From an uncultured Bacteroides sp. (GTDB lineage: Bacteria; Bacteroidota; Bacteroidia; Bacteroidales; Bacteroidaceae): a DNA stretch of 64,000 bases. The notes beneath the pieces were generated by a model. It saw only the letters and a program-made list of their open reading frames with translations. It did no database searches and had not been told where the DNA came from. The first letter of the stretch is position 1. Each line of letters starts with the position of its first letter. The DNA lies in the NCBI GenBank assembly GCA_945965395.1, contig CAMFND010000018.1, forward strand, positions 1 through 64,000, in the 5' to 3' direction. The position numbers and the translations under genes are program-made. Below are positions 1 to 64,000 of this stretch, in pieces.

Positions 1-24
1 GCATAATCCAGAACGCTTCGAAGA

Positions 25-118
25 ATTCTCTGTTTCACACTGCGGGATTTGTATTTCACAGTGTGAAATATGTATCCCACAGTGTGGTTTTTGTATCCCA
101 CACTGTGAAACAGAGAAT
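25..118. repeat. 94-bp palindromic array, copy A: four 21-bp units with 15-bp perfect terminal inverted repeats
   Basis: Units read directly at 33, 54, 75 and 96: TTTCACACTGCGGGATTTGTA / TTTCACAGTGTGAAATATGTA / TCCCACAGTGTGGTTTTTGTA / TCCCACACTGTGAAACAGAGA. The ends ATTCTCTGTTTCACA and TGTGAAACAGAGAAT are reverse complements. Confidence 0.9.
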
Positions 119-183
119 ACGATTAAGCATTTACCAGTTTATTTCTCTGTGTTTCAAACAATTTACCTATCGGAATCGTAAAA

Positions 184-1587
184 TTAGTTCTGTACCAGAT
201 TCTGCATCTTGCGAAGTATCTTCGGGAACTGCCAGAAAAAGAGCAATGTACAACAGATGGCGGCCGTAGCATCCGAAACTGCTTCGGCCATAAATACGCC
301 TTCCACGCCACAGAAGCGAGGCAGAACCAGAGCAAGAGGCACCAGCAAAATAAGCTTACGCAGCAAAGCTATAAAAATAGAAATCCGTGCCTGACCAAGG
401 GCTACAAACATATTCTGGCAGGCGCGCTGCAAACCAAAGATTGTCATTCCAGCCAAAAAGAGCGGCAGCACATGCTCTACGGTGGCTATCAACTCCGGAT
501 CGCTCGTAAATGCCGAAGCGACTACTGTAGGGAAACAAATCATCAGCAACATCAGGACAAAATTGAAAGAGAACATTACCGTCAGTACAATACGGAAACA
601 GTCTTTCACCCGCTGCCGGTCACCATGTCCGTAGTTGTAGCTGGCCACTGGCACAAAACCTTGGGCAAATCCTGTAAGTGGCACACTGACCAGCTGCATG
701 GCACTCTGTAAAATAGCCAGGGCTCCTACGTATATATCGCCAAATTTCTCCAGACTGCCGTTCAACACAAATCCTACCAGACTCTCTGTACTGGCCATAA
801 TGAAGGGAGATACCCCCAAAGCCAACATCCCCCCGACGATACGGCGGTCAAATTTCAGGTAACATTTTTGCAAACGCAAGGAGGCACGGTCGGAACATAG
901 AAAGCCCAACACCCACCAGGCACTGCATACCTGCGAAAGAATAGTGGCCAGTGCCGCTCCTTTTACGCCCATATCGAACCAGAAAATAAAAATCGGATCG
1001 AGCACAATATTCAGCAAGGCCCCAATCAAGACGGAATACATCGCAATGTTTGGGCGCCCCTGTGAATTGATGAACGCATTGAGTCCGGTAGAGATTTCCA
1101 CAAACAAGGTACCCAGCAAGTACACGGAAAGATAATCTTCTGCATAGGGGAGTGTAACGGCAGATGCTCCCGCAAACCGAAGGATAGGCTCCATAAACAA
1201 ATAGGATACCAGCGAAGTCAGCAGGGTAAACAGAATCAGCAGCATGAAACCGTTGCCTAAGAATTTCCCCGCACGCACCCGGTCACCTTGTCCTAGTGCC
1301 ATGGCAGCCAGCGGCGCACCTCCGGCCCCCACAATAGCCGAAAAAGAAGAAATCAGAATTACAATGGAAGTGGTCACTCCTACTCCCGCCAATGCATTTG
1401 TCCCTATTTCCGGTATATGACCGATATAAATACGGTCTACTATATTATATAGGAGATTGACGAACTGCGCGGCCACTGCCGGTAAAGCCATTTTGAAAAT
1501 GAGAGGAAGCATCCGCTCCGTTCCCAGGCGTTCTTCGTACTGATTGTTCATTCTTGCTGCCATAGGTATTCTACAAAACGGTTGCAA
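184..1587 (-). CDS. MATE family efflux transporter
   Basis: 467-aa ORF with many hydrophobic segments; MATE-like N-terminus (LPLIFKMALPAVAAQFVNLLYNIVDRIYIGHIPEIGTNALAGVGV). Confidence 0.9.
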   Translation of the reverse strand: MQPFCRIPMAARMNNQYEERLGTERMLPLIFKMALPAVAAQFVNLLYNIVDRIYIGHIPEIGTNALAGVGVTTSIVILISSFSAIVGAGGAPLAAMALGQGDRVRAGKFLGNGFMLLILFTLLTSLVSYLFMEPILRFAGASAVTLPYAEDYLSVYLLGTLFVEISTGLNAFINSQGRPNIAMYSVLIGALLNIVLDPIFIFWFDMGVKGAALATILSQVCSAWWVLGFLCSDRASLRLQKCYLKFDRRIVGGMLALGVSPFIMASTESLVGFVLNGSLEKFGDIYVGALAILQSAMQLVSVPLTGFAQGFVPVASYNYGHGDRQRVKDCFRIVLTVMFSFNFVLMLLMICFPTVVASAFTSDPELIATVEHVLPLFLAGMTIFGLQRACQNMFVALGQARISIFIALLRKLILLVPLALVLPRFCGVEGVFMAEAVSDATAAICCTLLFFWQFPKILRKMQNLVQN

Positions 1588-1727
1588 AGTTACGAGTTTT
1601 TCGGGAGAGAAAGGGGAAAATGTAATTGAAAAGAAATAACCCTGCCTCCGGATTTGATTTACATCAACAAATTGGCCTTTTATAAGAAAAATATGCTATA
1701 AAACATGTTTTGTAAAGAAAAAAGGTC

Positions 1728-1736
1728 TATATTTGC
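1728..1736 (+). promoter_or_regulatory. Bacteroidales-type -7 box (TATATTTGC) upstream of a short transcription unit
   Basis: Matches TAnnTTTG, with an upstream TTTG at 1709-1712. Confidence 0.5.
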
Positions 1737-1870
1737 AGTGTAAAAAGAAAGGCTAAAAGAAAAGCCAATAAAAAGTTTTCAAGGTAAATAAGGTAACAAG
1801 TACAACGGCCGGCTGGGAAGTCCGCTAAGAAGATTAAATTAAACTAACTAAAAAAGAAAGGGTAACAATT

Positions 1871-1963
1871 ATGAAAAAGGTAAAAAACATTTTCCACAAG
1901 ATTGCAAATGCAGATCCAATGATCTGGGGTTATGTAATGCTGAATGACGAAAGACGCAAATAA
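1871..1963 (+). CDS. Putative small protein, 30 aa (MKKVKNIFHKIANADPMIWGYVMLNDERRK)
   Basis: ATG with an upstream purine-rich stretch (aagaaagggtaacaatt), a promoter-like box about 135 bp upstream and a strong terminator about 80 bp downstream. Absent from the ORF track because it is short. Confidence 0.5.
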   Translation: MKKVKNIFHKIANADPMIWGYVMLNDERRK

Positions 1964-2041
1964 AACTGCGACGCTGACAAGTTCAGCATTTTAAAGACGA
2001 ATCTGATAAATGCCGAAAGGCTTCTCGTAAATATTCTGACG

Positions 2042-2073
2042 AAAAAGCGGTTAGACTTCTAACCGCTTTTTTT
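2042..2073 (+). terminator. Rho-independent terminator of the small-ORF transcript
   Basis: AAAAAGCGGTTAGA / TCTAACCGCTTTTTTT hairpin with T-run. Confidence 0.85.
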
Positions 2074-2122
2074 ATTTCCCATTTGTCTGTATCTTTGCAT
2101 GAATCTCTAAACACAATGACAG

Positions 2123-4123
2123 ATGACTCCTACCCTGATAGATACCGACAACCCCGAATTTCAGAATGCACTGAAACTCATCCAATATACCCGCCAATCG
2201 GTCTTTCTGACCGGAAAAGCGGGAACGGGTAAGTCTACATTTCTGAAATACGTTTGCCAGCATACCAAAAAGAAATATGTGGTACTGGCTCCTACGGGTA
2301 TTGCGGCTATCAATGCAGGTGGAAGTACCCTGCACAGTTTTTTCAAGCTTCCGTTTCATCCGCTCCTGCCCGATGACCCGAAGTTTCAGGGGAGGAAACT
2401 GAAAGATTTTCTGAAATATTCTTCCGACCACCGGAAACTCATTCAGAACATCGAGCTCATCATCATTGATGAAATTTCCATGGTGCGGGCCGACATCATC
2501 GACTTTATCGACAAGGTGCTTCGCACATACTCTCATAACTTACGTGAACCGTTTGGTGGAAAACAACTGCTGTTAGTGGGCGACGTATTCCAACTGGAGC
2601 CGGTAGTAAAAAGCGATGAACGGGAGATTCTGAACCGTTTTTATCCGAATCCGTATTTCTTCTCAGCTAAAGTGTTCCAGGAGATGGAACTGGTATCCAT
2701 CGAACTTACCAAGGTATACCGGCAAACAGACCAGGTATTCGTCAGCGTGCTCGACCATATCCGGACTAATACTGCCGGAAATGCGGATTTACAACTATTG
2801 AACACCCGGTATACGCCGACACCACCTTGCCCGGAAGAGAATGATTTGTACATTACGCTGGCCACCCGGAGGGACAATGTAGATTATATCAACGAAAAGA
2901 AACTCAACGAACTGCCAGGCGAACCGGTCACATTGAAAGGAGAAATACATGGTGAATTTCCGGAAAGCAGCCTTCCTACCCTGATGGAACTGGTCATCAA
3001 GCCGGGAGCACAGGTGATTTTCATCAAGAACGACCAGGAAAAACGCTGGGTGAACGGTACCATCGGTACGGTTTCAGGCCTTTCGGAAGACGGTACCATC
3101 TATGTAATAACGGAAGACGGGAGTGAATTCGATGTACACAAGGAAAGCTGGAGCAACATCCGCTACCGATATAACGAGACGGAAAAGAAAATAGAAGAAG
3201 AGGAATTAGGCACATTTACACAATACCCCATCCGGCTGGCCTGGGCCATCACCGTACACAAGAGTCAGGGACTGACTTTCAACCGGGTAGTTATCGACTT
3301 TACGGGAGGAGTTTTTGCCGGAGGACAGGCTTATGTAGCCCTGAGCCGCTGCACCTCATTGGACGGCATCCAGTTGAAGCGGCGAATTTCGCACGCAGAT
3401 GTGTTTGTCCGACCGGAAATTGTCAGCTTTGCCCAGCGCTTCAATGACAACCAGACATTTGAGAGGGCCATGAAGCAGGCACAGGCAGACATTCAATACG
3501 TAGCCTCTGTAAAAGCTTTCGACAAAGGCAATTTCGCCGAATTCTTAGAAGCTTTCTTTAAGGCTATCCACAGCCGATATGACATTGAAAAACCGTTGAT
3601 ACAGCGTTTTATCCGCCGGAAATTAGGCATCATCAACCGGTTAAAGGAAGAAAACCGATTGCTGAAGGAGCAAATGCAACAACAGCGGCAGAATTTGCAG
3701 AAGTACGCCCGGGAATATTACCTGATGGGAAACGAATGCATCACTAAGGCACACGACCCGAGGGCGGCACAGGCCAACTATGACAAGGCTCTGGAGCTGT
3801 ATCCTGAGTATGTGGATGCCTGGGTACGAAAAGGAGTGACATTCTTTGATGAAAGCCGAATGGAAGAAGCTGAAGAATGCCTGAATCGTGCCGTACAACT
3901 ACGGCCACAGGACTTCAAGGCAGTATACAACCGAGGAAAACTTCGCCTGCTGACCGGAAAAACAGAAGAAGCGCTTTCCGATTTGGACAAGGCTACCAGC
4001 CTGAAACCGCAGCATGCCGGTGCTCATGAATATTTTGCTGAAGCACTCGAAAAAAGCGGAAAAGAAATAGAAGCTGCCATTCACTATCGAATTGCAGAAG
4101 AACTACGAAAGAAAAAGAAATAA
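2123..4123 (+). CDS. Pif1/RecD-like SF1B helicase with C-terminal coiled coil and TPR repeats
   Basis: Walker A GKAGTGKST, IIDEISMV, C-terminal ITVHKSQGLTFNRVVIDF and YVALSRC motifs, followed by TPR-like repeats. Confidence 0.85.
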   Translation: MTPTLIDTDNPEFQNALKLIQYTRQSVFLTGKAGTGKSTFLKYVCQHTKKKYVVLAPTGIAAINAGGSTLHSFFKLPFHPLLPDDPKFQGRKLKDFLKYSSDHRKLIQNIELIIIDEISMVRADIIDFIDKVLRTYSHNLREPFGGKQLLLVGDVFQLEPVVKSDEREILNRFYPNPYFFSAKVFQEMELVSIELTKVYRQTDQVFVSVLDHIRTNTAGNADLQLLNTRYTPTPPCPEENDLYITLATRRDNVDYINEKKLNELPGEPVTLKGEIHGEFPESSLPTLMELVIKPGAQVIFIKNDQEKRWVNGTIGTVSGLSEDGTIYVITEDGSEFDVHKESWSNIRYRYNETEKKIEEEELGTFTQYPIRLAWAITVHKSQGLTFNRVVIDFTGGVFAGGQAYVALSRCTSLDGIQLKRRISHADVFVRPEIVSFAQRFNDNQTFERAMKQAQADIQYVASVKAFDKGNFAEFLEAFFKAIHSRYDIEKPLIQRFIRRKLGIINRLKEENRLLKEQMQQQRQNLQKYAREYYLMGNECITKAHDPRAAQANYDKALELYPEYVDAWVRKGVTFFDESRMEEAEECLNRAVQLRPQDFKAVYNRGKLRLLTGKTEEALSDLDKATSLKPQHAGAHEYFAEALEKSGKEIEAAIHYRIAEELRKKKK

Positions 4124-4172
4124 TTTTCTTATTTTTGCGTTCATACGAAGTCAAATCTTCGTAGATAACGCC

Positions 4173-4784
4173 ATGTTACTTAAATTATATTCTAAAAACA
4201 ACCGACCGGAAGACCTGCAACGCATAGTAGACACTCTGAACGATGGGGGCATCATTATCTACCCCACAGATACGGTATACGCATTGGGCTGTCATGCGCT
4301 GAAGGAACGCCCTATTGAGCGTATCTGCAAACTGAAAAATATCGATCCGCGCAAGAATAATTTATCCATCATCTGTTACGACCTGAGTAACATCAGCGAA
4401 TATGCTCGCGTGAGCAATGCCACTTTCAAACTGATGAAACACAATCTGCCCGGTCCGTTTACCTTTATCCTGAATGCGGACAACCGTCTGCCTAAGATTT
4501 TCCGCAACCGAAAGGAAGTGGGTATCCGTGTACCCGACAATGCCATCATCCGTGAAATCTGCCGGTTGCTCGATGCACCGATTCTGACGACCACTCTGCC
4601 ATTAGAGGAAGGAGAAGACATTGAATACATCACTGAACCGGAGCTGATTGACGAAAAATTTGGAGAGAAAGTAGACCTTATTATCGATGGAGGTACAGGA
4701 GGTATTGAACCTTCTACCGTCATAAATTGTTGTGATGATGTACCTGAAATTATCCGACAAGGCAAGGGGATATTAAATGAATGA
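4173..4784 (+). CDS. L-threonylcarbamoyladenylate synthase-like protein (Sua5/YciO/YrdC)
   Basis: GGIIIYPTDTVYALGCHA and PGPFTFIL motifs. Start placed at the internal Met (MLLKLYSKNN). Confidence 0.85.
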   Translation: MLLKLYSKNNRPEDLQRIVDTLNDGGIIIYPTDTVYALGCHALKERPIERICKLKNIDPRKNNLSIICYDLSNISEYARVSNATFKLMKHNLPGPFTFILNADNRLPKIFRNRKEVGIRVPDNAIIREICRLLDAPILTTTLPLEEGEDIEYITEPELIDEKFGEKVDLIIDGGTGGIEPSTVINCCDDVPEIIRQGKGILNE

Positions 4785-4815
4785 TTAACTATAAAAAATT
4801 TAATTCACATTACAC

Positions 4816-5682
4816 ATGTTACTTACATTATTACAAGCTACAGCACAAGCAAGCAATACTGCTTCAAAAATTAACGTAGAACAGCTGCTGGACAGACTGC
4901 TCAACTGGGGAATCGAAGTAGGAAAAGACCTTCTGGCCGCTATCATCATTTACGTCGTTGGTCGGTTTATCATCAAGCAAATCAGTCGACTGGTCAGCAA
5001 GTTACTGGAAAAAAGAAAACTGGAAATCAGCGTACAGACTTTCTTAAAAAGTCTGCTCAGCATACTTCTGAACCTGATCTTAGCATTTGCCATCATCAGC
5101 AAACTAGGAGTGGAAACCACCAGCTTTGCTGCAATCTTAGCTTCTGCCGGTGTGGCAATCGGTATGGCATTATCCGGAAACTTGTCTAACTTTGCCGGAG
5201 GATTAATCATCCTGGTATTCAAGCCTTTCAAAATAGGAGACTACATCGACGGACAGGGTGCCAGCGGAACCGTAAAAGAGATTCAGATTTTCCACACCAT
5301 TCTAGCTACGGTAGACAACCGAATTATTTACGTACCGAACGGTGCTCTGAGTAGCAATGCCATCACCAATTACAGCAAACAAGACATGCGCCGCGCTGAA
5401 TGGGTATTCGGTGTAGAATACGGAGAAGATTATGAAAAAGTAAAAGCTGTACTGGAGCGAATCATTGCGGCCGATGAACGAATCCTCACTACTCCAGCTC
5501 CTTTTATCGGATTGGGAGCTTTATCTGCCAGTAGTGTAGATATTAAGGTACGTGTATGGACCAAGACTGAAAACTACTGGGATGTGTATTTTGACATGAA
5601 CAAAATCGTATACGACACATTCAACAAAGAAGGCATCGGATTCCCGTTCCCGCAACTGACCGTACACCAAGCAAAAGACTGA
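4816..5682 (+). CDS. Mechanosensitive ion channel, MscS family
   Basis: ASAGVAIGMALSGNLSNFAGGLIILVFKPFKIGDYI is the MscS pore/beta-domain signature. Confidence 0.92.
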   Translation: MLLTLLQATAQASNTASKINVEQLLDRLLNWGIEVGKDLLAAIIIYVVGRFIIKQISRLVSKLLEKRKLEISVQTFLKSLLSILLNLILAFAIISKLGVETTSFAAILASAGVAIGMALSGNLSNFAGGLIILVFKPFKIGDYIDGQGASGTVKEIQIFHTILATVDNRIIYVPNGALSSNAITNYSKQDMRRAEWVFGVEYGEDYEKVKAVLERIIAADERILTTPAPFIGLGALSASSVDIKVRVWTKTENYWDVYFDMNKIVYDTFNKEGIGFPFPQLTVHQAKD

Positions 5683-5701
5683 TAAGCATATATCATTCCA
5701 T

Positions 5702-5745
5702 AAAAAAACTTCCACCAAGGGAAAATCCTTTAGTGGAAGTTTTTT
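5702..5745. terminator. Bidirectional terminator between convergent genes
   Basis: AAAAAACTTCCAC...GTGGAAGTTTTTT hairpin. Confidence 0.8.
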
Positions 5746-5765
5746 ATATCTGTCAAAAAGATGAC

Positions 5766-6956
5766 TCATTTACGGTCTGCTTTCAAACGGTCGGCCATTA
5801 CCTTAGCCAATTCCTTAGCCTGTGCATAATTGTCGGCCTTCATGCTCTGCTTCATTTCTACCGGGTTACCTACTACTTCAAATTTCAGTTTTTCAGTAAA
5901 CTCACCCAATTTCTTCACTGCTGCACTGGCCCAGGTGAACGAACCGAAGTAACCAAACAGACGGTTCTTCATTTCACGAGCGGCTACCTTGCTCAACAGA
6001 GATTCCATTTCAGGATACAAATGCATGTTATAAGTAGTACAGCCTGCTATCAAAGCTTTATACTTAAAGATGTCGGCCAGGATATAAGAATGATGCGTAT
6101 GAGAAACATTGTGCAGAATGATATTCTTGATGCCCTGTGCACTCAATTCTTCTGCAATAGCTTCAGCCAGCTCTTCTGTATTACCATACATGGTTCCATA
6201 CACAATCACTACACCTTCTTCACCTTCATAGCGGCTCAGCTTGTCATACATATCTACCACTTGCGGAATGCATTCTTCCCATACCGGTCCATGAGTCGGA
6301 CAGATTGTCTTGATAGGCAGTCCTCCACATTTCTGTAAAGCTTTCTGTACCGGATTACCGAACTTACCTACGATATTAGCATAGTAGCGGCGCATTTCAT
6401 TCCAATAAATATCAGTATTGATGTTACGGTCGATGCATCCTCCGTTCAATGCTCCGAAACAGCCGAAAGCATCTCCAGAGAACAGGATACCTTCTGTTTC
6501 ATCAAAAGTTACCATTGTTTCCGGCCAGTGTACCATGGGCACCAGATAGAAGCGAAGGCTATGATGTCCCAGTTTCAGGAAATCTCCATCACCTACTACA
6601 TAACGTTCACCTGTTACTCCATAATATCCTTCTACCATTTCGAAAGTCTTCTTGTTACCTACCAATACGATTTCAGGATAGTATTTCTTAATCAAAGCAA
6701 TTGAACCAGAATGGTCAGGCTCCATGTGATTTATAATCAAATAATTGATTTTACGGTCTCCGATAACACTGCGTATCTTTTTAATATATACTTCAAAGAA
6801 AGCCACATCTACCGTATCGACCAATGCGACCATATCGTCATCGGCAATCAGGTAAGAGTTATAAGACACGCCATAAGGAAGTGGCCACAAATTTTCAAAC
6901 AAAGCTTTTGTACGGTCGTTCACACCGACATAATGAACTTTACCTTTAATTTCCAT
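5766..6956 (-). CDS. FprA-family A-type flavoprotein (flavodiiron protein)
   Basis: Metallo-beta-lactamase domain (NHMEPDHSGS, FSGDAFG) plus a flavodoxin domain (VVIVYGTMYGNTEELAEAIAEEL). Confidence 0.92.
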   Translation of the reverse strand: MEIKGKVHYVGVNDRTKALFENLWPLPYGVSYNSYLIADDDMVALVDTVDVAFFEVYIKKIRSVIGDRKINYLIINHMEPDHSGSIALIKKYYPEIVLVGNKKTFEMVEGYYGVTGERYVVGDGDFLKLGHHSLRFYLVPMVHWPETMVTFDETEGILFSGDAFGCFGALNGGCIDRNINTDIYWNEMRRYYANIVGKFGNPVQKALQKCGGLPIKTICPTHGPVWEECIPQVVDMYDKLSRYEGEEGVVIVYGTMYGNTEELAEAIAEELSAQGIKNIILHNVSHTHHSYILADIFKYKALIAGCTTYNMHLYPEMESLLSKVAAREMKNRLFGYFGSFTWASAAVKKLGEFTEKLKFEVVGNPVEMKQSMKADNYAQAKELAKVMADRLKADRK

Positions 6957-6985
6957 TGAATCCTAACTAATTTAAAAATTTGATA

Positions 6986-7951
6986 TTATATTGTTTCCTT
7001 TTTTACTTCTTCATAGAATTTTCCCTGCCAGGTATCTCTTTCCTGAAGGCGACGCTGCATACGAACGGCAAATTCGTAATTTTTAATGCCCCAGTCTGGA
7101 GCTATCAGCAATTCCTTGGGAGACTGCGAAACGAAACGTTCCAGCACAAGATCCGGACGTACACGCTCGAGATAATCTATCACAAGATCAATGTATTCAT
7201 CTACCTCGTACAAATGAAAATCTTCAGGACACAGCTCATATTCATGTGCCATCCGAGTACCGCGCACCAGCTGCAACTGATGCATTTTCAGCGTTGTCAA
7301 AGGAAGTTCAGACACCTGTCGCGCCTGACGGATGATAGCTTCATGATTTTCTCCCGGAAGTCCTAAAATCACATGACCTCCCACACGTATCCCTCTTTCT
7401 GCTGTACGTTTTACGGCATCCACCGTACATTCAAAAGTATGTCCCCGATTTATTCGTTGCAAAGTATGATTATCCGTACTCTCAATACCATATTCCACTA
7501 AAAGAAAGGTTCGCCGATTCAACTCTTCCAGATAATCCAGCAATTCTTCGGGCATGCAATCGGGACGCGTACCTATAACAAGTCCGACAACTCCTTCTAC
7601 CCGTAATGCCTCTTCATACATCCGACGCAGCTTGTCCAGCTCTGCATACGTATTTGTATAGGCTTGAAAATATGCCAGAAACTTCATTTCCGGATATTTT
7701 CTGGCGAAAAACTCTTTTCCTTCCTCCAACTGCTGTGTAACAGACTTGTCTGTCCGACAATAAGCAGGATTAAAGGTCTGGTTATTGCAATAGGTACATC
7801 CTCCATATCCTTTTACACCATCTCTGTTTGGGCAAGTAAATCCCACATTCAATGAGATTTTTTGTACCTTAAAAGGAAAATGAAGGGCCAAAAACCGGGC
7901 AAAATCATTGTATCGTGTACGTTCTCCCATGAGTTTACAAATTCCCCACAA
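6986..7951 (-). CDS. TIGR01212-type radical SAM protein (YhcC-like)
   Basis: TCPNRDGVKGYGGCTYCNN cluster-binding motif; HVILGLPGE. Confidence 0.88.
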   Translation of the reverse strand: MWGICKLMGERTRYNDFARFLALHFPFKVQKISLNVGFTCPNRDGVKGYGGCTYCNNQTFNPAYCRTDKSVTQQLEEGKEFFARKYPEMKFLAYFQAYTNTYAELDKLRRMYEEALRVEGVVGLVIGTRPDCMPEELLDYLEELNRRTFLLVEYGIESTDNHTLQRINRGHTFECTVDAVKRTAERGIRVGGHVILGLPGENHEAIIRQARQVSELPLTTLKMHQLQLVRGTRMAHEYELCPEDFHLYEVDEYIDLVIDYLERVRPDLVLERFVSQSPKELLIAPDWGIKNYEFAVRMQRRLQERDTWQGKFYEEVKKETI

Positions 7952-8030
7952 AGATAAGGATTTTCAGTTACTTTTCCCAGTCTTTATCCATACAAGAAAT
8001 GTAAAAACATACATGAAAACAAAGAGACAC

Positions 8031-8067
8031 AAAAAAGGCTGCTACAGTATTTACCTGCAACAGCCTT
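8031..8067 (-). terminator. Terminator downstream of the ompA-like gene
   Basis: AAGGCTG...CAGCCTT hairpin followed by TTTTTT when read on the minus strand. Confidence 0.7.
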
Positions 8068-8095
8068 CAGACTACATTATTTCAATAAAAAAGAA

Positions 8096-9247
8096 TTATT
8101 CTGATTCACTCAAAGTAGCAATACTTACACGGTTCCAGTCCGGTTCCGAGAACATAGCTCCTACGCCCTGACCTTCAGCTGTGATACGTGAAGCATTAAT
8201 TTTATATTTACTTACCAACATATTCTTTACAGCTTCCGCACGCTGCTTAGCGACACGTGCATTTACCTCAGCACTACCTTCCGGAGAAGCGTATCCCTTG
8301 ATAGCTACTGTACTCTTCGGATTATTCTTCATATAAGTTGCAATACGCTCAACATTCGGAATCTGGTCAGCGCTGATTGTGGTCTTTCCCTGACGGAACG
8401 TAACAACTGACTCCAATGACTTGGAATGTGTATTCTGAATAATAGTTTCTACCTGTTTAGGTGCATTACGCAAATCTGTCAGTTCTTTTTCCAAACGTGC
8501 ATTTTCTGCATCCTTTGCCCCTAAAGCTTCATCTTTACGGGCATTTTCTGCACGCAAGGCATTAATCGTTTCATTCAGAGAGTTCACCTCAGCCTGGTTG
8601 TATGGCTTCTGAATAGTCATATAGTGCTTTCCGTTGCTGCTTGCGAAACGATAAGTTACTCCAGCCAAAATTTCAATCTTCGACTTGTTTACGTTCAGTT
8701 GTTGTGCACGGTCGCCATCCATTCTGTAAACAATAGCCGGACGTACATTTACAGCCCATGCTTTTTCCTCACCCAGGTTGAAGTTAAAGCTGGCACCAAA
8801 ACGGCTTACCATATAAGAACGGTCAGTACCCATACTTGAGTTCACAAAATCATGCCCCCAGCCAAATCCAGCGATACCTTCTACTTCAAATAATCTGGGT
8901 TCACCATTATATCCCCCAAAAAGATTATTCAAGTTAATCTTACCCAATACGCCTAAATTCAAATCGTCAAAAGCTGTTTTGCTGAAAGACGTATTGATAC
9001 CTGTCAATCCTTCGAAAGAAACACCTAACACCGGAGTAATCTGTTTTCCTAATTCAATACCAGTTTCAGCACGCATATTAGGCCAAAATGCAGAATGAGC
9101 TGTAGGAGTAGTCACTCCACCTTTCACACCCACATACCAATTATCCCAAAAACGAGTTCCTTCATACGCTTTTTGTGCACTCACAGAAAGAGAAGATACA
9201 GCTAATGCTGCTACTAAAAAACTTACCTTTTTCATTTTTTCATTCAA
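8096..9247 (-). CDS. OmpA-family outer membrane protein
   Basis: Signal peptide, barrel-like N-terminus, coiled coil, and OmpA C-terminal motif (YMKNNPKSTVAIKGYASPEGSAEVNARVAKQRAEAVKNML). Confidence 0.92.
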   Translation of the reverse strand: MNEKMKKVSFLVAALAVSSLSVSAQKAYEGTRFWDNWYVGVKGGVTTPTAHSAFWPNMRAETGIELGKQITPVLGVSFEGLTGINTSFSKTAFDDLNLGVLGKINLNNLFGGYNGEPRLFEVEGIAGFGWGHDFVNSSMGTDRSYMVSRFGASFNFNLGEEKAWAVNVRPAIVYRMDGDRAQQLNVNKSKIEILAGVTYRFASSNGKHYMTIQKPYNQAEVNSLNETINALRAENARKDEALGAKDAENARLEKELTDLRNAPKQVETIIQNTHSKSLESVVTFRQGKTTISADQIPNVERIATYMKNNPKSTVAIKGYASPEGSAEVNARVAKQRAEAVKNMLVSKYKINASRITAEGQGVGAMFSEPDWNRVSIATLSESE

Positions 9248-9442
9248 AAACTTTAATACCTAATTACTTTTATCAATCTCGATGACTTAATAACCATGAT
9301 ATCGAATATTTTGTTTTTGAAACGACAAAAGTTAACATCCATTAAGAAGTCAACGATAGCATCAGATAAACAATAAACAGCTGATTATAAGAAGGTAAGA
9401 AAGAATATTTCTACTTGAAAGAGAAAATGAAAAGAAGAAACA

Positions 9443-9476
9443 AAAAAGGTGTCCCGATTACTCAGAACACCTTTTT
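9443..9476. terminator. Terminator adjacent to tRNA-Gln
   Basis: AAAAAGGTGT...ACACCTTTTT hairpin. Confidence 0.7.
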
Positions 9477-9479
9477 CTG

Positions 9480-9550
9480 TTGGGCTACTCGGACTCGAAC
9501 CAAGAAAAACAGGACCAGAATCTGTTGTGTTACCATTACACCATAGCCCA
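9480..9550 (-). tRNA. tRNA-Gln (anticodon CTG)
   Basis: Minus strand TGGGCTATGGTGTAATGGTAACACAACAGATTCTGGTCCTGT...GGTTCGAGTCCGAGTAGCCCA: 7-bp acceptor stem, T-loop GGTTCGAGTCC, loop TTCTGGT. CCA is not encoded. Confidence 0.88.
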
Positions 9551-9711
9551 AAATCAGAGAACGATTGTCATCTTTTTGTTTTGACGGTGCAAAGGTACAA
9601 CATTTTTGGAACATACAAAGCATTTCGGCATTTTTTTCTTCCCAAAAACATATTTTTTTTCTTTTTTCAGGTTCTTTCAAGTAAAAATTTTCGGATATAC
9701 AGAAAACCAAG

Positions 9712-9720
9712 TATATTTGC
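9712..9720 (+). promoter_or_regulatory. -7 box (TATATTTGC) upstream of rsfS-ftsH-cdsA
   Basis: TAnnTTTG match about 57 bp upstream of the rsfS start. Confidence 0.5.
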
Positions 9721-9776
9721 CCTATGTTATATATAGAACTTTATTTTCAATTTTAAAAATAGGAATAATCAAAAGA

Positions 9777-10136
9777 ATGAACGAAACGACAACTTTAATA
9801 GAAAAAATCATTGAAGGAATTCAAGAGAAAAAAGGCAAACAAATCGTAGTAGCTGATTTAAACGAAATAGAAGATACCATCTGTAAATATTTTATCATTT
9901 GCCAGGGAAATTCTCCCAGTCAGGTATTGGCAATTGTGGACTCCATCAAAGAACATGTAAGAAAAGAGACTGGCACTAAAGCGTATGCTATAGACGGCCA
10001 AAGAAATGCACAATGGGTAGCTATGGATTATAGTGACGTTATTGTACATATATTTTTGCCGGAAGTACGACATTTTTATAATCTGGAACACTTATGGGCA
10101 GATGCCAAACTGACCGACATCCCAGATTTGGACTAA
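9777..10136 (+). CDS. rsfS: Ribosome silencing factor RsfS
   Basis: DUF143/RsfS family features (IVVADLNEIEDTICKYFIICQGNSPSQVLAIVDSI; DYSDVIVHIFLPEVRHFYNLEHLWADA). Start at the internal Met. Confidence 0.92.
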   Translation: MNETTTLIEKIIEGIQEKKGKQIVVADLNEIEDTICKYFIICQGNSPSQVLAIVDSIKEHVRKETGTKAYAIDGQRNAQWVAMDYSDVIVHIFLPEVRHFYNLEHLWADAKLTDIPDLD

Positions 10137-10158
10137 TATATAATAAGGAAAGAGAAAT

Positions 10159-12192
10159 ATGAGTAACAACAACAATAAACCTAAAATCAATGTGCCACGC
10201 TTTAATTTAACGTGGCTTTATGTTATCATTGCCTTGATTTTTGCCTTCCTCTATTTTTCCGGAGATGAAGGAAGTGCCACCAAAGAGGTGAACTATACCG
10301 AATTTCAGGAAATGGTTACCAAAGGATATGCAGATAAAATCGTGGCATACGACAACAATACGGTGGAAATGTATATCAAGCCAGATCACATTGTAGATGT
10401 ATTCAAAAAAGATGCCAACAAAGTCGGAAGAAGCCCTTCTATCAATGTACAAATTGGCTCCATGGAAGCTTTGGATAAGTTTCTGGATGAGCAGACGAAA
10501 GAAGGAAACTTTACCGGCTCTATCAAATACGAAAAGAAAAGTGACTATTTTAGCATAATCCTGTGGAATGTTTTGCCGTTTGTTTTCCTTATTGGTATCT
10601 GGATGTTTGCCATGCGCCGCATGGGTGGCGGCGGAGGCGCCGGAGGAGGCTCAAACGTATTTAATGTGGGAAGAAGCAAAGCACAGCTTTTTGAAAAAGG
10701 AACTAACCGCATTACGTTTAAGGATGTAGCCGGACAAGCTGCTGCCAAACAGGAAGTACAGGAAATTGTAGATTTCTTGAAACAGCCGCAAAAATATACG
10801 GAACTGGGTGGAAAAATTCCTAAAGGTGCTTTACTAGTAGGCCCTCCGGGAACTGGTAAAACATTGTTAGCCAAAGCTGTAGCAGGTGAAGCCGATGTAC
10901 CTTTCTTCTCTATTTCGGGTTCGGACTTTGTAGAAATGTTTGTCGGTGTCGGTGCTTCTCGCGTACGTGATTTGTTCCGTCAGGCAAAAGAAAAATCGCC
11001 TTGTATCATCTTTATTGATGAAATTGATGCCGTAGGCCGTGCCCGTGGCAAAAACCCAAGCATGGGAGGAAATGACGAACGTGAAAATACATTGAACCAG
11101 CTTCTGACAGAGATGGACGGATTTGGTTCAAACAGTGGAGTCATTATCTTAGCGGCAACTAACCGTGTAGATATTTTGGACAAAGCCTTACTGCGTGCAG
11201 GACGCTTTGATCGACAAATATATGTAGACCTTCCTGACCTGAATGAACGAAAGGAAGTGTTTGGTGTTCATCTTACCCCCCTGAAGCTAGACAATAGTGT
11301 AGACGTAGATTTATTAGCACGACAAACTCCTGGTTTCAGCGGTGCGGATATTGCCAATGTATGTAATGAAGCTGCTCTTATTGCAGCACGTCATCAAAAG
11401 AAGAGTGTAGATAAAGATGATTTCTTAGCTGCAATTGACCGTATTGTAGGTGGTCTGGAAAAGAAAACAAAAGTCATGACTGCCGCCGAAAAACGTGCTA
11501 TTGCACTTCACGAAGCAGGTCACGCCACCATCTCATGGTTCTTGGAACATGCCAACCCGCTGATTAAAGTAACCATTGTTCCAAGAGGACGTGCGTTAGG
11601 AGCAGCATGGTATCTGCCAGAAGAACGACAGATCACTACTAAGGAACAAATGCTGGATGAAATGTGTGCCACATTAGGTGGACGTGCTGCTGAAGAAATT
11701 TTCATCGGACACATCTCCACCGGAGCAATGAATGACTTGGAAAGAGTCACCAAACAGGCTTACGGCATGATTGCATACGCTGGTATGAGTGACAAGCTTC
11801 CTAATCTCTGCTATTATAATAGCAATGAAGATTACAGCTTTACGAAACCATACAGTGAACATACAGCCGAGCTTATAGACCAGGAAGTACAGCACATGAT
11901 TAATGAGCAGTACATGCGCGCAAAGGCCTTGCTGCAAGAACATAGTGAAGGCCACAACCAACTGGCACAGCTGTTAATTGACCGAGAAGTAATCTTTGCT
12001 GAAGATGTTGAAAAGATTTTCGGTAAACGTCCATGGACTTCCCGTTCGGAAGAAATTATGGCAGCCAATGAGCAGCTACCGGAAACCAAACAGCTGGAAA
12101 ACAAGCAGAAAAATACGGATAATGAAAATAATTCTTCCTCTGAAAATAACATACCTTCACAGGAAGAAAACCAGGAAAAAGGAGAAGCATAA
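10159..12192 (+). CDS. ftsH: ATP-dependent zinc metalloprotease FtsH
   Basis: GPPGTGKT Walker A, second-region-of-homology motif, HEAGH zinc motif. Confidence 0.98.
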
Positions 12193-12212
12193 CCGAATAA
12201 AAACCAACTAAC

Positions 12213-13070
12213 GTGAAAAATAACTTTATTCAACGAGCAATTACGGGAATAATCTTCGTAGGAGTACTCATTGGTTGTATTCTTGGAGGCCCTATCTCTT
12301 TTAGTCTATTGTTTGCTCTGATTACAGCCTTGACCATTCATGAATTCGGGGTTATCATCAGCAAACAGCCGGATGTAGAGATAAACAAACCTATATGTAT
12401 GTTGGCCGGCGTATTTCTGTTCTTTGGTTTTGCCTATTTAGGAGTCATGCCAGGGCAAACAGAAATCCTGATTCCTTATTTATTTCTTATCATATACTTA
12501 CTTGTCAGCGAGTTATATTTAAAGAAAAAAAATCCGCTGAACAATTGGGCCTATGCCATGATGAGCCAAATCTACATCGCACTTTCGTTTGCTATGTTAA
12601 ACGTACTGGCCTATCATTCTATTGGAAATGAAGGAGAATTGTCAAATTACCAGGTACAGTACAACCCAATACTGCCGTTGTCAATATTTATTTTCACATG
12701 GATTAATGATACGGGAGCCTACTGCACCGGTATACTATTCGGAAAACATCGCTTGTTTGAACGAATTTCTCCTAAAAAATCATGGGAAGGTTCCATTGGT
12801 GGAGGAGTTTTCAGTATTATAGCTGCCATTGTGATGGCACATTACTTCCCATTCATGTCGATTAGTATCTGGATAGGATTGGCTTTGACCGTGGTAATAT
12901 TCGGAACATTAGGCGATTTAACAGAATCTCTGCTTAAACGTACTATTGGCATAAAAGATTCGGGCAACATATTACCTGGCCATGGAGGTATGTTAGACCG
13001 CTTTGACAGCACCCTGATGGCCGTTCCAGCAGCGGTTGTTTATCTGTATATCATTTCTTTTATTAAATAA
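12213..13070 (+). CDS. cdsA: Phosphatidate cytidylyltransferase
   Basis: GTG start; C-terminal signature SPKKSWEGSIGG...GDLTESLLKRTIGIKDSGNILPGHGGMLDRFDS. Confidence 0.96.
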   Translation: MKNNFIQRAITGIIFVGVLIGCILGGPISFSLLFALITALTIHEFGVIISKQPDVEINKPICMLAGVFLFFGFAYLGVMPGQTEILIPYLFLIIYLLVSELYLKKKNPLNNWAYAMMSQIYIALSFAMLNVLAYHSIGNEGELSNYQVQYNPILPLSIFIFTWINDTGAYCTGILFGKHRLFERISPKKSWEGSIGGGVFSIIAAIVMAHYFPFMSISIWIGLALTVVIFGTLGDLTESLLKRTIGIKDSGNILPGHGGMLDRFDSTLMAVPAAVVYLYIISFIK

Positions 13071-13089
13071 TATAAGCAGAAAATTTATA

Positions 13090-13130
13090 ACAGGTCCTTC
13101 AGTCTTACTGCAAGGACCTGTTGTATTTTT
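13090..13130. terminator. Bidirectional terminator, cdsA/lpxB
   Basis: ACAGGTCCTT...AAGGACCTGT hairpin followed by TGTATTTTT. It overlaps the last codons of lpxB. Confidence 0.7.
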
Positions 13131-14256
13131 GAGATAAAAGTTCAACGATTTTTCCGGCTGCCCGTTCAGAAGCTCCTTCCTGTCCAAGAATTTTAATCAA
13201 TGCATCATAATCCTGCAACATTTGTTCACGGGGCATTTGCCCGGGGAGGATTACTTCTAATTGCTGTTTCACATTTTCTACAGTCATGCCATCAGCAACC
13301 AGTTCAGCCACCACTTCACGACCTGCAATCAGGTTGACCAAAGAAATATATTTTACTTTTAAAATATGCCGACGTAAGAATGAAACCAGCTTTCCAGCAG
13401 CTGTATAATAACACACCACTTGGGGCACCCGGAACAAGGCGGTTTCGAGTGTAGCCGTACCACTGGTAACCAAAGCAGCTGTAGCATGACTCAGCAAGCT
13501 ATATGTCTGCCCAAATATAATTTTGGTATCAGCCCCCGTATAAGCCTGATAAAATTCAGGTGCTATTCCAGGAGCACCCGCAATAACAAACTGATATTCT
13601 GTGTAATTACAGGATGCTTGTATCATCCGCTGCAAATTATCCTTAATTTCCTGCTTACGACTACCTGCCAACAACGCAATAATCGGCTTTTTATCTAACC
13701 CGTTACGAAGGGTAAATTCCTCAAAACTCTCGGTATATCCCTGCTTAAAACAATGTATAGCATCCACACACGGATTTCCGACATAATGAATAGGATAATT
13801 ATGCTTCTTGAAAAAATCCACTTCAAAAGGAAGTATAGAAAACAATTCATCCACATCTCGTTTAATATTCTTGATGCGGTATTCCTTCCAAGCCCAGATT
13901 TTAGGAGAGATATAATAAAAGATAGGAATATTCGTATGCGCTTTTATATATTCAGCTATTTTCAGGTTAAACCCCGGATAATCCACCAAAATCAAGACAT
14001 CGGGATTCCACTGAACAATATCTTTCTTGCAAAAATCCATATTACGAAAGATTGTCCGCAAATGAAGCAACACCGGGATAAATCCCATGTATGCCATATC
14101 CTTATAATGCTTGACCTGTGAACCTCCTGCAGCCGCCATCAAATCGCCTCCGAAAAAACGAAACTCAGCTTTAGGATCTTTCGTTTGCAGTGCCTTTATT
14201 AAATTAGATGCATGCAAATCACCCGAGGCTTCACCTACAATTAAATAATATTTCAT
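13105..14256 (-). CDS. lpxB: Lipid-A-disaccharide synthase
   Basis: MKYYLIVGEASGDLHASNLIKAL, DYPGFNLKIAEYIK, VTSGTATLETAL motifs. Start at the internal Met; overlaps the surE stop by 4 nt. Confidence 0.95.
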   Translation of the reverse strand: MKYYLIVGEASGDLHASNLIKALQTKDPKAEFRFFGGDLMAAAGGSQVKHYKDMAYMGFIPVLLHLRTIFRNMDFCKKDIVQWNPDVLILVDYPGFNLKIAEYIKAHTNIPIFYYISPKIWAWKEYRIKNIKRDVDELFSILPFEVDFFKKHNYPIHYVGNPCVDAIHCFKQGYTESFEEFTLRNGLDKKPIIALLAGSRKQEIKDNLQRMIQASCNYTEYQFVIAGAPGIAPEFYQAYTGADTKIIFGQTYSLLSHATAALVTSGTATLETALFRVPQVVCYYTAAGKLVSFLRRHILKVKYISLVNLIAGREVVAELVADGMTVENVKQQLEVILPGQMPREQMLQDYDALIKILGQEGASERAAGKIVELLSQKYNRSLQ

Positions 14257-15041
14257 AGCTGCCAGTTCCAGTGATTTAGTTGTTCCATCAAAGTATAAGC
14301 CGTCACGTCTATCTGAGTAGGAGTAATGGCTACGTATCCATGATCTAATGCCCAATGGTCGGTATCTTGTGCCTCGGGTTCATCGTTCCGGTAAGAGCCT
14401 GTAAGCCAATAATAATTCCCGCCTCTGGGATGAACAGACTTTACAAACTCATTTGTCCAGACTCCGTCTGTTTGCCGACAAATACGCACTCCTTTCAAAT
14501 CCTTTACATCAGGGAAATTTACATTCAAACAGGTTCCTACAGGCAATCCATGCTGCAAGACCTCTTCTACGATACGTTGTATATAAGGGAAAGTGGGCGT
14601 AAAATCAGCATCTTCCGCATGATTACAAAGAGAAAAACCGACTGAAGGTATCTTCTTCAGACATCCCTCTATAACAACTCCCATTGTACCTGAATAGTGC
14701 ACATTGACAGAAGAGTTATCTCCGTGATTAATTCCTCCTATCACCATATCAGGTGTACGGGGTACCAAGTCGTGCAAAGCCAGTTTCACACAGTCCACAG
14801 GAGTACCCGTACAACTGTACAATGAAAACCCCGGTGCCGACTCTATCTTTTTACAACGAAGCGGATGCTCTGAAGTAATGGAACCGGAAGCTCCTGAACG
14901 TGGTCCAGAAGGTGCTACTACCATCAAATCAGCCATTGGCCTTAATACTTTTATTAGTTCCTGAATGCCTTTTACCGCAAATCCATCATCATTCGACAAC
15001 AACAGAAATGGTTTCTCTTTCATCATATCTTTATTATCCAA
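14253..15041 (-). CDS. surE: 5'/3'-nucleotidase SurE
   Basis: LLSNDDGFAVKGIQEL, APSGPRSGASGSIT, GTPVDCVKLAL, GINHGDNSSVNVHYSGTMG. Confidence 0.96.
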   Translation of the reverse strand: MDNKDMMKEKPFLLLSNDDGFAVKGIQELIKVLRPMADLMVVAPSGPRSGASGSITSEHPLRCKKIESAPGFSLYSCTGTPVDCVKLALHDLVPRTPDMVIGGINHGDNSSVNVHYSGTMGVVIEGCLKKIPSVGFSLCNHAEDADFTPTFPYIQRIVEEVLQHGLPVGTCLNVNFPDVKDLKGVRICRQTDGVWTNEFVKSVHPRGGNYYWLTGSYRNDEPEAQDTDHWALDHGYVAITPTQIDVTAYTLMEQLNHWNWQL

Positions 15042-15113
15042 ACTTTTATGAGTGTAAAGTTACAACAAATCTTAATCTTACCAAACCACATCATGCAATT
15101 AGCTAAAAATATA

Positions 15114-15122
15114 TATCTTTGC
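15114..15122 (+). promoter_or_regulatory. -7 box (TATCTTTGC) upstream of parA
   Basis: TAnnTTTG match in the surE/parA divergent intergenic region. Confidence 0.45.
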
Positions 15123-15240
15123 CCGCGTGAAGTTATTAACAGATGAGGTGAGTTTTCAACACTTTCCCAAAAGTCATGGAATTTTAATTGAAACTATCGT
15201 CATTTATTAGTTACTTCGCAATCAGAATAAACTGATTAAT

Positions 15241-16008
15241 ATGGGAAAAATTATTGCTTTAGCCAACCAAAAAGGAGGTGTAGGCAAAACTACTACCACT
15301 ATAAATTTGGCTGCATCTTTAGCTACTCTCGAGAAGAAAGTACTAGTGATTGACGCTGACCCTCAGGCAAATGCCTCATCCGGCCTTGGTGTAGATTTGA
15401 AAGACATCGACTGTTCAATCTATGAATGTCTGATCAACCAGGCTGACATACGGGAAGCGATTTATACAACCGATATTGACGGATTAGACATCATACCTTC
15501 TCACATTGACCTGGTGGGTGCTGAAATCGAAATGCTGAATTTGGAGAACCGCGAGAAAATCATGCGACGTGCGTTAGAGCCGATGAAAAGCGAATACGAT
15601 TACATTTTGATAGACTGTTCTCCATCTTTAGGTTTAATTACCATCAATGCCTTAACAGCTGCCGACTCTGTAATTATTCCTGTACAATGTGAGTATTTTG
15701 CGCTGGAAGGTATCAGCAAGCTTTTAAACACGATTAAGATTATCAAGACAAAACTAAATCCTTCATTGGAAATCGAAGGATTCCTGCTAACAATGTTCGA
15801 CTCACGCTTGCGTCTGGCCAACCAGATATACGACGAAGTGAAAAGACATTTTCAGGAACTGGTTTTCAAAACCATTATTCAACGTAATGTCAAACTAAGT
15901 GAAGCACCCAGCCACGGTATTCCTGCCATTCTTTATGATGCAGAATCAACCGGAGCTAAAAACCATTTGGCTTTAGCCAATGAAATTATAACAAGAAATA
16001 GCAAATAA
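15241..16008 (+). CDS. parA: Chromosome partitioning ATPase ParA/Soj
   Basis: Deviant Walker A ANQKGGVGKTTTTINLA; directly upstream of parB. Confidence 0.95.
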   Translation: MGKIIALANQKGGVGKTTTTINLAASLATLEKKVLVIDADPQANASSGLGVDLKDIDCSIYECLINQADIREAIYTTDIDGLDIIPSHIDLVGAEIEMLNLENREKIMRRALEPMKSEYDYILIDCSPSLGLITINALTAADSVIIPVQCEYFALEGISKLLNTIKIIKTKLNPSLEIEGFLLTMFDSRLRLANQIYDEVKRHFQELVFKTIIQRNVKLSEAPSHGIPAILYDAESTGAKNHLALANEIITRNSK

Positions 16009-16012
16009 GTAT

Positions 16013-16909
16013 ATGGCAGTACAAAAAAAATTTGCATTAGGACGAGGACTTGATGCCCTGATATCCAACGAAGAAGTGAAAACTTCCGGATCATCATCCA
16101 TCAACGAAATAGAAGTGGACAAAATATCCGTAAACCCTAATCAGCCTCGTCGTGAATTTGACCCTATCGCCCTGCAAGAACTGGCTGATTCCATTGCGGA
16201 AATAGGTATCATCCAGCCTATCACCTTACGTAGACTAAACGAAGATTCATATCAAATTATCGCTGGTGAAAGACGATATAGGGCATCCATACTTGCCGGT
16301 CTAAAAACAATTCCAGCATACATTCGTACTGCAGATGACGAGAATGTGATGGAAATGGCCTTGATTGAAAATATTCAACGCGAAGACCTAAACTCCCTGG
16401 AAATCGCACTGGCCTACCAGCATTTAATCGAACAATATGAACTGACACAAGAACGCCTGAGCGAACGCATTGGCAAAAAACGAACAACCATAGCAAACTA
16501 TTTACGTCTGCTAAAATTGCCGGCCTCCATACAGGTAGCCTTGAAGAATAAGGAAATAGATATGGGACATGCGCGTGCGCTATTAACCCTGGAAGACCCT
16601 AAAACTCAGATACGTATCTTTAATGAGACAGTCGCTCAAGGGTATTCCGTGCGTAAAGTGGAAGAAATTGTAAAAGCACTGGCTAACGGTGAAAGCATAA
16701 AAAGCGGAGGAAAAACAATCTCTGCAAAAGGCACACAATTATCTGAAGAATACTCTATACTCCAAAATCACCTGTGCAATTTCTTTGGAACGAAAGTACA
16801 GCTTTCCTGTACCAATAAAGGGAAAGGAAAGATCAGCATTCCTTTCAACAGCGATGCAGACCTGGAAAGAATTATGGAGATTCTGGATTCTTTGAAAAAA
16901 ACGGAATAA
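16013..16909 (+). CDS. parB: ParB/RepB/Spo0J family partition protein
   Basis: QIIAGERRYRASILAGL, ALIENIQREDLNSLEIA, helix-turn-helix region RIGKKRTTIANYLRLLKLP. Confidence 0.95.
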   Translation: MAVQKKFALGRGLDALISNEEVKTSGSSSINEIEVDKISVNPNQPRREFDPIALQELADSIAEIGIIQPITLRRLNEDSYQIIAGERRYRASILAGLKTIPAYIRTADDENVMEMALIENIQREDLNSLEIALAYQHLIEQYELTQERLSERIGKKRTTIANYLRLLKLPASIQVALKNKEIDMGHARALLTLEDPKTQIRIFNETVAQGYSVRKVEEIVKALANGESIKSGGKTISAKGTQLSEEYSILQNHLCNFFGTKVQLSCTNKGKGKISIPFNSDADLERIMEILDSLKKTE

Positions 16910-16920
16910 ACAAAAATAAT

Positions 16921-17703
16921 TTGAGAGCACATACTTTTACATATATTCTGTCGCTTATCTTGCTATTCTGTATCTCCTGGGGGAATATGGAAGTAAATGC
17001 ACAGCGAGCCCAAAAACGCAGGGAGGGTATACTGACAACTGATTCTATTCGTTCACAGAATCGGGCAGACAGCCTGGCTTTGGCCGATACGACCAACCTG
17101 CAGCGACAACTCGCATTGGAGGCACTGGAAGCCCCAGTAGACACTGCAGTTTTGGCAAGAGAAAACGACTCCATTCAAAAAACTCTGCCTCCTGCTCAGG
17201 AGAAAAAACGCTGGATACCTAATTCTAACCGCACTGTATGGTTAGGACTCGTTATCCCCGGGGCCGGACAGATTTACAATCGGAAGTACTGGAAACTGCC
17301 TATCATTTATGGAGGTTTCGTAGGGTGTGCATACGCCTTGACCTGGAATGGGCAGATGTATAAGGATTATTCTCAGGCCTATCAAGACATTATGAGTAAT
17401 AATCCCAATAGCAACAGCTATATGGACTTTCTTCCTCCTGGAACAAATGTCAATGATCGCTTGGAGTATTGGCAGGAAATCTTCCGAAAACGAAAAGATC
17501 TTTATCGACGTCAACGCGATTTAAGTATATTTGCATTCATTGGTGTATATCTGCTATCAGTGATTGATGCCTATGTAGATGCCGAGCTGTCTGATTTTGA
17601 TATTAGCAAAGACCTCAGCATGAAATGGGAACCTACCGTGTTCAACGATGCATTCCGCAACCGTCCGCAAGGAGTTGGTTTGCAATGCTGTATTAAATTT
17701 TAA
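16921..17703 (+). CDS. DUF5683-type membrane protein
   Basis: TVWLGLVIPGAGQIYNRKYWKLPIIYGGF motif; conserved position after parB in Bacteroidales. Confidence 0.75.
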   Translation: MRAHTFTYILSLILLFCISWGNMEVNAQRAQKRREGILTTDSIRSQNRADSLALADTTNLQRQLALEALEAPVDTAVLARENDSIQKTLPPAQEKKRWIPNSNRTVWLGLVIPGAGQIYNRKYWKLPIIYGGFVGCAYALTWNGQMYKDYSQAYQDIMSNNPNSNSYMDFLPPGTNVNDRLEYWQEIFRKRKDLYRRQRDLSIFAFIGVYLLSVIDAYVDAELSDFDISKDLSMKWEPTVFNDAFRNRPQGVGLQCCIKF

Positions 17704-17706
17704 AAG

Positions 17707-18969
17707 ATGAAAAGAATAATTTTTAGTTTACTTACTGCTGCAATCTGTAACACTTCTTCTCTTTTTGCCCAACAGACAGAAAAAACGATTACTATACAAA
17801 CCAATGGGCAGGAAGCTGTAATAGATTTACCGGAAGGAATGATTACCACTACAGATAGTCTGTACTTGGACTGGATTTCCAAGCATTACATCAATCCTGC
17901 AGAAAACTGTACGATGACTACTCAAAATCCGGAAGTCAGTGATTCTATCTACATGGACCGCTTGCAGCGTATTCCAGCTATTATAGAAATGCCTTATAAT
18001 GACATCATACGGAAGTTTATAGACATGTACTCTACCCGTCTCCGTCAAAAGGTATCATTTATGCTGAGCGCAAATAATCTATACATGCCTATTTTTGAAG
18101 AGGCACTGGATTTATACGATCTTCCGTTAGAATTAAAATACCTTCCTGTCATTGAATCGGCATTAAACCCGGCAGCTACTTCGTCACAGGGAGCAGTAGG
18201 ATTATGGCAGTTTATGCTTCGCACAGGACAAGTATATGGGCTTAAGGTCAACTCACTTGTGGACGAACGCAGAGATCCGGTCAAATCTACTCGCGCTGCA
18301 GCACGTTACCTGAAAGATTTATATGATATATATCAGGACTGGAATCTCGTTCTGGCCGCCTATAACTGTGGACCTGGTACTATCAACAAGGCTATCCGCC
18401 GGGCTGGAGGCGAAAAGGATTTCTGGAAAATCTACAACTTCTTACCTAAAGAGACACGAGGCTACGTACCTGCTTTCGTAGCTGCCAATTACATCATGAC
18501 TTATTATTGTGAACACTATATCAGTCCTATGGAAATGAACATGCCGGAGAGTACCGATACTGTTCATATCAACCGTTCACTGAACCTAAACCAGGTGGCA
18601 GAAGTATGCAAAGTAGACATAGACCAGCTTCGCGCACTTAACCCAGAATTTAAAAAAGATATTATCCCCGGAAACGAAAAACCGTATGCATTACGGTTAC
18701 CCACTCAGATAATGAGTTACTTTATCGACCATGAAGATAGTATCTATAATTATAAACCAGAAGTTTTTCAAACTCGTCGAAGCACAGTAGCTGTCAGCAA
18801 TACCACTAAAGGAAAAAATAGTGAAAAAGCTGTATATCACCGCATCCGTAACGGAGAGACATTAGGAAGCATTGCCGCCAAGTATGGAGTTAGCGTAAAC
18901 CAATTACGGAGACTGAACGGAATCAAGGGAAGTAACATCCGGGCTGGCAAATCTCTACGCATCCGGTAA
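17707..18969 (+). CDS. Lytic transglycosylase with C-terminal LysM (MltD-like)
   Basis: SLT motif (LPLELKYLPVIESALNPAATSSQGAVGLWQFM) and LysM (YHRIRNGETLGSIAAKYGVSVNQLRRLNG). Confidence 0.93.
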   Translation: MKRIIFSLLTAAICNTSSLFAQQTEKTITIQTNGQEAVIDLPEGMITTTDSLYLDWISKHYINPAENCTMTTQNPEVSDSIYMDRLQRIPAIIEMPYNDIIRKFIDMYSTRLRQKVSFMLSANNLYMPIFEEALDLYDLPLELKYLPVIESALNPAATSSQGAVGLWQFMLRTGQVYGLKVNSLVDERRDPVKSTRAAARYLKDLYDIYQDWNLVLAAYNCGPGTINKAIRRAGGEKDFWKIYNFLPKETRGYVPAFVAANYIMTYYCEHYISPMEMNMPESTDTVHINRSLNLNQVAEVCKVDIDQLRALNPEFKKDIIPGNEKPYALRLPTQIMSYFIDHEDSIYNYKPEVFQTRRSTVAVSNTTKGKNSEKAVYHRIRNGETLGSIAAKYGVSVNQLRRLNGIKGSNIRAGKSLRIR

Positions 18970-19047
18970 GAAAACCCCTTATTTGCTTGTTTGATTCGTA
19001 TTTTTCTCTATTTTTGCATTATTGATTCAAAGAAAAGGGAGAGAATT

Positions 19048-21327
19048 ATGACCGAGGAGAAACTTACGCAGGAACAGACAGATGAAAAACTGATTGATGA
19101 AGCATTTCAGGAACTATTGGACCAATACCTGAAAAGTAAACATCGGAAAAAAGTCGAGATAATTACAAAAGCATTTAATTTCGCCCGACAGGCACACAAA
19201 GGAGTGCGCCGACGTTCGGGCGAGCCTTATATTCTACATCCTATCGCTGTAGCACGCATCGCCTGCGTAGAAATCGGCTTAGGCTCCACCTCTATTTGTT
19301 CTGCTCTACTCCACGATGTAGTAGAAGATACAGACTATACCGTAGAGGATATTGAAAACTTGTTTGGATCTAAGATTGCTCAAATCGTAGATGGCTTAAC
19401 CAAAATTTCAGGAGGAATCTTCGGAGACAGAGCTTCTGCACAAGCCGAAAACTTTAAGAAGTTGCTTCTCACAATGAATGATGACATCCGTGTCATTCTT
19501 ATAAAAATTGCCGACCGATTGCATAATATGCGCACCTTAGGCTCTATGCTCCCAAGCAAGCAATATAAAATTGCCGGGGAAACACTCTATATCTACGCTC
19601 CTCTTGCCAACCGACTGGGGCTGAATCGTATCAAGACAGAATTGGAAGATTTAAGTTTTAAATACGAACATCCGGAAGCTTACCAGCAAATCGAAGAAAA
19701 GCTAAAAGCTACTCAAACTGAAAGAGCCAACTTATTTGAAGAATTTACAACTCCCATTCGCGAACAATTAGATAAAATGGGACTTCCTTATCGTATTCTG
19801 GCACGTATCAAGTCTCCCTACTCCATCTGGAACAAGATGCAAAACAAACATATCACGTTTGAAGAAATCTATGACATACTTGCCGTACGCATCATTTTCA
19901 CTCCAAAGAATGAAGAGGAAGAACTGAATGACTGCTTCAATATTTATGTAGCTATCTCCCGGATATACAAGCCTCATCCTGACCGTTTGCGCGATTGGGT
20001 CAGCCATCCAAAAGCCAATGGCTATCAGGCTCTTCATGTCACATTAATGAGCAACAAAGGACAGTGGATTGAGGTTCAAATCAGAAGTGAACGAATGAAT
20101 GATGTAGCAGAACAAGGTTTCGCTGCACATTGGAAATACAAAGAAGGAGGAGGAAGTGAAGACGAAGGTGAGCTTAGCAAATGGCTGAAAACCATCAAAG
20201 AGATTTTGGATGATCCACAGCCCGATGCCCTTGACTTTCTGGACACAATCAAACTTAATCTTTTCGCATCTGAGATATTTGTATTCACTCCTAAGGGTGA
20301 AATTAAAACAATGCCTCAGAATGCAACCGCACTCGATTTTGCTTTCTCCATTCATACATTTTTAGGAAGTCATTGTATTGGAGCTAAAGTAAACCATAAA
20401 CTGGTCCCCCTGAGCCATAAGCTGCAAAGTGGAGATCAGGTAGAAATTCTGACTTCAAAATCACAGAAAGTACAACCATCGTGGATTAATTTTGCAACAA
20501 CAGCAAAAGCCAAGGCTAAAATATTATCCATTCTCAAAAGGGAACGAAAAGAAATCCAGCAGACCGGAGAAGACATGCTGCATGAATTCTTTAAGAAAGA
20601 AGATATTGAAGTTACTGAAACGAATATCCAGAAGCTTTGTACCCTTCATAAACTAAAAACTCCCGAAGACTTGATGTACCAGATTGGACAAAAAGTTTTC
20701 ATCTTAGGAGATTTGGAAAAGAATGAGTTAAAAGAAAAATCCACTCCCACAAATTGGAAAAAATACATTGCATTTGCATTTGGAGGAGGAAGCAAACCCA
20801 AGTCTCAGGATAATACATCTTCCAAAGAAAAACCGGCTTTGAACATCGACAAGAGGAAAATTGTCAAGCTTACGCCTGAAGAAATTCAGAAGCACTACAT
20901 CATTGCAGACTGCTGTAAACCAATTCCCGGAGATGATGTCTTAGGATATATTGACGACAACAATCGAATTATTATCCATAAGCGCCAATGCCCGATAGCC
21001 ACACAATTGAAAACCAGCTTTGGTAACAGATTATTGGCCGTACAATGGGAAATAGGCAAAGCACTTAACTTCCCGGTAAATGTATACATGAAAGGAATCG
21101 ATGGAATTGGAGTGCTTAACCAAGTAACAGGCATTATATCCCAACAGTTGAACGTAAATATTCACAAATTGAATATCGAGTCCAATGATGGCATTTTTGA
21201 AGGCCGAATTCAATTGTTTGTACACGATGTAGATGATGTAAATACCATCTGCGAGAATCTTAAGAAATTAGACCACATCAAGAAAGTCACCCGAATAGAA
21301 AACTTCGATGACACCATTACCGATTAA
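19048..21327 (+). CDS. RelA/SpoT family (p)ppGpp synthetase/hydrolase
   Basis: HD domain (SALLHDVVEDTDYT), synthetase domain, TGS and ACT domains. Start placed at MTEEKLTQ. Confidence 0.96.
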   Translation: MTEEKLTQEQTDEKLIDEAFQELLDQYLKSKHRKKVEIITKAFNFARQAHKGVRRRSGEPYILHPIAVARIACVEIGLGSTSICSALLHDVVEDTDYTVEDIENLFGSKIAQIVDGLTKISGGIFGDRASAQAENFKKLLLTMNDDIRVILIKIADRLHNMRTLGSMLPSKQYKIAGETLYIYAPLANRLGLNRIKTELEDLSFKYEHPEAYQQIEEKLKATQTERANLFEEFTTPIREQLDKMGLPYRILARIKSPYSIWNKMQNKHITFEEIYDILAVRIIFTPKNEEEELNDCFNIYVAISRIYKPHPDRLRDWVSHPKANGYQALHVTLMSNKGQWIEVQIRSERMNDVAEQGFAAHWKYKEGGGSEDEGELSKWLKTIKEILDDPQPDALDFLDTIKLNLFASEIFVFTPKGEIKTMPQNATALDFAFSIHTFLGSHCIGAKVNHKLVPLSHKLQSGDQVEILTSKSQKVQPSWINFATTAKAKAKILSILKRERKEIQQTGEDMLHEFFKKEDIEVTETNIQKLCTLHKLKTPEDLMYQIGQKVFILGDLEKNELKEKSTPTNWKKYIAFAFGGGSKPKSQDNTSSKEKPALNIDKRKIVKLTPEEIQKHYIIADCCKPIPGDDVLGYIDDNNRIIIHKRQCPIATQLKTSFGNRLLAVQWEIGKALNFPVNVYMKGIDGIGVLNQVTGIISQQLNVNIHKLNIESNDGIFEGRIQLFVHDVDDVNTICENLKKLDHIKKVTRIENFDDTITD

Positions 21328-21389
21328 AAACTTACTGCTGTCGCATTCTCGTTATAACCAATCCGATAAAAAATCTTACTCAAATTCAG

Positions 21390-21425
21390 GGCCGGTCTCT
21401 CCGCTGAGATACCGGCCTCTTTTGT
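21390..21425 (+). terminator. Terminator of relA/spoT
   Basis: GGCCGGTCTC...GAGATACCGGCC hairpin followed by TCTTTTGTTTG. Confidence 0.7.
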
Positions 21426-21494
21426 TTGTAAAGAATTCCTGAGCTTTTTCATGAAATATCCGTCCGTTATTTCCCGAAAACAAAACCAGATTTA

Positions 21495-21582
21495 CCTCGA
21501 CACGTACGTGACGAGGTCATGACATGTACGTGCGGAGAGGTCGACACGTACGTGTCGAGGTCTTAACACGAACGTGTTGTGA
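21495..21582. repeat. Palindromic array C: four 22-bp units with core CACGTACGTG
   Basis: CCTCGACACGTACGTGACGAGG / TCATGACATGTACGTGCGGAGA / GGTCGACACGTACGTGTCGAGG / TCTTAACACGAACGTGTTGTGA. Cores start at 21501, 21523, 21545 and 21567. Confidence 0.9.
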
Positions 21583-21732
21583 AATCATCGTAAAGACATT
21601 TCCTGTACAACTTCTTTTGCATCGGACAATAATATAGAAAGCTCTATCCGAATAGAGCTTCAGATTTTTATATAGCTTTTCTGATGGAACTGACTGATAA
21701 AAAGGGAAAAGTATAAGAGCTTAAAAAAACAA

Positions 21733-21757
21733 AAAAACCGCTGATGTTCAGCGGTTT
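21733..21757 (-). terminator. Terminator of tmRNA
   Basis: Minus strand AAACCGCTGAACATCAGCGGTTTTTTTG. Confidence 0.8.
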
Positions 21758-21768
21758 AATAATCATCG

Positions 21769-22162
21769 TGGACCTGGAGGGAGTCGAACCCTCGTCCAAA
21801 CAAGGAAGCCATATGCTTTCTACATGCTTATCTCTGCCTTCGGTTTTCGTGCATAAGCAAGACCAGAGCCACCCACTTATACCTTAGTTCCTAAGATTTC
21901 ATTTCAGTCGCGGAACGAGACCAAAACTATTTCCGAATTTGCTGCACCGCTAAACCAAACGCTTCGGAACAAGAGCTTTTGAGCGATGTCTCGTTTCCAT
22001 CACTTTGACGGAAATAAAGCTAATCTACTGTACTTCGATTAAGCAGCGAGAGCATAGTTTTCGTTGCCAGATAATTGTTCAGTAACTGAGATTATAGTGC
22101 AAATCACTGACGCACTGCATGCTTACATACCACATCTCTCGCTGTCAAAACCAAACAAGCCC
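21769..22162 (-). ncRNA. ssrA: tmRNA, encoded tag GNENYALAA
   Basis: Minus strand 5' GGGCTTG pairs (with wobbles) with 3' CAGGTCC. T-arm GAGGGTTCGACTCCCTC. Tag reading frame GGCAACGAAAACTATGCTCTCGCTGCTTAA at 22068-22039. Confidence 0.93.
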
Positions 22163-22217
22163 AAGATTAGTATCAATTTTCTGCAAAGATAGTAAATCAA
22201 ATACTATTTACAAAAAA

Positions 22218-22268
22218 AGAGAGGTAAATTCACTTGACTTTCATCCCAGCCGGCAAATTTACCCCTCT
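22218..22268 (-). terminator. Terminator of the AICAR formyltransferase gene
   Basis: Minus strand AGAGGGGTAAATTT...AATTTACCTCTCTTTTTTT. Confidence 0.75.
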
Positions 22269-22288
22269 ATTTTCAGACTAATTAATTA

Positions 22289-23467
22289 TTAATGATGGAA
22301 TAAACGGATTCCCGTAAATGCCATTGCAATACCGTATTTATCGCAAGTTTCAATCACATGGTCATCACGCACAGAACCTCCTGCCTGAGCAATATATTCC
22401 ACGCCACTCTTGTGAGCACGTTCAATATTATCTCCAAACGGGAAGAAAGCATCCGAACCCAATGATACTCCCTTCAATGTATCAAGCCAAGCACGTTTTT
22501 CTTCGCGTGTCAATACTTCAGGTTTCTCAGTAAAGAACTGCTGCCATACTCCATCAGCCAATACATCATCATGATCTTCGCTAATATAAATATCGATGGT
22601 ATTATCGCGATCGGCACGACGGATCTTTTCGACCCAAGGCAAATTCAGCACCTTCGGATGCTGGCGCAAATACCAGATATCAGCCTTATTACCAGCCAGG
22701 CGAGTACAATGGATACGGCTCTGCTGTCCGGCACCAATACCGATAGCCTGTCCATCTTTCACGTAGCAAACAGAATTAGACTGAGTATATTTCAAAGTGA
22801 TTAATGCAATCATCAAATCACGTTTAGCAGCTTCAGGGAAATTCTTATTCTGAGTCGGAATGTTCTCAAACAATTCTGCTCCATTCAATTTCACTTCGTT
22901 ACGTCCCTGCTCAAAAGTGATACCAAACACATCTTTCCGTTCAATGGGATTCGGACGATATTCCGGATCAATTTTAATCACGTTATAAGTACCCTTACGT
23001 TTATTTTTCAGAATTTCAAGGGCTGCGTCAGTGTATCCCGGAGCAATCACACCATCAGAAACCTCACGATTGATAAAACGAGCTGTTTCTTCATCACAGA
23101 CGTCACTCAAAGCTATAAAATCGCCATACGATGACATACGGTCTGCTCCACGAGCGCGCACATACGCATTTGCCAACGGAGACAAAGGCAAATTATCCAC
23201 GAAATAAATTTTTTTCATGGTTTCATCCAGTTCCAGACCGATTGCGGCTCCGGCAGGACTCACGTGCTTGAACGAAGTTGCAGCCGGCATTCCGGTAGCT
23301 TCTTTCAATTCTTTCACCAACTGCCATCCGTTAAACGCATCCAGAAAGTTAATGTATCCAGGACGTCCGTTCAATACTTCAATAGGCAGTTCTCCCTCCT
23401 GCATGAAAATGCGGGCCGGCTTCTGGTTAGGGTTACAGCCGTACTTGAGTTCGAGTTCTTTAGCCAT
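22289..23467 (-). CDS. Stand-alone phosphoribosylaminoimidazolecarboxamide (AICAR) formyltransferase
   Basis: LKYGCNPNQKPARIF, FKHVSPAGAA, SNSVCYVKDGQAIGIGAGQQSRIHCTRLA, SLGSDAFFPFGDNI motifs of the AICARFT domain. No MGS/IMPCH domain. Confidence 0.9.
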   Translation of the reverse strand: MAKELELKYGCNPNQKPARIFMQEGELPIEVLNGRPGYINFLDAFNGWQLVKELKEATGMPAATSFKHVSPAGAAIGLELDETMKKIYFVDNLPLSPLANAYVRARGADRMSSYGDFIALSDVCDEETARFINREVSDGVIAPGYTDAALEILKNKRKGTYNVIKIDPEYRPNPIERKDVFGITFEQGRNEVKLNGAELFENIPTQNKNFPEAAKRDLMIALITLKYTQSNSVCYVKDGQAIGIGAGQQSRIHCTRLAGNKADIWYLRQHPKVLNLPWVEKIRRADRDNTIDIYISEDHDDVLADGVWQQFFTEKPEVLTREEKRAWLDTLKGVSLGSDAFFPFGDNIERAHKSGVEYIAQAGGSVRDDHVIETCDKYGIAMAFTGIRLFHH

Positions 23468-23624
23468 ATTTTAATAGTTTGGTTGAATTTTCTACAAAAG
23501 TACGAAAAAATCAGAAGCTTCTTCATGATAAGTGCATGATTTTAAGAATTCCTCCAAAAGCCAACTAGAATATCACAAAATAAATCTGTATTTTTGCCTA
23601 TATTCTATACAAAATATAAATGTT

Positions 23625-24173
23625 ATGATAGACGAATTATTAAACTTCAACAAGACTTTCGTAGAAACCAAAGGATACGAAAAGTACATTACGAACAAAT
23701 ACCCTGACAAAAAAATCGCCATTGTCACTTGTATGGATACTCGACTGACAGAGCTACTTCCCGCAGCCTTAGGAATAAAAAACGGTGATGTCAAAATCAT
23801 CAAGAATGCCGGAGGTACCATCACTCACCCTTTCGGTAGTGCCATGCGAAGCTTGCTTGTGGCAATCTATGAATTAGGAGTGGAAGAAGTCATGATTATC
23901 GGACATACCGATTGTGGCGTACAGCACATGGACAGTGAAACCATGTTACAACACATGCGTGAAAGAGGAATCTCACAAGACCATATTGAAATGATGCAAT
24001 ATTGTGACATCAACCTTAACTCATGGCTCAGCGGATTTAACGACACGGAAGAAGCCGTACAAAAGAGTGTACACATCGTACGCCATCACCCGCTCGTACC
24101 TCAAGACATAAAAGTAAGAGGATTTATCATGAACTCCACAACCGGAAATCTTACTGAAATAGAAGACAAATAA
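23625..24173 (+). CDS. Beta-carbonic anhydrase
   Basis: CMDTRL, NAGG, HTDCGVQHM zinc-binding motifs. Start at MIDELLNF. Confidence 0.9.
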   Translation: MIDELLNFNKTFVETKGYEKYITNKYPDKKIAIVTCMDTRLTELLPAALGIKNGDVKIIKNAGGTITHPFGSAMRSLLVAIYELGVEEVMIIGHTDCGVQHMDSETMLQHMRERGISQDHIEMMQYCDINLNSWLSGFNDTEEAVQKSVHIVRHHPLVPQDIKVRGFIMNSTTGNLTEIEDK

Positions 24174-24181
24174 AAAAATAA

Positions 24182-24221
24182 AAGCCGATAAAGGGCATTA
24201 ACCCTTTATCGGCCTTCTTTT
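24182..24221. terminator. Terminator between convergent carbonic anhydrase and PiT genes
   Basis: GCCGATAAAGGG CATTAA CCCTTTATCGGC CTTCTTTTT. Confidence 0.8.
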
Positions 24222-24234
24222 TAAGGATACAAAA

Positions 24235-26529
24235 TTATCTTTCTTCTGTAAGCGCAATCATTGAAACTTCCTGAGGCACATAATCTCCCTGGAAGAAGCG
24301 GCTGGCACGAAGCAAATGACGCCAGATACTTACCAACTCCTGAGATTCCTGAAGAATATTCAAATATACTATAGATGCCTTCAAGCTTGCATTATCGCCT
24401 TCCTGCATACGGTTCATCTGCTGTTTACGCAAAGCAGAGATACGATTTTTCAGGTCATCTCCTTTTTTCAGAATGTCATCCGCTTCTTCATAATTATCCT
24501 GGCTGATAGCCACTTTAGCACGTTCCATCAGCTTGCATAATTCATCACGTACAGGCAAGAATTCTTTTACACAATCCGGAGAAATCGGATTAAAGTTGTT
24601 GTCTACATGCTCCTTACACGGTTCACAAATTCGCTTCAAGCAATAAAGCATCTGCTCACAACTGTTACTTCCCAAATGGAACCAAGTATTCTTTTCCATA
24701 GCCACGGTTATCGGCAAACGGCGGAGACCAAGTATTTCTTTACGACGACGTTTCTTCAGCATTTTCTTCTGGTCGTCCGTCGCATTCATAGCCTTTCGTA
24801 AGCTACGCAAATCTTCATTGATGAACCCGTCGGTTACCTGCACATACGTCTTTTCACAGAAACCCACGTAATCAGTCAGTGTTTCCTGAACATGCTGACG
24901 AAGCAAAGCCAAAGTTTCACCCTTATCCTTACTGCTCATCATGCGTTTAAACACATCATCCTGGCTTTCAATCTTTTCCTTCTTACCATATTTAATATTA
25001 CTACGAACAAGAAGTACCACAGCTATTACGATGAATACAAACATACCGAAGAAGCTGGTGTAGAACATGATGAAAGTTACCAAAGCACAGATGGTGAAAG
25101 CCACAAATGCAGTAATAAACCAACCACCAATCACTGAAAGCATACCCGTAATACGATATACAGCACTTTCACGACTCCAGGCACGGTCGGCCAACGAGCT
25201 ACCCATTGCTACAATGAATGTAACATAAGTAGTAGACAAAGGCAGTTTCATGGTCGTACCGATGATAATCAACAGTCCGGAAAGAACCAGATTCACAGAA
25301 GCACGTACCATATCAAACGCAGCTCCGTCTGCCAGAATAACCTCATCCTTATTGAAACGGCTGTCAATCCAGCGACGAACATTTACCGGAATAACACGTA
25401 CCAGAAAATCATTGATATTAGTTGCACGACGAACAATCACACGAGCCAATGCTGAAGATCCGAACATTTCATCACCTTCTTCCTGACGAGCCAAATCTAC
25501 AGAAGTCTTGATTACATTCTTCGCTTTCTTTGAAGTTGCCAGCGCATATACCATCACGATACCAGATGCAATCAAGAAAATAGGAGGTGTCTTAGCAGAA
25601 GACATCAAGGAAGACATCATAAAGTCATGTATACCAGAACCATTAGAATTAGCGACATAATCTGTATAAGCAGAGAAACCAGCCAAAGGTACACCGATAA
25701 AGTTCACCAAGTCATTTCCGGCAAAAGCCAATGCCAGAGAGAATGTACCCAGCAATACAATAATCTTAAACACGTTCACCTTGCACCAGTGCAACACCTG
25801 CATGAGTATGGTAAATACGACAAAGCATCCACCTACCAATGCCATTGTATTATCTTGAATCCATTGCAAAGCTTCCGGAGTCATAAAAGATGCACTCTTC
25901 AAGCCCTTAATGATGATAAAATATCCCAAAGAAGTTACGGCAATACCACCGAAAACTCCGATAGTCCAAGAAAGATTCTTCTTATAATTAAAACTAAAAA
26001 TTAGTCGGGATATATATTGTACAACAGTACCCACAATAAAAGCGACGGCTACTGAAAGGAAAATACCCATAATCACTGAAAGAGCCTTTTCCGTATTCAT
26101 CATATCACCTAAGGTTAACAATCCGGTTTCATCACCGACAATCTTCAGAATGGCAAGAATAAAAGTACCTCCCAATAATTCAAATACCATTGAAACAGTG
26201 GTAGAAGTAGGAAGTCCTAACGTATTAAAGACATCCAGAAGGACCACATCCGTCACCATTACCGCGAGCAGAATACACATGATTTCATAAAAGCTGAAGT
26301 TTACCGGATGAAAAATTCCGTGACGGGCAATATCCATCATCCCGTTACTCAGCACCGCTCCAGCAAATACTCCGATAGCAGCTACAATAATAATAGTTCT
26401 GAACTTTGCTACTTTTGCACCTACCGCAGAGTTCATGAAATTCACAGCGTCATTACTGACCCCCACCAGCAAATCAAAGATTGCCAGCATAAATAAGAAA
26501 ATAACAATTCCTAAATAAACAGTTTCCAT
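24235..26529 (-). CDS. PiT-family inorganic phosphate transporter with C-terminal PhoU/DUF47-like domain
   Basis: GVSNDAVNFMNSAVG and GNDLVNFIGVPLAG PiT signatures, with a helical cytosolic C-terminus of about 230 aa. Confidence 0.88.
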   Translation of the reverse strand: METVYLGIVIFLFMLAIFDLLVGVSNDAVNFMNSAVGAKVAKFRTIIIVAAIGVFAGAVLSNGMMDIARHGIFHPVNFSFYEIMCILLAVMVTDVVLLDVFNTLGLPTSTTVSMVFELLGGTFILAILKIVGDETGLLTLGDMMNTEKALSVIMGIFLSVAVAFIVGTVVQYISRLIFSFNYKKNLSWTIGVFGGIAVTSLGYFIIIKGLKSASFMTPEALQWIQDNTMALVGGCFVVFTILMQVLHWCKVNVFKIIVLLGTFSLALAFAGNDLVNFIGVPLAGFSAYTDYVANSNGSGIHDFMMSSLMSSAKTPPIFLIASGIVMVYALATSKKAKNVIKTSVDLARQEEGDEMFGSSALARVIVRRATNINDFLVRVIPVNVRRWIDSRFNKDEVILADGAAFDMVRASVNLVLSGLLIIIGTTMKLPLSTTYVTFIVAMGSSLADRAWSRESAVYRITGMLSVIGGWFITAFVAFTICALVTFIMFYTSFFGMFVFIVIAVVLLVRSNIKYGKKEKIESQDDVFKRMMSSKDKGETLALLRQHVQETLTDYVGFCEKTYVQVTDGFINEDLRSLRKAMNATDDQKKMLKKRRRKEILGLRRLPITVAMEKNTWFHLGSNSCEQMLYCLKRICEPCKEHVDNNFNPISPDCVKEFLPVRDELCKLMERAKVAISQDNYEEADDILKKGDDLKNRISALRKQQMNRMQEGDNASLKASIVYLNILQESQELVSIWRHLLRASRFFQGDYVPQEVSMIALTEER

Positions 26530-26773
26530 ACTTGTTTTGTTAAGTTTTTTCCGAGTGCAAAAATATTTCGTTCGTGTTATAAAAGAATGTCATATATGTT
26601 ACAATCGTGTTACAAAACGAAAAAGACAGCCTGAAAAAACTTTGTTTCTCTTCAAACAACAGCATTAAAACTTTCAGTGATAATGCAAAAAAAAGATATT
26701 TTATGCTCATTATCCTGCGTTTATCATCTGAAAATTCGTAATTTTGCACCTGAATTTTAAATATCAAACATTT

Positions 26774-27367
26774 ATGTCAGAATCAAAGAAAATAAAGACC
26801 GCATTGGTGTCTGTTTACCATAAAGACGGTTTGGACGCCATCCTGGCCAAGCTTCATGCAGAAGGCGTTGAGTTCTTGTCTACCGGAGGAACACGTCAGT
26901 TCATTGAATCATTAGGTTATCCCTGCAAGGCTGTAGAAGACATTACCACTTATCCTTCTATTCTTGGAGGCCGCGTTAAGACATTGCATCCTAAAATTTT
27001 TGGAGGTATCCTCTGCCGCAGAGAACTGGAAGGCGACCAGAAGCAGGTTGCTCAGTATGAAATTCCAGAGATTGACCTGGTTATTGTAGACTTGTATCCT
27101 TTTGAAGATACAGTTGCAAGCGGTGCAGCAGAACAAGACATCATCGAAAAAATCGATATAGGCGGTATCTCATTGATTCGTGCTGGAGCTAAGAACTTCA
27201 ATGATGTAGTAATCGTAGCCAGCAAGCATCAATACCAACCTTTATTGGAAATCCTCAACAAACAGGGAGCTGTAACCACACGCGAACAACGCCGTTGGTT
27301 TGCAGGTGAAGCATTTACTGTTTCTTCACACTACGACACTGCTATCCGCGATTATTTCAAAAAATAA
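26774..27367 (+). CDS. Stand-alone IMP cyclohydrolase (MGS-like N-terminal half of PurH)
   Basis: ALVSVYHKDGLDAILAKLHAEGVEFLSTGGTRQFI, GGRVKTLHPKIFGGILCRR, GGISLIRAGAKNF. The ORF stops after AIRDYFKK, where PurH would continue into AICARFT. Confidence 0.9.
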   Translation: MSESKKIKTALVSVYHKDGLDAILAKLHAEGVEFLSTGGTRQFIESLGYPCKAVEDITTYPSILGGRVKTLHPKIFGGILCRRELEGDQKQVAQYEIPEIDLVIVDLYPFEDTVASGAAEQDIIEKIDIGGISLIRAGAKNFNDVVIVASKHQYQPLLEILNKQGAVTTREQRRWFAGEAFTVSSHYDTAIRDYFKK

Positions 27368-27439
27368 TTGTGCTGGCAGTCATTCAGTCTTCCTAAAACG
27401 GATTTATTAATTTCAAAATTCTAGACTTATATTAAAGGA

Positions 27440-28462
27440 ATGGGATTATTCTCCTTTACACAAAACATAGCGATGGACCTTGGCACAGCCAATACCATCA
27501 TTATCAGCAATGACAAGATTGTGGTAGACGAACCATCTGTTGTTGCATTGGATCGTCGCACAGACAAGATGATTGCCGTAGGTGAACGTGCCAAGCTGAT
27601 GTACGAAAAAGAAAATCCGAACATTCGCACTGTACGCCCGTTACGTGACGGTGTTATTGCCGACTTCAACGCTTGCGAACAGATGATGCGCGGATTGATT
27701 AAAAAAGTAAATACAGGACGCCATTTCTTCACTCCCTCTTTGCGTATGGTAATCGGAGTACCTTCCGGTTCTACAGAAGTAGAATTACGTGCCGTACGTG
27801 ACAGCGCGGAACATGCAGGAGGACGTGATGTCTACCTGATATTCGAACCTATGGCTGCAGCTATCGGTATCGGACTGGATGTAGAAGCTCCGGAAGGTAA
27901 CATGGTAGTTGACATAGGTGGAGGTTCTACAGAAATTGCCGTCATTTCTTTGGGAGGTATTGTTTCAAATAACTCTATCCGCGTAGCCGGAGATGATTTG
28001 ACAGCCGATATTCAGGAATACATGAGCCGCCAGCACAATGTCAAAGTCAGTGAAAGAATGGCAGAGCGTATCAAGATTCACGTAGGTGCAGCCATGACAG
28101 ACCTGGGAGATGATGCACCTGAAGATTATATCGTACGGGGTCCAAACAGAATCACTGCCCTGCCGATGGAGGTTCCGGTATGCTATCAGGAAATCGCGCA
28201 TTGTATGGAAAAGAGCATTGCCAAAATAGAAACAGCTATTTTAAGTGCCTTGGAAAATACACCTCCTGAATTGTATGCCGACATTGTAAACAATGGTATC
28301 TATCTGGCTGGAGGCGGAGCGCTTCTGAGAGGACTTGACAAACGACTGACAGATAAAATCAACATTCCTTTCCATATTGCCGAAGATCCTTTGCTGAGCG
28401 TAGCCAAGGGAACAGGCATTGCACTGAAGAATGTAGATCGTTTCTCATTCCTGATGAGATAA
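27440..28462 (+). CDS. mreB: Rod shape-determining protein MreB
   Basis: MDLGTANTIII, GGDVYLIFEPMAAAIGIGLD-like and DIGGGSTEIAVISLGGIV motifs. Confidence 0.97.
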   Translation: MGLFSFTQNIAMDLGTANTIIISNDKIVVDEPSVVALDRRTDKMIAVGERAKLMYEKENPNIRTVRPLRDGVIADFNACEQMMRGLIKKVNTGRHFFTPSLRMVIGVPSGSTEVELRAVRDSAEHAGGRDVYLIFEPMAAAIGIGLDVEAPEGNMVVDIGGGSTEIAVISLGGIVSNNSIRVAGDDLTADIQEYMSRQHNVKVSERMAERIKIHVGAAMTDLGDDAPEDYIVRGPNRITALPMEVPVCYQEIAHCMEKSIAKIETAILSALENTPPELYADIVNNGIYLAGGGALLRGLDKRLTDKINIPFHIAEDPLLSVAKGTGIALKNVDRFSFLMR

Positions 28463-28469
28463 TATCATA

Positions 28470-28514
28470 AAAATTGAAAATGAAGAGATTTCAGATTTCT
28501 TCATTTTCAATTTT
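28470..28514 (+). terminator. Long perfect hairpin in the mreB-mreC gap, possible attenuator or internal terminator
   Basis: AAAATTGAAAATGAAGA / TCTTCATTTTCAATTTT, 17-bp perfect inverted repeat with 11-nt loop, followed by CATTTTTT. Confidence 0.6.
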
Positions 28515-28550
28515 CATTTTTTCGTTTATACACCATTCGGATTCTCTGAC

Positions 28551-29402
28551 ATGCGAAACCTGCTCAATTTTCTGCTGAAATATAATCACTGGTTCCTTTT
28601 CGTTCTTTTGGAGGTTATTTCACTTACCCTGCTGTTCCGTTTCAACAACTATCAGGGAAGTGCTTTTTTTACTTCTGCCAATTACCTCGCAGGAATAGTA
28701 TACGAAGCCTCCAGTCAAGTAACACGCTATTTTGACCTGACAGAAGTCAACAAGGACCTAACTGCACGAAATGTCGAACTGGAAATTGAAGTGGAACGCT
28801 TGTCGCAAGCCTTAGAACAATATACACAAGACACTACAGGAGTGGCTAACCTGCGTAAAGAAGCATTAAAAGACTATGTGTTATATGATGCAAGAGTAGT
28901 CAACAACAGCATCACACACCCCAACAATTTCATTACCATCGACAAAGGAGAGGCCGACGGCATCCGCCCGGAAATGGGAGTCGTATGTGGAAACGGAGTA
29001 GTCGGAATTGTTTATCTCACGGGAAAGCATCATGCCATTGTATTGCCCGTATTAAATTCCAAAAGCAGCATCAGCTGTAAAATCAAACGAACCTCGTATT
29101 TTGGTTTCCTGAAGTGGGAAGGAGGTTCTTCACAATATGCCTACGTCAAAGATATGCCCCGACATTCCGAATTCTCATTGGGCGATACGATTGTAACAAG
29201 TGGGCACAGCGCCGTTTTTCCAGCCGGGATTCCCGTAGGAACCGTAGATGATATGGAAGACAGTCACGACGGACTATCTTATCTGCTCAAAGTCAAGCTA
29301 TTCACAGACTTTGCCCGACTGAACAATGTCAGGGTTTTAGGCTCATTCAACGGCACTGAGCAGGCACAACTTGAGGACAGCATACATTCAATGCAACCAT
29401 AA
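28551..29402 (+). CDS. mreC: Rod shape-determining protein MreC
   Basis: FITIDKGEADGIRPEMGVVCGNGVVGIV; position after mreB. Confidence 0.94.
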   Translation: MRNLLNFLLKYNHWFLFVLLEVISLTLLFRFNNYQGSAFFTSANYLAGIVYEASSQVTRYFDLTEVNKDLTARNVELEIEVERLSQALEQYTQDTTGVANLRKEALKDYVLYDARVVNNSITHPNNFITIDKGEADGIRPEMGVVCGNGVVGIVYLTGKHHAIVLPVLNSKSSISCKIKRTSYFGFLKWEGGSSQYAYVKDMPRHSEFSLGDTIVTSGHSAVFPAGIPVGTVDDMEDSHDGLSYLLKVKLFTDFARLNNVRVLGSFNGTEQAQLEDSIHSMQP

Positions 29403-29432
29403 AAATTAACGATACAGAAAGCCAAGGTAATT

Positions 29433-29930
29433 ATGCAATATATCATACGTCTTGAATGGTTCATCATACTTGTCTTACTGCAAGTACTGGTACTCAACCA
29501 CATTCATTTTGAACAATATGCCACACCGTTGTTCTATATCTACTTTTTATTGAAGATAGATTCAGACAACAGCCGTAAGGGATTAATGTTATGGGCCTTT
29601 TCTTTAGGACTTTGCATCGATATTTTCAGCAATACACCAGGATTAAACGCTGCCACAGCCGTATGTACAGCCTTCTGCCGCCCATGGATTCTCAGATTGT
29701 TTTCCTTACGTGACATTACAGACAACTTTGAACCAGGCATGTATCAGATGGGATTTGCTTCATTTTTCCGGTACACGATAGTCCTTGTTTTATTACATGC
29801 TTTCATACTGAATATCTTGGATACATTCTCATTGGCCAACATGCCCACGCTGTTGCTGAAAATTGCCAGTGATACAATTATCACACTCATATTCATCTTA
29901 TGTGTTGATTCTGTCAGGAGGAAAAAATAG
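29433..29930 (+). CDS. mreD: Rod shape-determining protein MreD
   Basis: Small polytopic membrane protein between mreC and mrdA. Confidence 0.85.
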   Translation: MQYIIRLEWFIILVLLQVLVLNHIHFEQYATPLFYIYFLLKIDSDNSRKGLMLWAFSLGLCIDIFSNTPGLNAATAVCTAFCRPWILRLFSLRDITDNFEPGMYQMGFASFFRYTIVLVLLHAFILNILDTFSLANMPTLLLKIASDTIITLIFILCVDSVRRKK

Positions 29931-31780
29931 TGGAAAGAAACTACGATCTTGAAAAGCGAAAATATGTAATTGGTGGTGCAGTCATTGTGATTGTGCTGAT
30001 TTTTCTTATACGTTTACTTTCACTGCAAATCATGAGTGAAGACTACAAGAAAAATGCCGACAGCAACGCTTTTCTCAAAAAAATACAATATCCAAGCCGA
30101 GGAGTCATATACGACCGGAATGATAAACTGCTGGTTTATAATCAGGCTGCTTACGACATTACCGTAATTATGAAAGAAATTACGGAGCTGGATACCATGG
30201 ATTTATGCCAAACACTGAAAATCTCACCGGAGTTTCTGCGAAAAAAATTCCGTGACATGAAAGATCGCCGGCTTAATCCTGGCTACTCCCCCTACACCAA
30301 TCAGGTATTTCTTACCCAGCTGTCGGCCGAAGATTGTGGTGTGTTCCAGGAAAAACTGTTTAAGTTTCCAGGATTCTATATCCAGCGACGTACCATCCGA
30401 CAATATACCTACAATGCCGGAGCTCACATCCTGGGAGATATTGCCGAAGTTTCCAAATCCGATATGGAAAAGGATGAATACTATATTCCCGGCGACTTTA
30501 TCGGTAAATTAGGTGTAGAGCGTTCTTACGAAAAGCAGTTACGAGGAGAAAAAGGTATTGAAATATTATTACGTGATGCCCGAGGACGAATCCAGGGGAA
30601 CTATATGGACGGAAAATTCGATAAGGCTCCTGTAGCAGGAAAAAACCTGCGACTGAGTCTGGACATCGAACTTCAGGAGCTGGGAGAACGTCTGCTGGAA
30701 GGAAAAATCGGAAGTATTGTAGCCATAGAACCATCCACAGGTGAGGTGCTCTGCTTAGTTTCTTCACCGACTTACGACCCTCGAAAAATGGTCGAAAGAA
30801 ACCGCGGTAAGAACCATCTGATACTGGCACGTGACCCCTGGAAGCCTTTATTGAACCGTGCCATCATGGGTACCTATCCGCCAGGTTCCACTTTCAAGAC
30901 TTCACAGGCACTGACCTTCCTGCAAGAGGGAATCATAACCACCCAGACCAGTTATCCGTGTTTTGGTGGATTCAACTTCCGGGGACTTCATGTTGGCTGC
31001 CACGGTCACCCCTCGCCGCTTTCGCTGATTCCGGCATTAGCAACTTCCTGCAACGGATATTTCTGCTGGGGACTCTATTACATGATTGGTGCCAGAAAGA
31101 AATACGGAACCGTACAAAAAGCCATGAACACCTGGAGAGACTATATGGTATCCATGGGATTCGGTTATCCGTTGGGAATCGACCTTCCCGGAGAGAAAAG
31201 AGGATTTATTCCCAATGCAAGCGTCTACGACAAAGCTTACCGAGGCTCATGGAATGGACTGACCATTATCAGTATTTCCATCGGACAAGGTGAGGTCACA
31301 CTGACTCCATTACAAATAGCCAACTTAGGAGCAACCATCGCCAACAGAGGCTATTTTATCACACCTCATGTGGTGAAAGAGATAGAAGGTGAACAGCTCG
31401 ATACACTTTACACACAAAAAAGATACACTATGGTAGACCGTTCACATTACGAGGAAGTGGTACAAGGCATGCGTTCAGCCGTATTGGGCGGAACCTGTAG
31501 AGGAGCTAACTTACCTGACATCGAGGTATGTGGAAAAACCGGAACGGCCCAGAACCGTGGGAAAGACCACTCAGCCTTTATGGGATTTGCTCCCATGAAA
31601 GATCCCAAGATTGCCATAGCAGTCTATGTGGAAAACGGAGGATTCGGTGCGGTATACGGTGTACCTATCGGACGACTCATGATTGAAAAGTATTTAAAAG
31701 GGAAACTCTCGCCAGAAGACGAAGTCATGGCTACAGAGATTCAAAACAGGAGGATTGATTATGGGATACATGAGAGGTAG
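29930..31780 (+). CDS. mrdA: Penicillin-binding protein 2
   Basis: GTG start with 1-nt overlap to mreD; STFKT, SCN and KTGTAQN transpeptidase motifs. Confidence 0.95.
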   Translation: MERNYDLEKRKYVIGGAVIVIVLIFLIRLLSLQIMSEDYKKNADSNAFLKKIQYPSRGVIYDRNDKLLVYNQAAYDITVIMKEITELDTMDLCQTLKISPEFLRKKFRDMKDRRLNPGYSPYTNQVFLTQLSAEDCGVFQEKLFKFPGFYIQRRTIRQYTYNAGAHILGDIAEVSKSDMEKDEYYIPGDFIGKLGVERSYEKQLRGEKGIEILLRDARGRIQGNYMDGKFDKAPVAGKNLRLSLDIELQELGERLLEGKIGSIVAIEPSTGEVLCLVSSPTYDPRKMVERNRGKNHLILARDPWKPLLNRAIMGTYPPGSTFKTSQALTFLQEGIITTQTSYPCFGGFNFRGLHVGCHGHPSPLSLIPALATSCNGYFCWGLYYMIGARKKYGTVQKAMNTWRDYMVSMGFGYPLGIDLPGEKRGFIPNASVYDKAYRGSWNGLTIISISIGQGEVTLTPLQIANLGATIANRGYFITPHVVKEIEGEQLDTLYTQKRYTMVDRSHYEEVVQGMRSAVLGGTCRGANLPDIEVCGKTGTAQNRGKDHSAFMGFAPMKDPKIAIAVYVENGGFGAVYGVPIGRLMIEKYLKGKLSPEDEVMATEIQNRRIDYGIHER

Positions 31781-33218
31781 TGTATGGAAAAATGTGGACT
31801 GGTGGACCATCGGACTTTACCTTATACTGGTCATCTGCGGATGGTTCAGTGTGTGCGGAGCAAGTTATAATTATGGTGAACCGAATTTCTTTGATATTAC
31901 TACACGCGCCGGTAAACAGCTGATGTGGATAGGCTGTTCATTGGGGCTGGGCTTTGTCATACTTATGCTTGAAGACCGTGTATACGACACCTACGCTTAT
32001 CTGCTTTATAGCATCATGATTTTGCTACTTTTCGGTACCATCTTCAATCCGCATGAAATCAAAGGTTCACGCTCATGGATTGTATTAGGCCCGGTAAGTT
32101 TGCAACCAGCCGAATTCGCCAAATTTGCCACAGCCCTTGCATTAGGAAAATATATAAATGAATATACTTTCCAAATGCAGCGCACCCGCAATCTGATAAC
32201 CGTATTGGGTATCATTCTGCTGCCTATGGCATTGATTATACTCCAGAAAGAAACAGGTTCTGCCCTGGTGTACTTATCCTTTTTTTTAATGCTCTACAGA
32301 GAAGGGATGACCGGAACAGTTCTATTCTCCGGAATCTGTGCCGTGGTATTTTTTATTGTCGGCCTAAAATTCAGTGCAGAAATTATGCCTGATGAAATGA
32401 CATCATGGGGAGAATTCTCCGTATTGACGCTGGTCATTCTGCTTTCTGCCTTTCTGGCGGGAAGATATTGTCAGCGGCAGTCGCCCAAACTTGCAGCCTA
32501 CATTTTCGGTATCGGAGGCGGAGGAACGTTATTAGGAGCTTTGTTTTCCAACTACGTAATTCCGTTAAATGTATGTCATCTCCAGTTAGCCCTTTGTGGA
32601 GGTATTGTACTAACACTGGCTTTCTTCTATCTGCGTGAACGACTGAGAGCTTATTTCTATGTAATTCTGTTCGTAATTGGCTCGGGCATCTTTTTCTTCT
32701 CGACCGACTATGTATTCAATCAGGTACTTGAACCTCACCAGAAGATTCGAATCGAAGTGTTATTGGGAATGAAAGATGACCCTGCAGGAGCCGGATACAA
32801 TGTCAACCAAAGCAAAATTGCCATCGGTTCCGGAGGATTATTCGGAAAAGGCTTTCTCAACGGTACGCAGACCAAATTGAAATACGTTCCGGAACAAGAT
32901 ACCGACTTCATTTTCTGTACCATCGGCGAAGAACAAGGATTTGTCGGCTCAGCTTTAGTCATTTCCTTGTTCATGGGACTTATTCTACGCCTTATCGCAC
33001 TATCCGAGCGACAGGAAAGTCGCTTTGGAAGAGTATACGGCTACTGTGTACTAAGTATATTCTTTTTCCATCTCTTTATCAATATAGGAATGGTACTCGG
33101 ACTAACTCCCGTCATTGGTATCCCCCTTCCCTTCTTCAGCTACGGCGGTTCCTCATTGTGGGGATTTACCATCCTGCTGTTTGTCTTCCTCCGCATTGAC
33201 GCGGCCAGGGAGAAATAA
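31755..33218 (+). CDS. rodA: Rod shape-determining protein RodA (SEDS family)
   Basis: SRSWIVLGPVSLQPAEFAK, FGKGFLNGTQTKLKYVPEQDTDFIFCTIGEE, PLPFFSYGGSSLW. Confidence 0.95.
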   Translation: MIMGYMRGSVWKNVDWWTIGLYLILVICGWFSVCGASYNYGEPNFFDITTRAGKQLMWIGCSLGLGFVILMLEDRVYDTYAYLLYSIMILLLFGTIFNPHEIKGSRSWIVLGPVSLQPAEFAKFATALALGKYINEYTFQMQRTRNLITVLGIILLPMALIILQKETGSALVYLSFFLMLYREGMTGTVLFSGICAVVFFIVGLKFSAEIMPDEMTSWGEFSVLTLVILLSAFLAGRYCQRQSPKLAAYIFGIGGGGTLLGALFSNYVIPLNVCHLQLALCGGIVLTLAFFYLRERLRAYFYVILFVIGSGIFFFSTDYVFNQVLEPHQKIRIEVLLGMKDDPAGAGYNVNQSKIAIGSGGLFGKGFLNGTQTKLKYVPEQDTDFIFCTIGEEQGFVGSALVISLFMGLILRLIALSERQESRFGRVYGYCVLSIFFFHLFINIGMVLGLTPVIGIPLPFFSYGGSSLWGFTILLFVFLRIDAAREK

Positions 33219-33704
33219 CCGGATTCCCACATCGGATATTCCAGGCAATGGATTCTGCCTCATCAGATGAGTGATACGAAAAATGCGGTCTATTGAATCG
33301 GTAGAGAAAATAACCGGTTTATCTGACACATATACATGCTGATACAATCCTCCCATTGCCCCACTCTGCGCCCAGTGTCCTTTTTCATCGGTCAGATAAA
33401 TGTGCAGTGTATCCGTGCGGGGCGGTAATGAATCACCTTCCGACTGCGTCACTGAAAGCCAGATATCCCGATAAGGATATTCTCCGGTATGACGAAGGCC
33501 TATCTCCATCCGGTACTCACCGGAATAAAGTCCTACAGGAAGATGGAAAACCAGAGAGTCAGATTTATCCCAGCCTTTTTCACCAGAAACAGCCTGATAT
33601 ACATGATAACGTGTATCTGTATAACAGGCATTCAGCAGGAACAAGACACATAGTGCCAGTCCTGCCTTTATATAATAGATAAAAGATTCTTTAAGCCTGT
33701 ACAT
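33153..33704 (-). CDS. gldH: Gliding motility lipoprotein GldH
   Basis: Lipoprotein signal (LCVLFLLNACYTD) and GldH-like body. Start set at MYRLKES; the upstream extension in the ORF track overlaps ricT out of frame. Confidence 0.82.
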   Translation of the reverse strand: MYRLKESFIYYIKAGLALCVLFLLNACYTDTRYHVYQAVSGEKGWDKSDSLVFHLPVGLYSGEYRMEIGLRHTGEYPYRDIWLSVTQSEGDSLPPRTDTLHIYLTDEKGHWAQSGAMGGLYQHVYVSDKPVIFSTDSIDRIFRITHLMRQNPLPGISDVGIRLFLPGRVNAEEDKQQDGKSPQ

Positions 33705-35082
33705 CCGTATTCGTATTACGCTCCGGACGTTTGTTTCCCTCATTATTCCGACGGAAATTTCTCCGCCCGTTGCGGTTAGGGCGAGGTTCCTGACCGGCTT
33801 TTGCCTGTGGTGCATTTCCGGCATTTTCAGCCGCTGGAGCCTGAGGAGCTGCCGGAGCCGGATTCCCTTTCGGTCTCTGTGGACGGTTATTTCTTCCCTG
33901 TGGCCCTTTATTCTCTTTAGAAGTATCTGGAGTTTGCCCATTACCAGCTTCTACAGGAGCCGCTGACGCATTACTTTGTGATGCCTGCCCTTTTTGTTTC
34001 TTTTTCCGGTTCTTTCCGCCTTTTGTTTTGTCAAAACGAGTCAAGCTCTCTTGTTCCAACAAGTCTTTTGAACGCTGCGATTCACGTCCGGAGAATTCGT
34101 CATCCAGTTTTTCAGGCTTTTCTCCCCGTTTGTTCATATTCAGCACTTCAAAGGCTCTGCGTGCGGAGATAGTCACTTCATTTGCCAGGAAACTCTTATC
34201 CGTACTATAAGTAATGGTTCCTTTCAGAATATCTGCCTTGAAATAATAATACATGTTATCCAGCGTTTCAAGGGTAATTTCCTTACTCGGCAAGCGTTTC
34301 TGACATTCCACGTAGGCATCTACTTCGTAATTCAGACAGCATTTCAGTTTGGCACACTGTCCGGCCAGTTTCTGCGGATTAAGCGAAATATCCTGAAATC
34401 GGGCCGCACTGGTCGACACTGAAACGAAGTTCGTCATCCACGTAGCACAGCACAACTCGCGTCCACACGGTCCGATTCCTCCGATACGTCCGGCCTCCTG
34501 ACGGGCACCAATCTGTTTCATTTCGATACGTACCCGGAAAGTCTCAGCCAGCACCTTAATCAGCTGACGGAAATCTACACGCTCATCTGCAATGTAATAG
34601 AATATCGCTTTATTACCATCGCCCTGATACTCCACATCACCGATTTTCATCTGAAGCCCCAGACTTTCCGCAATCTTGCGCGAACGAATCATTGTATCGT
34701 GTTCACGCGATTTTGCCTCCTCATATTTTTCCATATCCACAGGCTTCACTTTACGGTAAATACGACGTATTTCTGCATCAGGCTTCAAATTAGCCTTACG
34801 CATTTGCAGGGGAACCAGTCTTCCAGTCAATGTCACCGTACCGATGTCATGTCCCGGAGTGGCTTCTACTGCCACAATATCTCCCTTCTCCAGATGCAGC
34901 CCGTTACTGTTCTTATAATATCCCTTGCGGGTATTCTTAAACTGAACTTCCACCATATCCTGTTCCTCCGTGTTTCCAGGTATATCGGCCAGCCAGTCGT
35001 AAGTATTCAATTTATTATTCTGTCGTCCGCAGCCTCCACAGCAGAGTCGGCCACTTCCGTTTTTAAGCTTGAAATCGTCCAT
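33691..35082 (-). CDS. PSP1 domain protein (RicT/YaaT-like) with disordered N/Q/P/A/R-rich C-terminus
   Basis: GRIGGIGPCGRELCCATWMTNF and QKLAGQCAKLKCCLNYE PSP1 motifs. Confidence 0.88.
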   Translation of the reverse strand: MDDFKLKNGSGRLCCGGCGRQNNKLNTYDWLADIPGNTEEQDMVEVQFKNTRKGYYKNSNGLHLEKGDIVAVEATPGHDIGTVTLTGRLVPLQMRKANLKPDAEIRRIYRKVKPVDMEKYEEAKSREHDTMIRSRKIAESLGLQMKIGDVEYQGDGNKAIFYYIADERVDFRQLIKVLAETFRVRIEMKQIGARQEAGRIGGIGPCGRELCCATWMTNFVSVSTSAARFQDISLNPQKLAGQCAKLKCCLNYEVDAYVECQKRLPSKEITLETLDNMYYYFKADILKGTITYSTDKSFLANEVTISARRAFEVLNMNKRGEKPEKLDDEFSGRESQRSKDLLEQESLTRFDKTKGGKNRKKKQKGQASQSNASAAPVEAGNGQTPDTSKENKGPQGRNNRPQRPKGNPAPAAPQAPAAENAGNAPQAKAGQEPRPNRNGRRNFRRNNEGNKRPERNTNTDVQA

Positions 35083-35088
35083 ATATCG

Positions 35089-36219
35089 TTATTGTTGTTT
35101 CATTTCTACAATCATTCTCAGCGCCATGTCAAAAAAAACCATCTTCGGATTCACATTCTGCTCAATGTGTACCTGTGCCTCCTCCAGCAATTCCATCACG
35201 GAAATAATATTCCGCTCATTGATGTAAGGAGCAAAACGGCTGGCAAACTGTAACTCCTCCGGACTCAAATATACCATATCAGGTTGACGGAAATTGCAGA
35301 TAAAGTTTTCACGCACCATCCGCTGGCAATATTCCAGGAGGTTCTTCTGCCGCTCACGCCCCATTCCTGCCACCTGCTCACTCCACGCTTTCAGACTACG
35401 AATATCACGTTTATAGGCCGTACGCATGAGGTTCACAAAGAGTTCAAAACAAAGCTTGTTTTCCTCTCCCAAATGCACATTTTCCACAGCCCTCAACAAA
35501 CTTCCGGCCGAACGGTGTGCAATGTCACGGGCATCTTCCACAGGGAGCATATAACGCTCCACCAGATAACGCTCAATGTCCGACTCCGGCAAGGGCTTTA
35601 AATTGATGCGCTGCGTACGACTCACAATCGTAGGAAGCAATAAGTCAGGTTCCTCACTCACCAACAGAAAAACAGTCTTTAAAGGAGGTTCTTCCAGCAG
35701 TTTCAGCAGCTTATTCGCACATTCCACATTCATTTTTTCCGGAAGCCAGATGAGCATGACCTTGTATCCTCCCTGACTGGCTTTCAGCGAGAGTTTCCGC
35801 TGAATTTCATCACTCTCACGCACATAAATCTGAGGTTGCTGATTGCCCGCATCAATGACTCGCATCCATTCCTGAAGGTCGGCATACGGATTACGTCCCA
35901 GCATTTCACGCCACTGAGGCAGGAATTCATCACAGACCACGTCCCTTCCGGCCTTTTTACGTACCACCGGAAAAGCAAAATGCATGTCAGGATGAGCCAG
36001 ATGGTCCATCATCTTGCACGAATTACATTGGCCGCACGCATCATTTTCTGCAGGATGATGACAAAGAAGATAACGTGCCACAGCTAAAGCTACGGGTAGC
36101 TTTCCGCTTCCAGCAGGTCCCGTCAGCAACACAGCATGAGGCATCTTCCCATTCTTTGCACTATGAATGAGAAGTTCTTTCACATCTTCTTGTCCGATTA
36201 CATCCTTAAAAAACGACAT
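35089..36219 (-). CDS. holB: DNA polymerase III delta' subunit
   Basis: GPAGSGKL P-loop region, zinc-binding CGQCNSC, NKLLKLLEEPP, SRTQRI. Confidence 0.9.
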   Translation of the reverse strand: MSFFKDVIGQEDVKELLIHSAKNGKMPHAVLLTGPAGSGKLPVALAVARYLLCHHPAENDACGQCNSCKMMDHLAHPDMHFAFPVVRKKAGRDVVCDEFLPQWREMLGRNPYADLQEWMRVIDAGNQQPQIYVRESDEIQRKLSLKASQGGYKVMLIWLPEKMNVECANKLLKLLEEPPLKTVFLLVSEEPDLLLPTIVSRTQRINLKPLPESDIERYLVERYMLPVEDARDIAHRSAGSLLRAVENVHLGEENKLCFELFVNLMRTAYKRDIRSLKAWSEQVAGMGRERQKNLLEYCQRMVRENFICNFRQPDMVYLSPEELQFASRFAPYINERNIISVMELLEEAQVHIEQNVNPKMVFFDMALRMIVEMKQQ

Positions 36220-36322
36220 ATTGTTCCGTAAAAATCAGGTTCTTTTTTGGCTGTTACTACTATATAATCGGACAAAAATAAGAAAAAAATCGTAGTTTCA
36301 GGAGATATTCACCTTTTTATTA

Positions 36323-37612
36323 TTATATAACCGGCGTAAACAAATGCGCAAACCATCCTACAAAACGACGCCATACACTCCGCTTCTTATATTCCTCACG
36401 GGTCATAATCGTACTATTGAGCTTGTCGTTTTGAAATACTTCTCCCAACTCGGCAGTAGTAGGCAAATCCAGAATAAATGCATTGATTTCATAATCATAA
36501 TGCAGACTACGGCTGTTCAAGTTCGTACTGCCTACCGTACAGAATCGCTCGTCCACCATCATGATTTTAGAATGATGAAAGCCTCCATTAAACACGTAGA
36601 TGTGTGCTCCCGCCTTACGCAGCTTATTGGCTATATAAAATCCGGCATCGGGAGTAAAAGAGATGTCCGACTTCCCCGGAATCATGATTTCCACCCGAAC
36701 TCCCCGTTCAGCCGCCCGTTTGATGGCATTTCTTACTTCACGGGTAGGAGTAAAATAAGGATTGATAATCTGCACCTTACGTTCTGCTGCATCCAATGCC
36801 GCAATATAAGCCTCACGCATGATTTCCGGACAAACTTTCGGAATACGCTGCACAATGGCAACCCTTCTTCCGGAACCCTCGCACAACGTATCGTGCATCA
36901 CTTGTCCTTCCTTCAAGTCCTCGTGCGTCTCCTTATTCCATACACCTAAAAAAGCTTTTTCCAGATACTGCACTGCCGGTCCTTCTATACGGATGTGCAT
37001 ATCACGCCAGGGACCGATTTTTGGAAGCCCGTTGATATAATAATCGGCAATATTCATACCTCCCGTATATCCCACCTTTCCGTCAATTACCACAATTTTC
37101 TGATGGTCACGACAAAATACATGATTGATATAAGGGAAACGAATGGGACTGAAACGGGCCATTTCCACTCCTCTTTCCGCCAGCATCTTCAGATGTTCCT
37201 TTCGCAAAGGACGACTGTTTGACAAATTTCCAAAGTCATCAAACAGGGCCTTGATTGTCACTCCTTCTTTGGCTTTCTCCGCCAACAAGGTAAACAATTC
37301 CTTGGCAATAGAATCACTGCGGAAATTAAAGTATTCCAGATGGATATAGTTTTCAGCCTTCTTTATATCCTCAAACAGATGTTCAAACTTGCTGCGACCG
37401 CTCTTCAACAAAGTCATACGATTACAAGCCGTAACAGGAATTTGTTTTTCTTTCAAAAAACGAGCAAACAAGGAATCAGCAGGCAGGTAAACATTGGCTG
37501 TGTCTGCTTCAACCTGACTAACAACCTCTTTCAAGCTTTGTCCTTTGGCCGAAATCACACTGCATATCATTATTACCCACCCAAACAGGTATAACTTTAC
37601 TTTCATCTTCAT
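36323..37612 (-). CDS. Cardiolipin synthase (phospholipase D family)
   Basis: Two HKD motifs: HQKIVVIDGKVGYTGGMNIAD and HSKIMMVDERFCTVGSTNLNSRSL. Confidence 0.92.
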   Translation of the reverse strand: MKMKVKLYLFGWVIMICSVISAKGQSLKEVVSQVEADTANVYLPADSLFARFLKEKQIPVTACNRMTLLKSGRSKFEHLFEDIKKAENYIHLEYFNFRSDSIAKELFTLLAEKAKEGVTIKALFDDFGNLSNSRPLRKEHLKMLAERGVEMARFSPIRFPYINHVFCRDHQKIVVIDGKVGYTGGMNIADYYINGLPKIGPWRDMHIRIEGPAVQYLEKAFLGVWNKETHEDLKEGQVMHDTLCEGSGRRVAIVQRIPKVCPEIMREAYIAALDAAERKVQIINPYFTPTREVRNAIKRAAERGVRVEIMIPGKSDISFTPDAGFYIANKLRKAGAHIYVFNGGFHHSKIMMVDERFCTVGSTNLNSRSLHYDYEINAFILDLPTTAELGEVFQNDKLNSTIMTREEYKKRSVWRRFVGWFAHLFTPVI

Positions 37613-37735
37613 AACGGTTATCGGGCAAAAATATGCAATATTTCAGAAAACACAATGACTTTCGAAAACAGAATTGAAAGAATGACCATCTATTCCATCA
37701 AATAACCTTATTGATAATCTATTTTCTACCTGCAA

Positions 37736-37829
37736 ATTCTCTGTTTCACAGTGCAGGATTTGTATCCCACACTGTGAAATACATATCCCACACTGTGGTT
37801 TTTGTATTTCATAGTGTGAAACAGAGAAT
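37736..37829. repeat. 94-bp palindromic array, copy B: four 21-bp units with 15-bp perfect terminal inverted repeats
   Basis: TTTCACAGTGCAGGATTTGTA / TCCCACACTGTGAAATACATA / TCCCACACTGTGGTTTTTGTA / TTTCATAGTGTGAAACAGAGA. About 12 mismatches to copy A by eye, no gaps, identical terminal repeats. Confidence 0.92.
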
Positions 37830-38053
37830 CCGTCTCGGAATTTAGAATTATGCATCAGGAGAAATACAAGAAAAACAAGGCATCAGAAGAAAAATAAAGC
37901 GATAAAATGTGAATTGAAAAAATGTAACCTACTCTTTGCAAAATTGGGATATGACATCTAAAAATAGTGAAATTTTTCCGTAATTGCCGAAAATCATCTT
38001 TTTTCATCCTATATTTACCAGTGTAAAGATTCGTTTTTCACTGATAACTTTCC

Positions 38054-38062
38054 TATCTTTGC
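38054..38062 (+). promoter_or_regulatory. -7 box (TATCTTTGC) upstream of mdh
   Basis: TAnnTTTG match 62 bp upstream of the mdh ATG. Confidence 0.55.
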
Positions 38063-38123
38063 ATTGAAGAAAAAACAAAGACTGACTATACACTTTTATA
38101 CATAACTTAAATACATAAGAATT

Positions 38124-39125
38124 ATGGAATTTGTAACAAACGAAAAACTTACCATTGTTGGTGCTGCCGGTATGATCGGTTCTAACATGGCTCAGACTGC
38201 TATCATGATGGGCTTAACTCCTAACATCTGCTTGTACGACCCGTACGCTCCAGGTTTGGAAGGTGTTGCTGAAGAATTGTTCCACTGCGGTTTCGAAGGT
38301 GTGAACATCACTTTCACTTCAGATATCAAAGAAGCGCTGACTGGTGCTAAATATATCGTAAACTCAGGTGGTGCTGCTCGTAAAGCTGGTATGACTCGTG
38401 AAGACCTGTTGAAAGGTAACGCAGCTATCGCAGAAGAATTCGGTAAGAACGTAAAACAGTACTGTCCGGATGTAAAACACATCGTAGTTATCTTCAACCC
38501 TGCTGACATCACAGGTTTGATCACATTGTTGTACTCTGGTTTGAAACCGGGTCAGGTAACTACTTTGGCTGCTCTTGACTCTACTCGTCTGCGTAGCGAA
38601 TTGGCTAAACACTTCGGTATCTCTATGGACGCTGTTGAAAACTGCCGTACTTACGGTGGTCACGGCGAACAGATGGCTGTATTTGCTTCTACTGCTAAAG
38701 TAAACGGTAAAGCTTTGACAGACATCATCGGTACTGATGCCTTGACAAAAGAACAGTGGGCTGAAATCCAGCAGAAAGTAACTAAGGGTGGTGCTAACAT
38801 CATCAACTTGCGTGGCCGTTCTTCATTCCAGAGCCCGTCATACGTTTCTATCGAAATGATTGGTGCTGCTATGGGCGGTAAAGCATTCCGCTGGCCGGCT
38901 GGTACTTACGTTTCTAACGAAAAGTACGACCACATCATGATGGCTTGGGAAACTTCTATCACAGCTGACGGTTGCCACTGCGCTGCGTTGAACGGTACTG
39001 CAGAAGAACAAGCTGCTTTGGATAAGAGCTACGAACACTTGTGCGCACTGCGTGACGAAGTAATCGCTATGGGCGTTCTTCCTCCAGTAGCTGAATGGAA
39101 CAAGCTGAACCCGAACATTAAATAA
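38124..39125 (+). CDS. mdh: Malate dehydrogenase
   Basis: Rossmann VGAAGMIGSNMA, FNPADITGLI, LDSTRLRSELA, YGGHGEQM active-site region. Confidence 0.85.
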   Translation: MEFVTNEKLTIVGAAGMIGSNMAQTAIMMGLTPNICLYDPYAPGLEGVAEELFHCGFEGVNITFTSDIKEALTGAKYIVNSGGAARKAGMTREDLLKGNAAIAEEFGKNVKQYCPDVKHIVVIFNPADITGLITLLYSGLKPGQVTTLAALDSTRLRSELAKHFGISMDAVENCRTYGGHGEQMAVFASTAKVNGKALTDIIGTDALTKEQWAEIQQKVTKGGANIINLRGRSSFQSPSYVSIEMIGAAMGGKAFRWPAGTYVSNEKYDHIMMAWETSITADGCHCAALNGTAEEQAALDKSYEHLCALRDEVIAMGVLPPVAEWNKLNPNIK

Positions 39126-39148
39126 TCGGATTTTCCATTAATATAAAA

Positions 39149-39178
39149 GGAGACTGAATCATCGGTCTCCTTTTTTTA
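39149..39178 (+). terminator. Terminator of mdh
   Basis: AAAGGAGACTGA...TCGGTCTCCTTTTTTT. Confidence 0.8.
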
Positions 39179-39339
39179 TGCCCTTCCCCAATATCGTTGT
39201 ACATCATATAAAATTATAAACATCTCATTTTTAAGTATTTATATTTCACCAATGTACATCTAAAAACTTTCAGTCTCTCTCTCAAAAGCACTACCTTTGC
39301 CGCTCTCTTTACCATGTATTCCTAAAACTACGGGCAGCA

Positions 39340-40914
39340 ATGAGAATATGCACTTTACTACTTTTCTTTATTTCAGCACTGACCTGTCACCCGCTGTATG
39401 CACATCATTCAGCGAACAGTTATTTTTTGACACAAGACTCCCTGTCTTCTCTTACCTCGTCGGCTCTTCCTGCGAAACAAAAGAGAACAAAGCAACTCTT
39501 CCAGCAAAACTTTTCGTACATGGGAATTCCTTTTATCGTTTCCGGCTTAATCGTCAAAAAGCAAAACCAGGATTTCCGAACACTGCGCAATCGCTTCCAG
39601 CCGACCTTTCATCACGAATATGATAATTATACACAATATGTCCCGTTAGTTGCCACATGGGGCATGAAATTAGCTGGAGTAGAAAGCCGCAGTTCATGGA
39701 AGGAACTCACAGTCAGCAATGTTTTCTCAGCAGCCTTGATGGCCGGCTTTGTCAACACCCTGAAATATACGACCAAAGAAATGCGTCCGGATAATTCATC
39801 AAACAATTCATTTCCTTCCGGACATACGGCCACTGCTTTTATGTGTGCCACAATCCTGCATAAAGAATACGGCATGCTCAGTCCATGGTATAGCATCGGA
39901 GGATATACCTTAGCGGGAGTAACCGGTATCACTCGCCAACTGAACAACCGTCACTGGATTGGCGATGTGCTGGTAGGAGCTGGAATCGGTATGATTTCGA
40001 CAGACTTAGGCTATTTCCTTTCCGACCTGATTTTTCGTAAGAATACCACCAGCAGACAGTTAACAACTCACTTCAACCGCTACGATGCCCCTTCATTCCT
40101 GAGCCTCAACATGGGATTTGCCACAGGACCTTCCACCCTGCGTACCGCTGAACTATATGACACAGAAGAAGGGACCCCTTTAGGCATGCGCCTGCATACT
40201 GGTACATCGACCGTCGTCAGCGCAGAAGGGGCCTACTTTTTTAATCCGTACATCGGTTTGGGAGGACGCCTGAGAGTAGCTACCGTACCTGTTATCGCCG
40301 ACATTCCCGAAGAAAACAAAAAGCATTTTGACCTGGACAATGACCTGAAGGAAGGAGCCCCTGTCAACATGTACCTGCTCGACGGACTGGAATCGGACCA
40401 TTTAGGCATGTGCGACATCGATTTAGGACTGTACTTTTCCTATCCGCTCAGCAGCCGTTTCCTGATAGGGAGCAAGCTGTTAGTCGGCCGACGCACTAAT
40501 GCGAACTTTACCTTAAACTCTATTTCACGGATTAATCCAGCCATTTTCGACCGTCAGAAAGTGAGCCAGGAAGCCTACGAACAATTCTATAAAGCCGACG
40601 TAGATTATTATACCCGGCAAGAAGGTCTCAGCGTTCAAGAAATGCTACAAAGCACTTTCATCGACGAAGAATTTCTTCACATTCGTAAAAGTTCTACATT
40701 TAAATTAGGAACTGGCCTTTCTCTCGCCTACCGCTACAAGGAAAATGCGGCCCTGCGCCTCTATTGCGACTATGACTTTGCCTCCCCCCGACTGACATAC
40801 GACCTGAAGAACTCCTGGGCAGATGAAAACGGTAACCGGAAAGTCCGTTCGTATAGTAAAAGAACGCCTATGCATAATTTTACTTTCGGAGCTTCCATCG
40901 CGTTCATGTTCTAA
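39340..40914 (+). CDS. PAP2-family phosphatase with C-terminal outer-membrane-barrel-like domain
   Basis: KYTTKEMRPDNSSNNSFPSGHTATAFMCA and RQLNNRHWIGDVLVGAGIG PAP2 motifs, then about 270 aa of alternating strand pattern ending in GASIAFMF. Confidence 0.82.
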   Translation: MRICTLLLFFISALTCHPLYAHHSANSYFLTQDSLSSLTSSALPAKQKRTKQLFQQNFSYMGIPFIVSGLIVKKQNQDFRTLRNRFQPTFHHEYDNYTQYVPLVATWGMKLAGVESRSSWKELTVSNVFSAALMAGFVNTLKYTTKEMRPDNSSNNSFPSGHTATAFMCATILHKEYGMLSPWYSIGGYTLAGVTGITRQLNNRHWIGDVLVGAGIGMISTDLGYFLSDLIFRKNTTSRQLTTHFNRYDAPSFLSLNMGFATGPSTLRTAELYDTEEGTPLGMRLHTGTSTVVSAEGAYFFNPYIGLGGRLRVATVPVIADIPEENKKHFDLDNDLKEGAPVNMYLLDGLESDHLGMCDIDLGLYFSYPLSSRFLIGSKLLVGRRTNANFTLNSISRINPAIFDRQKVSQEAYEQFYKADVDYYTRQEGLSVQEMLQSTFIDEEFLHIRKSSTFKLGTGLSLAYRYKENAALRLYCDYDFASPRLTYDLKNSWADENGNRKVRSYSKRTPMHNFTFGASIAFMF

Positions 40915-40965
40915 CATGAAAGCCGTTGCACATTCTACTTATTTTTATTATTTTCGCCCTTCGAA

Positions 40966-43092
40966 ATGATTGATCAAGCTACCATAGACCGAATACTGGA
41001 TGCCGCACAAATAGTAGATGTAGTATCCGAGTTTGTCACACTCCGCCGAAGGGGAGTGAACTACATCGGACTATGCCCGTTCCACAATGAAAAGACCCCT
41101 TCTTTCAGTGTGTCTCCCAGCAAAGGATTATGCAAATGTTTCAGTTGCGGTAAGGGAGGAAATGTGGTGCACTTCATCATGGAGCACGAACAGCTTTCTT
41201 ACTACGAGGCCCTGAAGTGGCTGGCCAACAAATATCACATCGAAGTAAAGGAACGGGAACTCACCGACGAAGAAAAACAAGCACATAGCCTGCGTGAAAG
41301 CTTGTTTGTAGTCAACCAGTTTGCTTCTGAATATTTTCAAGACATACTTTACAATCACATCGACGGGCAACGTATCGGTATGACCTATTTACGCAGCCGA
41401 GGATTCCGTGATGACATTATCAAAAAGTTCCAGTTAGGATACAGCACAGACAGTCACGATGCACTGGCACGTACTGCCAAACAGAAAGGCTATCAGGAAG
41501 AGTTCCTGGTAAAGACGGGGTTGTGCTATAGAAAGGACGACGGATCGCTTCGCGACCGTTTCTGGGGGCGTGTCATTTTTCCCGTACATACCTTGTCGGG
41601 AAAAGTGGTAGCTTTTGGGGGACGTGTATTAAGCGCTGCCACCAAAAATGTGCAGATGAAGTATGTCAACTCTCCGGAATCGGAGATATATCACAAAAGC
41701 CGGGAACTCTATGGCATTTATTTTGCCAAGCAAGCCATTGTACGTCAGGACCGCTGCTTCTTAGTAGAAGGTTATACTGATGTCATTTCCATGCACCAGA
41801 GTGGAATTGAAAATGTGGTAGCTTCTTCGGGTACGGCACTGACTTCCGACCAGATACGCCTGATTCATCGCTTTACCAATAACATTACGGTATTGTATGA
41901 CGGTGACGGAGCCGGAATCAAGGCCAGCATACGCGGTATTGACATGCTATTAGAAGAAGGCATGAACATCAAGGTATGCCTGCTCCCCGATGGAGATGAC
42001 CCTGACAGCTTTGCGCGCAAGCATAATGCCACCGATTATCAGGCCTACATCAATGAGCACGAAGTAGACTTCATTCGTTTCAAGACGAATCTGCTGATGG
42101 AAGAAGCAGGAAAAGACCCGATCAAACGTGCCAGCCTGATTTCCAGTATCGTAAAAAGTATCTCTGTAATACCTGACTCGATTGTCCGCTCCGTATATAC
42201 ACGCGAGTGCAGCCAGCTTCTGCAGATGGAAGAGAAAATCCTGATAGAAGCAGTAAACAAATTGATAGAGCAAGCACAGGAGAACAAATACAAGGAAATC
42301 CAGCGGAAGCAACGACAGGCCATCCAGAATGCCCAACCTACTCCTCCGACTACCTATCCGGAGGCACAGCCGGAAGCAATTCCCATACCGGATGAAACGC
42401 TGCTTCCTCCTGCTCCTCAGGAAGCAACTGAGTATGTACCTCCGACCGCAGAACAGCCTGCCGGACAACCAGTAGAGATTCCTGTCCCTACGGACAATTA
42501 CCTTTCGTATATCCCATTGGAAGGGAACGAAAAAAAATTGTTCTACGAAAAGGAACAACTCCTCCTGCAAATGATTGTCCGCTATGGTGAAAAAGTGATG
42601 TGTTACTTAGAGGATGAAAACGGAGAAGAGCAACCGCTCACTGTGATAGAATGTATTTCTTCCAGTTTAAAAGAGGACGAACTGCAGTTTCACTATCCCA
42701 TAGACCGCCGCATCCTAAAAGAGGCTGAGAATCACCTGCACGATGAAGGCTTTGTGTCTGAACGCTATTTCCTGACTCATCCTGATCCGGAAATCAGCAA
42801 ACAGGCCGCAGAATTAGCCAGTGATCGCTATCAGCTAAGCAAGTACCACTCAAAAGGACAGGCAATCATTACCGATGAAGAAAGGCTTTACGAATTAGTG
42901 CCCAGGTTGTTAATTGATTTCAAGCTATCGATTGTAGACGAAGAGATGAAGCATACCCTGCAGGCTTTAGCCAATCCGGACATCTATAACAATCCGGAGA
43001 AATGCCAGGAAATCATGGAGCACTACAAAACCCTGCAAAAGATTCAGATTCCAATGGCACAAAAGGCGGGCGACCGCGTTGTTTTACATTAA
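40966..43092 (+). CDS. dnaG: DNA primase
   Basis: Zinc finger CPFHNEKTPSFSVSPSKGLCKCFSCGKGG, TOPRIM (VEGYTDVISMHQSG, LYDGDGAGIKASIRG). Confidence 0.97.
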   Translation: MIDQATIDRILDAAQIVDVVSEFVTLRRRGVNYIGLCPFHNEKTPSFSVSPSKGLCKCFSCGKGGNVVHFIMEHEQLSYYEALKWLANKYHIEVKERELTDEEKQAHSLRESLFVVNQFASEYFQDILYNHIDGQRIGMTYLRSRGFRDDIIKKFQLGYSTDSHDALARTAKQKGYQEEFLVKTGLCYRKDDGSLRDRFWGRVIFPVHTLSGKVVAFGGRVLSAATKNVQMKYVNSPESEIYHKSRELYGIYFAKQAIVRQDRCFLVEGYTDVISMHQSGIENVVASSGTALTSDQIRLIHRFTNNITVLYDGDGAGIKASIRGIDMLLEEGMNIKVCLLPDGDDPDSFARKHNATDYQAYINEHEVDFIRFKTNLLMEEAGKDPIKRASLISSIVKSISVIPDSIVRSVYTRECSQLLQMEEKILIEAVNKLIEQAQENKYKEIQRKQRQAIQNAQPTPPTTYPEAQPEAIPIPDETLLPPAPQEATEYVPPTAEQPAGQPVEIPVPTDNYLSYIPLEGNEKKLFYEKEQLLLQMIVRYGEKVMCYLEDENGEEQPLTVIECISSSLKEDELQFHYPIDRRILKEAENHLHDEGFVSERYFLTHPDPEISKQAAELASDRYQLSKYHSKGQAIITDEERLYELVPRLLIDFKLSIVDEEMKHTLQALANPDIYNNPEKCQEIMEHYKTLQKIQIPMAQKAGDRVVLH

Positions 43093-43136
43093 CTATTTCC
43101 CCTCTCCACGATAAAAGGGGAAATAGTATCTTCAGA

Positions 43137-43733
43137 TTAATATCTTGCACGAATCAGATTCATGAACTCTTCGCGCGTCTTGGCCTGATTGAATGCACCT
43201 GTAAAATCAGAAGTAGTTGTCACGGAATTCTGTTTTTCCACTCCTCTCATCTGCATACACATGTGTTTGGCTTCTACAACCACCATTACGCCTAATGGAT
43301 TCAGTGTTTCCTGGATACACTCCTTTATTTGAAGCGTCATGCGTTCCTGCACCTGCAAACGGTGAGAAAAAATATCTACCACACGAGCAATCTTACTCAG
43401 CCCCGTAATGTATCCGTTAGGAATGTATGCCACATGGGCCTTTCCGTAGAACGGCAGCATGTGATGCTCGCACATGGAAAAGAAATCAATGTCCTTCACA
43501 ATCACCATCTGGCTGTAAGGTTCCTTGAATTTTGCGGCATTCAGCACTTCTCTCGGATCCATTTCATATCCGCGAGTCAGCGTCAGCATGGCTTTTGCTA
43601 CACGCTCAGGGGTTTTCAACAGTCCTTCTCTTTCAGGGTCTTCACCCAGCAAAGAAAGGATTTCCTTATAATGCCCGACCAGTTTCTCAACCTTCTCTTG
43701 CGGCCAGTTTATCGAATTTGTATCTGTCATCAT
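43137..43733 (-). CDS. folE: GTP cyclohydrolase I
   Basis: [44 protein letters not shown]. Confidence 0.96.
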
Positions 43734-44194
43734 TATTCTATAGGTATATTAATCTGTTCACGCACAATAGACACTTCCTTAAAAACTCCTGTAGCTTTCA
43801 ATTTACGCATGGTTACATGTGCTTCTTCAATACTTTTAAAGTCTCCTACCCGGCACAGCCACCGAGGAGGCTGAAAATAAGTATAAACCGGAAGTTCCGG
43901 AAATTCTTGTTTCACTTTCGTTGCTACCCTATTCGCTTCACTACGCGCCTGACGGGAGTTATTCCCGGCGTATATCTGTACGCGAAATCCACGAGCTTTT
44001 AATGTCTTTACCTGCTCCGAACTGGTAGAACGCACATAACGTTTCCCTATCAAAGAGGTAATCTGTGCATCCTGGTGGATAGTCACTACACCTTCTCCCG
44101 CCCGACGGGTCTGCAGGCTTTCGATAATGTTCTGCTGGGCATAAGCCCCGCCGACACACAAAACAGAAACTACAAATAAAAGATATTTCAGCAT
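43733..44194 (-). CDS. SPOR domain-containing protein
   Basis: Signal peptide; [50 protein letters not shown]. Confidence 0.85.
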
Positions 44195-44316
44195 AAGCGG
44201 ATTTTTAGATAGACATAGAAAACAAAAGTCAATTGAGTACAGAGACCATACGACGGCACAAGGTCCTCACATCATCTCTGTGCTCAGAAGTCGCTCCTGA
44301 CTAATTCAAAAAAGAA

Positions 44317-45072
44317 TTATTTAAAAGCGTCGATGATACCTTTGAAGTCTGCAACTTTCAAAGCAGCACCACCAATCAGACCACCGTCTACATCAGGATT
44401 AGCGAACAATTCTTTTGCGTTAGAAGGCTTGCAGCTTCCACCGTACAGGATAGAAGTATTTTCAGCTACTTCCTGACCGTATTTAGCAGCAACCAAAGAA
44501 CGGATGTGAGCGTGGATTTCCTGAGCCTGTTCCGGAGTAGCAGTCTTACCTGTACCGATAGCCCAAACCGGTTCGTAAGCCAAGATTACTTTACCGAAAT
44601 CTTCAGCAGACAAAGAGAATACAGAAGCCAACTGAGCTTCTACTACTTCATTCTGTTTGTTAGCTTCACGTTCTTCCAATACTTCACCGATACAGAAGAT
44701 AGGTTTCAAGTTGTTAGCCAAAGCCAATTTAACTTTTTCTTCCAGGATTTCAACTGTTTCGTGATAGTAAGCACGACGTTCAGAGTGACCCAAGATTACA
44801 TACTGAGCACCTGTAGATGCAACCATTTCTGCAGAAACTTCACCAGTATAAGCACCAGATACTTTGTCAGCGCAGTTTTCAGCACCTACACCAATGATAG
44901 AGCTGTCTACCAGAGGAGTTACAGAAGCCAAGTGAATGAAAGGAGTACAGATGATTACATCGCAGTTTGGTTTGTCTGCAGTCAATGCTTCGTTCAATTC
45001 TTTTGCCAATGCAATACCTTCCTGCAGGTTCTTGTTCATTTTCCAGTTACCTGCTACAATGTTTTTTCTCAT
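44317..45072 (-). CDS. tpiA: Triose-phosphate isomerase
   Basis: [42 protein letters not shown]. Confidence 0.97.
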
Positions 45073-45096
45073 TTTGTTTAAATTTTAAAGGGTTAG

Positions 45097-46413
45097 TTAT
45101 AATGTTTCTTTTTTATTCTCTTCCTCTTTTTTCTTTTTGCGGCTTTTTATGCGCAACCATATCAGGTCGACCACGGTCAGCAGCAGCAAAGGCCCCAGGA
45201 ACCAGCCGGTCACTTCTACCACCTTGTGCACATTGGTTTTCGGATTCCATGTACTGAATGGAAGTTTCTCCAGCGGTGCATTCAACTGATATTCATCTGG
45301 CAGATTGGAAACACTCCATTTACGCAGCACGAGTCCTTTTTTCAGCAGCATCAATCCCGGATTGGAACGAATCATCGTCTTCAGCGTAATCTCATCCATC
45401 AACGCAAACGGATATTCCGCTCCTGTATTCTCTTGCCAGTCTATAATATCCTGCTCCGAAGAAGCTGTCAGACACAGGAAACGATACCCGTGCTCCACAC
45501 TGTAATCATACACTTCATTGATCAAATCCATGCCACTATCGTCCGCCTGCTTCAACCATGGTGCCACCAGTAAGAACGTATACTGGTCACTATGAAGTAT
45601 GTCATCTGTCAAATCCTCTCCCGTTTCCAGTGAAGTAATCGAGAAGTCGTGAATAGGAGGTTCATAGCCCTTCTCCTTCACCCGAGTCTTCGAATCGACA
45701 AAGGTCCACGTGGAATCTGTCGGGAAATTATCAATCGTAAATTCCTGTTCTTTACCGTCTTTCGAATAAATAAAAATCGTTTCATACTCGGTAGGCTTCT
45801 CACCTTCAGGAATTGTCATGCCTTTTATAATGTCTGCTCCCACATGATAAGGACGAAAATCGAACACAGGCAGGTAGCGCAGGCAGAACAACATGAAGAA
45901 GATGATGAACAGAATACTGTAAAGCGAAATCAGCCAGTCCACTTTCGTGGTGACTAGATTAAAGATATGCCGTCGCCACTTAAACACGGAAATAGCCGCA
46001 ATAAGCAACACGATGTTTTTGAAGAAAGTCTCCCAGTTGGTCAGCACAACCGCATCACCAAAACATCCACAATCGGAAATCGGATTGGCTATGGCCAGCC
46101 ACAATGTCAACGGTGTCATAAACGCCATCATCAACAAAGCCAGCAAAGGAGCTACCCTCCGACGAATACCGAAGAACAGATAAATGCCAAGAATAAACTC
46201 AAACAAGGCACAGAGCATAGCTGCCAGATAAGGCACATATCCTGCGCTCAGGCTCTGCAGCCCCCATGCTTCCAGGTAATCCTGTACCTTATAGACCGTA
46301 CCCAAAGGATCATTGGCCTTTACAAATCCGGAGAACAGAAAAACGACAGCCAATAAAAAACGGCAGACGTTACTCCAGATCACAATTGCTTTATGTAGAA
46401 ACTTATTCTCCAA
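45097..46413 (-). CDS. DoxX/MauE-like membrane protein with thioredoxin-like C-terminus
   Basis: LLAVVFLFSGFVKANDPLGTVYKVQDYLEAWG; DCGCFGDAVVLTNWETFFKN. Confidence 0.75.
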   Translation of the reverse strand: MENKFLHKAIVIWSNVCRFLLAVVFLFSGFVKANDPLGTVYKVQDYLEAWGLQSLSAGYVPYLAAMLCALFEFILGIYLFFGIRRRVAPLLALLMMAFMTPLTLWLAIANPISDCGCFGDAVVLTNWETFFKNIVLLIAAISVFKWRRHIFNLVTTKVDWLISLYSILFIIFFMLFCLRYLPVFDFRPYHVGADIIKGMTIPEGEKPTEYETIFIYSKDGKEQEFTIDNFPTDSTWTFVDSKTRVKEKGYEPPIHDFSITSLETGEDLTDDILHSDQYTFLLVAPWLKQADDSGMDLINEVYDYSVEHGYRFLCLTASSEQDIIDWQENTGAEYPFALMDEITLKTMIRSNPGLMLLKKGLVLRKWSVSNLPDEYQLNAPLEKLPFSTWNPKTNVHKVVEVTGWFLGPLLLLTVVDLIWLRIKSRKKKKEEENKKETL

Positions 46414-46945
46414 ATTCCAGCTTAATCAATCCGAAAACAGCATAATTAATCATATCCATATAATTGGCGTCTACACCTTCTGAAACCAAGGTGTCTCCTT
46501 TCAAAGATTCGATTTGCTTGGTCCGATAAATCTTCATCAAAATCAAATCTGTATAGGAAGTAATGCGCATGCTACGCCAAGCCTCATCATAGTCATGATT
46601 CTTCGCCAGCATCAGCTTCAGCGCCTTGTCGGCATAGGTATCATATAATTCCAGCGCACGCTCTTCAGTTATATCTTCCTTCTCGGCATAGCCCAGTTCC
46701 AGCTGAATAAGCCCGATAATACCATAATTGACAATTGCAATAAACTCCGGACGAATGCCTTCATCTATCAAGGACACGCCCTTTACTTCGATACTGCGAA
46801 TACGGTTTGCCTTAATATAAATCTGGTCTGTCACGGAAGACGGACGCATGATGCGCCAGGCAGCTCCGTAATCATGCAACTTCTTAGCAAACAAATCACG
46901 GCATACCGCAATTACATGTTCAAATTGTTTCTTGGTTTCTTCCAT
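46403..46945 (-). CDS. DUF1599 domain-containing protein with internal duplication
   Basis: Two repeats: AKKLHDYGAAWRIMRPSSVTDQIYIKANRIRSIE and AKNHDYDEAWRSMRITSYTDLILMKIYRTKQIE. Confidence 0.82.
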   Translation of the reverse strand: MEETKKQFEHVIAVCRDLFAKKLHDYGAAWRIMRPSSVTDQIYIKANRIRSIEVKGVSLIDEGIRPEFIAIVNYGIIGLIQLELGYAEKEDITEERALELYDTYADKALKLMLAKNHDYDEAWRSMRITSYTDLILMKIYRTKQIESLKGDTLVSEGVDANYMDMINYAVFGLIKLEFGE

Positions 46946-47015
46946 CTTTTATGCTCGAATATGTGGCAAAGTTACTGTTTTTTCAGAGAGCACACAATAA
47001 TAACGGAGATAAAAA

Positions 47016-47055
47016 TGCCATTTCATACAGTCCCGACAGACTGCATGAAATGGCA
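47016..47055 (-). terminator. Terminator downstream of the M23 peptidase gene
   Basis: TGCCATTTCAT-ACAGTC...GACTGC-ATGAAATGGCA, followed on the minus strand by TTTTTATC. Confidence 0.75.
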
Positions 47056-47088
47056 TCTCCTTTTATTTCAATAAATTTGTTTTCCTGA

Positions 47089-47997
47089 TTAAGAACATCT
47101 CAAGACTTGTCCGATACGCAACGTCGTAGTACGTTTTATACCATTAATCTGACACAAGCGGTCGATGGATACGTGGTACAAACGAGAGATACGTCCCAAT
47201 GTATCACCTTTACGGATTTTATGATAACGGATAGCTGATTTTTCCGCCTCTGCCGCACCCGATTTTCCTGAACTTACAGCAGCCAATGCGCGAGTACGCT
47301 GATATGCATAACGGTTGGCACCACGCACAAACAAATAGCTGTCTGAAACGATATCCTGGTTCGGGAAATCAAACATAAATTCCGGATTTATCACCTCACC
47401 TAAGAAACGAGTTTCAAAATGAAGGTGAGAACCGGTAGAACGTCCGGTATTTCCTCCCAAACCAATCGGATCACCCGCCTTTACATATTCATCTTCAGCT
47501 ACAATCTGCTTAGACAAGTGTCCGTAAATGGTTTCCAAGCCATTGTCATGACGGATTACTACATATTTGCCATAACCTCTACGTTCATATTTCACCATGC
47601 GCACACGCCCGTCGAAAGCAGCACGGATGGTATCGCCGATATAGACCTTAATGTCCAATCCGTTGTGCATACGCCGCCAGCGCGGACCACATTTGGAAGT
47701 AATTTTTGTATGAGTTGTCGGCATGCAGAAGCCTGTCAGATCGATTCGGAAACTATCTGGAACCTGTACATTACCACCGTAAGCATGAACGCGATCATTG
47801 TTCCAGTTTGGATAAAGACTGTAAGCGGGATATACTGACTGTTCTGCCTTAATCTGGCGAATCAGGGCTAATGAATCCACTGCTTTTAATTTTCTGTCAA
47901 TCGGCGCCTGACGAGCCAGAAGATCCTGTCCTGAAACATTGATACTGACCATGGCCAGAGCCGCCATTGCTACTGTTCTAATACACTTTAAAATCAT
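47089..47997 (-). CDS. M23 family metallopeptidase with LysM domain
   Basis: HNGLDIKVYIGDTIRAAFDGRV, GSHLHFETRF, LysM KIRKGDTLGRISRLYHVSIDRLCQING. Confidence 0.92.
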   Translation of the reverse strand: MILKCIRTVAMAALAMVSINVSGQDLLARQAPIDRKLKAVDSLALIRQIKAEQSVYPAYSLYPNWNNDRVHAYGGNVQVPDSFRIDLTGFCMPTTHTKITSKCGPRWRRMHNGLDIKVYIGDTIRAAFDGRVRMVKYERRGYGKYVVIRHDNGLETIYGHLSKQIVAEDEYVKAGDPIGLGGNTGRSTGSHLHFETRFLGEVINPEFMFDFPNQDIVSDSYLFVRGANRYAYQRTRALAAVSSGKSGAAEAEKSAIRYHKIRKGDTLGRISRLYHVSIDRLCQINGIKRTTTLRIGQVLRCS

Positions 47998-48279
47998 TAT
48001 ACCTTATATTTTTCAGCTAGTATCCGTCGGATGGCCTTTTTCCAGCCCGACCCTTATTCAGAATACCATTACTGGTTTAAAACAAATCACTTTTAGAGTG
48101 CACTTCTGCCTTCATTTCATGCAGATATGCCTGACTACTTTACAAATAGCGTTCCAAAGATAAAAAAAATTCGGTATATCCGGCTGAAGGATTAACGATT
48201 TTTCATGTATTTTCATACGCAAAACATAGAATAAATGTTTTACAACATAACATTCAGCAATACAAAGAATTAAATAAAA

Positions 48280-48948
48280 TCACTTTAACGAAGGATTCAA
48301 ATCTTCCCGAACCACAAATTTTCCCTCTTTCCATTCCAGACAAATGGGCTGCGATTTCAAATAAGGCTTTAAATCTTTTGCGGTTTCCTTGTCCAGATAG
48401 TCGGGCGTAGTATAAGTAAACTTGAGCACCGGTTTGTCAGACGACAATTCAGCCTTCCACAAATACATGTCAGCATAGGCACGAAGGTTCTTCAAGGAGT
48501 CAGCCTGGGCTGTCGAAGACGGAGTCAAATAAAATTCATCTTCTTGTGGAAGCTGTAAAAAATCGGAAAGCAGCAATTCATGCCAGTTCGTATCATAAAA
48601 AGTAATCTGACTGTCAGGCGCCGGAGCCGAATAGGTTGAAACGGCACAAATCACTTTCACGGAGTCATTCAGCGGAAGCAGCTTCAGCTCCAAGGTGCTG
48701 GCCGAAGTCGTTTTCAGGAACAAATAATCTGAAGTCAGTTTAGTCATTTCCGACATATTTCCAAAACGGTTCTTCACCTCTGCCTTCATCCCACTTTCCA
48801 GAAAATCACCGAAGTCGGCCCGGTTTACCTCCGTCAAAAGCGGAGACAAGGAATCTGGCAATGCTACAAAAAGCGTTTTCAAATCCTGCGCACGCCCTAC
48901 AGCACCACATACATACAACACGAATATCAATATCAAAATACGTTTCAT
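48280..48948 (-). CDS. DUF3256 family protein
   Basis: Signal peptide plus LKTLFVALPDSLSPLLTEVNRADFGDFLESGMKAEVKNRFG. Confidence 0.72.
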   Translation of the reverse strand: MKRILILIFVLYVCGAVGRAQDLKTLFVALPDSLSPLLTEVNRADFGDFLESGMKAEVKNRFGNMSEMTKLTSDYLFLKTTSASTLELKLLPLNDSVKVICAVSTYSAPAPDSQITFYDTNWHELLLSDFLQLPQEDEFYLTPSSTAQADSLKNLRAYADMYLWKAELSSDKPVLKFTYTTPDYLDKETAKDLKPYLKSQPICLEWKEGKFVVREDLNPSLK

Positions 48949-49018
48949 AACCAGCTATTCAAAAAAGTGCCCAAATATACAACTATTTCTGTTAGTAAGA
49001 AAAAATCTCTCTCCCTTC

Positions 49019-51796
49019 TCAATTTTTCCCATCCCGCCTTTTCAGGAATTCACTGGGGCTTTCTCCAAAATAGTCTTTATAACACCGGGTGAAGTAAGAC
49101 GGAGAACTGAATCCCACTTCGTAGGTGATTTCGGCCACCGTCTTTTCAGAGGATGCCAGCAAAGAGGCTGCCTTTTTCAACCGGGCAATGCGCAACAATT
49201 CATTCGGAGCATATCCGGTCAAGGATTTCGTTTTACGATATAGCTGCACGCGCCCCAACCCCAATTCAGCACCCAAATCTTCTACACTCAAATCTGAATT
49301 GCTCATTTTTTCCTCAATCAAGGCCTTCAGCTTTTCCACAAATCCCTTGTCCACTTCGCCCAACGACTGTTTTCCGCTTACCGCTGTGGCATCTTCTGTA
49401 AACGATTTCAACCGTTTCCGGTTATCTATCAGGTTGCGGATTCGTGCCAGCAGGAGTTTAGCATTGAAAGGTTTCGTCAGATACGAATCCGCGCCCGAAT
49501 CATACCCCTGAATCCGCTGTTCATCCATAGCGTATGCGGTCAGCATCAGTACCGGAATATGAGACGTCTGCAACTCGCTTTTCAAGCGTTTACAGCATTC
49601 TATACCATCCATTACAGGCATCATGACATCGCACACCACTACGTCTGGCACATACTTCATGGCCTGTCTTATACCTTCCTGTCCGTTTACCGCTTCAATC
49701 ACGGTATATTTATCCTGCAGCAACATCTTCACGTAGTCACGCACATCCTGATTGTCGTCAATAACCAGCACCACTTCCTTGTCTGACGCTCCGTCTACTT
49801 CCACGTTTTCAACCCACTGATGCAAGGTTTCTTGTCCGGCATCCAGCACAGCCCCTTCCTGCAAGTTTTTCAAGGATTCATTTTTCTCTACCCCCCCTTT
49901 CATCTCTCCTTCCTGCTTCATAGGAAGTACAACCTGGAAACATGTGCCTTTTCCTTTCTCGCTCTCTACCCGCACTGTACCCTTATGCAACTGCACAAAA
50001 GCCTCTACCAAGGCCAGTCCCAGTCCGGAACCTGTATGCTGTGCATCTATCTGATAAAAACGTTCAAACACGTGATGTATATGTTCTTCGGACATGCCAA
50101 TACCCGTATCGCTGACTTCCATGCACAAATACGGTTGATTATCTTTCTCTATCCGCGAAAGCACCACCTTTATCTCCCCTTTTTCCGGAGTAAATTTAAA
50201 GGCATTGGACAATAAGTTGTAGGTAATGCGCTCTATCTTTTCCGCATCGGCCACCATCACATACTGCGCCGCGTCTCCTTCCGCCTTCACTTCAAACTGA
50301 ATATGTTTCCGGAACGCCAAAGTATGAAATGCCTCTGTCCAATCCTTTATACATTCCAGCGCATTAAATTCAGAAAGCCGCAAAGCCAGTTTGCCATGTT
50401 CATATTTCTGGAAATCCAGAATCTGAGTAATCAATCTCAATAAGACTGCGACATTTTTCCGCACAATCTCCAGCATATTCCGCTCCCTCTCACCTAAATG
50501 CTTTTCCTCCAGCAACTGGTTGATAGGGTCTGCAATCAAGGTCAACGGTGTACGGAAATCATGCGACACACTGGTAAAGAAGGCCAGTTTGGCATGTGTA
50601 GCCTCTTCCAACTGACGCGACAATGCAATCAGCTGATCACGTTGTTCCTGCAACTGGTCACGCTGCTGTTCCAATTGCTGCTTCTGGGTAGACAATTCCG
50701 TATTCATCCGGTTCTTTACCCAAAAGGCACGTACCAGGAAAAAGAACAAGAATCCGGCCAGAATCAATATTACCACACAGGCATATAAGAACATTGTTTG
50801 TGCGGAGTAACGAAGGAAATAATCATCCAGCTGATGATTTAAAAGCTCAATTTTCTGGTCCAGCGTCAGAATATGCTTCATCTGCATCTGCATCACACGG
50901 GCGTTGGCGCGATTTACCAACGCAGTAGAAAGTATATTTTCTCGCTGATAGGGTTCGCCACGCAGTATAGCCATGGCTACCTGAATCACCTTATCACCTC
51001 CTGTAGGATAAATGAAGGTAGCATCCAGTTTGCCTTCCGCCACACTTTCCACTCCGCCGGCTACCGCATCAACTCCCACAAATGCAATCTGTCCGGCACG
51101 ATTCTTCTGGTGTGCCTTCTCATACGCCCCGATAGCCATCCGGTCGTTCTGTGCAAAGACCAGGTTTACTTGTGGGTAAGCATCCAGTAACGTATCCATC
51201 ACCTCCCCAGCCTTCTGCCGGAACCATCCGGCTTCTGCAGATGCCACCACCTGCACCCCCGGAGCAGCCTTCAGGGCTTCCATCATCCCCCGATGACGCT
51301 CCACGGCTGGAGTAGAACCTCTCAGTCCGGTAATCTCTATTATCCGTCCCTTTCCTCCTAAACGGTCTGCTATATATTCACCTGCCTTACGGCCAATTTC
51401 ATAATTGTCAGCACCTACATAGGCGGTATATTTTTTAGAATTGATTTTCCGGTCGACCAGGATGACAGGAATTCCTGCATCGTATGCCTTCTCAATTACC
51501 GGCGTAATAGCTTCGGCTTCATTAGGGGCAACAATCAGCAAATCGACTTTTCTTTCAATCAAAGATTCTATGTCCTTAATCTGATGGGTATTATCATCAT
51601 GAGCCTGATAAACCTCCACATTTACCCCCGGATAAAACAGAGCTTCCCGAAGAATCTCTTTGTTCATCTGGGCACGCCAATCATCTTCACTACATTGTGA
51701 TACGGCTATCGTATAGTCCGCCTCCTTTCGGGAGCAAGCTACAGACAACAGCAGCAAGCAAATCACACCTATCCAACCACAGACTAAATGTTTCAT
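49019..51796 (-). CDS. Hybrid two-component system regulator: periplasmic sugar-binding domain, histidine kinase, receiver, AraC domain
   Basis: Lipoprotein-like signal (LLLLSVACSRKE), type I periplasmic binding domain (YTIAVSQCSEDDWRAQMNKEIL...IPVILVDRKINSKKYTAYVGADNYEIG), HisKA (FFTSVSHDFRTPLTLI), HATPase, REC (LVIDDNQDVRDYV...CDVMMPVMDG), AraC helix-turn-helix. Start moved from 52084 to 51796. Confidence 0.93.
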   Translation of the reverse strand: MKHLVCGWIGVICLLLLSVACSRKEADYTIAVSQCSEDDWRAQMNKEILREALFYPGVNVEVYQAHDDNTHQIKDIESLIERKVDLLIVAPNEAEAITPVIEKAYDAGIPVILVDRKINSKKYTAYVGADNYEIGRKAGEYIADRLGGKGRIIEITGLRGSTPAVERHRGMMEALKAAPGVQVVASAEAGWFRQKAGEVMDTLLDAYPQVNLVFAQNDRMAIGAYEKAHQKNRAGQIAFVGVDAVAGGVESVAEGKLDATFIYPTGGDKVIQVAMAILRGEPYQRENILSTALVNRANARVMQMQMKHILTLDQKIELLNHQLDDYFLRYSAQTMFLYACVVILILAGFLFFFLVRAFWVKNRMNTELSTQKQQLEQQRDQLQEQRDQLIALSRQLEEATHAKLAFFTSVSHDFRTPLTLIADPINQLLEEKHLGERERNMLEIVRKNVAVLLRLITQILDFQKYEHGKLALRLSEFNALECIKDWTEAFHTLAFRKHIQFEVKAEGDAAQYVMVADAEKIERITYNLLSNAFKFTPEKGEIKVVLSRIEKDNQPYLCMEVSDTGIGMSEEHIHHVFERFYQIDAQHTGSGLGLALVEAFVQLHKGTVRVESEKGKGTCFQVVLPMKQEGEMKGGVEKNESLKNLQEGAVLDAGQETLHQWVENVEVDGASDKEVVLVIDDNQDVRDYVKMLLQDKYTVIEAVNGQEGIRQAMKYVPDVVVCDVMMPVMDGIECCKRLKSELQTSHIPVLMLTAYAMDEQRIQGYDSGADSYLTKPFNAKLLLARIRNLIDNRKRLKSFTEDATAVSGKQSLGEVDKGFVEKLKALIEEKMSNSDLSVEDLGAELGLGRVQLYRKTKSLTGYAPNELLRIARLKKAASLLASSEKTVAEITYEVGFSSPSYFTRCYKDYFGESPSEFLKRRDGKN

Positions 51797-51814
51797 AATT
51801 TTATATCTATTTCT

Positions 51815-51823
51815 GCAAATGTA
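51815..51823 (-). promoter_or_regulatory. -7 box (TACATTTGC on the minus strand) for the hybrid regulator gene
   Basis: TAnnTTTG match about 20 bp upstream of the reassigned start. Confidence 0.45.
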
Positions 51824-51911
51824 TGAAAATCGCAGCGATTTATACATCCTGACAGATACAAAAATCACGAAACCGACCCACAATTTTTCGTTCAACGGCT
51901 CTACTCTTTTT

Positions 51912-51999
51912 ATGTCTCCCGAAGCGGAACCATACGTTTTCCATGTGAGAACCCTACGTTTTCGCTTCGGGAAACGTATGGTTTTCACGCGGAAAACAT
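51912..51999. repeat. Palindromic array D: about 22-bp phased units with nested inverted repeats
   Basis: GAACCATACGTTTTCCATGTGA (51927), GAACCCTACGTTTTCGCTTCGG (51949), GAAACGTATGGTTTTCACGCGG (51971). Inverted pairs: CCCGAAGCG/CGCTTCGGG and AACCATACGTTT/AAACGTATGGTT. Confidence 0.8.
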
Positions 52000-52059
52000 A
52001 AAACAGACAAAGCCGAAGCGTCATTATCTTCAGCAGGCTTTCCAATCTTATCAGACAAA

Positions 52060-52102
52060 AAAATCTCCGGAAGTACAGAAACATACTTCCGGAGATTTTT
52101 CA
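52060..52102 (-). terminator. Terminator downstream of the fructokinase gene
   Basis: AAAAATCTCCGGAAGTA...TACTTCCGGAGATTTTT. Confidence 0.85.
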
Positions 52103-52120
52103 CAAGATAAACTATATAGC

Positions 52121-53002
52121 CTAAATTTTTTCCTTCAAATACAGAGGGAATTCCGGCATAGCCCCATTCTGGGTACATACAAATGCCGAAGCCTCTACTG
52201 CCAGTTCATGCGCTTCGCGTACGGTCTTTCCTTTCAAAATAGAAGCCACGAAAGTAGCAGTGAATGAATCACCTGCACCTACCGTATCGGCTACATTTAC
52301 CTTCGGAGTCTCTACAAATGATACATTACCTGGAGTAAAGACATAGCTTCCGTTCACACCACAAGTCAGAATCAACATTTTCAGGTTATACTTGGCGAGC
52401 AGAATCCAGCATTTATCCTGCAGGTCAATACCCGGATAACCGAACATACGGCTTACAGTAACCAGTTCTTCATCGTTTATCTTCAGCACATTACATTTCT
52501 GGAAAGAATTGCAAAGCACTTCTTTCGTATAAAAGCCCTGACGAAGGTTGATGTCAAATACTTTCAATGTATCTTCCGGCATGGCATCCAAGAACTTGTT
52601 GATTGTTTCTCTGGAAACCACGCTTCGCTGTGCCAAAGAGCCAAAGCAAACCGCTGTAGTCTGTTTTGCCAATCCTTCCAAAGCCGGAGTGTAAGGAATA
52701 TTATCCCATGCCACACCTTCCTTTATATCGTAACAAGGAACTCCTTCTGCATCCAGTTCTACCTGAACCGTACCTGTGGGATACGGCACTTTTTCAATCA
52801 TGCTATGCAGATTCTTCTCATAGAAGTTTTCCAGGATTTCTGCTCCTAATTTGTCATCTCCTACGGCACTAACAGCACGACCGTCCAAACCAAACTGTGA
52901 TACATGATACGCAAAGTTAGCCGGAGCTCCACCAATTTTCTTTCCTTCAGGCAGCACGTCCCACAGTGCTTCACCTATACCTACAACTATTGTATTCTCC
53001 AT
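52121..53002 (-). CDS. PfkB-family fructokinase
   Basis: GGAPANFAYHVSQFG and DTVGAGDSFTATF; next to a sugar permease and the hybrid regulator, as in characterised Bacteroides fructan loci. Confidence 0.88.
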   Translation of the reverse strand: MENTIVVGIGEALWDVLPEGKKIGGAPANFAYHVSQFGLDGRAVSAVGDDKLGAEILENFYEKNLHSMIEKVPYPTGTVQVELDAEGVPCYDIKEGVAWDNIPYTPALEGLAKQTTAVCFGSLAQRSVVSRETINKFLDAMPEDTLKVFDINLRQGFYTKEVLCNSFQKCNVLKINDEELVTVSRMFGYPGIDLQDKCWILLAKYNLKMLILTCGVNGSYVFTPGNVSFVETPKVNVADTVGAGDSFTATFVASILKGKTVREAHELAVEASAFVCTQNGAMPEFPLYLKEKI

Positions 53003-53006
53003 AGTC

Positions 53007-54167
53007 TTAATGTTTAATTTTTAACGTATAAGCAAGTAAATAAATCACACCAGCTGTCATCACAGCTACAGCACCATTCTGTCCGATTGCATCGCTGGCC
53101 ACTCCCATCAGAAGAGGGAATACGGTTCCGCCAAACAAGCCCATAATCATCAGTCCAGACACTTCGTTCTTCTTGTCGGGCATAGCCAGAAGAGCCTGAG
53201 AGAAGATGATAGAGAACACATTGGAGTTACCAAAACCAATCAGCGCAATACAAATATAAATCACTGTCTGCGAATCGAAAGCAAAAAGTCCGATCATGGC
53301 CAGCATCATACAGATGGCACTTATCAGGAAAAAGATTCTGGACGATACAGCCCGCAAGATAAATGCACCAGAGAAGCAGCCCAACGTACGGAATATAAAG
53401 TAGAGACTGGTAGCAAACCCGGCTTCGGTCAATGTCATTCCAATACGCTCCATCAGAATCTTAGGAGCTGTAGTATTGGTACCCACATCAATTCCCACAT
53501 GACACATGATGCCAAGGAAAGACAACAGAATAAAGGGTTTTCCTAACAGTTTCAGGCAATCGGCAAATCCAGATGCCTTGTCCGGCTGTTCTTCGGTAAT
53601 AGGAGTAGCCGAAAGCAACAGAATGGCAAACACAGCTACAACCATATAGATAGGGAACAACACTCTCCATCCCAAGCCAAAAGTCGGAATGGCCTGTAAA
53701 GCTCCCCACATGGCCAGATAAGGTGCAAGGAAAGAAGCAATGGCTTTCACAAACTGGCCGAAGGTCAGCGTACTGGCCAGGCGGTCGCCCGAGATAATAT
53801 TGCTCAACAGCGGATTAAGTGAAGTCTGCATCAAGGCGTTACCTATTCCCAATAAAGAGAAGGAGCAAAGCATCAATCCATAGCTGTCACCAAACATCGG
53901 AAGCAACAAAGAGAAGAAAGTGACTCCCAGACTCAGCAACACAGTCTTTTTTCTTCCAATCCGATTCATCAGCATTCCTGTCGGTACTGAGAATATCAAG
54001 AACCAAAAGAATACCAAGGAAGGAAAAATATTTGCCTCAGAGTCTGTCAGACCTAAATCTTCCTTTACATAGTTTGAAGCAATTCCTACCAAGTCAACGA
54101 ATCCCATGGCAAAGAAGCATAGCATCACAGGAAACAGCTTGGCATATTTTAATTGAGTATTTGTCAT
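53007..54167 (-). CDS. MFS sugar (probably fructose) permease, FucP-like
   Basis: About 12 hydrophobic segments, NRIGRKKTVLLSLGV motif; operonic with fructokinase. Confidence 0.8.
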   Translation of the reverse strand: MTNTQLKYAKLFPVMLCFFAMGFVDLVGIASNYVKEDLGLTDSEANIFPSLVFFWFLIFSVPTGMLMNRIGRKKTVLLSLGVTFFSLLLPMFGDSYGLMLCSFSLLGIGNALMQTSLNPLLSNIISGDRLASTLTFGQFVKAIASFLAPYLAMWGALQAIPTFGLGWRVLFPIYMVVAVFAILLLSATPITEEQPDKASGFADCLKLLGKPFILLSFLGIMCHVGIDVGTNTTAPKILMERIGMTLTEAGFATSLYFIFRTLGCFSGAFILRAVSSRIFFLISAICMMLAMIGLFAFDSQTVIYICIALIGFGNSNVFSIIFSQALLAMPDKKNEVSGLMIMGLFGGTVFPLLMGVASDAIGQNGAVAVMTAGVIYLLAYTLKIKH

Positions 54168-54207
54168 TTTTACTTGTTTTTAATCTGTTCAAATTCAGCC
54201 TTCTGTT

Positions 54208-56400
54208 TTATTCGGCTGTAAGTTCAATCACACGACTCTGAGTAGGACGGAAGCCAAAGACATCCAGACCGACTTTCATCAAATAATCACCAGAGAATAA
54301 TTCTCCATCGGCCTCCAGCGTAGATTCTGTTCCCGGCATCAGGTTGATTTCTTTCACACGGTACATCTTGTTCGGATCCAATCCTTTCACCTTCAAAGGA
54401 AGCAGTTTCTCCTGGAAACGAGGATAAATGTCGTATGCAAATACCACGCCTTTTGAAGCATCCTGGTTGACATAGTTTACTGCCATGTGGTTAGATTCAT
54501 ACGGAGATACCAGACGATACTGTACCCCATCCAGAATCACCGGCTGCAGACGTTTCCAGTTGGCTACCGCAAACTGGCAATATTCCAATTCTTCTGCGGC
54601 CATTTCTTTCAAGCCGATATCAAATCCCAACTTACACATGGATGCCATGTCGGTACGGAACTTGATAGAAGTATTCTTATTCCAGCTTGTCACGTGTGCA
54701 CACATGGCCTTGGCCGGGAAGAACTGAGAGAATCCCCACTGTATGTAAGCTCTTTCCACAGGGTCCGTGTTATCACTGCACCAGAATTCCGTGAAATATT
54801 TCAACGCTTCATAGTCACAACGTGCACCGCCACCAGAGCAAAGCATCATCGGCACATTCGGATAGTTCTCTTTTACCCGCTTCATGACATTGTATACGCC
54901 ACGTACATGGTCTATATACAAGCGTCCCTGTGCACCTTTCAGATAAGAAGAATAGATATTGGTAATCGGGCTGTTGCAATCCCATTTGAAATAAGCGATA
55001 CCCGGATTTTCCTTCAACAACTTATCCACAATGCCATATACATAATCCTGCACCTTCGGGTTACTCAAATCGAGTACCAGCTGGTTACGATAGTAATAGG
55101 TTTCACGGTTCGGGTAATGGATTGCCCAGTCAGGATGCTTTTCAAACAATTCACTCTTCGGATTCACCATTTCCGGTTCAATCCAGAGACCGAACTTCAC
55201 ACCTTCTTTTTCAGCCGCCTGAACCAGCGCATTGATTCCATCAGGAAGTTTGTCGGCCGTTACATCCCAGTCGCCCAGTCCGGCTGTATCACTGCTGCGT
55301 TTGTATTTGTTGCCAAACCATCCGTCATCCAGCAAGAACATGTCTACACCGAGTTCCTTCGTTTCTTTAATCAGGTCGACAAGGATATTCTGGTTAAAAT
55401 CGAATCCTGTATTCTCCCAGTTATTCAACAACGTCAAACGAGTACCTTTTCCATCCTTCAACTGATAATTCCGTGCCCAGTTCTGAAAGCGACGGCTTCC
55501 TTCGCCTGTACCCTTATTACTCAATGTGAAAATAAATTCAGGAGTAGTGAACACTTCGCCCTTCTGAAGCTCATATACCGAAGCATAAGGATTAATGGCA
55601 GGAATCACACGCAGATTACCCACATTGTCCACTTCGAAAGTAAAGCTGAAGTTACCTGTCCATCCCAATGTACCCATCAAAACTTCCCCCTGATTTTCTG
55701 CAGCAGGAGCATCCAGACCGACCATGAAAAAAGGTTGCGTATGCATGGCAGCACGACTTCCCAGCTTGGTATCTACCACTTTCTTACCGAACTCCAGCTT
55801 CTGTGTACTCATCTGCACTTCCTTCGCCCAGTCTCCACTGAATTCAGTCAAATAGTAAGCGGGACGATTGAAATACAACATCGTAGAAGCGTAACGGAAT
55901 AACTGTACAGGCTTTTTCTCCTGATGTGAGATTTCACTCCAAGTCTTGATTACGTCCTCCTTTTCGTAAGCCACGTAATGCAAGGTTACGTTCACCGGAT
56001 ATTTATCATCACGCAAATGAATATCTGTCTGTGTTCCTCCTTCCACAGCTTTTGTAGAAGAAGACACGTAATAAAGCCAGGTAGAAGCATTACCGTCGGC
56101 ATGAGTCACACCCAAAGCCGGTTCAAAGAAGTCCTCGTTACCTGAACCTGAGCAGACTTCCCATCCGCGTGGAGAGACACTGGCATCTGATGCAGGATGT
56201 ATCTGCCAGTCCAGTTTCTTCAAATCCGATTCATGCAACAGTTTTTCGCCCAAGTAAGTCTGATAGAGCCGTCCGTTTTCAGCCACCTGAAGCACCAGAT
56301 CCGTATTATCCGTTGAAATCCGGATAATCTTTTCTTCTGCAGCTTCCGCACACTGAAAACCCCAAAACAAGCCTAAAGCCGTAATAAAAAAGTTTTTCAT
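54208..56400 (-). CDS. GH36 alpha-galactosidase
   Basis: Signal peptide; LLDDGWFGNKYKRSSDTAGLGDWDVTADKLPDGI, FGLWIEPEMVNPKSELFEKHPDW, YFKWDCNSPIT. Confidence 0.92.
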   Translation of the reverse strand: MKNFFITALGLFWGFQCAEAAEEKIIRISTDNTDLVLQVAENGRLYQTYLGEKLLHESDLKKLDWQIHPASDASVSPRGWEVCSGSGNEDFFEPALGVTHADGNASTWLYYVSSSTKAVEGGTQTDIHLRDDKYPVNVTLHYVAYEKEDVIKTWSEISHQEKKPVQLFRYASTMLYFNRPAYYLTEFSGDWAKEVQMSTQKLEFGKKVVDTKLGSRAAMHTQPFFMVGLDAPAAENQGEVLMGTLGWTGNFSFTFEVDNVGNLRVIPAINPYASVYELQKGEVFTTPEFIFTLSNKGTGEGSRRFQNWARNYQLKDGKGTRLTLLNNWENTGFDFNQNILVDLIKETKELGVDMFLLDDGWFGNKYKRSSDTAGLGDWDVTADKLPDGINALVQAAEKEGVKFGLWIEPEMVNPKSELFEKHPDWAIHYPNRETYYYRNQLVLDLSNPKVQDYVYGIVDKLLKENPGIAYFKWDCNSPITNIYSSYLKGAQGRLYIDHVRGVYNVMKRVKENYPNVPMMLCSGGGARCDYEALKYFTEFWCSDNTDPVERAYIQWGFSQFFPAKAMCAHVTSWNKNTSIKFRTDMASMCKLGFDIGLKEMAAEELEYCQFAVANWKRLQPVILDGVQYRLVSPYESNHMAVNYVNQDASKGVVFAYDIYPRFQEKLLPLKVKGLDPNKMYRVKEINLMPGTESTLEADGELFSGDYLMKVGLDVFGFRPTQSRVIELTAE

Positions 56401-56421
56401 GGTCTGTCTGGTTTTTAATAA

Positions 56422-58293
56422 TTACAACCCCAATTTATGTATCTTCATATTCTCAACCTTATAATCGCCACCTTCACTATACAGACGGATAGAGTTATAA
56501 GGTTTGGTAGGGAATACCAAGTTTGTCATGACAATGCGACCTCCATTAGCAAAGATTTCTACAGAGCATTTGTCTACAAAAATCTGCAAATGATAAGTTT
56601 TTCCTTCACACAATGAAAGAGGAGCCCATGTGCCTAATGCAAAATCATTCTTATAGTTGATAGAAGTCGTTTTACGACGGTCATGATTTTCAATGGCATG
56701 AGGTTCTGCTTTCTCACCAAAAGCAACCAATCCACTTTCTGTACGATCCATCACCAGTTTACCAGCTTTCATATCCAGGTAAATCTTGGTCTTTTCACCC
56801 TTGTCATTCAGCAGTTCCATTCCAGCTACAGCAGATGCACCTGGAGTTACATCCATTTCAATTTCGAAAGCACCCTCATTCTGCGGGAAGATTTCGTCAA
56901 TCTTGCTTTCACCTTTCACAGTCTGATTGTCAATGGTACGTGTTTCTTTACGCAAGCCTGCTGTTTCCTTTACAGCATTAGCTGCCATGTAAATCTGACC
57001 ATCTTTTGTGTACAATGACAGTTCACGCGGCAAGGCATTTGCTCCACGATACTGACGGATAGGAGTAACATTTGCATATTGCCAGTTGCTCATCCAAGGT
57101 ACTGCAACCACACGGTCTCCAGTATTTGAGAAACAAACAGTAGCATAGTGGTCTTTACCAAAATCCAACCATTTAGTTACTTCCGGTTTCGTGTCACATT
57201 TGAATTCTTTTCCATCAAAATCACCTACGAAATATTCTGTAGCGCTACCACCGAACATACAACCGGGGTTGATATTTACAATCATCACCCATTTCATATT
57301 GTTCTTGTCACCATCAACCGGTAACTGGATAAAGTCAGGACATTCAAACTGATTAGGCTGTACACCATAACCTTTACCAAATCCGCTCTGATATTCCCAG
57401 TCCTTCAAGTTAGAAGAAGAGTAGAAACGCATTTCCTTGTCCGCAGAAACAATCATATACCATTTCTGAGCTGGTTCATACCAGAACACTTTCGGATCGC
57501 GGAAATCTTTCAGTCCGTCAAACGGAGTCAAAATCGGATTTTTCTCGTATTTTGTATAAGTACGTCCATTGTCTTTGCTATAAGCCATACACTGAATCTG
57601 TCCGTGTTCATCGCTGGCAGATGTATAGAAAGCGATAATGGCGTCTTTTCCGTAGCCTGCGCTATTGTTCTTGTCTACCACTGTACTTCCTGAGAAAATG
57701 TGACCCAATGTGTCACGTGCGATAGCAGGATTCAAATGGTCCCAATGAATCAAGTCCTTACTAACCGAATGTCCCCAGTGCATATTTCCCCACTTGGAAC
57801 CGTAAGGATTATACTGGAAATACAAATGATACTCTCCATCTTTATACACCAGTCCGTTGGCATCGTTCATCCAGCCATAAAGCGGCGTGTGGTGATATAC
57901 CGGACGATAATAGTCCGTATTTGCCGTATTAAAAGTATCCGACAACTGAATATGCTCCCAGCATACAGCGTTTGCAGCCACCTTTCCAATGGTAACAGTA
58001 GCTTCCTTAGCTCCTTGAGGCAATTCAAAGGGTACGTAATACTCTACGCTGTCTACTGCCAGACGTACATCCATCGGCATATCAGCCGGGCTTCCGGTTA
58101 CTAATTTCACCTTTCCCTCATTAGATGATTCCTGAATAGGAAGCAAAAGATATTTAGAAGGATTCTTTATGTGTACGACAGTCAAAGTGTCTCCCTGATG
58201 CTCAAATACTAAGTTATTTTTTTGTGATTGGCATGCCCACATACCAGTCAAGAAAAACGCTCCTAATGCGAGGTTAACAAAATTCTTTTTCAT
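56422..58293 (-). CDS. GH32 beta-fructosidase, predicted lipoprotein
   Basis: Signal ending ...LTGMWAC; GWMNDANGLVYKDGEYHLYFQYNP, FRDPKVFWYEP, FECPDF. Start placed at MKKNFVNLALG. Confidence 0.92.
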   Translation of the reverse strand: MKKNFVNLALGAFFLTGMWACQSQKNNLVFEHQGDTLTVVHIKNPSKYLLLPIQESSNEGKVKLVTGSPADMPMDVRLAVDSVEYYVPFELPQGAKEATVTIGKVAANAVCWEHIQLSDTFNTANTDYYRPVYHHTPLYGWMNDANGLVYKDGEYHLYFQYNPYGSKWGNMHWGHSVSKDLIHWDHLNPAIARDTLGHIFSGSTVVDKNNSAGYGKDAIIAFYTSASDEHGQIQCMAYSKDNGRTYTKYEKNPILTPFDGLKDFRDPKVFWYEPAQKWYMIVSADKEMRFYSSSNLKDWEYQSGFGKGYGVQPNQFECPDFIQLPVDGDKNNMKWVMIVNINPGCMFGGSATEYFVGDFDGKEFKCDTKPEVTKWLDFGKDHYATVCFSNTGDRVVAVPWMSNWQYANVTPIRQYRGANALPRELSLYTKDGQIYMAANAVKETAGLRKETRTIDNQTVKGESKIDEIFPQNEGAFEIEMDVTPGASAVAGMELLNDKGEKTKIYLDMKAGKLVMDRTESGLVAFGEKAEPHAIENHDRRKTTSINYKNDFALGTWAPLSLCEGKTYHLQIFVDKCSVEIFANGGRIVMTNLVFPTKPYNSIRLYSEGGDYKVENMKIHKLGL

Positions 58294-58365
58294 GATACGT
58301 TGTTTTATGGGATTAAAAATACAAATTATTCTTTTAAAAATACCTATTGAAAACTTTTTATAACC

Positions 58366-58391
58366 GGCACAACTCATTGATTCGTTGTGCC
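58366..58391 (-). other. Intercistronic hairpin between the TonB-dependent receptor-like and GH32 genes
   Basis: GGCACAAC tcattgattc GTTGTGCC, 8-bp perfect stem; no strong T-run. Confidence 0.5.
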
Positions 58392-58420
58392 AGGAATTTA
58401 TCGGAATAGAAAAATGAATG

Positions 58421-60775
58421 TCAGAATTTAAGCTGTGCAGAGAATTCTACTGTGAACGGACGGATGTAGCTTCCTGCCATTACTGTATTGGCATATTTTC
58501 CAGCTTCTTCCTTTGTTACAAGTTCTGCACCTGCGATACTTCCTTTTGCACCTGTCTGGTTCAGGAAGTTAACAACTGAACAGCCCAATGACAGCTTCTT
58601 GTTTACCTGCCAGTTCAAACCACCGAAGGTTTCCCAACGACCATTGAAATAATAGGCATCGTTGATATTAGCGTATGTCTTGCTAAAGTAACGGAAGCTG
58701 GTCCAGATTTTCAAATCTTTTGTAATCATATAGCTCGGGTCGATTTCCACGATTACCTGCGGGATTTCTGCTACGATGTTACCAGTGGCATTGATCTGAC
58801 CTACATAACCGTCTGAGAATTCTACAGAAGTTTCATATTTCTTATACGTCGGCTTCTGGTAAGTGAAGAGGAAGTGCAAATCAAAACCTTTAAACGGACG
58901 AGCTACCACGTCAGTAGTCCAACCCAATGTCTTGATGTCATAGTTCAACGGAGCAGCCAAAATTTCGTTTACTCCATTTACGCTATGCTGCAAGTTCAAT
59001 GTAGAGTTGTTGTTGGTCTTTGAGATATAAGAGAACAATGAAGTCAAGCTCAACCATTCGTTATTATAGTAGATACCGGCACGTCCCAGAGGTACTGAAA
59101 TCTTATCGGTATTCGGCAATACAGCCGGAGCAAAGTTTTCAATTCTCGGATGCTGGGTAATGTAAGTAAAGTCTCCAGTAAATCCGAACTGTTTAGTCAA
59201 CTTATAAGTAGCAGCTGCACTCAGTGCGTAATTAAACCAGTCATACTCCATCGGAGTCGGTTCAATCTTCGTTCCATTAGGTGTTGGTGCAGTAGCTCCC
59301 AGATAATAATCAGCAAAACGTCCTACAAAATTGCCATCTGCATCTTTAACCGCTGCATTGTTTCCACGAAGAGCCTGATATTCCAGACGAGCACCGTAGT
59401 AAAGGTTAAATTTGTCTGTTACATCCCAGTCGTGAGTGAAATATACAGCCAATTTGTTTTCATGACCTTTATAATATTCTGATGCATTCTTGTTGAAGTC
59501 ATAGTAATATCCATTTCCTCCATAGGTACGTCCACTTCCTGCTACATTATAATCAGGATTATAAAGGCGGACCGGATAGCTTCCGTCAGTCGGCACAGAC
59601 TGGTCATACATCGTAGTATTTGATGCATAATCAATATCATAATACCATTCGTTCAATCCCAAACGCCATGTACCGTTAGACAATTTACGAGACAGCTCAG
59701 TAGTAAACATTACTTCATCAATGAAACCACGGTTCAAGCATGACATACGGCTCTGTACATATTCGCCATCGTATGCTCTCATGCTACCGTCTTCTGCTTC
59801 ATACTGATAATTGATAGCACTGTTTGCACGCTGTGAAAGTTCCATCGGAGTCTGGTACACACAAGAACCAGTCGCATGGTCGTATTTCATAATTACTTTC
59901 CAAGACAAACCGTTATCCCAGTTGTAATTGTTCATCAAGGTAAACTCACTACCCTTATTCTGTACGGCATCATACAAGTTTGTTCTCTTCAACTCTCCCG
60001 TACGCATGTCGCGATATACCATTTCATTGTCAACCGGAAGATAAGAAGTCGTACCCAAAGCAAAAGCCCCCAACTCTCTTACGCTACCATCGCCTACGTA
60101 GATAAACGGAGCCGACTGAGTGGCATACATATATACCGGATGGCTGTTGCTGTAATGATACATAGCCGTAAACTCACCCCGGTTATTGTTATAGCGTTTT
60201 GTCAAGGCAAACTTATAAATCTGTGTACGATCCTGGAAAGGAGTAGATTTGATTTTGAATGTTCCCGGGTCAAAATCCTGATAGATGCTTCCACTATAGA
60301 ACCAATCGTCAGCAATTTCTCCGTTCAGATTCAGAGAGAACTCCTGCATGCCGAAATGATTGGACTTATAATTCAATGTTCCATGAAAACCTTTTTCACC
60401 AAGCTGAGTGAAAGAGTTGACTGCATATCCGATATTACCGGTTGTAATGGCAGTTTCTGAAATCTTCAACAATCCTACATGGTTCAAGCTGGCATCTGCA
60501 CGCCACAAAGAGTTTACACTGTGCGGATTGGTAGCATACGTTACCGGAATTCCATTTTCAAGCACATTCACATCTGCAGAAGGAAGACCAATCTGAATTT
60601 CACGAGGTCCGTTTGCACTGGCGGCATTCAACATTACATTACGGTTACCTTCTTCTTTAGAACTACCTTCATTTGATGAATTATTTTCTTGTGCATATCC
60701 ATTTACACAAGCCAAGGCGAGCAGCAGCACCGCAGCTCCCATACGATTTGAAAACTGTTTTTTTTCGGCCTTCAT
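58421..60775 (-). CDS. TonB-dependent receptor-like outer membrane barrel, shorter than SusC and without an obvious N-terminal carboxypeptidase-regulatory-like domain
   Basis: 784 aa, signal peptide, plug-like segment (INVLENGIPVTYATNPHSVNSLWRADASLNHVGLLKISETAITTGNIGYAVNSFTQLG region), many aromatic-rich strands, terminal PFTVEFSAQLKF. Confidence 0.75.
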   Translation of the reverse strand: MKAEKKQFSNRMGAAVLLLALACVNGYAQENNSSNEGSSKEEGNRNVMLNAASANGPREIQIGLPSADVNVLENGIPVTYATNPHSVNSLWRADASLNHVGLLKISETAITTGNIGYAVNSFTQLGEKGFHGTLNYKSNHFGMQEFSLNLNGEIADDWFYSGSIYQDFDPGTFKIKSTPFQDRTQIYKFALTKRYNNNRGEFTAMYHYSNSHPVYMYATQSAPFIYVGDGSVRELGAFALGTTSYLPVDNEMVYRDMRTGELKRTNLYDAVQNKGSEFTLMNNYNWDNGLSWKVIMKYDHATGSCVYQTPMELSQRANSAINYQYEAEDGSMRAYDGEYVQSRMSCLNRGFIDEVMFTTELSRKLSNGTWRLGLNEWYYDIDYASNTTMYDQSVPTDGSYPVRLYNPDYNVAGSGRTYGGNGYYYDFNKNASEYYKGHENKLAVYFTHDWDVTDKFNLYYGARLEYQALRGNNAAVKDADGNFVGRFADYYLGATAPTPNGTKIEPTPMEYDWFNYALSAAATYKLTKQFGFTGDFTYITQHPRIENFAPAVLPNTDKISVPLGRAGIYYNNEWLSLTSLFSYISKTNNNSTLNLQHSVNGVNEILAAPLNYDIKTLGWTTDVVARPFKGFDLHFLFTYQKPTYKKYETSVEFSDGYVGQINATGNIVAEIPQVIVEIDPSYMITKDLKIWTSFRYFSKTYANINDAYYFNGRWETFGGLNWQVNKKLSLGCSVVNFLNQTGAKGSIAGAELVTKEEAGKYANTVMAGSYIRPFTVEFSAQLKF

Positions 60776-60859
60776 AGCATCGTTAATTAATATGTTAGCA
60801 TGAAATTTTTATTTGTTCATCGCAAAAGTAAGTGATTGACAGCTACAAGGCCATAAAGA

Positions 60860-60917
60860 ATGTTGCATCCTATGACAATATCGTTTCATGCAACAATATT
60901 TCTACAGGACGCAACAT
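60860..60917. promoter_or_regulatory. Inverted-repeat candidate operator upstream of the TonB-dependent receptor-like gene
   Basis: ATGTTGCATCCTATG (60860-60874) against CTACAGGACGCAACAT (60902-60917), with an additional TGCAAC at 60890-60895 between them. Confidence 0.5.
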
Positions 60918-60937
60918 TTTTACTAGCGAGGAGGGGG

Positions 60938-62743
60938 TTACTGCAATTTATACACATTCAATGTTTTCACTGCATACCCGTTCTTATCCGCTTCAAAGCA
61001 CATTTTCACATAAGGCTGTGAAGGGAACACCAAATTTGTCATCACAAATTTTCCATCCTCACCAAAAGCTTCAATACTTGACCGATCGACAAACAAGCGT
61101 AACGTCAACTCTTTGTCAACATTTGCCGGAGCGACCGTAACCGCAGGAAAGTCTTTGCTAAAATCCACCGTTCCGCTCTCGCTACGATCCATCACAAACT
61201 GTTTACGATTCAAGTCATAATACATAGAGACTTTTTCTCCCTTATCATTCAATAAGCAAAAAGCAATCTTTGACGCGCCTGCATTCTGAATGAGTATTTC
61301 TACTTCATAGGCTCCTTGATTATCTTCGAACAAATTTACTATTTCATGCTTCTCGGAAACCCTAAATGAAGGTATTGAAACTTTCTTACCACGTGCTTTT
61401 TTCACTTCCACTGAAGGAGTACTCTTTAAATACAACTCCTGTCCCTCGCGATAAAGCGTTAAATCACGAGCAAGTGTATTGGCACTACGATACTGGCGGG
61501 TAGGAACATTATTGGCATACTGCCAGTTACTCATCCATCCCAATGCGATGCAACGTCCGTCAGGTGCATTGTTCCAAGTCACAGTAGCATAATTATCTTT
61601 TCCCCAGTCCATCCATTTTGTCTGAGTAGGCGATTCGTTTACAAACTTCTTACCATCAAATGAACCTACGAAATACTGAGCGGCACTACCTCCAAAAGGA
61701 CCACCAGGATTCAGGTTACATATTAGTACCCATTTTTTCTCGCGAGTACCTTCTACTGGGATTTCCACCAAATCCGGACATTCCCAAACGCCACCATGAG
61801 CCCCCTGCATAGCACCAAATTCACTTTCTTTCTTCCATTCCTTCAAGTTAACAGAAGAATAGATTTCCATGTGCTGGCCGACTGCAAGAATCATAACCCA
61901 GTGCTTTCCGGGTGCATACCAAAATACCTTTGGGTCACGAAAATCCTTTTCAGAAGAAGTCAGGATAGGATTGCCTTCATATTTAACAAACGTTTTTCCA
62001 TTATCCAAACTATAAGCCATACTTTGTGACTGTACATCTCCCCAGGGACTGGCCTTAGCCGAAGTATAGAATGCCACCACAGCTTCTTTACCAAATCCGG
62101 CTGTATTATTATGGTCTACCACACATGAACCACTAAAAATAGCTCCCCATGCATCTGGTACAATGGCGCAGCCTTCAAAATTCCAGTGCATCAAATCTGT
62201 ACTGGTGGAATGTCCCCAATGCATATTGCCCCAAACAGACCCATACGGATTATACTGGAAATACAAATGATATACCCCATCTTTATAAAACATTCCGTTA
62301 GGGTCGTTCATCCAGCCGTAAGCAGGAGTATGGTGATAAACCGGACGGAATTTCTCCTTGTTCGTCATGTCAAATGAATCTGACATTTTCAATTCCTTCC
62401 AGCAAAGTGCATTCTCTGGCACTCCTTGAATGTCGATGGAAATATGCTGCCCCTTATATGCGGACAGTACAAAAGGTACGTATGAGTCTACTCTCTCACG
62501 TGCCAGACGCACATTCATGAAAGTACCTTCCTGCACATTGTTTCTTACTATGCAAATTTTGCCTTCAGGAGCGTCATCCTGTACTGGAAGAAGCATATAA
62601 TTCTCTTTTACATCCAAAGAAACAATGCTCTGCTCACTTACCAGATGACGGACATTCCACAAAGAATCAGCCTGTACACCCGATGCCATCCCCAGAAAAA
62701 TCCCTAAAAGAGCGGCTTTCACTGTATATATACACTTTCTCAT
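60938..62743 (-). CDS. GH32 beta-fructosidase, secreted (Sec signal)
   Basis: Signal peptide ...MASGVQADS; GWMNDPNGMFYKDGVYHLYFQYNP, FRDPKVFWYAP, WECPDL. Confidence 0.93.
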   Translation of the reverse strand: MRKCIYTVKAALLGIFLGMASGVQADSLWNVRHLVSEQSIVSLDVKENYMLLPVQDDAPEGKICIVRNNVQEGTFMNVRLARERVDSYVPFVLSAYKGQHISIDIQGVPENALCWKELKMSDSFDMTNKEKFRPVYHHTPAYGWMNDPNGMFYKDGVYHLYFQYNPYGSVWGNMHWGHSTSTDLMHWNFEGCAIVPDAWGAIFSGSCVVDHNNTAGFGKEAVVAFYTSAKASPWGDVQSQSMAYSLDNGKTFVKYEGNPILTSSEKDFRDPKVFWYAPGKHWVMILAVGQHMEIYSSVNLKEWKKESEFGAMQGAHGGVWECPDLVEIPVEGTREKKWVLICNLNPGGPFGGSAAQYFVGSFDGKKFVNESPTQTKWMDWGKDNYATVTWNNAPDGRCIALGWMSNWQYANNVPTRQYRSANTLARDLTLYREGQELYLKSTPSVEVKKARGKKVSIPSFRVSEKHEIVNLFEDNQGAYEVEILIQNAGASKIAFCLLNDKGEKVSMYYDLNRKQFVMDRSESGTVDFSKDFPAVTVAPANVDKELTLRLFVDRSSIEAFGEDGKFVMTNLVFPSQPYVKMCFEADKNGYAVKTLNVYKLQ

Positions 62744-62770
62744 AAAATCAAATTATTTAGTCATACATCA

Positions 62771-62811
62771 CTTTCCTTTCTCCTCCTCTCTTCAAAGAGG
62801 AAAAAGGAAAG
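62771..62811 (-). other. Intercistronic hairpin between susD-like and GH32 genes
   Basis: CTTTCCTTT...AAAGGAAAG outer arms with inner CCTCT/AGAGG. Confidence 0.45.
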
Positions 62812-62822
62812 CATTTTTCTAA

Positions 62823-64000
62823 TTATTCATATCCTTTATTCTGGGTATATAATCCCGGAGAATAGAACATCTGGTTATAAGGTATCGGGAAGAACTCATT
62901 CTTACCCGCAGTAAAATGAGCATCCTTATAATATTGTCCATAAGTCTGTCCTTCGTAAACGTCATTCTGCTCGGTCAGGAAATAAGCATTCAATGTTTTC
63001 GATGCAATTCCCCAACGACGCAAATCAAAGAAACGTCCGTTTTCCATGGCCATTTCCAGACGACGTTCCCAGCGCAGGCATTTACGGGCAATCTCTTTGT
63101 TTGCGAAATAGCCGTCCGGATAAGGTTCAATGTCACACTGGTCTGCAGCATAGCTGATATGTTTGGCAACAGACTCCTTAGCACGATTACGGATATTATT
63201 TACAATCTTCTCCGCTTTGTCCAGTTCATTCAATTCAATCAATGCTTCCGCACGCATCAGCATCACATCCGTATAACGGAACACATAATCGTTCATTGCA
63301 AAAGCCTGCCATGAGCCATTGTAAGTTTCGCCATCTGAACGCTGAGGCACTTCCTTCAAAGAAGTATAATATCCGTAAGTATTCGGAGTACGCGAATTTT
63401 CTTTAGTCATTATATATTGACTCTCATATTTGTAAGGGAAAGTCGGCATACCTACCGTATGGAACAAACGTGGATCCCATTTCTGAGTAGTAGGTTGACC
63501 ATTAATCGGATAGTCAATCTCGTCATTATAGTCATCAAACATTGGAAGACCATTCTTCGTCTTGAAAGCGTTCACCAGATTCTGAGACGGTTTGTGGAAG
63601 TCCCATCCACAAGACCACATTTTCCAGCATCCATTCAAGGTATTCGACCAGTTAGCACGTCCATAAGTCGTATTGTCATCCTTATAATCTGAACACTGTA
63701 CGGCAAAGATCGATTCTTTACTGTTATTATAGTCAGGCAGGAAAATATCACCATAGTCTTCCAGATAGCCATATTCTGATTTTATCACTTCATCGGTATA
63801 GCTTACTACCTTCTTCATGTATTCTGTATTGATATAGTTTTCACCGGTAGTTGCTTCATATCCATCTCCCCAAGCCAAAGTCAAATAACATTTTGCCAGA
63901 TAAGACGCAGCAGCAATCTTATTAGCCCGACCGTCTTCACCAGGTTTTTTCACAGGTAATACATTATAAGCAGCTTCGAAATCTGCAATTACTTTCTGGA
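62823..64000 (-). CDS. RagB/SusD family nutrient-uptake outer membrane protein, truncated at its N-terminus by the window edge
   Basis: AASYLAKCYLTLAWGDGYE, DYVFRYTDVMLMRAEALIELNELDKAEKIVNNIRNRA, WERRLEMAMENGRFFDLRRWG. The frame is open to the right edge. Confidence 0.9.
   Translation of the reverse strand, partial: QKVIADFEAAYNVLPVKKPGEDGRANKIAAASYLAKCYLTLAWGDGYEATTGENYINTEYMKKVVSYTDEVIKSEYGYLEDYGDIFLPDYNNSKESIFAVQCSDYKDDNTTYGRANWSNTLNGCWKMWSCGWDFHKPSQNLVNAFKTKNGLPMFDDYNDEIDYPINGQPTTQKWDPRLFHTVGMPTFPYKYESQYIMTKENSRTPNTYGYYTSLKEVPQRSDGETYNGSWQAFAMNDYVFRYTDVMLMRAEALIELNELDKAEKIVNNIRNRAKESVAKHISYAADQCDIEPYPDGYFANKEIARKCLRWERRLEMAMENGRFFDLRRWGIASKTLNAYFLTEQNDVYEGQTYGQYYKDAHFTAGKNEFFPIPYNQMFYSPGLYTQNKGYE

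Follow-up and report, generated by a model that had tools for sequence, protein, structure and literature searches.

The 94-bp array at positions 37736-37829 of the window (the whole stretch of 64,000 nucleotides that was analysed) is no two-copy curiosity: it is one of about 20 copies that lie between unrelated genes in a Phocaeicola/Bacteroides gut bacterium. Its family, here called A, is a member of a set of look-alike palindrome arrays that swap at the same spots among related species. The explanation we put first, with confidence that stays short of even, is that the array is a binding platform for a putative chromosome-organising protein. The array, its surroundings, and the second copy in the window are laid out as follows.

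37736-37829, no strand: 94-bp core of the A-family array, with 15-bp terminal inverted repeats enclosing four palindromic units at 21-bp pitch
37736-37750, plus strand: left terminal inverted repeat, ATTCTCTGTTTCACA
37815-37829, minus strand: right terminal inverted repeat
37744-37758, no strand: unit 1, centre 37751 = G, imperfect right arm
37765-37779, no strand: unit 2, TCCCACACTGTGAAA, centre 37772 = C
37786-37800, no strand: unit 3, TCCCACACTGTGGTT, centre 37793 = C
37807-37821, no strand: unit 4, TTTCATAGTGTGAAA, centre 37814 = G
37690-37735, no strand: left outer part, made up of two degenerate 22-bp units that belong to the extended array, recognised by information content and nearly gap-free among orthologues
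37830-37875, no strand: right outer part, likewise two degenerate 22-bp units, in inverted orientation to those of the left outer part
25-118, no strand: copy A, same family
36323-37612, minus strand: flanking gene, PLD-domain, cardiolipin-synthase-like (Pfam PF13091, PF00614)
38124-39125, plus strand: flanking gene, malate dehydrogenase, mdh (Pfam PF00056, PF02866)

The four units share the palindrome CACASTGTG, and the terminal inverted repeats are 100% complementary over their 15 bp. The length, the exact 21-bp phase, and the terminal repeats are as the original prediction gave them, in sequence and in coordinates; so is the comparison with copy A (about 12 mismatches and no gaps, i.e., 82 of 94 positions match), and gene coordinates and Pfam domains agree with the position it assigned between the cardiolipin-synthase-like gene and mdh. 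Both window copies were recovered by a scan for four phased palindromes, which returned 0 matches in 400 kb of Markov-randomised sequence, and the window contains 10 TTTCACASTGTGAAA-like sites, compared with 2.9 expected. Among 46 copies, information content exceeds background as far as about 46 bp on either side of the core, in mirror symmetry and with two degenerate 22-bp units per side, which brings the full element to about 186 bp. The 94 bp are the conserved core of this symmetric array. No terminator and no sigma-70-type promoter was found in the gap between the two genes, and an Rfam scan of the window returned only tmRNA and tRNA, leaving the array without a match. There is a resemblance to the parS half-site, TGTTTCAC, but the halves lie 3 bp wider apart here.

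The genome from which the window comes (G000; 3.72 Mb in 161 contigs) holds at least 8 complete A copies and about 13 that are truncated at contig ends; because the partial copies terminate where contigs end, the repeat evidently breaks the assembly. The contigs ending inside A arrays are C59, C80, C133, C113, C74, C25, C27, C36, C43, C147, C55, C19, C23, and C121. The family is present in 5 of the 61 genomes of the genus, this one included. Two are strains of B. mediterraneensis, Marseille-P2644T (G007) and An793 (G023), with about 20 copies each, many at orthologous sites; two others carry one or two copies, the genome with two being probably a Candidatus Phocaeicola faecipullorum MAG. The array was absent from 72,556 plasmid and 50,697 phage records (BLAST) and from the 2.9 million viral contigs of IMG/VR (pattern scan). 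We rejected an origin by way of plasmids, phages, or other viruses, given the lack of matches in these three collections at the sensitivity used.

The A arrays are inherited in place. At least 15 sites are orthologous by flanking sequence between the two B. mediterraneensis strains, several of them also in the window's genome, and every one of the 15 orthologous pairs from these strains keeps the orientation of the array. Conservation is higher in the core than in its flanks: identity between orthologues is 0.92 in the core, 0.80 in the adjacent 60 bp (almost gap-free, in an average that leaves out the windows under 65% identity, three pairs), and 0.85, with many gaps, in the DNA 60-160 bp from the core. 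As the adjacent 60 bp are almost gap-free despite being less identical, spacing appears to be constrained even where sequence varies, and within the core none of the 141 inter-unit spacings of 47 aligned copies has an indel. Paralogous copies differ at a median of 11-15 of the 94 positions, and no near-identical copies were found within one genome. The lack of near-identical paralogues and the inheritance in place indicate that the A arrays are old residents and not the product of a recent burst. The adjoining genes are functionally unrelated in the annotated sample, which includes PLD, mdh, M13 and M23 peptidases, GDSL lipase, MATE, TonB-dependent receptor, and GH88. Most arrays are found 120-300 bp ahead of a start codon; divergent gaps hold many of them, and some are placed between convergent genes.

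We mapped the family by searching the complete 4.03-Mb scaffold of B. mediterraneensis (G007) with a profile, so that the map describes one scaffolded genome. It carries 20 full-length A copies plus a half copy, and none of the 20 falls between 1.039 and 2.729 Mb (p = 7e-4 against uniform placement). The terminus lies within this A-free arc of 1.69 Mb, and all 20 copies fall in the ~58% of the chromosome on the origin side; the sign changes of GC skew put the origin at ~3.78 Mb and the terminus at ~2.22 Mb, the skew being slightly anomalous at 0-0.1 Mb. Family B, described below, lies opposite, with a mean position of 1.92 Mb versus 3.93 Mb for A: 38 of 59 B arrays, a lower bound from 150 scored candidates, are within the A-free arc versus 0 of 20 A arrays (Fisher 1e-7). 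In B. mediterraneensis, family A is origin-side and terminus-depleted, and family B is terminus-biased. Of the A arrays without an orthologue, five map onto this scaffold at 0.65, 0.71, 2.79, 3.37, and 3.99 Mb, the one at 3.37 Mb coinciding with the half copy. A sixth, from the window's genome, falls at 1.48 Mb, inside the A-free arc.

The avoidance of the terminus suggests a docking site for a putative protein. The array would be a cis-acting chromosomal element of four palindromic sites (six to eight if the degenerate outer units are counted), placed exactly two helical turns apart, a spacing that would line up several copies of a putative symmetric (homodimeric) DNA-binding protein along one helix face. 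The role would probably be chromosome-scale (nucleoid organisation, segregation, or division control, like Noc/NBS or SlmA/SBS) rather than local gene control. We infer the binding of a protein, its cooperativity, and the chromosome-scale role from the two-turn phasing, the symmetric sites, the constraint in place, the unrelated neighbours, and the chromosome-scale distribution, which taken together make a multi-dimer platform the best explanation. The patchy occurrence of the family across the genus (5 of 61 genomes) weighs against it, as do the restriction of the origin-side bias to one scaffolded genome with its skew anomaly and the A array of the window's genome that maps inside the empty arc. 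To our knowledge, no sequence-specific chromosome-organising sites of this sort are known for Bacteroides and its relatives, which are among the commonest gut bacteria, and nothing matching was found in the literature on Bacteroides palindromic or interspersed repeats or chromosome-organising sites. Some 20 fixed arrays that avoid the terminus arc, together with an oppositely biased family B, offer a DNA handle for finding chromosome-organising proteins.

Several known systems share part of this design. Phased 21-22-bp repeats on one helix face are found in iteron arrays and plasmid partition (centromere) sites, which, unlike A with its ~20 loci per chromosome, occupy one locus per replicon. 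The sites of Noc (NBS) and SlmA (SBS) number about 24-70 palindromes per chromosome and are concentrated towards the origin, with few at the terminus (PMC4726725, PMC4117426). A resembles them in the number of sites per chromosome and in its distribution, the origin enrichment and terminus depletion of a nucleoid-occlusion-type system having been found for A in one species only. Noc and SlmA sites are, however, single palindromes with a cognate protein, whereas A forms four-unit arrays and its protein is putative.

The same phased-palindrome scan found further families, B, C, D, and E, of the same design but with other palindromes. Family B is AAACGYAnnTRCGTTT (22 bp, 4-7 units), family C has units STAYGTTTCYNNNNYGGRAAMC (22 bp), family D is AAGTACTNNAGTACTT, and family E, within the window, is ACACGTACGTGT. 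Their arrays include the following.

Window 21493-21587: E array ACACGTACGTGT, four units at 22-bp pitch, just past the 3' end of the tmRNA gene, which occupies 21768-22162 on the minus strand
Window ~51910-52005: C-family array with TATGTTTCC-like ends and 22-bp pitch
Contig C1 of G007, 2606859 and 3889870: D-family arrays (AGTACTNNAGTACT, 22 bp)

At the B loci of the two B. mediterraneensis strains (L220-L299 of G007 and G023), orthologues gain and lose units. Across the bacterial family, four genera (G047, G092, G141, and G212; L158-L169) have arrays of the same design with the palindrome ATCTYCAGSCTGAAGAT or relatives of it; ATCTYCAGSCTGAAGAT itself occurs in G047, and the arrays of G047 and G092 share ACAGAGA-like ends with family A. 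A complete genome of the genus (G046) has a lone array at ~287521 of its contig (L201), with 23-bp perfect terminal inverted repeats (TCATCACTAAAGTGAAAC).

Two of these families stand in for A at the same gaps in relatives. We identified 15 gaps that are orthologous to A-bearing ones but lack A, 10 in a close relative of the window's genome (G056) and 5 in G007; 13 carry a C array and 2 have no array. Of 100 background gaps, 7 scored as high for C (p = 9e-14 versus 13 of 15), this background being gaps of at least 150 bp from B. mediterraneensis G007, while 10 of the 15 test gaps are from another species. The A-lacking gaps of G007 by themselves give 5 of 5 with a C array (p = 8e-6). The gap between the cardiolipin-synthase-like gene and mdh in G056, which is outside the set of 15, holds a B array. 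Hence, A is replaced by family C, and once by B, at the same gaps in relatives. The substitution of C for A could reflect repeats competing for the same tolerant gaps. A swap of array family at the same gaps, if true, would be an uncommon instance of a position that is conserved while its sequence is exchanged. An extension of the platform explanation, which we think doubtful, is that interchangeable phased palindrome arrays would form a coordinate system of Bacteroidaceae chromosomes, with origin- and terminus-side domains, a putative protein for each family, and the function of a site kept while its sequence family swaps.

The main rival to the platform, and a strong one, is that the arrays are non-autonomous repeats of the REP/BIME or MITE kind, selfish or domesticated, that spread in tolerant intergenic niches, the bias of the map then reflecting the survival of insertions; we consider this a real possibility and give it second place. 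Moderate copy number, terminal inverted repeats (15 bp and perfect in the 37736-37829 copy, as in MITEs), intergenic location, a patchy species range, and several families per genome all speak for it. The A arrays are extragenic clusters of palindromic units and, like the REP/BIME of Enterobacteria and Pseudomonas, lie in intergenic clusters of short palindromic units irrespective of the function of the neighbours. They differ from REP/BIME in their strict two-turn spacing (21/22 bp) and fixed unit number, in being much rarer, and in the replacement of one family by another with a different palindrome at orthologous sites. A REP unit is defined as a GTAG- or CGTC-tagged palindromic unit of 20-40 bp (PMC3733652), and neither tag is visible in the consensus of 47 A copies. 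A comparable Bacteroidales element is the BrickBuilt MITE of P. gingivalis, with 19 copies of 23-nt repeats that are always intergenic (PMC4596501). The likeness to A extends to order, copy number (~19), tandem units, exclusively intergenic location, and stable positions, but BrickBuilt has a long leader and tail with terminal inverted repeats and a variable number of units, in contrast to the fixed 94-bp core of A, and the paper does not call its units palindromic.

Other observations sit badly with such repeats. Recent near-identical copies at non-orthologous sites were not found (the closest A paralogues differ at 4-5 of 94 positions), which argues against recent spread. Most of the 15 A-lacking gaps are filled by C instead of being clean empty sites, and none has a recognisable target-site duplication. 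Purifying constraint and fixed spacing in place, the absence of A from plasmid, phage, and viral collections, and the 1.69-Mb empty arc, unexpected under random insertion, also count against them. Recombination between two A copies, which favours the repeat explanation, is visible at one locus of G056 (L300), where the left flank of one A array is joined to the flank of another with an 11-bp remnant (compared with L002 and L040), so that A arrays act as rearrangement points. Even if they are repeats of the REP/BIME kind, the arrays explain many assembly breaks in the group and are a natural data set on the micro-inversion of palindromes.

The remaining alternatives are weak. An RNA-level element, in which the transcribed array would fold as a long hairpin and act as terminator, attenuator, or mRNA stabiliser, is improbable. 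The predicted fold is stable (-43.2 kcal/mol, z = -7.9), as expected of any inverted array, and the B arrays lie near stop codons, are over-represented in convergent gaps, and have terminator-like A- and T-runs at their ends. Yet neither an Rfam match nor covarying pairs were found for the A array, within units or across it, beyond what shuffles give, and pairing falls slightly short of theirs; the array at 37736-37829 has no terminator-like site, and the usual place of A arrays is upstream of starts. Operators of an ordinary transcription factor would account for palindromic sites upstream of genes and for the several arrays in divergent promoter gaps; a regulon is nevertheless very improbable, since the sampled neighbours have no common function, some arrays lie between convergent genes, and the distribution follows the chromosome map.

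The original prediction had explained the differences between the two window copies by inversion or recombination between units. All four centre bases do differ between the copies (C, G, G, C in copy A; G, C, C, G in the 37736-37829 copy), and the TTT and TCC prefixes of units 2 and 4 are indeed exchanged. Flips of the centres are in excess: across the 15 pairs of orthologous arrays from the two B. mediterraneensis strains, 58 centres carry G or C in both genomes, and 14 of these (24%) differ by G<->C, compared with 30 of 873 (~3.5%) comparable G/C sites in neighbouring intergenic DNA (p = 1e-7), a rate ~7 times that of neutral sites. G<->C accounts for 14 of 16 centre changes versus 2 of 101 changes elsewhere in these pairs, both in the core, and half of the flips (7 of 14) are the sole change within their 15-bp unit. 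Of 188 unit centres, 186 are G or C, and the base at a centre does not depend on the arms around it (TCCC-C-GAAA and TCCC-G-GAAA each occur 11 times in unit 2). The prefixes vary in an ordinary way, through stepwise intermediates (TTC, TCT).

The part of the prediction that concerned inversion of the centres is thus supported. The parts concerning whole-unit inversion, shuffling, and compensatory change are not, because in the multi-copy alignment the arms do not accompany the flips and substitutions at complementary positions do not covary above shuffles. The prediction had named an alignment with neither compensatory nor inversion pattern as its refutation; the compensatory half is absent and the inversion of the centre is present. 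The flips are most simply read as micro-inversions of the palindrome centre, for which template switching is one possible mechanism; assembly chimerism of draft genomes is a possible source of some. Spacers of inverted repeats invert by template switching between perfect arms (PMC8604942), and such inversion would yield G/C flips at the centres; the published cases involve yeast genes with arms longer than 9 bp, whereas the perfect arms of A are often just 4-7 bp. Under the platform explanation, the flips would be tolerated since a symmetric protein would read both strands alike.

A locally shuffling or invertible element of the phase-variation kind, as first proposed, would produce the excess of flips, but it is hardly credible given that the flips leave the arms behind, that none of 60 family B units with conserved spacers is flipped, and that no recombinase is linked to the arrays. 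One array of the window's genome (L005) fits its orthologues (L077, L097) better when reversed relative to its flanks, as such an element would predict, with 16 differences versus 24 as it stands, which points to a possible inversion of the whole array.
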